Origin: a virus | IMG/VR virus record: IMGVR_UViG_3300009686_000010 | Coordinates: 1-34,953 of that record | DNA: 34,953 bases | Strand: one strand, 5' to 3' | Shown: one piece after another, positions 1 to 34,953 of the stretch | Position numbering within the stretch: the first letter of the stretch is position 1 | Layout of the letters: the number at the start of each line of letters is the position of its first letter | Program-made: the position numbers and the translations under genes | Notes under the pieces: generated by a model | The model's input: only the letters and a program-made list of their open reading frames with translations | What the model was told of the DNA's origin: nothing | Database searches by the model: none

Positions 1-2
1 AG

Positions 3-122
3 CGATCCAATGCCACTGCTGTGGCCATTGCCAGTGTCATCCCAAGCCCCAACGTGTGCCCGCGCTGCCAAGCTCATAGCGAACAACTGCGCCCCTGGGG
101 CTACAGCCATGGGCTGGCACGT
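3..122 (+). pseudogene. 5' part of IS1595-family transposase gene, split by the prophage
   Basis: Frame 3 is open up to the prophage and encodes a zinc-ribbon start (CPRCQAHSEQLRPWGYSHGL) typical of the N-terminus of IS1595/ISXO2-type transposases. The window begins inside the gene, so the true start is not visible. The second half lies at 34836-34953 in the matching frame. Joining codon cgt (120-122) to atg (34836) gives a continuous reading GLAR-MRWRACGKT. The gene is disrupted by the prophage. The family call rests on the combined protein from both sides. Confidence 0.75.
118..122. repeat. Target-site duplication, left copy (cacgt)
   Basis: The five bases cacgt occur directly outside both prophage ends (118-122 and 34831-34835). 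Mu-type transposition duplicates 5 bp. With this choice both prophage ends read AGTGG inwards, and the interrupted transposase frame is restored when one copy is removed. Confidence 0.85.
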
Positions 123-229
123 AGTGGAGCGGCCTTGAATTCAGGACAGAAAGCCGTTGAATTCAGGACACGAATTTAAGTTGCGCGCCGTTTAAATTGA
201 TCCATCGTTAAACGAGCTTCAAACCCGCT
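123..229. other. Prophage left end with tandem transposase-binding sites
   Basis: This stretch holds no gene. TTGAATTCAGGACA occurs at 135-148 and 157-170, exactly 22 bp apart, the scale of Mu end-type MuA sites. The first copy continues into AGAAA, and that 17-base run (136-152) is repeated exactly in inverted orientation at the right end (34719-34735). A 9-bp direct repeat GCTTCAAAC (216-224 and 227-235) reaches into the end of the dam gene. Assignment as MuA sites follows from position, orientation and spacing. Confidence 0.8.
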
Positions 230-1069
230 TCAAACGCCTGGCTTGAAGTTGCTGATGATCAACTCTCCCTTGGGCTCCCGCCCACGCCCCGATGCCCCAA
301 CCGTGTAGCTGATGCTCACCCGCTTGATGTGGTGGCCCTTGAAGGCTTGGCGCATCTCCGGGATGTCGTTGACGCTGACGACCGCCTTTCCCTTCATCGA
401 GCCCATCAATTGGGCCATCAGGTCGTACTGTTCCAGCCCAAAATCAACGCCATAGCCCTGTGTGCCCCAGTACGGCGGGTCCATATAGAACAGGCTGTGT
501 GGGCGGTCATAGCGCTCGACGCAGGCTGACCACGCCAACCGTTCAATAAACACCTGGTGCAGCCGCAGGTGGACGGCGCTCAGTTGCTCCTCGAGGCGCA
601 ACAGGTTGAGCGCTGGCTTGGACGTAGTGGCCGTACCAAAGGTCTGCCCAGTCACTTTGCCGCCAAAGCCCAGCTTCTGGAGATAAAAGAACCGGGCTGC
701 GCGCTGAATGTCGGTCAAGGTCTCGACTGGGGTGGCTTGCAGCCACTTATAAAGCTCACGACTGGCCAGCGCCCACTTGAAGTGCCTCACAAACTCCTCC
801 AGGTGGTGCTGCACCACCCGATACAACGTGACCAGATCGCCATTCACATCATTCAGTACCTCCACCTTCACCGGCTGTTTAAGAAAGAACAGCGCGGCCG
901 CACCGCAGAAGGGCTCGACGTAGCAGGTGTGATCGGGAAATAGCGGCAGGATGTGCGGGGCCAAGCGGCGCTTGCCGCCAACCCACTGCACCATCGGCGC
1001 CGCCTGAATCATGTCCTGGTGGTCGACCGGGTTGTTAATGAGCGCTGTCGGCTCCCGTTTTTGAGTCAT
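230..1069 (-). CDS. dam: DNA adenine-N6 methyltransferase (Dam / D12 class)
   Basis: This 279-residue protein would methylate adenine in DNA using S-adenosylmethionine. The AdoMet-site start WVGGKRRL is at about 29-36, VEPFCGAAALFF at 51-62, a VLND segment near 71-74, and the catalytic DPPY at 197-200; all are hallmarks of the D12 class. The length is normal for Dam. The ATG at 1069 lies inside the end of com, overlapping it by 35 bases, much as mom overlaps com in Mu. Its place at the far end of the tail operon is where Mu keeps com-mom. It probably protects phage DNA from host restriction or changes gene control late in growth. Recognition sequence (GATC or other) cannot be read from the gene. 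Confidence 0.93.
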   Translation of the reverse strand: MTQKREPTALINNPVDHQDMIQAAPMVQWVGGKRRLAPHILPLFPDHTCYVEPFCGAAALFFLKQPVKVEVLNDVNGDLVTLYRVVQHHLEEFVRHFKWALASRELYKWLQATPVETLTDIQRAARFFYLQKLGFGGKVTGQTFGTATTSKPALNLLRLEEQLSAVHLRLHQVFIERLAWSACVERYDRPHSLFYMDPPYWGTQGYGVDFGLEQYDLMAQLMGSMKGKAVVSVNDIPEMRQAFKGHHIKRVSISYTVGASGRGREPKGELIISNFKPGV

Positions 1070-1277
1070 CTTTCATTCCATTTTTAGATGACGCTCGGGG
1101 GCGTTCGGGGGTGGGGCTCGGTCTGCTTTGATCAGCAGCGCTGGCTCTCAGTACATTCAAAGTCCCGCATCGCGGGCACTTGATCTCTAACCAGGTGTAG
1201 GCACCTGCGGCCAGTTTGCGGACGCATTGGCCACACCGGATTTCTTCTAATTTCGCATGCATGTCGGCATCTTCCAT
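1035..1277 (-). CDS. com: Com-like zinc-finger translational regulator
   Basis: A small protein (80 residues; 75 from the inner ATG at 1262) with two CxxC pairs, C15/C18 and C34/C37, in the arrangement of phage Mu Com, which binds mom mRNA and opens its ribosome site. The CPRCGTLN stretch matches the Com zinc-finger pattern. The start at 1262 has GGAAG eight bases upstream and fits better than 1277, which sits just behind a hairpin. The tail beyond residue 45 is rich in Ser, Pro and Lys and probably unstructured. The last 35 bases overlap the start of dam. By analogy Com would control translation of the downstream methylase, here Dam rather than Mom. Confidence 0.85.
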   Translation of the reverse strand: MEDADMHAKLEEIRCGQCVRKLAAGAYTWLEIKCPRCGTLNVLRASAADQSRPSPTPERPRASSKNGMKDDSKTGADSAH

Positions 1278-1281
1278 AATG

Positions 1282-1334
1282 CCCTGGCCTAGCTAGGTGA
1301 CAGGGACTTGGTCAATGCCGTGGTCACTCACGGC
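1282..1334 (-). promoter_or_regulatory. Nested inverted repeats upstream of com
   Basis: Two dyads lie in the leader of com. CCCTG (1282-1286) pairs with CAGGG (1301-1305) around the palindrome CCTAGCTAGG (1288-1297). A second repeat, GCCGTG (1317-1322) and CACGGC (1329-1334), follows with a 6-base loop. In Mu the com-mom leader is tightly regulated. These may be protein-binding or RNA structures, but no known site is recognised. Confidence 0.4.
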
Positions 1335-1386
1335 GGAGGCGTTTGTTCAAGGTGTTAGCGCACCGAGAGCATTCGCCCTGTTTTTT

Positions 1387-1935
1387 CTATCTGGCCAGCG
1401 ACTTATTAGCCTCCATGATTGAAAAGATGGGGTTCCCAAGCGCTCGGCACAACTCACCCGGGCTTGGCATTTCAGGAAAAGCTTGTGGCGATAACCAGCC
1501 CGCCCACTGCAACCAGCGTGACGCAAAAGTGCTGCACACCATGTCACGCTCATCATCACGCCCAGTTTCACCCCCAAAAATGAGACGCACGCCGATCTTG
1601 AGCAGATCAAGCAAGCTGTACTTGATCGGGTTGGCCGTGGCACGGTCAAATTCTGCGGGCATGGTGTCCGGTACCGGGCAGCGATACACATCCACCCCGC
1701 AGCCATCGGTAATGTGCTGAGACAGCGGGCGCAGGACGTTATGCCGTCCGTCCATCTCGACCGAGTACAGTCGCCCATCGAACCACCACGCCACACCGAT
1801 GTGGGTGATGCTGGACAGCATCCCCAGGCCACCGAGGAACTGGACGATGTGCGTCACGCGCGGGAATGTGCCACGGCCATGAATACCAAGTAGGTCGCCA
1901 GTCCTGATCTGGGTACGGATGTTTTTGTACAACAT
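1387..1935 (-). CDS. Putative NlpC/YiiX-like cysteine peptidase superfamily protein
   Basis: A 182-residue protein starting RTGDLLGIHG, followed by SSITHIGVAWWF and later MVCSTFASRWLQWAGW. A GDLL segment, a THIGV histidine (H45), an acidic E60, then a late Cys (C134) is the order seen in circularly permuted NlpC/P60 (YiiX/YebB-like) proteins, where His precedes Cys. It sits between the tail-fibre assembly gene and com at the end of the tail operon. It might cut peptidoglycan peptides or amide bonds at entry or release, or modify the host. No signal peptide is seen. The family assignment comes from motif order only. Confidence 0.5.
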   Translation of the reverse strand: MLYKNIRTQIRTGDLLGIHGRGTFPRVTHIVQFLGGLGMLSSITHIGVAWWFDGRLYSVEMDGRHNVLRPLSQHITDGCGVDVYRCPVPDTMPAEFDRATANPIKYSLLDLLKIGVRLIFGGETGRDDERDMVCSTFASRWLQWAGWLSPQAFPEMPSPGELCRALGNPIFSIMEANKSLAR

Positions 1936-1944
1936 GGCGTACTC

Positions 1945-2469
1945 TTACTTAGCCTGCATCAGTCCGATATAAGCCATCTCAGCCTGTTCACGCATCTGCG
2001 TCAGAACAGCCTCGACCGACTCGGGGGAATCAGCAGCAGACACAGCGTCTTGCGCACGGCGTTTGATCCCATCGATCATGCCGACCGCCTGCGCAAAAAA
2101 TACTGCGTTCTTGGTGACCTTCTGGCAAAAAATGTCCAGCGTCTCGCCGCTAATGCCGCGCGATGTGATTTCCGCTTGGAAAGCTGCGATCTCGCCGTCA
2201 GAAGCATTACCTACACCGATAGCCTGAGCAATGCGCAGCTTGTTGTTCCATCCCGCAATCTCGGCATCGTCAGACGTGCCGGCGATCAGGTTGCGCTTTG
2301 ACTTGGCGTAGCCAGAGATGCGGGCGAGTCCATTTTCTTTGGCGGTGGCCAGCGCATTGGCTGCGCTGGCAACTGGTGGTGAGTCTCTGAATACTTCGTC
2401 AACGCCCACATCATCAGGGCCATTAACTGCACGCCAGCCTCGACCATCTTTGCGAACAGCGTAGCTCAT
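1945..2469 (-). CDS. Putative tail fibre assembly protein
   Basis: This 174-residue protein lies directly after the tail fibre gene with an ATGA start/stop overlap (2466-2469), the usual place of the fibre chaperone. Its start (MSYAVRKDGRGWRAVNGPDD) resembles the N-terminal fold-back domain of tail fibre assembly proteins. The C-terminal half is helical with Gln, Glu and Ala. It would help the fibre trimer fold or attach. The call depends on position plus N-terminal character. Confidence 0.6.
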   Translation of the reverse strand: MSYAVRKDGRGWRAVNGPDDVGVDEVFRDSPPVASAANALATAKENGLARISGYAKSKRNLIAGTSDDAEIAGWNNKLRIAQAIGVGNASDGEIAAFQAEITSRGISGETLDIFCQKVTKNAVFFAQAVGMIDGIKRRAQDAVSAADSPESVEAVLTQMREQAEMAYIGLMQAK

Positions 2470-3683
2470 AAATTATCCCCCCATCCGATACATGCCAAAT
2501 GAGCCGTTCCGTTATTGGCCCAGTAAATATTTGTCGATTCCAGAAGCACGTCGAATTCCACTGTCTGGTAAGACGACGCCGGCGTTGCGAGCGTCAGAAT
2601 AGGTGGGTTGGCACCACCTGCTACCCCAGCGTTTCCGTTGGCCGCAAAAAGCGCCAGACTCGCCGTACCAATATTCCCGTTAATTGACACTGCAGTAGGT
2701 GGGATGAATGACGACACGCCAACCGCCGCATATGCTGGGCTGGCGACATTTCCCGCCGCGCCTGATGCCATGACTGGAAGCGCGGAGACGTTGCTCCCAG
2801 CAACCGCCACATACTGGATACGGCGACCAAATTGCTTAAACGAAAGAGGAAATTTACTCGCCGTCCCATCGGTTCGAATCCAGCCCACACGGGCTTTATG
2901 CGTGTACCCAGCAGGCAGCGCGGGTGCAAGACCCGACAGGGACAACAAGCCTGCTGTTATCGCGCTGTTCCCGATCACCCAGACCGAATACCAAGTGTTG
3001 ATCGTAAGAGCGCCCGCATCAAGCCCATTGGCCCCGACCGCCGTGCCAGCAATGCTCAGTGCAACGTTACGCAACTTCTGGTAAACATTGGCAGCACTTT
3101 CAACAACGATCTCATCGACTGTCACGCTGACGTTTGCACTCAAGCCGGTAGACGAGACCTGCAGGTTTTTGAATGCACCTTGTATTGATGGCGCCGTAAC
3201 CGGAAGCGGATCAAGGATGACAAAGTCCACCCCGTCATATTCAATATCTGCCAGTTGGTTGGCGGCGATCACAGCGGCTACCTTGGCGCCGGTGCCGTCG
3301 TACTGCTTCAGGAGCTTATTTCCAAGCGCACTGACGTTGATCGCATTCGCGCCAGACCCGGCCACGTTGAAATTGACACGGAAGCGCTGATTGGCAGCGT
3401 AGGCTGTAACAGGCAGGCTCGGCGTCAATACAAAATTTGGCGCCACGCCGGTCGTCGTGAATGCGGTGTTGGTTTGCTGGCGTTGCAGGATGGCGATCGC
3501 CTTAACCAGCTGCCCAGAATCATTTTTGTCAAGCACCAGCCCTGCAGCGGCCACCAAATTGGCACCCTCGTTCTGCAGCATATTCAGCCAATCAGACGTC
3601 ACCTCCGTGGGCGGCCTGTTTGTGGCAGCGTCCTCGCTCACGAATGCACCCGCTACATTCCCCGCACCATCAATTTTGAACAT
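2466..3683 (-). CDS. Tail fibre protein
   Basis: A 405-residue receptor-binding fibre. The ATG at 3683 (MFKIDGAGNVAGAF) has GGAGGGG six bases upstream and is preferred over an in-frame start at 3701. The N-terminus (about 1-70, PTEVTSDWLNMLQNEGANLV) is the conserved attachment part of many Burkholderiales and pseudomonad phage fibres. The middle and C-terminus are rich in Ala, Gly, Val and Asn with beta-type repeats, as expected for a trimeric shaft and tip. It overlaps gp48 upstream by 14 bases. There is only one fibre set: no second inverted fibre end and no Gin-type invertase, unlike Mu. Confidence 0.85.
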   Translation of the reverse strand: MFKIDGAGNVAGAFVSEDAATNRPPTEVTSDWLNMLQNEGANLVAAAGLVLDKNDSGQLVKAIAILQRQQTNTAFTTTGVAPNFVLTPSLPVTAYAANQRFRVNFNVAGSGANAINVSALGNKLLKQYDGTGAKVAAVIAANQLADIEYDGVDFVILDPLPVTAPSIQGAFKNLQVSSTGLSANVSVTVDEIVVESAANVYQKLRNVALSIAGTAVGANGLDAGALTINTWYSVWVIGNSAITAGLLSLSGLAPALPAGYTHKARVGWIRTDGTASKFPLSFKQFGRRIQYVAVAGSNVSALPVMASGAAGNVASPAYAAVGVSSFIPPTAVSINGNIGTASLALFAANGNAGVAGGANPPILTLATPASSYQTVEFDVLLESTNIYWANNGTAHLACIGWGDNL

Positions 3684-4236
3684 AGTTAACCCCTCCACCA
3701 CTCTCGGTGATATCCATAAACCACAAATAAATATGCGCCTGTTTGAACGCCATCAATGCATCCCACAAGGCCTGCACATCCACCACTGTCTTGTAATAGC
3801 GCACCACCAACACATAGCGAGCACGCTGACTCCATAGCCGGTCCCCGGCACAGCTCCCAGCGCAAAAAGGCTGCGCCTGTGATAGCCGCGTCAGCGGCAC
3901 TGCAAATACAGCCGGTGAGTGCCACAAACGTTGACCAGCAAAACTGCCAGCACCAAATACCTTGCGAGGTAGCGCCTCAACAATCCCCGCCTGCGACTCA
4001 TCCGCCACGCGCTGATAGTCCACCAGCCGCCAGGAACCGCCCGCAATCTTGTGTCGTGCAATAGCCAGGTCAAGAACCTCCTGGACCGTCGCATCTACCC
4101 GGGCCAGCTCGATGGAAGTAGCCCCCAGCATCGTGGCACCCAACCCACCGGCAGGCCAGTCCCACGCCTCACCGGGCGGGAGCAGCGCCCGCAGAGCGCC
4201 CGCAAAATCATCCGCAGAATGCGCCGCCAACAGCAT
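3670..4236 (-). CDS. Mu gp48-like baseplate protein (YmfQ/DUF2313 family)
   Basis: This baseplate component (188 residues from the ATG at 4236; Mu gp48 is of similar size) links the wedge to the fibre. The N-terminus reads LRALLPPGEAWDW, a strong mark of the DUF2313 family, followed by the usual helical region (ATVQEVLDLAIARHKIAGG). A TTG at 4248 could also start it, but the ATG two bases after the gp47 stop is more likely. It follows gp47 and precedes the fibre, exactly the Mu order. Confidence 0.85.
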   Translation of the reverse strand: MLLAAHSADDFAGALRALLPPGEAWDWPAGGLGATMLGATSIELARVDATVQEVLDLAIARHKIAGGSWRLVDYQRVADESQAGIVEALPRKVFGAGSFAGQRLWHSPAVFAVPLTRLSQAQPFCAGSCAGDRLWSQRARYVLVVRYYKTVVDVQALWDALMAFKQAHIYLWFMDITESGGGVNYVQN

Positions 4237-4238
4237 GG

Positions 4239-5282
4239 TCAGGCCCAAACAATCGGTTGCAGCACAAAAATCTCACCCGCAGCGGCCGCCGTATCGGCAG
4301 TCGGCGCCAGACGTGTGTATTGAGTCGTCACAGACGACACCGCCCCATCAATTTCTGCGAGCGAAATCACTGCGCCGTTACCCGACTCTGTCAAGACCAA
4401 TGCACTGATCGCATCAAAAATAGCAGAGTGATTCGCCGCCGTGTTAACTGCAGGTGCCAGCGCCAACGTCACACTTAGCGCATGCACGACCGGCGCAACT
4501 ACGCGCACATCAGCCAGTGGCGCAATGGCTGTCAAATAGTCAGAAACCGAACTCAGCACGGCCGCAGTTGGCAAACGATTCAGCAGGCCATTGCAAACCG
4601 GGCGCACGATCACTGTGCCCAGCCCAAGCGTATGCAACTGCACCAGCGCTCCAGTGACTGACGGGTGAGCAGTGCGAGCCCAATACACATAGTCACGCGG
4701 CTTACCGCCACGGGCCCCATCTGTCGTCAGCGTTTGCCATTCTTCGGCCACCCGCGCCCGCCAGTCGTCCATGATTTCGTCGTCAGCACCGCCAGTAAGT
4801 CCGCCAGCAGCCACTGTTAGCGTACTGCTGATGCCAGCCACCGGCGCGGTCAACATCAAGGCCAAACCAGCCTGCAAGTTGGTGGCTATGCCGGTCGAAG
4901 TGCAACGCACCGGCGCCGCAGCCGTACCACCCGCGCCAATGGCCACGGCAGATACCACCTGATAGTCCAGTCCATTGCTACCTCGTGCGACAGACCCGGC
5001 CAGCAGTGTTACACCCGGTATGCCAGCCGCCGTCACCGTACCGATAGCGGCAGTAGCATCCAGACGCGGCACCGAATACAACGCCGCATAGTCATACAGA
5101 CGCTCAAGCTCACACGTCAACGGCGAGGTTTGCAGCACAGACCAATCCAAATGCCCATGCAACCCATGGCAAGCCCGCGCCCAGGCCGCACTCAGCGGCT
5201 CACGTAACACCGCTGGCAGCGCGGCCAGATCGGCCGCAATGCGCGTATTGAGCTCAGTAAAAGAAGGGCGGCTGTAAATCAT
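4239..5282 (-). CDS. Baseplate wedge protein, Mu gp47 / baseplate J family
   Basis: A 347-residue protein, close to Mu gp47 in length. It shows the J-family N-terminal pattern (YDYAALYSVPRLDATAAIGTV, then GVTLLAGSVARGSNGLDY) and a central segment GGLTGGADDEIMDDWRARV, which is characteristic. The wedge surrounds the central spike and triggers sheath contraction. It lies between gp46 and gp48 as in Mu, with short spacing on both sides, so it is part of one long tail transcript. Confidence 0.93.
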   Translation of the reverse strand: MIYSRPSFTELNTRIAADLAALPAVLREPLSAAWARACHGLHGHLDWSVLQTSPLTCELERLYDYAALYSVPRLDATAAIGTVTAAGIPGVTLLAGSVARGSNGLDYQVVSAVAIGAGGTAAAPVRCTSTGIATNLQAGLALMLTAPVAGISSTLTVAAGGLTGGADDEIMDDWRARVAEEWQTLTTDGARGGKPRDYVYWARTAHPSVTGALVQLHTLGLGTVIVRPVCNGLLNRLPTAAVLSSVSDYLTAIAPLADVRVVAPVVHALSVTLALAPAVNTAANHSAIFDAISALVLTESGNGAVISLAEIDGAVSSVTTQYTRLAPTADTAAAAGEIFVLQPIVWA

Positions 5283-5296
5283 TGATTTAAATAAAG

Positions 5297-5701
5297 TCAG
5301 AACGAAAGTGCAATTGAAAACGCCTGCCCATTGTGTTTTCCAGACACCTCAAGCGCCACCACCGAAACGCTTCCGGCAGGTGTCACATCCTGCACCGTCA
5401 CCCCGCTCAGCGCCGACCGTGCGGCCAGCGCCTGGCGCACCGTCTCCAGCGCCTCCAGCCGGGCCGCACTGCCCAGCGCCTGTCGGCGCACATACCAAAG
5501 CCCGCTGCCCGCATCCGGGTTCGCCCACCAGCCGCGTCGGCTGACGGCCACCCGGTCAGCAGGCGCTCTAGCATCCGTAAACAGCGCCGCATATACCACC
5601 GACGTTGCCGCCTGATTGGCCGCCTCGGCGGCGTTTGATGCCGCCACGGCCAGATCAAACACCTGGCGCCCGTTCACCTCGTATCTCAACAAATTAAGCA
5701 T
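5297..5701 (-). CDS. Mu gp46-like baseplate protein
   Basis: A 134-residue protein with the sequence RRGWWANPDAGSGLW at about 54-68. This RRGWW...GSxLW feature is the hallmark of the Mu gp46 family, related to the P2 W / T4 gp25 wedge proteins. The C-terminal half (LETVRQALAARSALSGVTV) matches the helix-strand end of the family. It is expected to sit at the sheath-baseplate joint. It lies between gp45 and gp47 as in Mu. Confidence 0.88.
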   Translation of the reverse strand: MLNLLRYEVNGRQVFDLAVAASNAAEAANQAATSVVYAALFTDARAPADRVAVSRRGWWANPDAGSGLWYVRRQALGSAARLEALETVRQALAARSALSGVTVQDVTPAGSVSVVALEVSGKHNGQAFSIALSF

Positions 5702-5709
5702 GTCGCGTC

Positions 5710-6252
5710 CTATCGATTAACGTCACTGGTGGGAGACCCATTGACAGTTGTGGTGTGCGTATGGCCATTCCCAACAGATACGCCGTCATGCACCAGTGCG
5801 CCACTGATTTTCGCGCCGCCCGTCACTGCCATACCGCCTGCCACCGTCAGCGCGCCCGCCACCTGCAGGTCACCCGTTGTGCGCATCAGCGGCGCATCGG
5901 CCACCACCTCGGTAACCGCCTTGACCGTGGCCACGCCGCCCCGACCCAGCTTGACGTAATTACCCTCATCGTCGTGCAGGGCCACCTCACCCTCAGCCAA
6001 ATCCATCTGGTAACGGCGGTCACCAATCACCAGCGCAATCCCGTGCGCCCGATCCCCGCCGGGGAACACCATGTACACCTCACAACCGGCCTTGGGCCGT
6101 GAGCTCAGTCCATACGGTTCCACCCGCTTCACCTTCGGCAGCGTCTCACCATCCAGCACCGTGACCTGCACCACATCAGCCCCAATCAAGGTGCCAACAC
6201 CCTGGGCTACCAGCAGACGTACCCGGTGCCAAATTTGTGCGGCAGCACTCAT
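5710..6252 (-). CDS. Baseplate spike protein, Mu gp45 / gpV family
   Basis: The 180-residue membrane-piercing spike. An N-terminal OB-fold region (about 10-95, with PKAGCEVYMVFPGGDRAHGI) is followed by a repetitive beta-helix (GDLQVAGALTVAGGMAVTGG). The C-terminal NGHTHTT (near 164-170) contains an HxH site like the iron-binding tip of P2 gpV. It overlaps gp44 upstream by four bases (ATGA). Position and domain order match Mu gp45. Confidence 0.92.
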   Translation of the reverse strand: MSAAAQIWHRVRLLVAQGVGTLIGADVVQVTVLDGETLPKVKRVEPYGLSSRPKAGCEVYMVFPGGDRAHGIALVIGDRRYQMDLAEGEVALHDDEGNYVKLGRGGVATVKAVTEVVADAPLMRTTGDLQVAGALTVAGGMAVTGGAKISGALVHDGVSVGNGHTHTTTVNGSPTSDVNR

Positions 6253-7277
6253 TTAGTCGCCCTCCCGGTGCTCGTGCCTGCAGCCCGCTTTTTGCGGCTC
6301 TTGGGTTCGCCCACAAATGCCGCACGCGGCATCACCTGCAGCAGCGTGCTGCGCCCCTCTGTAGCGCTAAAGTTCAGCGTTCGCTCGCCAATCAAAAACA
6401 CCTCGTCAATCCCTTCCTGCGCAATCACCACGCGCACCTGCGTGTTCGCCCGCCAGATACCGCCCGCATGGCCCCAGCCCCGCACCGTCAAGTCAATCCG
6501 GTTGGCCCGCGCCTGGCGGCGGTTGCGCTCCAGTTTGGCACGGCTGTCACAACCTTCCAGGTCGTGGCCATGCCGGTCAGCCACGATATGCATCGGCCGG
6601 AAAAATGTTATCCCCTCGTCTTTAACCGCACCCTTGAGCGCCTTGCCGCCCTCGTAGTCAAACGACTTCACGACATACTCACTAAACCGCAGCCGGTGCT
6701 CATCCACCACGTCATAGCCCACAATGTCGACGCCATAAGTCAACGTAGCCACCGCTGGCGCATCCGTCGGCGGGGCCAATAGCAGCCCCCCACTTGGCAA
6801 CGGATACAGCAGCAAATTCGATGCCCGTGCCGCATTCAGCAGTGCATTGGCTGGCAGCTCACACTGCATCGAAAATTCAGGCACTAATTTTGTTTTAGCG
6901 GGGGCTGTCAAAGGCACTTTGAACGTCGCACAAAGCCGCTTTGCAATCTCCCCCAACGTCAAGCCGCTCAGCGTCGCCGAATACTGGCAATCCACCAGCT
7001 CACGGCCTAAACTGCGTGCGTCCACCGCCACCGTGTGGCTCGTAGCGCCCACACGTCGGCGCAACATATCCAGCCGCACCGTAGCCACCAGCGCATCGTC
7101 CCCGAATACCGTGATCACTGAATTGGCCGTCAACCCCAAATTGCCGCCAGCGCCCTGCATCACAACCGACGCGAGCTGCACCGATGCGCAAAGATCGTCC
7201 ACCGACTCCCGCACACTCACGCTTTGAAAAGCGTCAAAGCGCATCCCGTCAAACTTGATGACAACCGACTCAGCCAT
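6249..7277 (-). CDS. Baseplate hub protein, Mu gp44 / P2 gpD-like
   Basis: A 342-residue hub protein that holds the spike. The ATG at 7277 (MAESVVIKFDGMRFDAF) has GGCGGA just upstream. An in-frame start at 7316 would add 13 residues and lie deep in gp43. The internal sequence TVAVDARSLGRELVDCQ and FKVPLTAP segments match the gp44 hub fold. The tail is basic (KSRKKRAAGTSTGRATK). It overlaps gp43 by eight bases and gp45 by four. Confidence 0.88.
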   Translation of the reverse strand: MAESVVIKFDGMRFDAFQSVSVRESVDDLCASVQLASVVMQGAGGNLGLTANSVITVFGDDALVATVRLDMLRRRVGATSHTVAVDARSLGRELVDCQYSATLSGLTLGEIAKRLCATFKVPLTAPAKTKLVPEFSMQCELPANALLNAARASNLLLYPLPSGGLLLAPPTDAPAVATLTYGVDIVGYDVVDEHRLRFSEYVVKSFDYEGGKALKGAVKDEGITFFRPMHIVADRHGHDLEGCDSRAKLERNRRQARANRIDLTVRGWGHAGGIWRANTQVRVVIAQEGIDEVFLIGERTLNFSATEGRSTLLQVMPRAAFVGEPKSRKKRAAGTSTGRATK

Positions 7278-8433
7278 AAATCCGCCCTTGCATAAACAGC
7301 GGGTGGCGTACCGCATTGCGTTCCAGCAACGCGATCTCTGTCAGCCCCAGCTCGTAGGCCAGCACCACGCTCGGCGTGGCATGCACCACATCACGCACCA
7401 ACTGCGCATCCAATACCTGCGCCTGCAGCGCCGTCATAAACGCAGCCCGTGCATTCGCCGTCGCGGCGAACAACGCATCGTTCATTTTTGGCATCACCAC
7501 ATCCAGGGCGGACAGCACCGCCGCCTGCGCCGTATCGCGCGCGGCTGCACTGCTGTAGTCAGCCAGCGCCACGTTCATGGCCGCGCTGGCCATCAGCGTC
7601 GCCCGCATCACAGAATCTGCCTGCATATTTGTTTTTTGCGCTTGAGAATCAACGCCTACCAGAGACTCATTCGCCGCAGCCACAGCGCTACGGGCCAGAG
7701 CCGACACAACCCGCACCCGGTCCGTGTCTGACAGATCATCCGGCGCCAGGCCAAACGCAGCCGCCAAGTTAAGCATCATGGCGGCATACTCGCCAGGCAG
7801 TGCCAGAACTTCGGCCACCATCGACTTCACACTGTCAATCAGTCCTATGACCTGCTGGGCCCAAGTCAGTGGCAAGCGTGCCATGGACAGCATATTGCGC
7901 ACCCCACTCAGTGCACCTTGCACGCGAGCAACAAAACTGGACAGCGCATTGGCCGACATTTTTTTAGGTTCTACGACCGCTTCCGCCTTCATTTTCTGGA
8001 CGGCCCCAAACGCTGTATCCACCGCGTCCACATACGGCACAGACGGCGCTTGGCCACCCGGTACAAAGTCAACCGTCACAGAGCAGTAACCACCCTTGTC
8101 GGTGCTTTCATGCACGCTCCAGGTGTGTGCCCGCGCCCATACCTGGCCCAGCCAAGGGTGCGTCAGCCAGCCCGCGCCGGTCTGGCCCAGCAACAGCAAA
8201 AACTTATTGCGCTGCCGGTCATACTGCGCGCCGATGAAATAGGCAGTCAGCTTGTAGCCATCCGCCTTGGCGCCCAGGTCCTCCACCGCCGGTTCATCCG
8301 CTCCGGGCAAATCCGTAACCACCAAGCGCTGACCATGCTGGCTATCGTGACTATCTGTCGAAAACTCAAAACCACGCCACTTGGCGCGCTGCAGGCGGTC
8401 GAGCCAAGTTTTTTTGTCTTCTTTGGATACCAT
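7270..8433 (-). CDS. Mu gp43-like protein (DNA circularisation N family)
   Basis: This 387-residue protein has the DNA_circ_N domain in its first 140 residues (MVSKEDKKTWLDRLQRAKWRGFEF... WSVHESTDKGGYCSVTVDFVP). The rest is helical. Despite the family name it is a tail/baseplate protein in Mu-like phages, probably acting with the tape measure and hub. It is shorter than Mu gp43. The start overlaps the tape measure stop by one base. Confidence 0.9.
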   Translation of the reverse strand: MVSKEDKKTWLDRLQRAKWRGFEFSTDSHDSQHGQRLVVTDLPGADEPAVEDLGAKADGYKLTAYFIGAQYDRQRNKFLLLLGQTGAGWLTHPWLGQVWARAHTWSVHESTDKGGYCSVTVDFVPGGQAPSVPYVDAVDTAFGAVQKMKAEAVVEPKKMSANALSSFVARVQGALSGVRNMLSMARLPLTWAQQVIGLIDSVKSMVAEVLALPGEYAAMMLNLAAAFGLAPDDLSDTDRVRVVSALARSAVAAANESLVGVDSQAQKTNMQADSVMRATLMASAAMNVALADYSSAAARDTAQAAVLSALDVVMPKMNDALFAATANARAAFMTALQAQVLDAQLVRDVVHATPSVVLAYELGLTEIALLERNAVRHPLFMQGRIYG

Positions 8434-10574
8434 TACATGCCCCCGTTCATGATGTTGCCGGTGTTCATGCGCACGTTGGCCCCGTTGGCCTGAATGGACT
8501 GGCTATAAAGCACCAATCCCGGCGCGAGGCCCACCGTCATATTTGCATTCACATCGACGGGCTTGGATGGCTCAGGCGGCGGTGCAACTGGCTCTGCAGG
8601 CTTGGCTTTTAGGCTTTCATACACCAAGCCCAATACACCCCCCACCGCTGCGCCAACAGCGGTGCCCAACACTGGAATCACGCTGCCAATAAAAGCACCG
8701 GTAGCCGCACCATTAAGAGCCGATGACCCGTAACGAGAGACTGCAGACTCTTCACCAAAAGCCGCATTCAAACCCGCGCCACCGACGACGGCGCCCACCC
8801 CAAGAATGCCGGCGCGGCCCATTGCTTTTCCGCTTGGCAGATACTGCATTGCCCGGCCGGCTGCATTGTTGATTGCGCTGCCTTTGGTTCCGCCACCCAG
8901 TGTTAACGCCGCCAGTCCGGCCGCACCCGCAACAGCGGTCAGTCCGGTAGCCGCCAAAATCGTTCCCCCAGTCAGCGCGGGGTATTTGCTCGCCAAATTG
9001 CTAAACGCTTCAGCGGCTTTACCAATGGCCGGGGTCAGTCCGTCGAGGGCCGCTTTCTCTGCGACCTTCTTATCTTCCCCGGCTTGCTCAAGTTTGAAAT
9101 CTGACGTGCCGGCAATCACGCCATACGAGCCGGTCACCTCCGATCTCGCGTCAGTCTTTCCGTATTGGCCTCTGGTTTTGTCCAGCACATCAGCTACATA
9201 GCTTTGGTTATTCAGCAGTCCTAAAAACCCGGCCAGAGACTGCTGATTATGAAACACCTTGCCAATGGCCGTACCTTGCATTTGTGCCGCCATGGACTCA
9301 ATCACGGTGCGCTGGCCGTCCTTATCGTCTTTAGGAACAGCTTTCAATTTGGCTTGCAAAGTCTGATATTTTTTGTCTTTTGAGATGATCTTCTCCATCA
9401 TCTCGATGGTGGCGGACACCTTGTCCACACCACGGCTCTGGTAGTCCAGAAACACATCGTCCACCGACTTCATGGCAGACTCTTTTTGCCCCTTCTTCAA
9501 GTGGTGGCCGCCATTCATGTACTGCTGCGCCATGAACCCGGTGAAGTGCCCCGAGTTCAACTCACTCAACAAATCCTTCAGGTTGTTGCCTGCTTCGTCT
9601 TTGGTGCCAGACGTAATCACAGACGCTTGGTTCCACGCCATCAATTTGGCAATGCCATCCTTGCCGCTCAGTCCAAGATTTCCCGCCATCGCCATTTGCT
9701 GGGGTAACCACTTCGCCATATCCTTGAGCTCAAACCCGCCTGCTTGGCCCGACACCATCGCGGCGCTCAGCACCGCAGGCAAGTCTTCCGCTTTGATTTT
9801 GAAACTCTGCTTTGAGCGAATTGCAATATTTGCCAACTCACTCGCGCTTGCGCCCGACGCTGTCGATGCTTTCATGATCCCCGGCAACATGGCCATCGCG
9901 TCACGGTCTGAAACTGTTCCCGACGCAATCAATTTATCCAACGCTTCGGCCGCTTGCTCACGGGTGCCGCCACCAAACTTACGTGCTGAGTTGATAGACC
10001 CCTCCAGCGTGGTCATGCCGATCTTTCGCCCCGTCGCATCTCGCTCTGAATAGGCCGTGTTAGCCATATTCGCCAACCGGCGGTCATAACTAATAGCCTC
10101 TTTGACAGGTGCCTGCAGCACGTACTTACCAGCCACAACACCCGCCACCACTGCGCCGCCCACCTGCAACGCCTTGGCGCCACGGGCCTGCTGCTCGGCA
10201 CTGCGGGCCGCTTTATCTTGCGCCGCTGTGAGTTTGCCCATTTCATTCGTTAGCTTCGTCACCTTGCTCGTAGTGGCGTCCAACGCGCGGGCCTGTTCCT
10301 GGGCGCTAAGCTTGCCTGCGACCATCAGGCGTTTGTAGGCCGCCTCGGTCTGTGCAATCTCGCGTTGAATGCGCTGCTCACTGCGCACGCCCAGCAGCTC
10401 ACGCGCTTGGGATGTGCGCTCATAGCTGGTGCGTTGGCGGGCATTGCCCTGCTCAACTGCCGCAGTTGTTTTACCAAATGCCTGCTGCTGCTTCTGAGCC
10501 GCCTTGTCTATGCCTGGTGTCGCGCTGTCTTGCAACGCAATACGGACGGCTACATCTACCGCCGCGCCGCTCAC
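8433..10574 (-). CDS. Tail tape measure protein (Mu gp42-like)
   Basis: A 713-residue protein that sets tail length. It starts at a GTG (10574) with AGGGG seven bases upstream. The N-terminus (1-130) is coiled coil rich in Gln, Ala and Lys. Hydrophobic segments lie near 135-155 and between about 540 and 670, including several Gly/Ala-rich stretches such as GSVIPVLGTAVGAAVGGVLG. The end has a Met/Asn-rich tail. A hairpin with T-run lies between it and the upstream chaperone gene, so it may be transcribed at a lower level. Confidence 0.92.
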   Translation of the reverse strand: MSGAAVDVAVRIALQDSATPGIDKAAQKQQQAFGKTTAAVEQGNARQRTSYERTSQARELLGVRSEQRIQREIAQTEAAYKRLMVAGKLSAQEQARALDATTSKVTKLTNEMGKLTAAQDKAARSAEQQARGAKALQVGGAVVAGVVAGKYVLQAPVKEAISYDRRLANMANTAYSERDATGRKIGMTTLEGSINSARKFGGGTREQAAEALDKLIASGTVSDRDAMAMLPGIMKASTASGASASELANIAIRSKQSFKIKAEDLPAVLSAAMVSGQAGGFELKDMAKWLPQQMAMAGNLGLSGKDGIAKLMAWNQASVITSGTKDEAGNNLKDLLSELNSGHFTGFMAQQYMNGGHHLKKGQKESAMKSVDDVFLDYQSRGVDKVSATIEMMEKIISKDKKYQTLQAKLKAVPKDDKDGQRTVIESMAAQMQGTAIGKVFHNQQSLAGFLGLLNNQSYVADVLDKTRGQYGKTDARSEVTGSYGVIAGTSDFKLEQAGEDKKVAEKAALDGLTPAIGKAAEAFSNLASKYPALTGGTILAATGLTAVAGAAGLAALTLGGGTKGSAINNAAGRAMQYLPSGKAMGRAGILGVGAVVGGAGLNAAFGEESAVSRYGSSALNGAATGAFIGSVIPVLGTAVGAAVGGVLGLVYESLKAKPAEPVAPPPEPSKPVDVNANMTVGLAPGLVLYSQSIQANGANVRMNTGNIMNGGM

Positions 10575-10611
10575 ACGCCACCCCTAGCTACAAAAACAAA
10601 AATCATAAAAA

Positions 10612-10642
10612 AAGCCCCATACACATTCAGTGCATGGAGCTT
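10612..10642 (-). terminator. Hairpin with T-run between tail chaperone and tape measure
   Basis: A 13-bp stem (10630-10642 with 10612-10624, two G-U pairs on the leftward transcript) and a five-base loop is followed on the minus strand by seven T residues. It therefore looks like an intrinsic terminator inside the tail operon. It could reduce tape measure expression relative to tube and chaperone. The other strand has a weaker T-run. Confidence 0.7.
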
Positions 10643-10696
10643 AATTTTTAGGGCCGCGTGCGTATGCGCGGGAAATAGTTCAGTCGGTGGTCACCC

Positions 10697-11127
10697 TCAA
10701 AACTCTTTGCCCACCATCACGGCAGATACCCGCGCCCATACATACAACTCGCGCAGAGATAGGGCCTTCACCACGGGCAGCGGCTGGTGCATCACGCTGG
10801 TCACCAGCGCCACCGCCCGCACCACGCGCACTACTTTTTTTCCAGTACCTTGGCGGGTTCAACCGTCTCACCGCCCTCGGCTTCAGCTTCGTCCTCTTTC
10901 ATCAGGCGGTCCACTTCGGTCTCAGCGCGCCGGTAGTCCACACCGCGCAGTCGTTTAATCACTTCCTCGTCTGTTCCTGCCACGCTGGCAATCAGCGCAA
11001 TGCGCTGGGCCACACCGCCGCGCTGGTCAAAGGCAAGATAGTCGGCGGCAATCGTGTGGTCACGCAGATTCAGTTCGGTCAACTCAATTTTGCCGATATT
11101 GAGCGGGTATCGTAGTTTCAGCTTCAT
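10697..11127 (-). CDS. Tail assembly chaperone, -1 frameshift fusion product (gp41-41')
   Basis: The 98-codon gp41-like frame ends GAA AAA AAG TAG. Slipping back one base on A-AAA-AAG (10840-10834) continues in the -1 frame for 42 codons to the TGA at 10697-10699. The extension contains LSLRELYVWARVSAVM, resembling the GpE (P2 E') family of frameshifted chaperone tails. Myophages make a short chaperone and a longer fusion from such a site, and the fusion binds the tape measure. This extension is read directly from the bases; the slip itself is inferred. Confidence 0.75.
10831..11127 (-). CDS. Tail assembly chaperone, Mu gp41-like (unshifted product)
   Basis: A 98-residue protein starting MKLKLRYPLNIGKIEL, with LTELNLRDHTIAADY typical of phage tail assembly chaperones of the gp41 / P2 E type. 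The C-terminus is acidic then lysine-rich (EAEGGETVEPAKVLEKK). It lies between tube (gp40-like) and tape measure as in Mu. The stop directly follows a perfect slippery heptamer, and a longer frameshift product is described separately. Confidence 0.85.
   Translation of the reverse strand: MKLKLRYPLNIGKIELTELNLRDHTIAADYLAFDQRGGVAQRIALIASVAGTDEEVIKRLRGVDYRRAETEVDRLMKEDEAEAEGGETVEPAKVLEKK
10834..10840 (-). other. Programmed -1 frameshift site (A AAA AAG)
   Basis: On the minus strand the zero frame reads GAA AAA AAG TAG, so the canonical heptamer A-AAA-AAG lies in register and the next codon is a stop. The -1 frame beyond it stays open for 42 codons and encodes a GpE-like segment. The downstream RNA is GC-rich and could fold, but no single pseudoknot was identified. 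Confidence 0.75.
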
Positions 11128-11134
11128 CGTGCGC

Positions 11135-11494
11135 TTACATCGGTTCGCTAACGTTGCTGGTCAAGGTCAGCTTGCTTTCGCCGTCGCCCACCGGCACCAC
11201 ATCGCTGGCAAACGCCTGGCCCATCATGTGGACCGTGCCATCGCTCAGTCGCACGGTCACATTCTCATCTTTGATCGCATTCAAAGATGCGACATTAATG
11301 CCAGGCGTTAAATGGATATTGAGCTCGGCAACAGCAGGTGTACTGGTCTCTGTGTAGCCGCCGTCCTCGGCCAAACGACCCGCTTTGTGTTCACGCTTCA
11401 CGCCCGACGGCTTGAATGTGCCGGGGTTTTGTGCCAGCGGAAGCTTGCCAATGCTGGGCACACTCACGGTTTTGATATTGACAATTTGAGCCAT
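11135..11494 (-). CDS. Tail tube protein (Mu gpM / gp40-like)
   Basis: A 119-residue tube subunit. KPSGVKREHKAGRLAEDGGYTETSTPAVAEL is characteristic of the Mu gpM/FluMu tube family, followed by beta-rich SLNAIKDENVTVRLSDG. It lies directly downstream of the sheath gene, as in contractile phages. It forms the inner tube through which DNA passes. Confidence 0.92.
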   Translation of the reverse strand: MAQIVNIKTVSVPSIGKLPLAQNPGTFKPSGVKREHKAGRLAEDGGYTETSTPAVAELNIHLTPGINVASLNAIKDENVTVRLSDGTVHMMGQAFASDVVPVGDGESKLTLTSNVSEPM

Positions 11495-11534
11495 GTTTAA
11501 AGGTCTTTCAAAAGGGTTTCAAAATAGGCCTGGC

Positions 11535-12992
11535 TTAGACCGATTTACGGAACTGTGCCCGGCCAGCCAGGATGTAAAACGGACTCAGCGGCACCGGCCG
11601 GTCCACAAAGTTAAAGCGGCTTGGGTTCGTCGGGTCTTGCTCTACCACCAGGGTGCTTTTGTAATAGTCGTAGGCCTGTACCCAGCCGTACTCACGCATC
11701 AGCGTGAGCTGGTACAGACTCAGCAAATAAGCCCGCACGTCATCCGTCGTGGTAATACGCAGACCCGGCCGATAGCCCTCATTACTTTTGGCGGCCGCCG
11801 TGCCCGTAAACAACTTGATGGCACCCATGCGCTGCTCGTACCGAATGCGCTCCATCACTTCGGCGGCATTGATGTCCAGGTACGCATCGTCTGTGCTGCC
11901 GTCGGCACGGGTCTGGTACATCGAGACAAGACGTTTGATGCTGCAAGACCCGTCTTTCGTCATTTGTAGCACGCTCATCCCTTTGAACAACAGGCTATTC
12001 GATTGCGTCCATTCGTAGTAGGTCACACCCACCATGCCCACCAGCGGCGTGCCCTCCAGGCTCTCGACCGGGTTGTTGTACAGCTTGGGCGCTGCTGCCG
12101 CTGCGGCAATGGCTGCACCCTCCCAGGTGCTAGTGGGGTTCAACTCCAACGCCAAGGTGCTGATGTGCTCATAGTTCTTGCTGGTGCCATACGTCACGGC
12201 ACTCGCGTAATCACCACGGAATGCTGTAAATGCTCTGAACCCGGCCTGCACCGGCGGCTTGTAGCGGGCTTGAGATTCTGCATGCCAGGCAGCCAAAGTG
12301 TCGGCATCGTTCATGCCCAGCGCCACATAGCGAAACCACTTCTGCCCAATTATTGCCGTCAGGCTCCCCGGCGCAGGGTCGCCAGCGCCACCCGTCATGG
12401 CTGTAATGGTTTGCGTCAATCCGGCAGGCGCGGCCTCGCCATACAAGTTCAGGCGCAAATCAATGTTGTTGCCGCAGGTCCCTTTGTGCTTGGCCGTCAA
12501 CGTCACCACCGCGACGGCCGCAGTTGCGGTGACCGGGTTAGCACTGTCTGCGTTCACCGCTGCCGCAATAGATGCAGCCACTTGCGTCGGTGTTTGTGCG
12601 GCAGTCACGCCAACAGTCACCAAATTGCCGGCAATGTAGAGTGACAACACCCCACTGGCCGTGGGCGACGCCGTCACCGTGACGTTGCCCGTGGCAGCTA
12701 CACCCACCGCATTGTCTGCATAGGGCAGCATGTACACATCAAGCGCGGGGTCAATAGCGCGGTAGCGTTCCACCATCTTCGCCAGCATGGAGCCTACGCC
12801 CGCTTTGGCCTGCGCGTCTGCCACACTCGACACGAGGCTCACTTCACCCGCCGCCGCCGTGCCACTGGCGAGCTTTTGCCCCACGATCAGCACAGCCGGA
12901 ATGTCACCCCCCAGACCGGCCTGCGAGCCGTCAATCTCAATGTAGGCGCCGGGGTAGCGCAACGCGGAAGGAATTTGAGCAAAAGAAATCAT
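11535..12992 (-). CDS. Contractile tail sheath protein (Mu gpL)
   Basis: A 485-residue protein, close to Mu gpL in size. The N-terminus IPSALRYPGAYIEIDGSQAG and the C-terminus PLSPFYILAGRAQFRKSV are conserved in Mu-type sheaths. The middle contains a variable Ala/Thr/Val-rich insert domain. GGAG precedes the ATG by eight bases. Its start overlaps the gp37 stop by four bases. Mu has a small gp38 gene between gp37 and L; it is missing here. Confidence 0.95.
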   Translation of the reverse strand: MISFAQIPSALRYPGAYIEIDGSQAGLGGDIPAVLIVGQKLASGTAAAGEVSLVSSVADAQAKAGVGSMLAKMVERYRAIDPALDVYMLPYADNAVGVAATGNVTVTASPTASGVLSLYIAGNLVTVGVTAAQTPTQVAASIAAAVNADSANPVTATAAVAVVTLTAKHKGTCGNNIDLRLNLYGEAAPAGLTQTITAMTGGAGDPAPGSLTAIIGQKWFRYVALGMNDADTLAAWHAESQARYKPPVQAGFRAFTAFRGDYASAVTYGTSKNYEHISTLALELNPTSTWEGAAIAAAAAAPKLYNNPVESLEGTPLVGMVGVTYYEWTQSNSLLFKGMSVLQMTKDGSCSIKRLVSMYQTRADGSTDDAYLDINAAEVMERIRYEQRMGAIKLFTGTAAAKSNEGYRPGLRITTTDDVRAYLLSLYQLTLMREYGWVQAYDYYKSTLVVEQDPTNPSRFNFVDRPVPLSPFYILAGRAQFRKSV

Positions 12993-13510
12993 AAAGAAAC
13001 TCCATTCGTTACAGGTAGGTTGACCAGCCCTGCATAAGCAGGCGGGTCGGGTAAATAGTTGGTCAGGTGCGCATCAAACGCGTAGCGGTCATGCCACCAC
13101 AGGTCACCGTCGGTGTACTCAATCACCTGGCCGCCGCCAAAGGTGATGGGCCGCAGCACCGGGGCATTCAGCGCTTGAGCGGGTTGGGCAAACTCATATC
13201 CCAGTAGCAACGTATGCACGGCGCGCCGGTAACGCAAAAGCGCATCATCCGTTTCACCCGCCGTGGCCATGCGCTCATTCGTGATGGCAATCACCACGTC
13301 AAACGCCAGCGCCACATCCTCGGCCCGCTCACCCGCAGGGCGCACCGCATCGGCGGCACGCACCACCCAGCAGCCGGGCAGCGGTATGCGCTCAACGCCC
13401 GCCAGCTTGGCAAACTCGGCGGCACCGCCCACCTGGCGAAACCAGTCGCGCTCAAATCCGGCGGGCCGGGCTTGAGCAATCAGGGCAACGATGGGTGTGA
13501 GCGAGATCAC
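12989..13510 (-). CDS. Tail terminator-like protein (Mu gp37 family)
   Basis: A 173-residue protein beginning with GTG that overlaps the gp36 stop (GTGA). The first half carries the Gp37 pattern RYRRAVHTLLLGYE and LAFDVVIAITNERM, which fits the family that caps the tail or joins it to the head. It lies between gp36 and sheath as in Mu. Confidence 0.82.
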   Translation of the reverse strand: MISLTPIVALIAQARPAGFERDWFRQVGGAAEFAKLAGVERIPLPGCWVVRAADAVRPAGERAEDVALAFDVVIAITNERMATAGETDDALLRYRRAVHTLLLGYEFAQPAQALNAPVLRPITFGGGQVIEYTDGDLWWHDRYAFDAHLTNYLPDPPAYAGLVNLPVTNGVSL

Positions 13511-14004
13511 CAGACCACCTCGCTTGTATAGGTTCCGCCGTACCGGCCGGGGGCAGACTCCACCGCCACCGTGTCGCCATCACTGACCGTCGTTCCCGCC
13601 GCCGCGCCTGGCGTCAGGTCAATCTCGCCGCGCTTGTGCTGCGCCAGCAGGCGCATCACGCCGTCGTAAGCCAGCGCATCCGTTTTCTCCAGCCGCTCGG
13701 CACCCTGCAGGTAATACAGGGCCACCGTGCACGCCATGCGCGTGAGCACGGCCGGCGTGGGCGCAGCGGGCACGCCGTAGCTGGCGATCAGCGCGTCAGC
13801 ATCGGCCAACGCGTTATCAATAGCCCGCAGCGCAAGCGCTACAGCCTCTTGTGTGTCGGCATCAAAGCTGCTCAGGTCGCCGCCCGTCAAGGCCGCACGC
13901 ACCGCCTCCAGTGGCGCCATGGCCACATCAGCCGGTACGGCCAACTGAGCCAGGCGGCGCGCATTGCTGCGGTCCAGCAAGTCTTGACGGGTTGCGTAGG
14001 TCAT
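13507..14004 (-). CDS. Mu gp36-like protein (DUF1320)
   Basis: A 165-residue protein with the family start TYATRQDLLDR and a long helical body (AIDNALADADALIASYG, TPAVLTRMACTVALYYL). DUF1320 proteins are head-tail connector adaptors placed next to gp37 in Mu-like phages. It ends in a Gly/Thr-rich tail. Start at 14004 follows gp35 by three bases. Confidence 0.88.
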   Translation of the reverse strand: MTYATRQDLLDRSNARRLAQLAVPADVAMAPLEAVRAALTGGDLSSFDADTQEAVALALRAIDNALADADALIASYGVPAAPTPAVLTRMACTVALYYLQGAERLEKTDALAYDGVMRLLAQHKRGEIDLTPGAAAGTTVSDGDTVAVESAPGRYGGTYTSEVVW

Positions 14005-14007
14005 GGC

Positions 14008-14463
14008 TTACTTCTTGGCCTTGGTAGACGTGGCGGCCTTGGTATCAGCCTCTGCTTTTTCTAGCATGTCAGCCGCAACTTTGGCATCGGTCTTTGCTTG
14101 ATCCAAAATCACAGCAGCGGCATTTCGATCTGCCTCTGCCTGATCTTGCAACAACATTACAGCTTGGAGGTCTGCCTCGCTTTTAGCTCGCATCTCGGCA
14201 GCGGCCTTGCGATATGACTCGGCTTTGGCCCTCGTATCGGCAGCAACCAGAGTGTCGATCTCAGCCTGGTCCAGTGGCTTCTCGTCAATGGCAAAGTCTT
14301 CCGGCTCGGTGTCCGTCATCTCCAGCATCTGCTCACCGTGCAGGCGTTCGGCGGTTGCTTTGTCAACCTCAACGCGGCACCAGTTACGAGTGAACACCAC
14401 GCCACAGCGGAAGAATTTTTCAGGACCGGCCTTGAGCACGATGCGTACAAACAATGTTTTCAT
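14008..14463 (-). CDS. Mu gp35-like protein with Ala/Lys coiled-coil tail
   Basis: A 151-residue protein. The N-terminal 50 residues (FRCGVVFTRNWCRVEVD... ATAERLHGEQMLEM) match the gp35 / FluMu gp35 domain. From about residue 75 the sequence becomes a repetitive helical coil of Ala, Asp, Glu and Lys (AKTDAKVAADMLEKAEADTK). It lies directly downstream of the major capsid gene as in Mu. Its exact role is unknown. Confidence 0.75.
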   Translation of the reverse strand: MKTLFVRIVLKAGPEKFFRCGVVFTRNWCRVEVDKATAERLHGEQMLEMTDTEPEDFAIDEKPLDQAEIDTLVAADTRAKAESYRKAAAEMRAKSEADLQAVMLLQDQAEADRNAAAVILDQAKTDAKVAADMLEKAEADTKAATSTKAKK

Positions 14464-14476
14464 GGTTGCTTAGTCC

Positions 14477-15376
14477 TTAATCAAGCCAAGGGGTCACTAC
14501 CAGCTCCAGGCGCTTGTAGTTGGTATTGCTCTCACCAGTAGCCAGCGTCTGCTTGAGCAGCAGCGTCTCAGCGGCCACCCGGTTGCTGACGCCCACCACC
14601 AGCGTGTCGGGCAAGATACCCAGCTTGCGCCCGCCGTCACCCTTGCAGGTCCCCATGGCGTTGTAAGCCGCATTAAAGTTCGCCACATCAAGCGCCGCCT
14701 TGCTGCCAAAGGCGCACTGCCAAAACCCGTAGGCCGCATTACCACGGTAGCGCCCGCCAAACGAGTAGACGTCCAAATCAAAAACATTCTGGTTTTGTGC
14801 GCTGGTGACCGAGTCCAGGGTGGCAGGTATGCGCTCCTGCAGGTACAGCGCCTTGGGTGCCCGCTTGGTACACAACATCACCCAGGGGGCACCCGCACCC
14901 GCTTGCATATTGCTTTGCACCGTCACCGCCCCCGTGCCGTCCTCGTTGGCATACATCGGGTGGTCGCTATCAAAAAAGAACTGATCGTCATAGCAAGCGC
15001 TTGAAAAGCCCGCTGTCAACGCCTGGAAGATCAGGTCATTCTTCAGGTCCGTAGCAGACTGGCCGTGACCTTCAGCGACCGTGCCGTAATGCCCAAACGT
15101 ATCGTCTTCAATGTCCGTTCGCTGCACATCAATGGTGGCTTCAAACTTCTTGTTGACCACCGTGTAAGCCTTCTCGGCCAGCGCCTTGTGCAAGCGGCTA
15201 CCCACCCATTCGCGGAAAGCCGGGAACTGCGTCAGCCAGGCATAGGTGTTGCTCTTGCTGTCACTTTTAATATAGCCCGCGACTTTTTTCCAGTCATCGG
15301 GGCTCATCGCCAGGCCCGCATTAAAACGGGCTTTGAGCGTGGTCTTCAACGCGTCAAGTTGCGCTTGGGTAATCAT
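14477..15376 (-). CDS. Major capsid protein (Mu gpT)
   Basis: A 299-residue protein, near the length of Mu gpT. It carries family segments MITQAQLDALKTTLKARFNAG, FPAFREWVGSR, and DQFFFDSDHP, all highly typical. A strong site AGGAG lies eight bases before the ATG. It forms the icosahedral shell and follows the protease/scaffold gene. Confidence 0.96.
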   Translation of the reverse strand: MITQAQLDALKTTLKARFNAGLAMSPDDWKKVAGYIKSDSKSNTYAWLTQFPAFREWVGSRLHKALAEKAYTVVNKKFEATIDVQRTDIEDDTFGHYGTVAEGHGQSATDLKNDLIFQALTAGFSSACYDDQFFFDSDHPMYANEDGTGAVTVQSNMQAGAGAPWVMLCTKRAPKALYLQERIPATLDSVTSAQNQNVFDLDVYSFGGRYRGNAAYGFWQCAFGSKAALDVANFNAAYNAMGTCKGDGGRKLGILPDTLVVGVSNRVAAETLLLKQTLATGESNTNYKRLELVVTPWLD

Positions 15377-15406
15377 GTGAGGTACTCCTGATAAAACGGG
15401 GTTGGT

Positions 15407-15832
15407 TTACTTCTTGGCGGCCAGGAAGGCTTCGGGCGTCACACCCATGCGGGTGCAGGCAGCCAGCTCAACCTCGCTCAGACCAGCGCCACCACCTTGC
15501 CCGCCTGCAGGCGCCTGTCGGTCTTTGTTCACGATGGGCGCGGTGGCGTCCAGGAATTCAGTCAGAACGGCCAGGCTTTGCTTTTCAGCCCACGGCTTTT
15601 GCGCCGGGGCCAAGCGCCCATCGGTCAAGGCGGCAGTCATCAGTTCGCCATGCTTGTCTTTTTCAGCCTGTGCGGTCAGGGCGGCAAGCCCGGTCTTGGC
15701 CGTGTCGCGCTCACTGGTCAGCGCGGCTACCTGGGCGGTCAATGCCGCCATCGATGTGGCGACGGGTGCCGCTTGCGCCTTGAGTGCATCACGCTCACTG
15801 GTCAGCGCTGCAATTTGCTGGTCTTTATCCAT
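15407..15832 (-). CDS. Internal in-frame scaffold protein (Mu gpZ-like)
   Basis: The ATG at 15832 (codon 191 of the protease gene, MDKDQQIAALTSERD) is preceded by AAAGGA at about seven bases, giving a 141-residue product identical to the scaffold part. Mu makes gpZ in the same way from the 3' part of gene I. The coil region has LTSERD repeated. Separate expression is inferred from this ribosome site and the Mu precedent. Confidence 0.68.
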   Translation of the reverse strand: MDKDQQIAALTSERDALKAQAAPVATSMAALTAQVAALTSERDTAKTGLAALTAQAEKDKHGELMTAALTDGRLAPAQKPWAEKQSLAVLTEFLDATAPIVNKDRQAPAGGQGGGAGLSEVELAACTRMGVTPEAFLAAKK

Positions 15833-16402
15833 CTCGGAATCCTTTGTAGAGTGGGTTGGTGTTGAAAAAACAGACCGCGACAAAGCCGCCCGTGCGCTCA
15901 AAGCGTCCAGGCCGTCCAGTGCGGGGGTATTGGTCAGGGCGACGGAAATAATCTCCAGCACCTCGCCAGTGCTCGGGTAGTAGGTGAATACGGCGCTGAT
16001 GTAGCGGTACTCTTTTTCAGCAATGCACTCGGCGGCGTCAGCCGTCCAAGCAATGCCGGTGGCATACAAACCAGCGTCGCGCCAGGACAAGGCCTTGAAC
16101 CAACCCGCAGCTGGTGCCGGTTGCCCGTTGAATTCCTTGAGCAAGCTTTGGTGCTCATAGTCAATCAACACATCATTTTTCTGAACGGCCATGCGCTCAA
16201 TCACACGCTTTGCAATGACCGTATCAAGTGCCCACGCCTCGCAGTCAAAAGGACGGCCATCAATAGAGCGGAACGGGCCGGGCGGCAGCAGGTGCGCCTC
16301 GGTGGGCACCGCCTTCAGGCCAGCGGCGTCGGGCTCACCCGGCTCCAGCATGAAAGACATGCTGGCCGTGCTGACCTGTTGCTGTTTGTTTTTTTCTGAC
16401 AC
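15407..16402 (-). CDS. Prohead protease with C-terminal scaffold (Mu gpI)
   Basis: A 331-residue protein starting at GTG with GGAG eight bases upstream. The N-terminal protease domain (about 15-165) includes VLIDYEHQS (H84) and YISAVFTYYPSTGEV (S136), probable catalytic residues of the phage protease family. From about 190 on the protein is a helical scaffold with repeated LTSERD and LTAQ units. It cuts the scaffold and matures the head. It is the first gene of the leftward late operon, just downstream of a terminator and a candidate activator site. Confidence 0.92.
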   Translation of the reverse strand: MSEKNKQQQVSTASMSFMLEPGEPDAAGLKAVPTEAHLLPPGPFRSIDGRPFDCEAWALDTVIAKRVIERMAVQKNDVLIDYEHQSLLKEFNGQPAPAAGWFKALSWRDAGLYATGIAWTADAAECIAEKEYRYISAVFTYYPSTGEVLEIISVALTNTPALDGLDALSARAALSRSVFSTPTHSTKDSEMDKDQQIAALTSERDALKAQAAPVATSMAALTAQVAALTSERDTAKTGLAALTAQAEKDKHGELMTAALTDGRLAPAQKPWAEKQSLAVLTEFLDATAPIVNKDRQAPAGGQGGGAGLSEVELAACTRMGVTPEAFLAAKK

Positions 16403-16451
16403 GCTGTGCGCTCCATCTAGTTCGATGTAAGCAGTGTCAAATTTATGGAGA

Positions 16452-16470
16452 CTTAGAAAAACGCGGGAAA
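16452..16470 (-). promoter_or_regulatory. Candidate activator site for leftward late operon
   Basis: The minus strand reads TTTCCCGCGTTTTTCTAAG, ending 49 bases before the GTG of the protease gene. It matches 15 of 19 positions of a motif at 26331-26349 upstream of the other late operon. A palindrome GAAACGTTTC overlaps its start. No strong -35 element with proper -10 is seen, as in activator-dependent Mu late promoters. Confidence 0.5.
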
Positions 16471-16488
16471 CGTTTCAGACCCAAAAAC

Positions 16489-16523
16489 AAAGGCCCCGCA
16501 AGCTGTGAACTTGCGGGGCCTTT
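16489..16523 (-). terminator. Terminator at end of early operon
   Basis: A perfect 14-bp stem (16489-16502 with 16510-16523) with a seven-base loop, followed on the minus strand by a T-rich run (TTTGTTTTT). It lies between the Mor/C gene and the leftward late operon, so early transcripts should stop before protease I. Confidence 0.88.
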
Positions 16524-16640
16524 AAACGGCCTAGGATGCGGCCAATGCCTTTTTGATACAGGCGTAGGGACTATGGCTTTTAAAGTGCGAATGAATGCGG
16601 TCAAACGGCTGCACGGCATGGCACCGCGCTAGAGGATCAT

Positions 16641-17162
16641 CTAGAAATCAAAAAAATCAATCTGGCGGCGTTTGAACTCTGCGGCCGCAGCTTCTTTGGG
16701 CCGCGTCACATCGCCCTCGACCTGTTTAAAAATATTGAGCACTTGGCGCGTGGTCAGCGCATGGGCTTGGGCAATGTCACGAGCTGTGCGCTCACCCCGG
16801 TCACGCGCAATTTGTTCGTTTCGGTATTTCAAAAACAACTTGTCCACCTTGGGCAAGGTGATACGCCGGGTCTCGGTCAGGTGCGGCTCCAGCACCTGGC
16901 GCAAGCGCGCCATCTCATCGGGGCTCAGCCCCCACGCGGCCGTCTTGAGTGCGGGCACCCAGATCGGCGCACCGCCCCGGCTTTCCAGAAACTCACGCGC
17001 CCGTCCAAAACCCAGCGCCCGCACCACGGCACGCAGCACGGGCGGCAGCGTGGTCAACAGCTCATCGTCCACCCCCGGCCACTGCTGCACGGCATTGTCC
17101 GGGCGGGCTTCGCGGTGCGCGGGCTGGCGGGCGCCTCGTTTTTTCATGGACGGCCCAGCCAT
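16641..17162 (-). CDS. mor: Mor/C-family transcription activator
   Basis: A 173-residue protein in the place of Mu mor. The middle (GFGRAREFLESRGGAPIWVP, 51-70) matches the Mor N-terminal dimer domain, and the end carries a helix-turn-helix (TARDIAQAHALTTRQVLNIF, about 126-145). Mor and C activate middle and late promoters. Only one gene of this family is present, so it may do both jobs. It overlaps GemA by 19 bases. An inner ATG at 17147 is possible. The N-terminal 35 residues are longer than in Mu Mor (129 residues). Confidence 0.88.
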   Translation of the reverse strand: MAGPSMKKRGARQPAHREARPDNAVQQWPGVDDELLTTLPPVLRAVVRALGFGRAREFLESRGGAPIWVPALKTAAWGLSPDEMARLRQVLEPHLTETRRITLPKVDKLFLKYRNEQIARDRGERTARDIAQAHALTTRQVLNIFKQVEGDVTRPKEAAAAEFKRRQIDFFDF

Positions 17163-17617
17163 TGCTTCAAGCCTTCAATGATCTTTTGGCACTCGGGCAC
17201 CGTCAGCGCATCCAGATTGGGCACGATGTGCTGCACCTGGCGCTCGCACCATTGCAGCAGCGCGGTGCGACTGCCGTTTTGTACCTTTCCCACCGTCGCC
17301 ATGCGGCCCCACAGCCGCACGATGGTGGCAATGCGCTCAGGCACGGCGCGCACCACGCGCTGACCGTCTTGGCTCTGGGCATGCTGGCGATGCACACGCG
17401 GCCAGCCACGGGCCGCATAGTCCTCCAGCATGGCCTCCAGTTGGGGCAGGCTCATGGTGGTGGCAGACACCCGGCCTTGCGCACCAGGCAGCGCCATTGC
17501 GCCATGGCGCGCCAGCATGTCGCGGTGCATCTGATCGTCCCAGCCAGGAACAGTTTTGCAGGCCCATGTTTTGGCGATGCCAAGCAGTTGAAGTTTGTGT
17601 TTGGTGAGTGATGTCAT
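17144..17617 (-). CDS. gemA: GemA-like early regulator (Mu gp16, DUF1018)
   Basis: A 157-residue protein with the GemA start LTKHKLQLLGIAKTWACK, central SLPQLEAMLEDYAARGW and the C-terminal ECQKIIEGLKQWLG. In Mu, GemA modulates host gene expression and DNA topology. It precedes Mor, as in Mu. An unassigned gap of 78 bases separates it from the upstream small gene. Confidence 0.83.
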   Translation of the reverse strand: MTSLTKHKLQLLGIAKTWACKTVPGWDDQMHRDMLARHGAMALPGAQGRVSATTMSLPQLEAMLEDYAARGWPRVHRQHAQSQDGQRVVRAVPERIATIVRLWGRMATVGKVQNGSRTALLQWCERQVQHIVPNLDALTVPECQKIIEGLKQWLGRP

Positions 17618-17695
17618 GCTTTTATTCCCTTTTCAAAGACGCTACAAACCGGCTTTGAAAAAGCCCCTAACCCTTATGGGTCAGGGCGTACTGGC

Positions 17696-17926
17696 TCAGT
17701 GGATGGCGTCTTTCCATCCATGCGTTGCATCCCATCGAACCAGGGCGGTCTGCAGGCTGTCGGCGATCACGATGCGCAGGCGGGTATTGCCAGACGGGTC
17801 AGCAGCACTCACCAGCATGGCGGCAGCTTCTTGGACCTCATCACTATTCACCACATCGAGATCAAAGGGAAGCACATCACGCCACGCCCCTTTGTTGTTG
17901 AGCTGCAACTTGCATGGGCGACTCAT
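17696..17926 (-). CDS. Small unknown early protein (76 aa)
   Basis: The protein starts MSRPCKLQLNNKGAWRDVLPF and has no domain I recognise. The start overlaps the previous stop as ATGA, which supports translation coupling. Its place among early genes suggests a role in replication or host takeover, but no function can be given. Confidence 0.7.
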   Translation of the reverse strand: MSRPCKLQLNNKGAWRDVLPFDLDVVNSDEVQEAAAMLVSAADPSGNTRLRIVIADSLQTALVRWDATHGWKDAIH

Positions 17927-18327
17927 AATCCACCGCCTTCGATGCCAACGACAAGTTCTTCCATCTCGACAGAGAAATAATCAGGAATATCCACACACGC
18001 CTCAATGATGCGAATACCCAAGCCTTCCGCCGTCGGCCAGCCCTCGTATTCGAGTTCAAGCACCTTTTCTGTCCAGTACTTCGATTGATCGGCGCGGTTC
18101 ATTCCGAAATGCGCAGGCCCTTCTGAGAGCATGTGAGCAATCGCCACCGAGCCAAACATTCTCACTACGGTAAGAACTACATCACCATCTTGTTCGTTAA
18201 GACGCTCCGAAGCGCTGCTCAGAAAATTGTTGATTTCAGTTGCCAGTTCGGGCGTCAAGACAGTCCTATCAACTGCCAGCACAACCTCAGCCTCGTTGTC
18301 AGATATCTTGAAGTGCTGAATTTTCAT
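17923..18327 (-). CDS. DUF2528-like early protein
   Basis: A 134-residue acidic protein. The pattern VVLAVDRTVLTPELATEINNF near 14-35 resembles the DUF2528 family of Mu-like phages. It overlaps both neighbours by ATGA. Function is unknown; the family is found in early phage regions. Confidence 0.65.
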   Translation of the reverse strand: MKIQHFKISDNEAEVVLAVDRTVLTPELATEINNFLSSASERLNEQDGDVVLTVVRMFGSVAIAHMLSEGPAHFGMNRADQSKYWTEKVLELEYEGWPTAEGLGIRIIEACVDIPDYFSVEMEELVVGIEGGGL

Positions 18328-18947
18328 AACGCCGCCACATCCAGCGAGATAGGCACGTAGTCGCCAGTCCGTTCATCCAGCTCATAGAAGCGGATATAGG
18401 GCTTGGTGCTGTGCACCTTCATGCTGTCGCTGATGGCCGTCATGGCGCGCAGCCACTTCTCATCTTCAATCTTGAGCGTGCGCAGGTTCAAGATGCGGCC
18501 GACATTCACGCTGCCCGCCTTGTCCACCTGGAACGCGTTATTGACCAGCACCTTGATGTTGTCGTTGCTGCCCTTGCTCCAGGCCTTAACGCATTCGTCC
18601 ACCAGGGCCTTGGCGGCCTGCAGGCGCTCGTCAAAGGTGATTGAGTCCTGCATGGTTCGGGAAATCTTGAAGCGGCCGTCAAACGACACCAGAGTGATAT
18701 TTCCCTTCTTGCCACCGTGCTTCACCTCGTACTGCGCCAGGCTTTGATCTACAAAATCCTGCACCTTTTGCATGGCACAGAGCTTGAAGCTCATCAATGC
18801 TGCGCTGGCCTTCTTGGCTTCCTCGGCCAGCTGGGTCACACACTGGTGGCGCTGCTTGTCAATGTCCTTGATCTTTGCTACAGGCACCAGGGAGCCGTTG
18901 GCGTCTTTCCAGTACCCAGCGGGCACGATCTCTTTTTGTTCATTCAT
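18324..18947 (-). CDS. DUF3164 protein
   Basis: A 207-residue protein with start ATG at 18947 preceded by AAGGA seven bases upstream; a longer frame to 19145 is unlikely because it overlaps the upstream gene deeply and becomes Arg-rich. Family features are AGYWKDANGSLVPVAKIKDID and GNITLVSFDGRFKISR, typical of the DUF3164 proteins of Mu-like early operons. The function is not known; position suggests a replication or host-interaction role. Confidence 0.82.
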   Translation of the reverse strand: MNEQKEIVPAGYWKDANGSLVPVAKIKDIDKQRHQCVTQLAEEAKKASAALMSFKLCAMQKVQDFVDQSLAQYEVKHGGKKGNITLVSFDGRFKISRTMQDSITFDERLQAAKALVDECVKAWSKGSNDNIKVLVNNAFQVDKAGSVNVGRILNLRTLKIEDEKWLRAMTAISDSMKVHSTKPYIRFYELDERTGDYVPISLDVAAL

Positions 18948-19638
18948 GGGGAAGTCCTTTTTCAGTTGGTAAATCTTTGGGGGCAGCATTGGCCTGCGCA
19001 GCCTTGGCGGCAATCTCTGCCTTGATGGCCCGCACCATGTGGCTTTCCGTTCGCGGCCTCTGAAGGGCGAGCGGCCTGTCCACCGTGGGCAATGGCGCGA
19101 TGGACGGCGCATTGCTGCCATAGACGCTCTCCAGCCCCTGGCCAATCGTCATGATCTGGCCCTTCACCTGCACGGTGTCCTGGCGCGGCCTGGCGCGATC
19201 GGCTTCGGTTTGGCGCTCCTGCTGCCCTTCGGTTTTATCGGCCATGCGCATCAACGTGGCGTAGAGGTAGCCATTGCCCTCCAGCGGCAGCGTGAGCGTG
19301 CCCTTGGTTGCGGCGTCAAACACTGCCTGGAACGCGGCCTTCCAGCTGTCCAGACTCACTGCCCAGGTGCGGCCGTTACGCTGTATCGCGGTGCGCTGCA
19401 CATCCGGTACTAACTCGGCCAGCACCTTGGCGCACTTGTCCATGCGCAGCTTCTGCTTGGCCGGCTTGTGCAGCCGCAGGTAGCGCACCATCAAGCCGCC
19501 CAAGGGCAGGCTGGTGGACAGCACATCGGCAATCAGGCGGCGCACCTGGTCGTCATCAATCATGCGCAGCAGCAAGGCGTCCAGGCTTTCCTCTGCACCG
19601 CAGGCTGCACAGGTATTGGTCAATGTGGCGACGCTCAT
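18940..19638 (-). CDS. Unknown early protein with N-terminal CxxC
   Basis: A 232-residue protein from ATG 19638 (MSVATLTNTCAACGAEE), overlapping the 65-codon gene upstream by ATGA. It has CAAC at 10-13 and a helical body (GGLMVRYLRLHKPAKQ, SWKAAFQAVFDAATKGTLTLPLEGNGYLYATLM). A basic Gln/Glu-rich middle follows. It resembles conserved early-region proteins of Burkholderiales Mu-like prophages but no named family is certain. It may bind DNA. Confidence 0.72.
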   Translation of the reverse strand: MSVATLTNTCAACGAEESLDALLLRMIDDDQVRRLIADVLSTSLPLGGLMVRYLRLHKPAKQKLRMDKCAKVLAELVPDVQRTAIQRNGRTWAVSLDSWKAAFQAVFDAATKGTLTLPLEGNGYLYATLMRMADKTEGQQERQTEADRARPRQDTVQVKGQIMTIGQGLESVYGSNAPSIAPLPTVDRPLALQRPRTESHMVRAIKAEIAAKAAQANAAPKDLPTEKGLPHE

Positions 19639-19832
19639 GGATTCGGCCCCATCAGGTACGCGGCCAAAGGGCGCAGGGCTTGCGTGGCATTTTTTGCCCA
19701 GGTGGTCACAGGCGACTCGCGCCGGTAGGGGCCATCGATCACACCGGGCGCCAGGCGTAGCGCGGTGCAGTCCGGGCAGGCAGGTGTACGGCTTTGGCAC
19801 ACACCCAGTTCATTGCAGGTATGGCGCGTCAT
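19635..19832 (-). CDS. Small Cys-rich protein (65 aa)
   Basis: ATG at 19832 overlaps the stop of the preceding gene (ATGA), and its stop overlaps the next start (ATGA). Cysteines in TCNELGVCQSRTPACPDC form a possible metal site, with later PYRRESPVTTWAKN. No family recognised. Tight coupling on both sides supports it as real. Confidence 0.68.
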   Translation of the reverse strand: MTRHTCNELGVCQSRTPACPDCTALRLAPGVIDGPYRRESPVTTWAKNATQALRPLAAYLMGPNP

Positions 19833-20038
19833 ACCGCAGCCATCCTGGCCTTGCCGCCACACACACTGATCACCTTCGCATCGGGGAACAATTCCATGGC
19901 CCGGTCCAGCGCATCGAGGCGGTGGTAGTAAAACCCTTTGTGCTCACCGCGTGAGCCATCAGGCATCTTGATCACCACATGACAGGCCAGCAAAGGGCCT
20001 TTTTTGACAGCTGTGTTTTCAGTCAAACATGAGTCCAT
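19829..20038 (-). CDS. Small unknown early protein (69 aa)
   Basis: ATG 20038 (MDSCLTENTAVKKGPLLAC) has AAAGGGG six bases upstream; a longer frame runs back into the MuB gene and is Arg/Pro-rich, so it was not used. It lies 11 bases after MuB. KMPDGSRGEHKGFYYHRLDALDRAMELFPDA is well formed but no family is known to me. Confidence 0.7.
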   Translation of the reverse strand: MDSCLTENTAVKKGPLLACHVVIKMPDGSRGEHKGFYYHRLDALDRAMELFPDAKVISVCGGKARMAAV

Positions 20039-20049
20039 TTTGTGCCCCT

Positions 20050-21015
20050 TTACGCCAGACTCTGCAAGCACAGCGCCTGCTTGGCCACGGCGTCGACCAG
20101 GGTTACGGTGAGGGGGCGGCCCTTGCGAAAATGTTGCAGCGCCGCCAGCAGGCCTTCGACCAACATCCGGGCACTGCCACGGCTGTACTTGAACAAGCGC
20201 TCCACCACGTCGTCGGCTACATCCTCCGTACCCAGGTTGGCCTGCACCAACGCGGCGGCGTCTTCTGCGGTGATAGAACGCACGGTCTCCGGCCAAAAGC
20301 CGCAGCGGCTGCGGATCTGGTCAAACTGCCCCCGCTCAGGCTTGATCAGCCCGGTGAGGTATTCCGTCCCGGCCAGCACAATGCCGATGTTGGCGAGGTC
20401 ACGCAAACGGCGCAAGGTGTGCAACTGGTGGGGCGTCAGCGTCTCGGCTTCGTCCACGATCAGCAAGCTGTCCGTGTTGCGCAGCGCATCAACCACCGAT
20501 CGGAACTTGTCATCCATGCTGCCCTTGGCATCTACGCCCAGCACGACGCGACTCAGCAGGCGTACCAGGCTTTGCGGCGTCATGGTCGGCGTGGCTTCGA
20601 TCAAATGCGTGTTGGGGTTGGCGCGGGCATAGCGCTTGAGAGCGTAGGTCTTTCCCGTCCCAACAAAGCCGGTCAGCACCGCAAAATTACGATAACGCCG
20701 GGCCATGCCGCAAGCAGAAAAAGCCAGCTTGTACATGCTGGTTTCCACCGGCGCGCTGCTGTCGGTTCCGCCTTCATCAAAGTTGCGCATCGCGCTGTCA
20801 ATGTTTGCCAACAACTTCGCCGGGCTGGTCGCGTAATTGCCTTTAAGAATCTGGTTGATGGAACTGGCCGAGATGCGGCTCAGCCGGGCCAGCGAGGCCT
20901 GGCTGTAGCTGCGCTCGGCCATCCAGGCACGAATGCGCTCAATCAGGGCCACATCGGCGGCGGTGTAGTGCGCAGGCCACACGGTGGCGGGAAGGGCGAG
21001 GGTAGTTGCGGTCAT
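20050..21015 (-). CDS. B: MuB-like target-selection ATPase
   Basis: A 321-residue AAA+ ATPase. Residues 18-75 form a helix-turn-helix (SYSQASLARLSRISASSINQIL), the Walker A GFVGTGKT is at 116-123 and Walker B LLIVDEA at 184-190. MuB binds target DNA, activates MuA and gives target immunity. It overlaps A by four bases (ATGA) and GGAG precedes the start. Length is near Mu B (312). Confidence 0.95.
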   Translation of the reverse strand: MTATTLALPATVWPAHYTAADVALIERIRAWMAERSYSQASLARLSRISASSINQILKGNYATSPAKLLANIDSAMRNFDEGGTDSSAPVETSMYKLAFSACGMARRYRNFAVLTGFVGTGKTYALKRYARANPNTHLIEATPTMTPQSLVRLLSRVVLGVDAKGSMDDKFRSVVDALRNTDSLLIVDEAETLTPHQLHTLRRLRDLANIGIVLAGTEYLTGLIKPERGQFDQIRSRCGFWPETVRSITAEDAAALVQANLGTEDVADDVVERLFKYSRGSARMLVEGLLAALQHFRKGRPLTVTLVDAVAKQALCLQSLA

Positions 21016-22745
21016 GCCAAGTCTCCAAGAATGTCTGTATCAGTGGGGCCGGAGCTAAAGGGCTCGGTCAGGTCAAGCGTGATGGCGTCGTCTGCAGACG
21101 TTGTGTCTGCATGCTCAACCAGCAGGTCCGGTAGGTGGTCAATCACGGCCTGCGCGGTAGCGTCCACGTCGATCAGCAAACCGGAGCGGGCCTTTTGCTC
21201 GTCAATCTTTTGTTCGAGGCGCTTGATAGCGTCAGAGGCGCGGGTCACGCGTTTTTCTTCCAGGCGCGTGGTGTCAATGGCGTCGATGGTTTGCACCAGG
21301 TGCGCATCGCAGACCCAGCGGCCTTCCGGCGTGCGCACCACCCCCACCGCGTTGTCCATCAAGTCGTACTCCAGCAGCAGTTGCGTGCCGTTGAACGAGA
21401 GCAGGTCCGGGTGCCGGTACAGCCTCTTGCCGTGCTGCAGCATGCCCCGGCGCACGGTCAGCAGCGTGGCCTGGCGTTTCAATTCGCTCACGTCACTGGC
21501 CGGGGGCACCGGCACCAGTCCAGCCCAAATGCTGGCAATGCTACGGCTCGCATCCTCGGGGTGGGCGCGCTGCGCGTAGCGCTCAATCCACGCGTTAAAC
21601 GCTTCGGTAAACGCCTCCATGCTGGGCAGCTGCAGGCGGCCTGCACGCACCTCGTTCACGGTGTGGCCCAGGGCCTCGGGTGCGGCGTCGGTACCGCAGT
21701 AAAACTGGGGCATCCACAGCTTCAGGAAGTCGTCCTTGACAGTGCGAAAGAATCTCTCAATCCAGCCTTTGCCATGCGGATTGCCGGGTATGGCATGGAT
21801 GATTTGCTGCACCCCGGCGCGGCCGTAAAAGCCGACGACGTCATCACTCATCAGCTTGTTTTTGTAGCCGCTGCCGTTGTCCACGTACAAAAACAGGGGC
21901 ACATGGTTGTAGCGGACAAAACACTCAGCCCACATGTTTTGCACCGCGTAGGTGCCCTCGTGCTCATCCGCACGCCAGCCCACCACCATGCGGCTACGCA
22001 GGTCAATAGACACCGTTAGTTCGGGGCGAAACAGCTTTCCGGTCACAGGGTGTGCCAGGTACACATCGGCGCGGTAGCCGTCGGCCACGTACACATCGCC
22101 GGACAGCGCGTTTTCAGTTGATCGTTTCACGTAGGCTTTCTCAGTCAATCGGTAAAGGTTGCGGCCGATGCGGGCCGGGCTGTTGCGCCCCACCATGGCG
22201 GGCACGCTGGTGAGGTAGCTGCGCACTTGCTCATAGGTGCAGGCAAAGCCGTCCACCTCGGTCAGGCGCCGCCACACGGCGCTCATGTCCGGCTGGCTCG
22301 GGTTGTTGAAATACTCCAGCGCGGGGCCCCACCAAGCGGGTGATGTATGGGTCACCTTGCCTTTGTGCTGCTCAATCAGTTCAACCCGCGATCCGCCGTC
22401 TTTAACAGTCTTGCGCCAGTCAAAGACGGGCGTGCGCGTGGGGGCGTTGCGCCCGGCCTTGGCCGATGCTTTAAGCGCCAAAGCCATGTGCGGGTGCAGT
22501 TGGCTTAACTCGGCGCGGGCCAGCATCAGCTCAATGGCGCGCCCTGCCGACAGGCCGGTAAGTTCTAGCTGCAGCACATAGCTCACCACGTCATGGCGGG
22601 CAATGGCTACGGTGCGCTGTGCCTCGCTGGCCTCTCGCCACGGGTCACGCTGGCGCAGGGCGATCACTTGACCAACCGGGCGCACGGCCAGGGGCTGCGC
22701 GGGGTCAACCGGGTGCATCAGTGACAGTGCGGTCGTGCGGCGCAT
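21012..22745 (-). CDS. A: DDE transposase (MuA / BcepMu type)
   Basis: A 577-residue transposase that cuts and joins phage ends to target DNA. The catalytic triad reads ADGYR (D222), LYVDNGSGYKN (D289) and GWIERFFRTVKDDF (E330). The N-terminal region would bind the end repeats at 135-170 and 34723-34736. The C-terminal part is the usual beta-barrel and MuB-contact region. It is shorter than Mu A (663) and close to the BcepMu type. All key residues are present. Confidence 0.96.
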   Translation of the reverse strand: MRRTTALSLMHPVDPAQPLAVRPVGQVIALRQRDPWREASEAQRTVAIARHDVVSYVLQLELTGLSAGRAIELMLARAELSQLHPHMALALKASAKAGRNAPTRTPVFDWRKTVKDGGSRVELIEQHKGKVTHTSPAWWGPALEYFNNPSQPDMSAVWRRLTEVDGFACTYEQVRSYLTSVPAMVGRNSPARIGRNLYRLTEKAYVKRSTENALSGDVYVADGYRADVYLAHPVTGKLFRPELTVSIDLRSRMVVGWRADEHEGTYAVQNMWAECFVRYNHVPLFLYVDNGSGYKNKLMSDDVVGFYGRAGVQQIIHAIPGNPHGKGWIERFFRTVKDDFLKLWMPQFYCGTDAAPEALGHTVNEVRAGRLQLPSMEAFTEAFNAWIERYAQRAHPEDASRSIASIWAGLVPVPPASDVSELKRQATLLTVRRGMLQHGKRLYRHPDLLSFNGTQLLLEYDLMDNAVGVVRTPEGRWVCDAHLVQTIDAIDTTRLEEKRVTRASDAIKRLEQKIDEQKARSGLLIDVDATAQAVIDHLPDLLVEHADTTSADDAITLDLTEPFSSGPTDTDILGDLA

Positions 22746-22748
22746 GGT

Positions 22749-23741
22749 TTAGGCCTTGTCTGCCTTGGCAGCTTTGCTGCCTTTGGGGCGACCGACACCA
22801 CGCGGGCCATCCTGGGCGCGCAGCTCGGCACGCACCGCCGCGCTCACCTTGGCTTGGCTGGTCATGGTGTCCCACTCCAAGGCCCAACGCTCAGCCTCAT
22901 CGGGCGTAAGCATGTTGGGTGTGGTTGCCTGCTCGGGGTAGGGTATTGGCATTTCTTGTCGTACGCGCTCTAACAAGAGGGCAACCCGTGCCGATGCCGC
23001 ATGAACTGCAAACCAAATTTGTTCCAAACGCAGGTGCCACTCGGGCGCGTCTGGACTGTCCTTAGCTACTTCGTCAAACAAAGCGCCCAGGCTTTGTGTA
23101 TTGACGTCAATGCCACCCTGATAAGCCAAACACTCGTCGCGGACCATGTGGGTAAGCGGGTCAAACTCGCGCTGCACTTCTCTTTTCTTGAGCTTTTGAA
23201 TCACGGCATCGCGGTGCGCCAGCTCAGCCTCCAGGCGTTTGACACGCTTGGCGGACTCGTCTTCAATTTCCTTGAATCGCAGGCGCATGGCACGCACACT
23301 GAGACTGCGCAAATCAGACATGTCGCCGTCTTCGAGCATCTGTTCAATCACAGCGGGGTCGGCACTGGCGAGGGCCAGCACTTTGGACTTGGGCAAAGTC
23401 AGCAGTTCGGCGCGCTTCGCCTCAGGCAGCATGGTGGCGAACTTAGCCGACTGCATCAGTTCGGCGGCCCGCCGATACGACAGCCCCAGCGCCTCAACGC
23501 GGTCCATGAACTGCCCATGCCCGACTTCCGTCTTCACGCTCAGCAGCAGGTAGCCCGCCTCAACCGCCAGCCGGGCCGCCATGTTGTAAGACACCACGGC
23601 CCGCGTGATGCGGTCGCCAATAGCCCCTCCCAACACGATGCCCAATTGCTCGGCGGCGATCGCGTCTTCCATGGTGAATTCCAAAGTGCGCACAGTTTGC
23701 ACATTTGCTTCAACCATCTCAGTTGTTTGTTTTTTAGTCAT
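22749..23741 (-). CDS. DUF3102 protein with AT-hook
   Basis: A 330-residue protein. The part HGQFMDRVEALGLSYRRAAELMQ (about 75-97) is the DUF3102 mark. A coiled coil follows (RFKEIEDESAKRVKRLEAELAHRD, about 160-190), and the end has GRPKGSKAAKADK, an AT-hook. The family is common in BcepMu-like early regions; it may shape or protect DNA during transposition. Start ATG 23741 has AGGGAG six bases upstream. Confidence 0.8.
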   Translation of the reverse strand: MTKKQTTEMVEANVQTVRTLEFTMEDAIAAEQLGIVLGGAIGDRITRAVVSYNMAARLAVEAGYLLLSVKTEVGHGQFMDRVEALGLSYRRAAELMQSAKFATMLPEAKRAELLTLPKSKVLALASADPAVIEQMLEDGDMSDLRSLSVRAMRLRFKEIEDESAKRVKRLEAELAHRDAVIQKLKKREVQREFDPLTHMVRDECLAYQGGIDVNTQSLGALFDEVAKDSPDAPEWHLRLEQIWFAVHAASARVALLLERVRQEMPIPYPEQATTPNMLTPDEAERWALEWDTMTSQAKVSAAVRAELRAQDGPRGVGRPKGSKAAKADKA

Positions 23742-24150
23742 GACTGCTCCCTTTTGCTTGTTTCACTACGCCATCGGCCACGGTCTTTACTTTGTCAGCC
23801 AGCAAATCGCCAGCACACGCTGCATCAGCGTCAGGAGCGAAGCACTGATACACAAGGCGACCAAATGCTGCGCGATCTAGCTGGGCTTGTTTCCGCGCTA
23901 TCCGGCTTTCCTCAATCTGCGCACCAGAAATAACCGCTTGCTCCGGCACGGCTGCGCCCAGCGTCACGGTGGTGGGTTTCCAGTGCTTGCCACCAGTGGG
24001 CAAGTTCATCGCCATATCGGCTATGGCAATCAGCTTTTGCGCCATGGCGCGTAAGTCGGCGGGGCGGATTTCCAGACCGTTGAACGGCCTGCCTTCCAGC
24101 ACCACAAGCGGGGCGCAGTCCTTGCAGCGGGTCAGGAGGGCGGTGATCAT
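23734..24150 (-). CDS. Unknown early protein (138 aa)
   Basis: This gene follows the Ner-like gene with an ATGA overlap and its end overlaps the DUF3102 gene by eight bases. The product is helical (GLEIRPADLRAMAQKLIAIADMAMNL) with no recognised domain. The coupling on both sides makes it a real gene of the early operon. Confidence 0.72.
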   Translation of the reverse strand: MITALLTRCKDCAPLVVLEGRPFNGLEIRPADLRAMAQKLIAIADMAMNLPTGGKHWKPTTVTLGAAVPEQAVISGAQIEESRIARKQAQLDRAAFGRLVYQCFAPDADAACAGDLLADKVKTVADGVVKQAKGSSHD

Positions 24151-24458
24151 GCTGCTGCTCCCACCCGGCGCTCCTGCTCCCGGCGCTCGCGCTCGCGGCG
24201 GGTTTTTTCACGGCGCTCCGACGCCGTCATCTTTTGCACAGACACAGCCCGGCGCAACACCAGACGCGGCTTGGCGGGCCACAAGGTGTTGACCGACAGT
24301 CCGGTGATTTCTGCAATGCGCGCCTGAATACGGGCCGACGTAGACCGGCCATTCATAACCTGCGACACAGTGGAGCGAGACACTTCCAATTCATCGGCCA
24401 GCATGGCTGGCGTGATGCCCGCTATGCGCATGGCCGCTTTAATGTGTTCTGGATGCAT
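24147..24458 (-). CDS. ner: Ner-like helix-turn-helix regulator
   Basis: A 103-residue protein with an N-terminal helix-turn-helix (ITPAMLADELEVSRSTVSQVMN) and the LWPA motif near 59-62, as in Ner/Nlp proteins, followed by a highly basic tail (RREKTRRERERREQERRV). Ner shuts down early and repressor transcription in Mu. It is first in the early operon with AGAGGA seven bases before its ATG. Its probable operator is the inverted repeat at 24490-24506. Confidence 0.78.
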   Translation of the reverse strand: MHPEHIKAAMRIAGITPAMLADELEVSRSTVSQVMNGRSTSARIQARIAEITGLSVNTLWPAKPRLVLRRAVSVQKMTASERREKTRRERERREQERRVGAAA

Positions 24459-24489
24459 GCGTTATCCTCTGGTTAACTTGTTAAGTGAT

Positions 24490-24506
24490 CACACGGACTA
24501 CGTGTG
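24490..24506. promoter_or_regulatory. Inverted repeat near the early start, candidate Ner operator
   Basis: CACACG and CGTGTG form a perfect 6-bp dyad with a five-base spacer (GACTA), just downstream of the expected early transcript start. A second dyad, TTAACttGTTAA, lies at 24473-24484 before the Ner ribosome site. Both are in the position where Ner would act. Confidence 0.55.
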
Positions 24507-24515
24507 TTGGGTTTA

Positions 24516-24543
24516 ATTATAGTGAAGATATCTTCACTATCAA
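24516..24543 (-). promoter_or_regulatory. Early promoter (Pe)
   Basis: On the minus strand, TTGATA (24543-24538) and TATAAT (24521-24516) are separated by 16 bases. The -10 is perfect and the -35 differs at one base. It would drive Ner, A, B and the rest of the early genes. The repressor operator fills the spacer. Confidence 0.88.
24519..24540. promoter_or_regulatory. Perfect 22-bp palindromic repressor operator
   Basis: The perfect palindrome is centred on AGTGAAGATATCTTCACT (24521-24538). It overlaps the early promoter spacer and both hexamers. A further half site TAGTGAAGG occurs at 24554-24562, before the repressor start. The adjacent XRE repressor is the obvious ligand. Confidence 0.85.
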
Positions 24544-24569
24544 GCATTATTTTTAGTGAAGGTTTATTC

Positions 24570-24914
24570 ATGCATCTAGGCGATCGACTTAAAAGCGAGC
24601 GTTTGCGGCTACAGCTGTCTCAGAAGTCCATGGCTGAAGCGGCTGATACTTCAACGCGGTCACAGATTTCTTACGAAACAGGGCAGGTGAAAAGCCTTCC
24701 AAGCCAGTACTTGGCTCGGGTCGCCCCATTTGGGGTAGACGTGATGTATGTGCTGACCGGTGAGCGTGTTGAGAACGTGGCTACGACACCGAATGAACTG
24801 GCATTTCTGCGCCTGGCACGGGCGATGCCAAGTAAGGAAGTTGCTGACGCAGCAAGGCAAGCACTAGTTGGCATCCTGGCTTCGCATGGAATCAAGTTAG
24901 ATCAATCATCCTGA
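24570..24914 (+). CDS. c: XRE-type phage repressor (c)
   Basis: A 114-residue protein. Start ATG 24570 (MHLGDRLKSERLRLQLSQ) has GAAGG eight bases upstream; an upstream in-frame start at 24504 would pass through the operator and is rejected. The helix-turn-helix spans about 5-62, and VDVMYVLTGERV is a frequent feature of phage XRE repressors. It is divergent from the early operon and should hold lysogeny. It lacks the self-cleavage domain of LexA-like repressors, so SOS induction by cleavage is not expected. Confidence 0.88.
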   Translation: MHLGDRLKSERLRLQLSQKSMAEAADTSTRSQISYETGQVKSLPSQYLARVAPFGVDVMYVLTGERVENVATTPNELAFLRLARAMPSKEVADAARQALVGILASHGIKLDQSS

Positions 24915-24926
24915 AAGGCAACCGCC

Positions 24927-25379
24927 ATGCCTGCTGCCAGCCAAGCATCCTTAGATCAATACTTCGTCCAGTACCAAGCCAGTGTGGCTGCAATGCAGTC
25001 CATGCAATTTCCGTCGCTACGCGATGACCCACTGCCTACAGCGACAGAGTGCAGGGCCTATGCACAGAAACTGGCTGCGCTAGAAACGGACTTGCTTTGC
25101 AAGCGCGACCAAATTGATCTGTTGTGGCTTGAGTTCCGCGCTTGGATGCACGCTGGCGCACAGTTGGAAGCGCTAGCGTGCATGGAGCGAGCGGCACCCG
25201 TGGTAGCAGTATCTGCAAAGAAACTGCCCTTCGCCAAGCTTCCGACCATTGGCCATACAGTAGACGAGCGCCGTCAGGTACACGTGATGGTGGAGATGGC
25301 GGAAGACGGTTTTTGGAATACAGAACTAAGCGAGCGAGTTAAGGCCTCAATCAAGGCGCTTTCTAAAGCGGCCAAGTAA
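24927..25379 (+). CDS. Unknown cargo protein (150 aa)
   Basis: The gene starts 13 bases after the repressor stop, with AAAGG upstream. The leader AAAGGCAACCGCCATG is repeated exactly before the gene at 25922. The helical N-terminus (ASLDQYFVQYQASVAAMQSMQ) contains no known domain. It probably shares the repressor transcript and could act in the lysogen. Confidence 0.75.
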   Translation: MPAASQASLDQYFVQYQASVAAMQSMQFPSLRDDPLPTATECRAYAQKLAALETDLLCKRDQIDLLWLEFRAWMHAGAQLEALACMERAAPVVAVSAKKLPFAKLPTIGHTVDERRQVHVMVEMAEDGFWNTELSERVKASIKALSKAAK

Positions 25380-25412
25380 GTTAATCAACAACCAGTTAGA
25401 AAGGGAGCACCC

Positions 25413-25874
25413 GTGAAGAAGTATTTTTTGGCCGCGCTTACCATTGGCCTGTTGGTCGCGTGTAGCAAGGAACCACCCAAGGCCGAGCAGTCAGAAGCGG
25501 TCAAAAAGGACGTACCATTTGCGCATGGAAAAATCAGCTACGCCGATGCCCGCGCTATTTACGACCAGTTAAAACAGCCAGTTGAAGAGACGGGCATTTT
25601 CAACAAAAGAAGCATGAAAGACCGGCAGGCTTATGTGAAAGCAGCGCAGGCTTTGCGTGACAAAGTTGAGCCCATTTTTGGTGTGCCGAGTCAGTGCTTT
25701 ACTGCAGCAACCATGCGTGCCGAATATGCAAGCAATTTGCACACGTTTGCTTCTGCCTTGGAGGGGATGGGTCAACTGAACGGATGGCAGGATTTGACTA
25801 GTCCAATGCGAAATGCCTTCATGTACGGCAATGCTGTTGCTGGGTGCTATGACGATGTTGAGGCGCTTCAATAG
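25413..25874 (+). CDS. Predicted lipoprotein, possible superinfection-exclusion protein
   Basis: A 153-residue lipoprotein with GTG start and GGGAG five bases upstream. The signal MKKYFLAALTIGLLVAC shows a lipobox LVAC with C17. Lys/Glu-rich linker follows, then helical repeats. It lies downstream of the repressor on the same strand, so it may be expressed in the lysogen. Phage lipoproteins in this place often block superinfection or change the envelope, but no family is recognised. Confidence 0.8.
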   Translation: MKKYFLAALTIGLLVACSKEPPKAEQSEAVKKDVPFAHGKISYADARAIYDQLKQPVEETGIFNKRSMKDRQAYVKAAQALRDKVEPIFGVPSQCFTAATMRAEYASNLHTFASALEGMGQLNGWQDLTSPMRNAFMYGNAVAGCYDDVEALQ

Positions 25875-25921
25875 TACGCATCAAGGTCCCCCTTGAACAA
25901 ACCACCTAAAAGGCAACCGCC

Positions 25922-26134
25922 ATGAATGAAGAACAAATCAATTCCAAAGCTGCTGATGTCACCAGCAGCTTGGTCTGCGCCCTGATTGGCACAGGTGCCA
26001 TTAAAAACATGGTAATCAGGTCAACACCTCAAGAGCAAGCTGACGCAGTTGGGCAAGTTTTTGCCGCACTTCTTCCACAGATACAGGCTTGCCTGCACGC
26101 TGATCCAGCAGCGCATTCATTACCTGTTCGTTAA
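25922..26134 (+). CDS. Small unknown cargo protein (70 aa)
   Basis: It begins with the same 16-base leader (25909-25924) as the gene at 24927, and this supports its start. The product is helical (STPQEQADAVGQVFAALLPQ) with no family. The last 119 bases overlap an opposite-strand gene (26016-26261). A 6-bp hairpin at 25881-25896 precedes it. Confidence 0.6.
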   Translation: MNEEQINSKAADVTSSLVCALIGTGAIKNMVIRSTPQEQADAVGQVFAALLPQIQACLHADPAAHSLPVR

Positions 26135-26261
26135 CCAGGATCTCATACTGTTTGCACACCGCTGCAACGAATACGTTGCGCAGTGCTTGTGCTGCGCATT
26201 TGGTTTTGCACTCCCAGCCCTGCGCTACATTGAACGCCTGCGCGTGATCTTGCTTTGTCAT
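26016..26261 (-). CDS. Small unknown protein, convergent overlap (81 aa)
   Basis: ATG 26261 (MTKQDHAQAFNVAQGWECKTK) has AGGAG six to seven bases upstream on the minus strand. The product has Cys residues and a C-terminal amphipathic helix (VEEVRQKLAQLRQLALEVL). It is divergent from the holin operon and convergent with the 70-residue gene. No family recognised. Both genes in the overlap look coding; one may still be false. Confidence 0.6.
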   Translation of the reverse strand: MTKQDHAQAFNVAQGWECKTKCAAQALRNVFVAAVCKQYEILVNEQVMNALLDQRAGKPVSVEEVRQKLAQLRQLALEVLT

Positions 26262-26330
26262 GCCGAACTCCTGTTGGAAATATGGTTGCCATTGCACCAT
26301 CCTGCTCATAGCCTGTCACCCCGCGAAGCA

Positions 26331-26349
26331 TTTCCCACGCTTACCTAAG
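26331..26349 (+). promoter_or_regulatory. Candidate activator site for rightward late operon
   Basis: TTTCCCACGCTTACCTAAG lies 67 bases before the holin start and matches 15 of 19 bases of the motif before protease I (16452-16470, minus strand). The preceding GAAGC also aligns with GAAAC there. It could be the Mor/C binding site shared by both late promoters. Confidence 0.5.
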
Positions 26350-26368
26350 CCGCTAACCCAAACACACT

Positions 26369-26403
26369 AAAGCCCTTCTTCATACGGCATTTGCCGGGGC
26401 TTT
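26369..26403 (+). other. Hairpin directly upstream of holin gene
   Basis: AAAGCCC (26369-26375) pairs with GGGCTTT (26397-26403), with an inner CGGCatttGCCG hairpin (26385-26396). The T-run after it is short, so it is either a weak terminator of the cargo transcript or an RNA element in the late leader. Confidence 0.45.
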
Positions 26404-26416
26404 AAAAGGTGTTGTC

Positions 26417-26770
26417 ATGGGTGTTCCGCGTCTCTTTGGTTGGCTTTTTCTCACACTTGTTTTTTTACTGCTGGCGCTGTTGCTGCAAGCTACATGGCCG
26501 GGTAGCGTCATGGCTGTTACGGCCTACAAAGTGCATTTAATGGCGCTTGGTGGTTGGGGCGGCTACTGGCTGGACCGTGCCCTGTTTCCGTATGACCGCC
26601 CGCACACGTATTTGCTGGACGATCAGCCCGAGATTGATGACGGCAGGCCAAGCGGCCAGGCTACGCAAGTATCTGGCGTCATCCTCACTGCGGGCACCTT
26701 CAGCCAGTCCATGTTGCGCCGCGCCATCATCGTGGCCGCTTGCCTGATCTGCGTCGGTCTGGGCGCCTGA
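26417..26770 (+). CDS. Putative holin
   Basis: A 117-residue membrane protein with hydrophobic segments at about 7-27, 36-56 and 101-116. The motif YKVHLMALGGWGGYWLDRALFPYDRPH recurs in the putative holin of Burkholderia-type Mu phages. It sits before endolysin and Rz/Rz1. It would make holes in the inner membrane at the end of infection. AAGG lies upstream of ATG. Function is inferred from context. Confidence 0.72.
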   Translation: MGVPRLFGWLFLTLVFLLLALLLQATWPGSVMAVTAYKVHLMALGGWGGYWLDRALFPYDRPHTYLLDDQPEIDDGRPSGQATQVSGVILTAGTFSQSMLRRAIIVAACLICVGLGA

Positions 26771-26771
26771 T

Positions 26772-27431
26772 ATGGACGGTAACCAAATGCGCGGCCATCG
26801 GCGGCAGTTGGCAGTCTTATGGCTTTGTCGCTTAGCGCTTTTGATGGGCGTGTTTGGCGCCCTCACTGCCTGGTCAATAGCCCACGCCGCTGACAGCATC
26901 CCACGCGAGGCACAGCAACATCGTCTCACGCTCAAGCGAGAAGCCCAATTGGCTTGGGGCCTGGGTGCACCGGTAGCCACATTCGCCGCACAAGTGCACC
27001 AGGAGAGCCGCTGGCGTGCATCGGCTCGCAGCCCGGTGGGTGCCATGGGCATCGCGCAGTTCATGCCGTCCACCAGCAACTGGATCGGCGGGCTCTATGC
27101 CAGCTTGGGTGACCGTGCCCCCACGAACCCAGTGTGGGCTTTGCGCGCCTTGGTCACCTATGACAAGTGGTTGGCTGACCGCATCAAAGCGGCAGACGAT
27201 TGCGAGCGCATGGCCTTCGCCCTCAGCGCCTACAACGGCGGCTTAGGCTGGGTCTACAAGCGCCAAAAGATCAGCCAGACACCCGGTCTATGCCTGGACA
27301 ACACCTGCAAACTCAACCCCGGCGTCACGCCAGCCAGCCAGGCAGAAAACCAGCATTACCCCGATGTCATTCTGCGTAAGCACACTCCGCTTTACACCGC
27401 CGCTGGCTGGGGTCAAGGGGCGTGCAAATGA
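26772..27431 (+). CDS. Lytic transglycosylase endolysin
   Basis: A 219-residue protein that cuts the glycan strands of peptidoglycan. The N-terminus has a basic start and a hydrophobic segment (LAVLWLCRLALLMGVFGAL) that could be a signal-anchor or signal peptide. SLT motifs are QVHQESRW (E78, catalytic), GAMGIAQFMPS (90-100) and SAYNGG (152-157). It overlaps Rz by four bases. Confidence 0.93.
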   Translation: MDGNQMRGHRRQLAVLWLCRLALLMGVFGALTAWSIAHAADSIPREAQQHRLTLKREAQLAWGLGAPVATFAAQVHQESRWRASARSPVGAMGIAQFMPSTSNWIGGLYASLGDRAPTNPVWALRALVTYDKWLADRIKAADDCERMAFALSAYNGGLGWVYKRQKISQTPGLCLDNTCKLNPGVTPASQAENQHYPDVILRKHTPLYTAAGWGQGACK

Positions 27432-27952
27432 CGTTCTTTGAACGCTGGGGCACGCTGGTATCCCATATTGTTGTTGCCGTGTTTGCAGCGGCTATCTATG
27501 GCGGCTGGCTAGAGGCGGGTCACAGGGCCGAGGTAGCCGAGCTCAAACGCGGTTACGCCACTAACTTGGCCGATGCCCGCGCCGACGATGTGAAGGCGCT
27601 GCAAGACGCGCAAACCCGCGCTAATGCGCTCACCCTGGGATTGCAAAACATGCAAACCGCTCTCAACCAAAAATCAAAGGAGGTGCGCGATGCACTTGCC
27701 ACTCAAACCACTGGCCGCGCTTGTCTGCTCTTTGGCGCTGTGCGCGTGCTCAACGATGCCATCGCCTCGGACGCAGGCGCCCATTTGCCCGCGCCCACCG
27801 CAAGCCCTGCTGCAGCGGATGGAGCCGCTGCCACCGATTCCGACATCGCTCAGTGGGCCAACACCGCCCGCGAGAAATACGCCGTCTGCCGCATCAGCCT
27901 TGACGCATTGATTGATTTTTTTCCACCCACCGAGACCGCCCATGAGCGATAA
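27428..27952 (+). CDS. Rz: i-spanin (Rz)
   Basis: A 174-residue inner-membrane spanin. An N-terminal membrane segment (VSHIVVAVFAAAIYGGWLE) is followed by a periplasmic coil rich in Ala, Asp and Gln. It overlaps the endolysin stop (ATGA) and contains the whole Rz1 gene in another frame. It acts with Rz1 to break the outer membrane. Confidence 0.87.
   Translation: MTFFERWGTLVSHIVVAVFAAAIYGGWLEAGHRAEVAELKRGYATNLADARADDVKALQDAQTRANALTLGLQNMQTALNQKSKEVRDALATQTTGRACLLFGAVRVLNDAIASDAGAHLPAPTASPAAADGAAATDSDIAQWANTAREKYAVCRISLDALIDFFPPTETAHER
27690..27911 (+). CDS. Rz1: o-spanin lipoprotein (Rz1), embedded in Rz
   Basis: A 73-residue product in an alternate frame entirely inside Rz. ATG 27690 has AAAGGAGG six bases upstream. 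A signal (MHLPLKPLAALVCSLALCAC) ends in a lipobox LCAC with C20, and the mature part is Pro-rich (PICPRPPQALLQRMEPLPPIP). That combination is the hallmark of Rz1. Confidence 0.9.
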   Translation: MHLPLKPLAALVCSLALCACSTMPSPRTQAPICPRPPQALLQRMEPLPPIPTSLSGPTPPARNTPSAASALTH

Positions 27953-28352
27953 CCAACAACACACCGGCAGCACCGATATAGCGCAGGTGATGCACAGCAT
28001 CGGCCTGCTCACTGGGGCGGTCAAAGCGATGCATGAAGGCACCACGTCCCGCATTGAAGACATTCGCAATGACATTCGCCGCCTGGAGCAATCCACCAGC
28101 GATCGCGTCACACGAACTGAGGCTGCGTTGTCCGGTCAAATTCGTGACCAGAGCGTGCAGCTCAACAAGGCCATCAGCGACCAGGGCGAGCACCTCAATA
28201 AGCGCATCGACGGTGTTAGCACACGGGTGACAAATCTGGAGGCCGAAGACAAAAAGTTGATCGAAAAAACGGCTCGTTTGGGTGCTATCGGCGGCGGTGT
28301 GGGGGGTGCGCTGGCGGCCGGTCTGGTTGAAATTCTCAAGCGGATGAACTAG
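27942..28352 (+). CDS. Coiled-coil protein with C-terminal membrane anchor
   Basis: A 136-residue protein from ATG 27942, overlapping the Rz end by 11 bases. The middle is a long coil (EDIRNDIRRLEQ, IDGVSTRVTNLEAEDKKL), and the end is a hydrophobic Gly/Ala anchor (GAIGGGVGGALAAGLVEIL). It occupies the Mu gp25/gp26 place between lysis and terminase genes. The function is unknown. Confidence 0.75.
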   Translation: MSDNQQHTGSTDIAQVMHSIGLLTGAVKAMHEGTTSRIEDIRNDIRRLEQSTSDRVTRTEAALSGQIRDQSVQLNKAISDQGEHLNKRIDGVSTRVTNLEAEDKKLIEKTARLGAIGGGVGGALAAGLVEILKRMN

Positions 28353-28361
28353 CCAAAGCGT

Positions 28362-28862
28362 ATGGCCCACTCACAAGAAACCCGCGACCGCGTTCGCCAG
28401 CTCTACATTGAAGGCATGCCCCTCTCTGGGGCCGCGCTCACATCAGGCGTGAGCTATGACACTTCTCGCGAGTGGAAAGCCCGCGCCGAGGCGCGTGGCG
28501 ACAACTGGGACACCGCCCGTGCCGCCTACCGCGTGAGCGACCAGGGCGTTGACGATCTCAACAAACAACTGGTAGAAGACTTTGCCCGCCAGGTGATTGT
28601 GACCACCCGCGAACTGGACGCGGCAGAAAACATTCAGCCCCAGGACAAGGCGCAGATTCTGGCCCAACTGGCCGACGCCTACGCCAAATTCAGCAAGGCA
28701 TTTGGGCGTATCAACCCCTCATACAACGGCTTGAGCGTGGCATTGGACACGCTTAAAACCATCATGGACTATCTCAAGGCCAATGACCCGCAAGCCCTGC
28801 GGGTGCTGCAGCCCCACATTGACGGCATTGGTGCCATTCTGGGTAAGCGCTATGGCAAGTGA
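28362..28862 (+). CDS. Small terminase (Mu gp27, DUF1804)
   Basis: A 166-residue protein with N-terminal helix-turn-helix (ETRDRVRQLYIEGMPLSGAA, SGVSYDTSREWKARA) and a long helical C-terminus, matching the DUF1804 small terminase family. It should recognise phage DNA for packaging. It ends overlapping the large terminase by 11 bases. Confidence 0.87.
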   Translation: MAHSQETRDRVRQLYIEGMPLSGAALTSGVSYDTSREWKARAEARGDNWDTARAAYRVSDQGVDDLNKQLVEDFARQVIVTTRELDAAENIQPQDKAQILAQLADAYAKFSKAFGRINPSYNGLSVALDTLKTIMDYLKANDPQALRVLQPHIDGIGAILGKRYGK

Positions 28863-30606
28863 GCGCGACGACGGCCCCCTGGACATTCAGGATGTGCGCA
28901 CCTGGCGTGAGTTCGAGCGCGAACTGGAGAAGCTGGGCGAAGAGTTGCGCCAGACCATTGAACTGGAGTGCGAGGCTTTTCCCACGGACCCTGAGGCCAG
29001 CCGCACGCGGCGCGATCGGGCGGTGCTGGACTATCAGTTTTTTTGCCAGACGTACTTTCCGCACTATGTGCCGACACCGCATTTCTCACTGTTTCAGCAG
29101 TTCATTTTTGAGCGTCTACCCAAGGTCATCGATGGCGACACCGATGGCCGCGAGGTGCACCAGGCACCACGGGGTGAAGCCAAGTCCACCTATGAAACCC
29201 AGCTGGGCAGCCTGTGGTGCATTTGCCGCGCCAAATGGCTGGACGACCATGGCGACAAGCACAACATTGCCAAAAAGGCGCGCAAGCACCTGATTGGCAT
29301 TGTCATGAACACCGAAGAGCAAGCCGCCGAGATGCTGGAGAGCATTAAGGCCGAGCTCGACAGCAACCCGCGCCTGGCACAAGACTTTCCTGAGGCCGTG
29401 GGTCAAGGCCGGGTCTGGCAGGCCACCACGGCGCTGACCGCCAACAACATCAAGATTCGCATCGGCGGCACTGGTAAAAAGCTGCGCGGTATGAAGCATG
29501 GCCCGTACCGCCCGGACCTGATTTTTTTGGATGATCTGGAGAACGACGAACAGGTCAAGCAAAAAGCACAGCGCGACAAGACGCAAAACTTTGTGCTGTC
29601 CGCCGTGCTGGGCTTGGCCCCACCGCAGGGCGGCATGGATGTGTTCTGGCCCGGAACCTCGCTGCATTACGACGCCGCCATCAACCGGGTCAGCCGGGCG
29701 CCTGGCTGGCGCCGCCGAGTGTTCAAAGCCATCATGCAGTGGCCCGACGACATGGCGCTGTGGGAACGGTGGGAGGCTCAATACACCCGCACTGGCACTG
29801 ACGAAGAAAAGATTGAATTTGAAGCCGCAGCAAAGGACTTTTACACGGTCAACAAAGCGGCGATGGATGCCGGTTCAATCGTCAGCTGGCCCGACGTGCG
29901 CCCGCTGTACCGCTTGATGTGCATTCGGGCGACCAACCATGATTCATTCAACCAGGAGTACCAGAACGAGGCGGGTAATGACGATACGGCGCCGTTCAAG
30001 AATGTGCAGTTCTGGGTCAATCGGCTGAATGACTGGCTGTTTTTCGGCTCGATTGATCCGTCGCTTGGCAAGCAAGGCGCAGCGCGTGACCCGTCGGCCA
30101 TTCTGGTGGGCGGCCTTAACCGCGAGACGATGGTGATGGATGTGGTGGAGGCCGATGTGGTGCGCCGCGTGCCAGACCTCATCATTGACCGTTCCATTGA
30201 CTTGCAGGCCGAATACGGCTGCCTGGCTTGGGCCGTGGAGACGGTGCAGTTTCAGGCATTCATGTATTCCGAATTGATCAAGCGCAGCGCGCTGCGTGGC
30301 ATTGCCTTCCCCGGTGTGCCGGTGATGCCTGGCACCGACAAGGGCTTGCGCATCATCAGCCTGCAGCCGCCGGTGAACAACGGGCAGATACGCCTGCACC
30401 GCTCACAAACCACGCTCATAGAGCAGCTCAAGTTTTGGCCCGAGGCCGATCACGACGACGGCCCCGACGCCCTGGAGATGCTGTGGGCCATTGCCCGCCA
30501 GTTTGGCGGCGCATGGAGTTACACAGCGGCGGGCTCATCACGGGCCAATAGCCGCAACACGGGCCGAAATGCCGGTTCAACAGATTGGGATGACGACGAT
30601 GATTAA
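28852..30606 (+). CDS. Large terminase (Mu gp28)
   Basis: A 584-residue packaging motor. ATG 28852 (MASERDDG) is preferred over an upstream in-frame start inside the small terminase. The ATPase part has a Walker A-like APRGEAKST at 105-113 and Walker B LIFLDDLEN at 223-231. The nuclease part has SIDPSLGKQ (D402) and a late HDDGPDALEML acidic motif. It cuts host-flanked DNA headful-wise in Mu. Confidence 0.94.
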   Translation: MASERDDGPLDIQDVRTWREFERELEKLGEELRQTIELECEAFPTDPEASRTRRDRAVLDYQFFCQTYFPHYVPTPHFSLFQQFIFERLPKVIDGDTDGREVHQAPRGEAKSTYETQLGSLWCICRAKWLDDHGDKHNIAKKARKHLIGIVMNTEEQAAEMLESIKAELDSNPRLAQDFPEAVGQGRVWQATTALTANNIKIRIGGTGKKLRGMKHGPYRPDLIFLDDLENDEQVKQKAQRDKTQNFVLSAVLGLAPPQGGMDVFWPGTSLHYDAAINRVSRAPGWRRRVFKAIMQWPDDMALWERWEAQYTRTGTDEEKIEFEAAAKDFYTVNKAAMDAGSIVSWPDVRPLYRLMCIRATNHDSFNQEYQNEAGNDDTAPFKNVQFWVNRLNDWLFFGSIDPSLGKQGAARDPSAILVGGLNRETMVMDVVEADVVRRVPDLIIDRSIDLQAEYGCLAWAVETVQFQAFMYSELIKRSALRGIAFPGVPVMPGTDKGLRIISLQPPVNNGQIRLHRSQTTLIEQLKFWPEADHDDGPDALEMLWAIARQFGGAWSYTAAGSSRANSRNTGRNAGSTDWDDDDD

Positions 30607-32179
30607 AAACAGACTTACCGCTTTGGCCCAAAGGATGAATCCTTTTGGCAAGCCAGAAACAGACACACAGGCGGACGCACGGGCTGCACAGTCGAGCACG
30701 CTCAATTACATGTCGGTTCAGACAGTGGACCCGGCGCGATTGGCCGGTGCATTTGGAGCCGCTGACCAAGGCGATATTTCAGCCCAGGCGATGCTGTTTG
30801 AATTGATCGAAGAGCACGACCCGCACATCTTCAGCGAACTCGCCAAACGCCGTCGCGCCGTGACGGGCTTGGGCTGGCAGCTCGAACCCAGAGATGACGC
30901 GCCGCAAAGCGAACTCGACCGCTGCAGGGAACTGGCCGACATGACGCGCGACATTCCCCAATTTGAAGACGCGCTGTACGACCTGACCGATGGCATTGGC
31001 AAAGGCTTTGCTGCTCTTGAAATTGAGTGGCGCACCGGCGCACAGTGGACGCCTGCCGCCCTGCATTGGGTGCCCCAACGCATGATGCGTATTGAACGCG
31101 AGACCGGGAAAATGCAGCTGCTCAAAAACGGCATGCCCGAGCCCTTGCGCCAATGGGGCTGGGTGGTGCACGAGCACAGCTCCAAAAGCGGCTACATCGA
31201 GCAAGCGGCCCTGTTCAGAGTGCTGGCGTGGACGTATGCCTACAAGGCTTACAACGTGGTGGACATGCAAAAGTTTCTGGAGAAATACGGCATGCCGCTG
31301 CGCCTGGGCAAGTTCCCGGCGGGCATTGGAAAAGACCAGCAAGCCGCTTTGCTCAAAGCCGTGCGCAATATCGGCTCAGACGGTGCAGGCGTGGTGCCCA
31401 GCACCATGACGATTGAGTTTATTCAGTCGATGAAGAGCGGCAGTGTGGACGACTTCTTAAACGCCGTGCAGTACTGGGAACGCAAACAAAGCATGGCGAT
31501 TCTGGGCGGCACGCTCACCAGCCAGGCCGATGGTAAAAGCAGCACCAACGCACTGGGCAAAGTGCATAACGAGGTGCGTCGCGAAATCATGCTGCACGAC
31601 GTGCGCCAGATCGCACCCACCCTTCGGCAGCAATTGCTTACGCCGATGGCGCTGTACAACGGCATGTTCTCCGCAGACCGACTCCCTAATTTTTGCTTTG
31701 ACACGGTTGAAACTGTGGATCAAAAAATGATGGTCGATATGCTGGGCAAGGCTGCAGAAATGGGAATGGAAATTGATGTGGACTTTGCCCATAAGGTCCT
31801 ACAAATCCCGAAAGCCGCCAAGGGCGCCAATTTGCTCAAGGTCTCGGCACCATCAAACAATTCCACCCCAGAGAACAAAGCCGCCACCGATGCCGCATTG
31901 ACGCGCCTGGTGGCGCTGGCCAAGGACAAAGCGGGCGCGGGCGCAGGCGACACCGATGTGTTGCCCGCCTACATCGCCCAACTGTCAGCCCTGGCCGCGC
32001 CCCATGAGCAAGCCCTGGTGCAACAAATCGCCGCCATCGTGGCCGATGCGGGCGGCTATGACGACGCCATCGAAGCCATGGAACAACTGACCATCAACAC
32101 CCGCCCGACAGGCTTGGCCGAAACCATAGCCCTCGGCCTGGCCACAGCCCATTTGGCGGGGCGGGCGGGGTTAAGTTGA
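30599..32179 (+). CDS. Portal protein (Mu gp29, DUF935)
   Basis: A 526-residue portal (Mu gp29 is 512). ATG 30599 (MIKNRLTALAQRMNPFG) follows TGGGA at eight bases; ATG 30590 is an alternative. Features are SELAKRRRAVTGLGWQLEP, ALEIEWRTG, and VRREIMLHDVRQIAPTLRQQL, typical of DUF935. It forms the ring at the head vertex. It overlaps the terminase end by eight bases. Confidence 0.93.
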   Translation: MIKNRLTALAQRMNPFGKPETDTQADARAAQSSTLNYMSVQTVDPARLAGAFGAADQGDISAQAMLFELIEEHDPHIFSELAKRRRAVTGLGWQLEPRDDAPQSELDRCRELADMTRDIPQFEDALYDLTDGIGKGFAALEIEWRTGAQWTPAALHWVPQRMMRIERETGKMQLLKNGMPEPLRQWGWVVHEHSSKSGYIEQAALFRVLAWTYAYKAYNVVDMQKFLEKYGMPLRLGKFPAGIGKDQQAALLKAVRNIGSDGAGVVPSTMTIEFIQSMKSGSVDDFLNAVQYWERKQSMAILGGTLTSQADGKSSTNALGKVHNEVRREIMLHDVRQIAPTLRQQLLTPMALYNGMFSADRLPNFCFDTVETVDQKMMVDMLGKAAEMGMEIDVDFAHKVLQIPKAAKGANLLKVSAPSNNSTPENKAATDAALTRLVALAKDKAGAGAGDTDVLPAYIAQLSALAAPHEQALVQQIAAIVADAGGYDDAIEAMEQLTINTRPTGLAETIALGLATAHLAGRAGLS

Positions 32180-32310
32180 GGGATTTCCTATACGTCATCA
32201 TCACAACATTTCGAGTCATTGCAACGTTAATTGGTTACTTGACGCTGGCTTTATGGATGCTCGGCAAGTTCAACATGGGCACTTTTGTTTATTACTTTCT
32301 ACTGGGTTAA
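32176..32310 (+). CDS. Small membrane protein (44 aa), TTG start
   Basis: TTG at 32176 overlaps the portal stop (TTGA) and has GGGG six bases upstream. The product is hydrophobic with two possible membrane spans, around FLYVIITTFRVIATLIGYL and GTFVYYFLLG. It ends three bases before the next ATG. No family known; it is probably an accessory gene between portal and gpF. Confidence 0.5.
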   Translation: MRDFLYVIITTFRVIATLIGYLTLALWMLGKFNMGTFVYYFLLG

Positions 32311-32313
32311 AAA

Positions 32314-32553
32314 ATGAGTGAAGCAACATCACAGATCGGGGGAGACCACTACGCAAAGAAAAATATCCAGCCTTGGACCGCAATGGAGGATTGGATGAGC
32401 CCGGCCCAGTTCGCCGGTTTCCTCCGGGGTAATGTCATCAAGTATGTGGCGCGCTGTGAAGACAAGGGCGGCCTGGAAGATCTCAAAAAAGCAAGTCACT
32501 ACCTGGACAAGCTTATTGAGTTTCAAAGCCAGCCTGACGCAACGCTGCCATGA
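32314..32553 (+). CDS. DUF3310 protein
   Basis: A 79-residue protein with the DUF3310 signature IGGDHY followed by the IKYVARCEDKGGLEDLKKASHYLDKLIE segment. DUF3310 is usually in phage replication regions and related to SaV-type proteins; here it lies between portal and gpF in the late operon. It overlaps gpF by ATGA. Its function is unclear. Confidence 0.88.
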   Translation: MSEATSQIGGDHYAKKNIQPWTAMEDWMSPAQFAGFLRGNVIKYVARCEDKGGLEDLKKASHYLDKLIEFQSQPDATLP

Positions 32554-33851
32554 CCGATCCGGCACAACTCCCCTTCAAAGAAGCAATCGATTTTTTCAAG
32601 CAAAAAATCAAGCTTCCCACCTCTGGCTATTCAGACGTTTGGCAAGAACAGCACAGCCTGTCTTTTGTGGTGGCCGGTGCGCAGACCGATGCACTGGTAG
32701 GCGATTTTTACAACGCACTTTTAGCGGCCAAAGAAAAGGGCACCGGCTACGCGGCCTTCAAGCAAGATTTCGACACCATCGTGGCCAAACACAAATGGGC
32801 TCACAACGGCACACCCGGCTGGCGCAGCAGAGTCATTTACGACACCAACATGACGTCCGCCTACAACGCGGGCCGCTGGCAACAGCAATGGGCACTGCGC
32901 GACGAGATGCCTTATTTGCAATACGTGCATACCACCCGAGAGCATCCGCGCTCCTGGCACAAGGCTTGGAACGGCACCATCCAGCCCATCACATCATCGT
33001 GGTGGAGCACGCACTATGCGGCCAATGGCTACGGCTGCAAATGCCGTATTGATCCGCTCACCAGGTCGCAAGCTGAATCACTCTGGAAAGCCGCAGGTAA
33101 AACCGGGCCGGACCCCGAGCCCGTGGTGGAATGGGAAGACGTGGTTGTCGGAAAAAATGGCAGTAACCCACGCACCGTGCGCACCCCAAAAGGCATTGAC
33201 CCAGGCTTTGCCCACAACCCCGGCAAGGCGTATCTTGAGCCCCACACTGTGCCCCCGCTCACTGGCTATGACGCAGTGCTCAAGGAACGTGGCACGCCAT
33301 GGCCCGCAGGTGTTGATCGGCCCTTGCTGCCCAAACCAACGCGAGTACCCAGCAGCGTTCAACTGCCGCCCGATACGCCACCCATGCAGGCCGTGACTGA
33401 TTTTTTGGATGTGTTTGGTGCGACACCAGAGAAAGGTATCGTATTCATGGACGCTGCCGATACTCCCGTGGCGGTCAGCAAGGCGCTCTTTATAAGTGGT
33501 GCAGATAAAGAAGCCAATAACTTCAAATGGCTGTCCGCACCCGACAAAGCCCGGCGGCTGGAAAACATCAACCTGCTGGCAATGACCTTGGCCGAGCCTG
33601 ATGAAATTTGGTGGGCCTGGGTAAAAGACACATCACCAGATGGCAAACAAGTGGGCCGCTGGCGGCTCAAGCGTCGCTATTTGCGCACCTTTCAAATTGA
33701 AGGTGCCCAGGAATACGGCGTGACTGTTTTCGAGTGGGGCGAAAAGGGGTGGACCGGTGCGACCACATTCACCGCATCACAAAAAACGGATGAAGCCCGC
33801 CTCGCGTACTTTGAAAAGCAGCGCATTGGCCGCCTTGTGTTCAAGAAATAA
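32550..33851 (+). CDS. Mu gpF minor head protein fused to a PBECR2-like nuclease domain
   Basis: A 433-residue protein. Residues about 30-175 are the Mu gpF (SPP1 gp7) domain: VIYDTNMTSAYNAGRW, HTTREHPRSWHKAW, and NGYGCKCRIDPL (C163, C165). A proline-rich linker follows. Residues about 285-433 match the PBECR2 phage nuclease pattern: VAVSKALF near 308, AEPDEIWWAW at 349-357, RRYLRTFQ at 375-382 and WTGATTF at 401-407. The C-terminal domain belongs to the Barnase/EndoU/Colicin-E5-D/RelE-like group. It would be carried in the capsid and could enter the next cell with DNA as an effector. Confidence 0.85.
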   Translation: MTDPAQLPFKEAIDFFKQKIKLPTSGYSDVWQEQHSLSFVVAGAQTDALVGDFYNALLAAKEKGTGYAAFKQDFDTIVAKHKWAHNGTPGWRSRVIYDTNMTSAYNAGRWQQQWALRDEMPYLQYVHTTREHPRSWHKAWNGTIQPITSSWWSTHYAANGYGCKCRIDPLTRSQAESLWKAAGKTGPDPEPVVEWEDVVVGKNGSNPRTVRTPKGIDPGFAHNPGKAYLEPHTVPPLTGYDAVLKERGTPWPAGVDRPLLPKPTRVPSSVQLPPDTPPMQAVTDFLDVFGATPEKGIVFMDAADTPVAVSKALFISGADKEANNFKWLSAPDKARRLENINLLAMTLAEPDEIWWAWVKDTSPDGKQVGRWRLKRRYLRTFQIEGAQEYGVTVFEWGEKGWTGATTFTASQKTDEARLAYFEKQRIGRLVFKK

Positions 33852-33852
33852 A

Positions 33853-33874
33853 CACGGCCCTCAAAAGGGCCGTG
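33853..33874 (+). other. Perfect hairpin between gpF and gpG
   Basis: CACGGCCCT (33853-33861) pairs with AGGGCCGTG (33866-33874) around CAAA. No T-run follows on the plus strand; on the minus strand it is followed by TTTATTTCTT, but no leftward gene ends here. It may affect gpG expression or mRNA stability. Confidence 0.5.
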
Positions 33875-33939
33875 AGTGTGGATCAGGTATTGGGCAGTAG
33901 CGCTTTCACGCAGTCTGACGTCACCACAGCAGAAATTAT

Positions 33940-34557
33940 ATGCAATTAACCTACAAAATTCAAACAGAGTATTTGTCCTTGGCACTCAAGGCGGCTAAAA
34001 ACAGCATTGCTCGACCAAACAAGCTTTTCCACGTCATTGGAGCTTCCGAATTGACCGTAACCCAACGCCGCCACGACCAAGGACTCGCCCCAGACGGAAC
34101 GCCTTGGGCACCGCTGGCCAAGTCCACATTGCACGCCATTATTGAGAAACGCCAACATCAAGTCACACGCGTGGCAGGCAAGCGAGACGGTGCTCGATCA
34201 GACTTTCGGGCCGCCCAAAAAATCATGGCCGGAAAGCGCATTCTTTTTGATCGTGGTGACCTGCTGCGCTTTTACTATCAAGTAAACGGTGACGACGTGG
34301 TCATTACTACGATGGACCAGCGCAAGGCCGCCTGGCATCACTTCGGTACTGGAACCCATGGGCCCAAAGGTGCAAGTTATGAAATTCGGCCCAAGGTCGC
34401 CAAAGCGCTGGCATTTGGTGGTCTTGTCAGAAGCCGGGTAATCCACCCCGGCATCCCGGCCCGCCCCTTGGTCGGCTTCCCAGACGCTGACCGCAGCATG
34501 ATCGGCCAGGTCGTCTCAGACCACATCACTCAAGTCATCCGCCAAGCCCGGCCATAG
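33940..34557 (+). CDS. Phage virion morphogenesis protein (Mu gpG)
   Basis: A 205-residue protein. The segment DGTPWAPLAKSTL near 51-63 and the GDLLRFYYQVNGDDVVI and HHFGTGTHG segments match the gpG (tail completion / virion morphogenesis) family. It ends the rightward late operon. In Mu the next gene is protease I, but here the prophage ends after 273 bases. Gene I is found at the other end of the element on the opposite strand. Confidence 0.88.
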   Translation: MQLTYKIQTEYLSLALKAAKNSIARPNKLFHVIGASELTVTQRRHDQGLAPDGTPWAPLAKSTLHAIIEKRQHQVTRVAGKRDGARSDFRAAQKIMAGKRILFDRGDLLRFYYQVNGDDVVITTMDQRKAAWHHFGTGTHGPKGASYEIRPKVAKALAFGGLVRSRVIHPGIPARPLVGFPDADRSMIGQVVSDHITQVIRQARP

Positions 34558-34830
34558 CGCAGGCATTCAAACGGCATTTGTGGATAACTTGAAGAGGCTT
34601 TGAAGCCCCATACGAACTATTCAAGAAACAGGTGGCACACACCGGATTGGGATAAATCCCCCACCTCGTAACCCAATTTCCCGCAATTAATCCTCTAAAA
34701 CCTCACAGAAATACCCCGTTTCTGTCCTGAATTCAGGATTTATTCAAAACCCCGTCAAACCTATATTTCATGCGGGTTTGCGGCCGTTTTTATCTTCTCT
34801 TCTTTATCCTATTTCCCACACCTCCCCACT
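34558..34830. other. Prophage right end, non-coding
   Basis: No gene found. A transposase-site copy lies at 34723-34736 (inverted relative to the left copies), with the 17-base run 34719-34735 identical to 136-152 after inversion. A short dyad CAGAAA (34706-34711) and TTTCTG (34719-34724) overlaps it. The last bases ccccact form the terminal match AGTGG of the left end. The rest is AT-rich with no further feature seen. Confidence 0.78.
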
Positions 34831-34835
34831 CACGT
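34831..34835. repeat. Target-site duplication, right copy (cacgt)
   Basis: This direct copy of 118-122 abuts the right prophage end. Joining it to the left-side codons restores the transposase frame. Confidence 0.85.
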
Positions 34836-34953
34836 ATGCGCTGGCGCGCTTGCGGCAAGACCAGCAATGTGCTCACCGGCACGCCCTTGGCGCACTTGCG
34901 CAAACGTGAACAATGGCTGCGTTATGGTCAGTCCTTGATTGAAGGGGTGAGCG
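34836..34953 (+). pseudogene. 3' part of IS1595-family transposase gene
   Basis: The frame reads MRWRACGKTSNVLTGTPLAH followed by LRKREQWLRYGQSLIEGVS and runs past the window end. LTGTPLAHLRKREQWL is highly typical of IS1595-type transposases. It continues the frame of 3-122. The usual first cysteine of the second zinc pair appears as W in RWRACG, so the protein may already have been weakened before insertion. Confidence 0.78.

Follow-up and report, generated by a model that had tools for sequence, protein, structure and literature searches.

A predicted −1 frameshift in the tail chaperone gene of a Mu-like phage group and a candidate late promoter with a built-in RNA lock

The window analysed here is the whole of the viral IMG/VR record IMGVR_UViG_3300009686_000010, 34,953 nt in length. 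It carries genes of the Mu type, among them capsid gpT, protease I, gp36, a tail terminator, tail tube, chaperone, tape measure and gpN/gpP-like proteins, and the sheath is represented by a weak Pfam match below the cut-off. The chaperone gene is flanked by the tail tube and tape measure genes, the same position that it holds in P2 and Mu, and the features of this stretch are as follows.

11135..11494, minus strand: tail tube protein, the 5′ neighbour of the chaperone (PF10618, E 1.3e-10)
10831..11127, minus strand: tail assembly chaperone, 0-frame product of 98 aa (PF10109 Phage_TAC_7, E 4.9e-7; PHROG 166 tail protein, E 5.1e-8)
10834..10840, minus strand: slippery heptamer A_AAA_AAG, in register, the last two sense codons before TAG (read from the sequence)
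10697..10834, minus strand: −1 frame extension of 45 codons followed by TGA (alignment with 28 relatives, whose identity to the window is 38-80%)
8433..10574, minus strand: tape measure protein with a GTG start, the 3′ neighbour of the chaperone (PHROG 794, E 2.2e-152; PF10145, E 6.4e-22)

The chaperone scores 30.1 bits against PF10109 (cut-off 25), a family whose description reads ‘E, or 41 or 14’. As the initial annotation had claimed, A AAA AAG sits in register directly before the stop (10840-10834, minus strand): the 3′ end of the ORF reads GAA AAA AAG TAG, with the TAG at 10833-10831. Reading in the −1 frame passes this stop without interruption, from 10834 to 10700, until a TGA at 10699-10697. 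A slip on A_AAA_AAG would thus add 45 residues (VVRVVRAVALVTSVMHQPLPVVKALSLRELYVWARVSAVMVGKEF) rather than the 42 codons first counted, and the predicted slip product is a 143-aa fusion of the 98-aa chaperone ORF with the 45 codons read after the slip. In 30 window ORFs, which together offer 8603 codon positions, A_AAA_AAR occurs in register once, at the chaperone slip site. An open −1 frame of this length is unremarkable in a single sequence taken alone; weight beyond chance comes from the 70 loci that carry the extension and from the selection test described below.

Searching with the chaperone protein gave 19 loci in viral contigs and nine in bacterial genomes, the latter including Rhodoferax, Methylomonas, Thiobacillus and Azonexus, and an alignment of 29 chaperones raised the viral loci to 61 altogether. 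Together with the window, the 61 viral and nine genomic loci make 71, one of which (L076) ends inside the gene. The frame census was kept free of any choice of motif: a profile of the extension was compared with three-frame translations, and the frame and shift region were then inspected. Of these loci, 29 had gone into the profile, and the remainder are the independent part of the census. The extension was present in 70 of the 71 loci, and 69 of those 70 have it in the −1 frame, preceded by a slippery heptamer in register. These 69 loci, which form 51 clusters at 90% identity, carry AAAAAAG (62 loci, three of them with an extra heptamer-like string upstream), AAAAAAA (3), GGGAAAG (3) or GGGAAAA (1), that is, 65 sites of the form A_AAA_AAR and four of the form G_GGA_AAR. 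The latter, which we take to be the lambda-type slip site, replaces A_AAA_AAR in 3 of the 51 clusters, and the −1 extension is kept there. From the heptamer to the 0-frame stop there are 0 to 10 codons (0 in 36/69), and this variable distance indicates that the heptamer is maintained separately from the stop. Absence of the heptamer from relatives had been named in advance as evidence against a frameshift, and it was seen in a single locus: L048 (3227-3448), the sole relative in which the extension is in the +1/−2 frame, at AGC AAA AGC GGC, with no canonical heptamer. In L048 the shift may truly have changed direction, or the contig may have been misassembled.

The chaperone protein search of named phages returned no match, and the distant named relatives SuMu, 3927AP2 and ST405-OXA48phi1.1 were found through a tape measure search. 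In 3927AP2 (L023), ST405-OXA48phi1.1 (L024) and SuMu (L025), an A-run in the chaperone is accompanied by a −1 extension across the stop, and no fusion is listed. The expectation that standard annotation would miss the extension holds for these three, whose records give two separate hypothetical proteins. In L002, L015, L017, L019, L036, L037, L044, L061, L068, L070 and L073, other genes have apparently been inserted right after the extension, so that the junction looks a favoured place for extra (moron-like) genes.

Selection on the −1 frame, proposed as a check on the reading, was evident among the relatives. With two duplicates and two sequences of differing length left out of the 29, the remaining 25 gave, for the extension codons 3′ of the overlap region, a pN/pS of 0.46 when read in the −1 frame, against 0.91 (0 frame) and 1.71 (third frame). 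The same codons held 66 stops in the 0 frame and 14 in the third frame, and −1 frame stops, which would have spoken against the reading, numbered zero in the 25 extensions over the codons tested. These comparisons indicate that the extension is under purifying selection in the −1 frame only. None of the Pfam matches in the 29 extension members was relevant: the few obtained, from single members, were weak (E 0.016 or worse, TPR_WDR35 and YscG among them) and were put down to chance.

From this conservation, we consider it very probable that a programmed −1 frameshift at A_AAA_AAG makes both the chaperone and the 143-aa fusion. Most ribosomes would stop at TAG and release the 98-aa chaperone, which is seen as the ORF. 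In a minority, the two lysyl-tRNAs on A_AAA_AAG would re-pair one base back, and translation would continue for 45 codons to give the 143-aa fusion. By analogy with lambda, the short form may bind the tape measure protein and the fusion may recruit tube subunits.

The same fusion could in principle arise by transcriptional slippage, in which the run of As, seven in the window and eight in L007 and L008, gains an A in some mRNAs and ordinary ribosomes thereby enter the −1 frame. A-runs are described as prone to polymerase slippage (PMC3711429, excerpt), but the four loci (three clusters) with G_GGA_AAR have no long run and carry the same −1 extension, and the in-register X_XXY_YYZ is the arrangement required by tandem tRNA slippage; we therefore regard slippage by the polymerase as unlikely. 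Still less probable is that the extension is a separate small gene reached by reinitiation at the chaperone stop. A start codon does overlap the stop in some loci, such as the TGATG of L017 and L019, and the first −1 codon is ATG, GTG or TTG in 10/69 loci, but in 7/69 the first possible −1 start is at the 13th codon or later, while near-invariant residues are found from codons 3 and 7, and reinitiation leaves the conservation of the heptamer without a reason. A −2 shift as in Mu, whose record annotates gp41 with a ‘verified −2 translational frameshift’, would suit the +1/−2 frame of L048, but 69/70 loci, the window among them, have the conserved extension in the −1 frame, which refutes the −2 reading for the window; we give it almost no credence. 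No more can be given to a sequencing or assembly error in the A-run that splits one longer gene: homopolymers are error-prone, but the arrangement recurs in 9/9 bacterial-assembly loci and in 59/60 evaluable virus-contig loci (window excluded), including loci with no A-run.

Sequence bias around the predicted −1 slip extends beyond the heptamer. The base before AAA is A in 29/29 genes (GAA 16, CAA 9, AAA 3, GCA 1), although upstream in the same genes, uncorrected for kinship, GAA makes up 49% of GAA+GAG, CAA 21% of CAA+CAG and AAA 40% of AAA+AAG. A Shine-Dalgarno-like stretch 9-16 nt before the codon preceding the slip scored −6.37 kcal/mol versus −5.05 (sd 0.44) for synonymous controls, and 0/300 synonymous replicates reached the observed value (26/29 genes, near-identical ones dropped, kinship uncorrected); the region further upstream showed no such bias versus synonymous controls. 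The stretch may stimulate the slip, as the group statistics suggest, and the window’s own score is weak (−3.9). Conserved structure around or after the slip was sought with RNAalifold, which gave 0 consensus pairs in 25 sequences. Single-sequence folding z-scores after the slip had a mean of −1.34 over 26 genes and, ranging from −4.4 to +1.8, were not counted as evidence.

According to a review, tailed phages use −1, −2 or +1 shifts at the tail chaperone gene, Mu using −2, and the −1 frameshift of lambda G-GT is described in the same source (PMC5009743, excerpt). The window resembles lambda G-GT in the position of the gene before the tape measure, in the −1 direction and in a slip near the 3′ end, and it differs in its heptamer A_AAA_AAG, its PF10109 chaperone and its 45-codon extension without a family match. 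A −1 shift is also annotated in the P2 record. The slip heptamer of P2 E-E′ is T_TTT_TTG. P2 shares with the window the predicted −1 shift and, through the naming of E in the PF10109 description, the chaperone family, but not the heptamer. Compared with P2 E′, the extension profile aligned over 34 ungapped columns with E 3.7e-4 (single comparison) and a probability of 36%, a weak similarity that makes homology to P2 E′ plausible but not proved. The GpE-like label first given to the extension survives to that degree, and the window extension itself has no Pfam or PHROG match. Within the Mu-type tail module, Mu gp41 and the window chaperone stand at equivalent places, but the window’s predicted shift is −1 and its slip sequence is different; the profile comparison with the Mu extension was not significant (E 0.013, probability 3%). 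For the Mu-like phage KS10, its authors report in the available excerpt that no slip site was found (PMC2628397). Escherichia coli dnaX frameshifting uses A_AAA_AAG (PMC3711429, excerpt), the same heptamer as in this clade, and the upstream Shine-Dalgarno-like bias, seen in the clade as a group and weak in the window, may be a further resemblance; unlike dnaX, the clade is without a conserved downstream hairpin, and the gene and its purpose are different.

The position, the PF10109 family, the conserved in-register heptamer and the selected −1 extension assign the clade to the known G-GT/E-E′ kind of frameshift as an added member, the further point being that a Mu-like clade very probably shifts by −1. 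The tail G-GT type of mechanism proposed at the outset is thus supported, with the heptamer and −1 extension recurring in 69/70 loci and the genes in the order tube, chaperone, tape measure. This amounts to a base-exact prediction of an unannotated fusion protein in a Mu-like phage group, of interest since the same tail gene order goes with a predicted −1 here versus −2 in Mu. The +1/−2 frame of L048, the −1 clade and the −2 of Mu offer a natural series in which to ask how an extension can be retained as the direction of the shift changes.

In the interval that separates the extension from the tape measure gene, most relatives carry a palindrome with GC-rich arms, GGAAACRTTTCC, and, 40 nt further, a hairpin of the form AARCTCC...GGAGYTT with a T-run that lies directly before the tape-measure start. 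Palindrome and hairpin fall in one ungapped register at 54 loci (44 distinct sequences, 40 clusters), in which positions T−1, A0, C3 and T4 are invariant and A+11 is present in 78% of clusters. In L002 and L017, where other genes are inserted, the promoter pair is displaced downstream and precedes an ATG; the distance from the extension to the hairpin is 1458 nt in L002 and 396 nt in L017.

A palindrome matrix built from the tape-measure sites alone was then run on 24 records and found 96 palindromes, or 4.0 per genome, which by reading lie mostly before the tape measure, the lysis operon, gene I and a fourth tail gene. In 92/96, a hexamer at a fixed distance has A and T at places 2 and 6, as in a −10 element; this rule was chosen after 11 genomes and holds for 51/52 palindromes in the 13 later genomes. 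A strict pattern of half-palindrome plus TAANCT was matched in 22/24 whole records and the reversed pattern in 0. The reading of the palindrome as an RNA hairpin was dropped in view of its constant spacing from the −10-like element. The corresponding features of the window are listed below.

10671..10682, minus strand: degenerate palindrome copy TGAACTATTTCC, 40 nt before the hairpin (match with 3 mismatches)
10638..10643, minus strand: −10-like hexamer TAAGCT, which shares bases with the 5′ arm of the hairpin (putative promoter element)
10612..10642, minus strand: terminator-like 13-bp hairpin plus T-run, with a 3′ arm GGGG where most relatives have GGAG (−20.7 kcal/mol, z −6.5)
16466..16477, minus strand: palindrome copy TGAAACGTTTCC before gene I (start 16402), with a −10-like GACACT at 16438-16433 (PWM 23.8)
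16641..17162, minus strand: candidate Mor/C-type late activator gene (weak PF08765 match, E 0.037, below cut-off)
26324..26335, plus strand: palindrome copy CGAAGCATTTCC before the holin gene, with a −10-like CACACT at 26363-26368 (PWM 12.2)
26417-26770, plus strand: holin gene (PF13272, E 3.8e-24)

The window thus has three palindromes with a −10-like hexamer, two of them low-scoring, and a further palindrome at 2753 on the minus strand without one. The copy at 10671..10682 is a single match with 3 mismatches to the palindrome plus −10, and 3/100 shuffles give such a match.

Mu C-dependent late promoters (Plys, PI, PP and Pmom) have an activator site upstream of −35 (PMC4461284, excerpt). Like them, the sites of this group place an activator-type site 5′ of a −10-like element before lysis, gene I and tail genes; in contrast to Mu, the group’s site is GGAAACRTTTCC and there is a copy before the tape measure. 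Within one mismatch, the palindrome is absent in Mu, 3927AP2, ST405-OXA48phi1.1, SuMu and KS10, and TJ1 has one single-mismatch copy. Genes matching PF08765 (Mor/C) were found in 14/24 records at E up to 0.001, eight of them over the cut-off, and none in the window at that level; in the relatives compared they adjoin the gene I site, and the window candidate at 16641..17162 is at the same place. The sites resemble Mu C-dependent late promoters, with both promoter and activator predicted, and, as judged from sequence, the group would carry a newly seen type of late promoter before the tape measure.

The hairpin at these sites appears suited to closing the ribosome binding site. We measured this lock in 91 distinct of 92 sites as the probability that the Shine-Dalgarno sequence is paired to bases no later than +12, which lie before or at the start site as predicted, not mapped. 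The probability was at least 0.5 at 22/23 tape-measure, 22/24 gene I and 18/21 lysis sites (62/68 together), versus shuffled-arm means of 1, 2 and 3 sites, respectively; since the tape-measure class had been chosen by its hairpin and supplied the matrix, only the gene I and lysis classes are independent. By eye, a few sites (G010 15377 and G023 26976) are put in the wrong class by the automatic labels, and G002 7101 fits none of the classes. At the P4 sites, which by reading lie inside the 3′ end of the upstream gene, the lock was found in 2/16 evaluable sites (7/23 were not evaluable). Position +2, within the −10 hexamer, pairs in 49/52 distinct sites with a CTCC-type arm, where shuffles gave 31.9 on average and 38 at most, in a count that took five pair types, G-T included.

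A strict terminator pattern stands before the tape measure in 31/68 loci, with a background of 9 in 418,564 nt. We rejected a plain terminator as the whole story because the lysis and gene I copies mostly have no U-run yet keep the Shine-Dalgarno pairing. The annotated lys and I late promoters of Mu (L142 and L143) fold similarly, with z-scores of −3.2 and −4.4; each hairpin opens just past the −10-like hexamer and reaches the start region, and the Mu lys start codon is inside the stem.

In the window, the lock values are 0.85 for gene I, 0.80 for lysis and 0.0 for the tape measure, which has its own Shine-Dalgarno sequence, starts some 35 nt past the hairpin and is preceded by a degenerate palindrome copy. 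The roughly 35 nt that separate the T-run from the tape-measure GTG (10611-10574, minus strand) are absent in L008 and hold a short ORF (ATG ... TGA) with a stop that overlaps the GTG. This stretch may have arisen by insertion, leaving the tape measure uncoupled from the hairpin.

On balance, we lean towards the view that this phage group gates its tape measure, gene I and lysis late genes by a promoter with a built-in RNA lock, and the lys and I promoters of Mu may do the same. The chaperone frameshift would end one transcription unit, and the tape measure would begin at a locked late promoter, where the −10/discriminator DNA would double as the anti-Shine-Dalgarno arm of the RNA hairpin. Read-through RNA from upstream would fold and go untranslated, or terminate; RNA begun at the activator-dependent late promoter would lack the anti-Shine-Dalgarno arm and be open for translation. 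T4 gene e offers a documented precedent, a late promoter within the 5′ arm of a hairpin that sequesters the ribosome binding site (PMC3014915, excerpt). There, the late start skips the sequestering arm, so that only late transcripts would be translated. In contrast to T4 gene e, the group has a sigma-70-like −10, a presumed C-type activator and three operons, including that of the tape measure.

The literature searched, mostly outside subscription journals, yielded no report of such a lock in Mu-like phages, nor of the palindrome letters. If the lock is real, one short DNA stretch encodes both transcription timing and the limiting of translation to those transcripts. Taken from sequence analysis, the promoter with its lock would be a more novel lead than the frameshift; the late-promoter element matters more widely, and it is testable in phage Mu of E. 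coli.

In the window, gene I (15407-16402, minus strand) and the gpG-like gene (PF05069, 33940-34557, plus strand), neighbours in Mu, are far apart and on opposite strands. The lysis site is likewise on the strand opposite to the gene I and tape-measure sites in several relatives, and this layout therefore seems common to the group.

What the first reader, a model, noticed from the sequence alone, without database searches (positions are those of the whole stretch)
32550..33851. Minor head protein carrying a PBECR2-like nuclease domain
gpF is extended by about 150 residues matching the PBECR2 pattern (EPDEIWWAW, RRYLRTFQ, WTGATTF). Such MuF-toxin fusions are thought to be ejected with DNA and act in the new cell or against rivals. 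No obvious immunity gene is next to it, except perhaps the small unknown genes around 32.2 kb.
Basis: partly seen in the sequence, partly recalled or inferred. Interest (0 to 1): 0.7.

Follow-up and report, generated by a model that had tools for sequence, protein, structure and literature searches.

The report
Phage head nuclease with RNA antidote
A Mu-like phage carries a predicted RNA-cutting enzyme as the tail end of one of its head proteins, and right behind that gene lies a previously unlisted folded RNA that relatives keep only when the enzyme's predicted catalytic residues are intact and that a few bacteria carry on its own, which suggests the RNA is the antidote.

Summary
In detail: the 433-aa minor head protein F (32550-33851) has a Phage_Mu_F domain (res 55-167, E 6e-12) and a C-terminal PBECR2 domain (res 284-432, E 3e-24). 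MuF-PBECR fusion itself is known (Iyer 2017). The new part is next door. There is no protein immunity gene, but the 88-nt F-G gap (33852-33939) holds a structured RNA, absent from Rfam 15, with strong covariation. Across 134 relatives with a readable gap, F genes with K326 and R336 have it in 110 of 110, those without in 3 of 24. A blind scan of domain columns picks R336, K326 and T405 as the best predictors of the RNA; in 9-10 of 11 tree-independent comparisons both are lost together, never the reverse. Linker, PBECR2 and RNA are exchanged as one cassette, and RNA types follow PBECR2 (6 changes), not the head module or G (18 each). Related Methylococcales genomes carry orphan RNAs, up to three types in tandem, at one chromosomal locus; two of them show no PBECR2. 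Best reading: an injected RNase effector with an RNA antidote, functionally like type III toxin-antitoxin but not a member. All of this is computational.

The parts
32550..33851 (+). Gene F, minor head protein (MuF + linker + PBECR2), 433 aa
   Evidence: phrog_220 'minor head protein and DNA pilot' E 1.4e-76
32712..33050 (+). Phage_Mu_F domain (res 55-167), presumed portal-docking part
   Evidence: PF04233 E 6.1e-12
33399..33845 (+). PBECR2 nuclease-like domain (res 284-432) with K326, R336, E352, R375, Y377, W401, T405, R425
   Evidence: PF18810 E 3.2e-24; conservation; model pLDDT 92.7
33852..33939 (+). Structured noncoding RNA (type A) in the F-G gap, candidate antidote of PBECR2
   Evidence: covariance model R1 82 bits; independent type-B model R2 22.6 bits, E 7e-4; covariation; folding z -3.2; no Rfam match
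33853..33874 (+). First hairpin of the RNA: 9-bp stem CACGGCCCU/AGGGCCGUG, loop CAAA, right behind the F stop codon
33940..34557 (+). Gene G homolog (Phage_tail_S, virion morphogenesis); marks the 3' edge of the exchanged cassette
   Evidence: PF05069 E 1.5e-15; breakpoints in relatives

Best explanation
F is a two-part protein. Its MuF part is inferred to dock on the portal inside the head; its C-terminal PBECR2 part is a predicted metal-independent RNase that would be ejected with the DNA and cut RNA in the newly infected cell. The 88-nt RNA directly behind the gene is an antidote that keeps the nuclease harmless in the cell that makes the phage, by folding into a structured decoy (kissing hairpins in several subfamilies) that blocks the active site, much as ToxI RNA blocks ToxN. 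Nuclease and RNA form a cassette that is exchanged as a unit between related phages. Some bacteria keep orphan copies of several RNA types, which would protect them from several nuclease alleles. Shown here, by computation: the domain and its conserved residues, the RNA fold by covariation, the coupling of RNA presence to the predicted catalytic residues, the joint exchange, the orphan copies. Inferred: RNase activity, packaging and ejection, RNA-protein binding, inhibition, and host protection.
For: Domain and residues. RNA fold; found by a model built without the window or its type. Coupling: K326+R336 present 110 RNA / 0 none, absent 3 / 21; top three columns of a blind scan are R336, K326, T405; independent pairs 9-10 for, 0 against, p 0.002-0.004. 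RNA type follows PBECR2 (6 changes), not MuF or G (18 each). Cassette exchange in 11 of 23 clusters, reverse 0 of 20, with breakpoints in the linker and before G. Orphan array of types C, B, A beside a ParC-like gene, PBECR2 not found in two of the three genomes that share this locus. Precedent: pseudoknotted RNA inhibits an RNase in type III toxin-antitoxin systems (PMC5086642).
Against: No experiment. RNA presence in the coupling test is scored by gap length (60 nt or more, set after inspection), not by a model, for most alpha- and gammaproteobacterial types. L038 (H336) keeps the gap; L222 and L236 keep it but align poorly in the domain. About ten intact domains have no recognisable RNA directly behind F and a longer insert instead. 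The orphan array is one locus in three related metagenome-type assemblies, which may be incomplete. Fold comparison with solved BECR enzymes is inconclusive.
Confidence: 0.6

Rival explanations
1. The RNA is a cis-acting control element in the F-G transcript: a site where the nuclease cuts or binds its own message, or an attenuator or promoter that sets F and G levels. It does not inhibit the nuclease in trans.
For: It lies exactly between F and G, and several members are followed by a TATTATA-like sequence before G. An autoregulatory site would also be lost with the active site.
Against: G follows F directly in phages with substituted residues, so G does not need it. RNA type does not follow G. 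Orphan copies, three in tandem, have no F or G beside them.
Confidence: 0.2
2. The RNA is a partner the nuclease needs: a cofactor, a guide, or an RNA cargo packaged with F.
For: Fits the loss together with the active-site residues and the joint exchange.
Against: Does not explain orphan RNAs in bacteria where no PBECR2 was found.
Confidence: 0.12
3. PBECR2 is only a structural or nucleic-acid-binding part of F and not an enzyme in this phage, as proposed for phage Mu.
For: Relatives that have lost R336, K326 or T405 still keep the rest of the domain; the C-terminal domain of Mu F was judged inactive (PMC5512222).
Against: The window keeps all predicted catalytic residues and the RNA.
Confidence: 0.05
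4. An ordinary MuF polymorphic toxin with a protein immunity gene (for example the DUF3310 gene or the 44-aa gene upstream).
For: [quoted passage not shown] A few relatives with intact PBECR2 have a 77-115 aa ORF in the gap.
Against: DUF3310 is found only in the window among the related loci searched and lies upstream; most relatives have no room for a gene between F and G.
Confidence: 0.03

Closest known systems
PBECR domains of polyvalent and MuF proteins (Iyer et al. 2017, PMC5512222; Pfam PF18810)
   Same: Same domain, same fusion to MuF, same predicted RNase role after ejection; R in place of the usual H in the helix, as in one of the six families described there.
   Different: No RNA partner is mentioned in the passages read.
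MuF polymorphic toxins (Jamet et al. 2017, PMC5576092)
   Same: MuF N-terminus with interchangeable C-terminal domains in temperate phages.
   Different: Those toxins are mostly followed by a small protein gene; here the gap is noncoding, folded RNA.
Type III toxin-antitoxin systems (ToxIN, CptIN; PMC5086642)
   Same: RNase next to a structured, in several subfamilies pseudoknotted, RNA; RNA types follow the protein.
   Different: PBECR2 instead of a ToxN fold, one RNA unit instead of tandem repeats, RNA behind the gene, protein fused to a virion part, orphan RNAs in bacteria.
CdiA-CT toxin of Klebsiella pneumoniae 342 (PDB 6CP9), BECR-fold tRNase
   Same: Helix followed by four strands, K / H-or-R / T active-site set; weak structural match Z 3.2 over 91 residues.
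   Different: Delivered by contact-dependent inhibition and neutralised by a protein; no sequence similarity found.

Membership tests
PBECR2 (PF18810) | Score above the curated cut-off over the whole profile | tested here: met
   85.9 bits against 27.1, profile 1-120
[quoted passage not shown]
   Model: helix 58-75, strands 79-88, 94-110, 113-124, 127-135, pLDDT 92.7
PBECR / BECR nucleases | H (or R in one family) in the helix and S/T in strand 4 | tested here: met
   R336 in the helix, T405 in strand 4; definition
PBECR / BECR nucleases | Structural similarity to solved BECR enzymes | tested here: inconclusive
   No significant Foldseek match; 6CP9 Z 3.2, rmsd 4.2 over 91 residues
PBECR / BECR nucleases | RNase activity | not testable with these tools
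   needs the isolated domain
MuF polymorphic toxin | MuF N-terminus with exchangeable C-terminal domains | tested here: met
   At least 11 changes of C-terminal type on the MuF tree
MuF polymorphic toxin | Small immunity ORF immediately downstream | tested here: not met
   Next gene is G after 88 nt; gap of 150 nt or less in 139 of 162 loci
Type III toxin-antitoxin | Toxin of the ToxN fold | tested here: not met
   Domain is PBECR2
Type III toxin-antitoxin | Tandem repeats of a short RNA in front of the toxin gene, with a terminator between | tested here: not met
   Single 88-nt element behind the gene; definition
Type III toxin-antitoxin | RNA neutralises the toxin in trans | not testable with these tools
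   Needs co-expression; orphan copies are indirect support

The most novel reading that the evidence does not exclude
A class of phage-delivered RNase effectors whose immunity factor is a structured RNA encoded behind the gene, exchanged with it as a cassette, and countered by bacteria that collect several orphan RNA types in a chromosomal array.
Probability: 0.5. Interest if true: 0.92.

Novelty: new variant of a known kind. Interest (0 to 1): 0.8.

Why it matters
What PBECR domains in phage heads do, and how a phage makes such an enzyme without harming its own production, are open questions. The coupling gives a direct handle: a defined RNA, a defined set of predicted catalytic residues, natural active and inactive pairs, and two sequenced phages of one host species (RcapMu and RcWaterboi of Rhodobacter capsulatus) that differ almost only in this cassette within the head region compared. 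If the RNA acts in trans, RNA immunity to injected phage proteins would be a new layer of phage-bacteria conflict and a new RNA family.

Tried and rejected
Sequence search of the PDB with the domain and with its 95-row profile: nothing relevant. Foldseek vs PDB and BFVD: no significant match; the listed NTF2-like and fatty-acid-synthase rows are treated as noise. PADLOC: no match. DUF3310 and the 44-aa gene as immunity: rejected; DUF3310 is not conserved with PBECR2 and the 44-aa gene has no family match. Small ORFs between F and G in some relatives as a general immunity gene: no single family by eye, and absent in most loci. MuF_C domains of B3, Mu and others as degenerate PBECR2: no profile similarity. 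Known RNA family: no Rfam match. tRNA in the gap of MuF_C phages: none. The PDE motif counts as conserved only with caution, because the searches required it; K326, R336, R375, W401, T405 and R425 were not part of those patterns.

Full report
What is there. The window is a whole virus record of 34953 bases, a Mu-like phage: a DUF1804 gene, an unclassified gene in the terminase position, a Mu-type portal, F and G lie in order at 28.4-34.6 kb. F (32550-33851) has a Phage_Mu_F domain and a full-length PBECR2 domain.

The fusion is known. Iyer et al. 2017 (PMC5512222) described PBECR domains, their fusion to MuF and portal proteins, and proposed that orthologs of Mu F with intact PBECR are RNases delivered into the host, while Mu's own domain is inactive. 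Jamet et al. 2017 (PMC5576092) described MuF polymorphic toxins and noted that many proteobacterial MuF proteins have uncharacterised C-terminal extensions. SPP1 gp7, the prototype, is brought into the procapsid by the portal and is dispensable for assembly (PMC6316719). On these grounds alone the finding would be an ordinary new member.

The domain looks active. In 95 diverse relatives (alignment A3), D301, R375, W401, R425 and G427 are invariant, R336 is R in 88 and position 405 is S/T in 92. (P350, D351 and E352 are also invariant, but the search patterns required this motif.) AlphaFold2 gives a confident model (pLDDT 92.7, pTM 0.87) with a helix at model residues 58-75 followed by four strands, R336 in the helix and T405 in the fourth strand, which is the arrangement Iyer et al. 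define for BECR nucleases. Comparison with solved structures is inconclusive: no significant Foldseek match; the BECR toxin of CdiA Kp342 (6CP9; active site K157, Y160, H170, R252, T255 in PMC9086364) is found at Z 3.2 over 91 residues. The end points of that alignment (model 138 to 6CP9 residue 261) would put T405 on T255 if the last seven residues align without gap, which the output does not show.

The C-terminal domain is exchanged. Among MuF proteins with the same N-terminal part, the C-terminus may be PBECR2, a MuF_C-type domain (Mu, B3, KS10 and others), a HExGH metallopeptidase-like domain (Vibrio and Pseudoalteromonas phages), a divergent PBECR2, or nothing (Chromohalobacter phage YPCBV-1, 263 aa). 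On a tree of the MuF part the type changes at least 11 times; for PBECR2, well-supported branches force at least 6. Within PBECR2 carriers, 11 of 23 clusters of close relatives hold pairs in which the PBECR2 part has dropped to 53-74% DNA identity while the MuF part stays at 86-98% and, where they could be measured, portal and G stay at 75% or more; the reverse is seen in 0 of 20. In RcapMu versus RcWaterboi the replaced block runs from the linker, about 140 bases before the domain, to just before the ribosome-binding site of G.

The gap is a structured RNA. The replaced block includes the 85-110-base gap between F and G. In the window's clade it falls into three sequence types (A, B, C; the window is type A). 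Alignments show compensatory changes: type A 10 of 22 pairs with changes on both sides, B 13 of 26, C 11 of 28; covariation scores 0.21-0.27 against 0.12-0.13 in shuffles (0 of 500 as high) and below 0.09 in slid structures. In type B, and in a mixed group of further, mostly alpha- and gammaproteobacterial, gaps, the loop of the first hairpin is complementary to a downstream loop more than to the downstream parts of other sequences (p 0.001 and 1e-7); by that automatic test types A and C do not differ from their controls, although some type C pairs match by eye. A covariance model built only from type B (R2) finds the window's gap (E 7e-4 in 354 kb) and, in 588 kb of other loci, 20 matches, all of them directly behind F. 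Rfam 15 has no match.

The RNA is tied to the predicted active site. I scored gaps of 60 bases or more as RNA present (45 in the first test). With eight residues required, intact domains have it 108 to 1, others 8 to 17. A blind scan of the alignable domain columns for those that best predict the RNA gives, in order, R336 (p 1e-21), K326 (p 8e-19) and T405 (p 9e-9). With K326 and R336 both present it is 110 to 0, otherwise 3 to 21. Counting only comparisons that share no branch of the MuF tree, loss of the residues and loss of the RNA go together in 9-10 of 11, never the other way (p 0.002-0.004). L195, one of the window's nearest relatives on the MuF tree, has lost both. The RNA follows the nuclease and not its other neighbours: RNA type changes 6 times on the PBECR2 tree, 18 on the MuF tree and 18 on the G tree. 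Linkage explains joint exchange, but not why the RNA disappears when the active-site residues do.

Orphan copies. Scanning genomes with the type A model or pattern, most matches lie in F-RNA-G prophages, and a sample of 369 genomes of one class gave no match outside a known prophage (a coarse scan). Four exceptions lack F, PBECR2 and G matches beside them. In G020 (a Methylococcaceae metagenome-assembled genome) three RNAs of types C, B and A stand in tandem between a DNA-methylase-like gene and a gene that looks like the ParC C-terminus (gene names by eye) (models: A 79.5 bits, B 72 bits, C 27 bits). G911 has the same array with a degraded middle unit, G910 a single type A near the same ParC-like gene. 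In G1018 a type A RNA with what looks like the start of G lies next to CRISPR-like repeats. No PBECR2 was found in G910, G911 or G1018, while G020 also has an F-RNA-G prophage. Orphan immunity arrays are a familiar feature of polymorphic toxin systems (established knowledge, not tested here); here they would be made of RNA.

Reading. The simplest account is that PBECR2 is an RNase effector in the virion and the RNA its antidote. It works like a type III toxin-antitoxin pair but does not meet that family's definition (tandem repeats upstream of a ToxN-type gene; PMC5086642), so I do not file it there. A cis-regulatory RNA or an RNA cofactor remain possible; the orphan arrays speak against both. 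A few relatives with intact residues have a small ORF of 77-115 aa or unrecognised sequence where the RNA would be; these could be protein replacements or counterexamples.

Limits. No wet evidence; RNA presence in the coupling test is by gap length; the cut-off was set after inspection; metagenome assemblies may be incomplete; the host array is one locus in three related genomes; the literature searched is open-access only. No paper describing an RNA partner of PBECR or MuF proteins was found in the searches made.

Noticed in passing
L269:1698-2035 (G020:C13), L282 (G911), L280 (G910): Orphan RNAs without F, PBECR2 or G at one chromosomal locus of three related genomes: C-B-A array, C-degraded B-A array, and a single A, beside a ParC-like gene. 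Central to the report, but the locus itself (promoters, neighbours, other lineages) was not studied.
   Followed up: partly
L286 (G1018:C12:39527-39560): A type A RNA followed by what looks like the start of G stands directly next to CRISPR-like repeats; it may be a phage remnant or a captured antidote.
   Followed up: no
L033:4267-4376, L263:5249-5358, L260:5240-5349; L029:4228-4337, L250:3531-3640: Phages with a MuF_C-type F also have conserved, structured-looking noncoding gaps behind F, one kind with a tRNA T-arm-like hairpin (GATTCGAAC), another shared by B3 and L250. ARAGORN finds no tRNA. They may be RNA partners of the MuF_C domain.
   Followed up: no
L035:3646-4592, L036:3631-4685: F of a Vibrio and a Pseudoalteromonas phage ends in a metallopeptidase-like domain with an HExGH motif, followed by a 66- or 76-aa gene before G, a possible protein immunity gene.
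   Followed up: no
L265:1269-1859 (G001:26768-27358): A second, divergent PBECR2-like protein not fused to MuF, upstream of the packaging genes in the phage of L007, without the RNA behind it.
   Followed up: partly
window 32176-32553: Two small genes between portal and F: 44 aa, unknown, and a 79-aa DUF3310 protein (PHROG families annotated as nucleotide kinase). DUF3310 is found in none of the other related loci searched, so it is probably a recent insertion.
   Followed up: partly
L054, L101, L155, L163, L193, L241: Intact PBECR2 residues but a small ORF (77-115 aa, one resembling GapR by eye) directly behind F where the RNA would be: possible protein replacements of the antidote, or counterexamples.
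   Followed up: no
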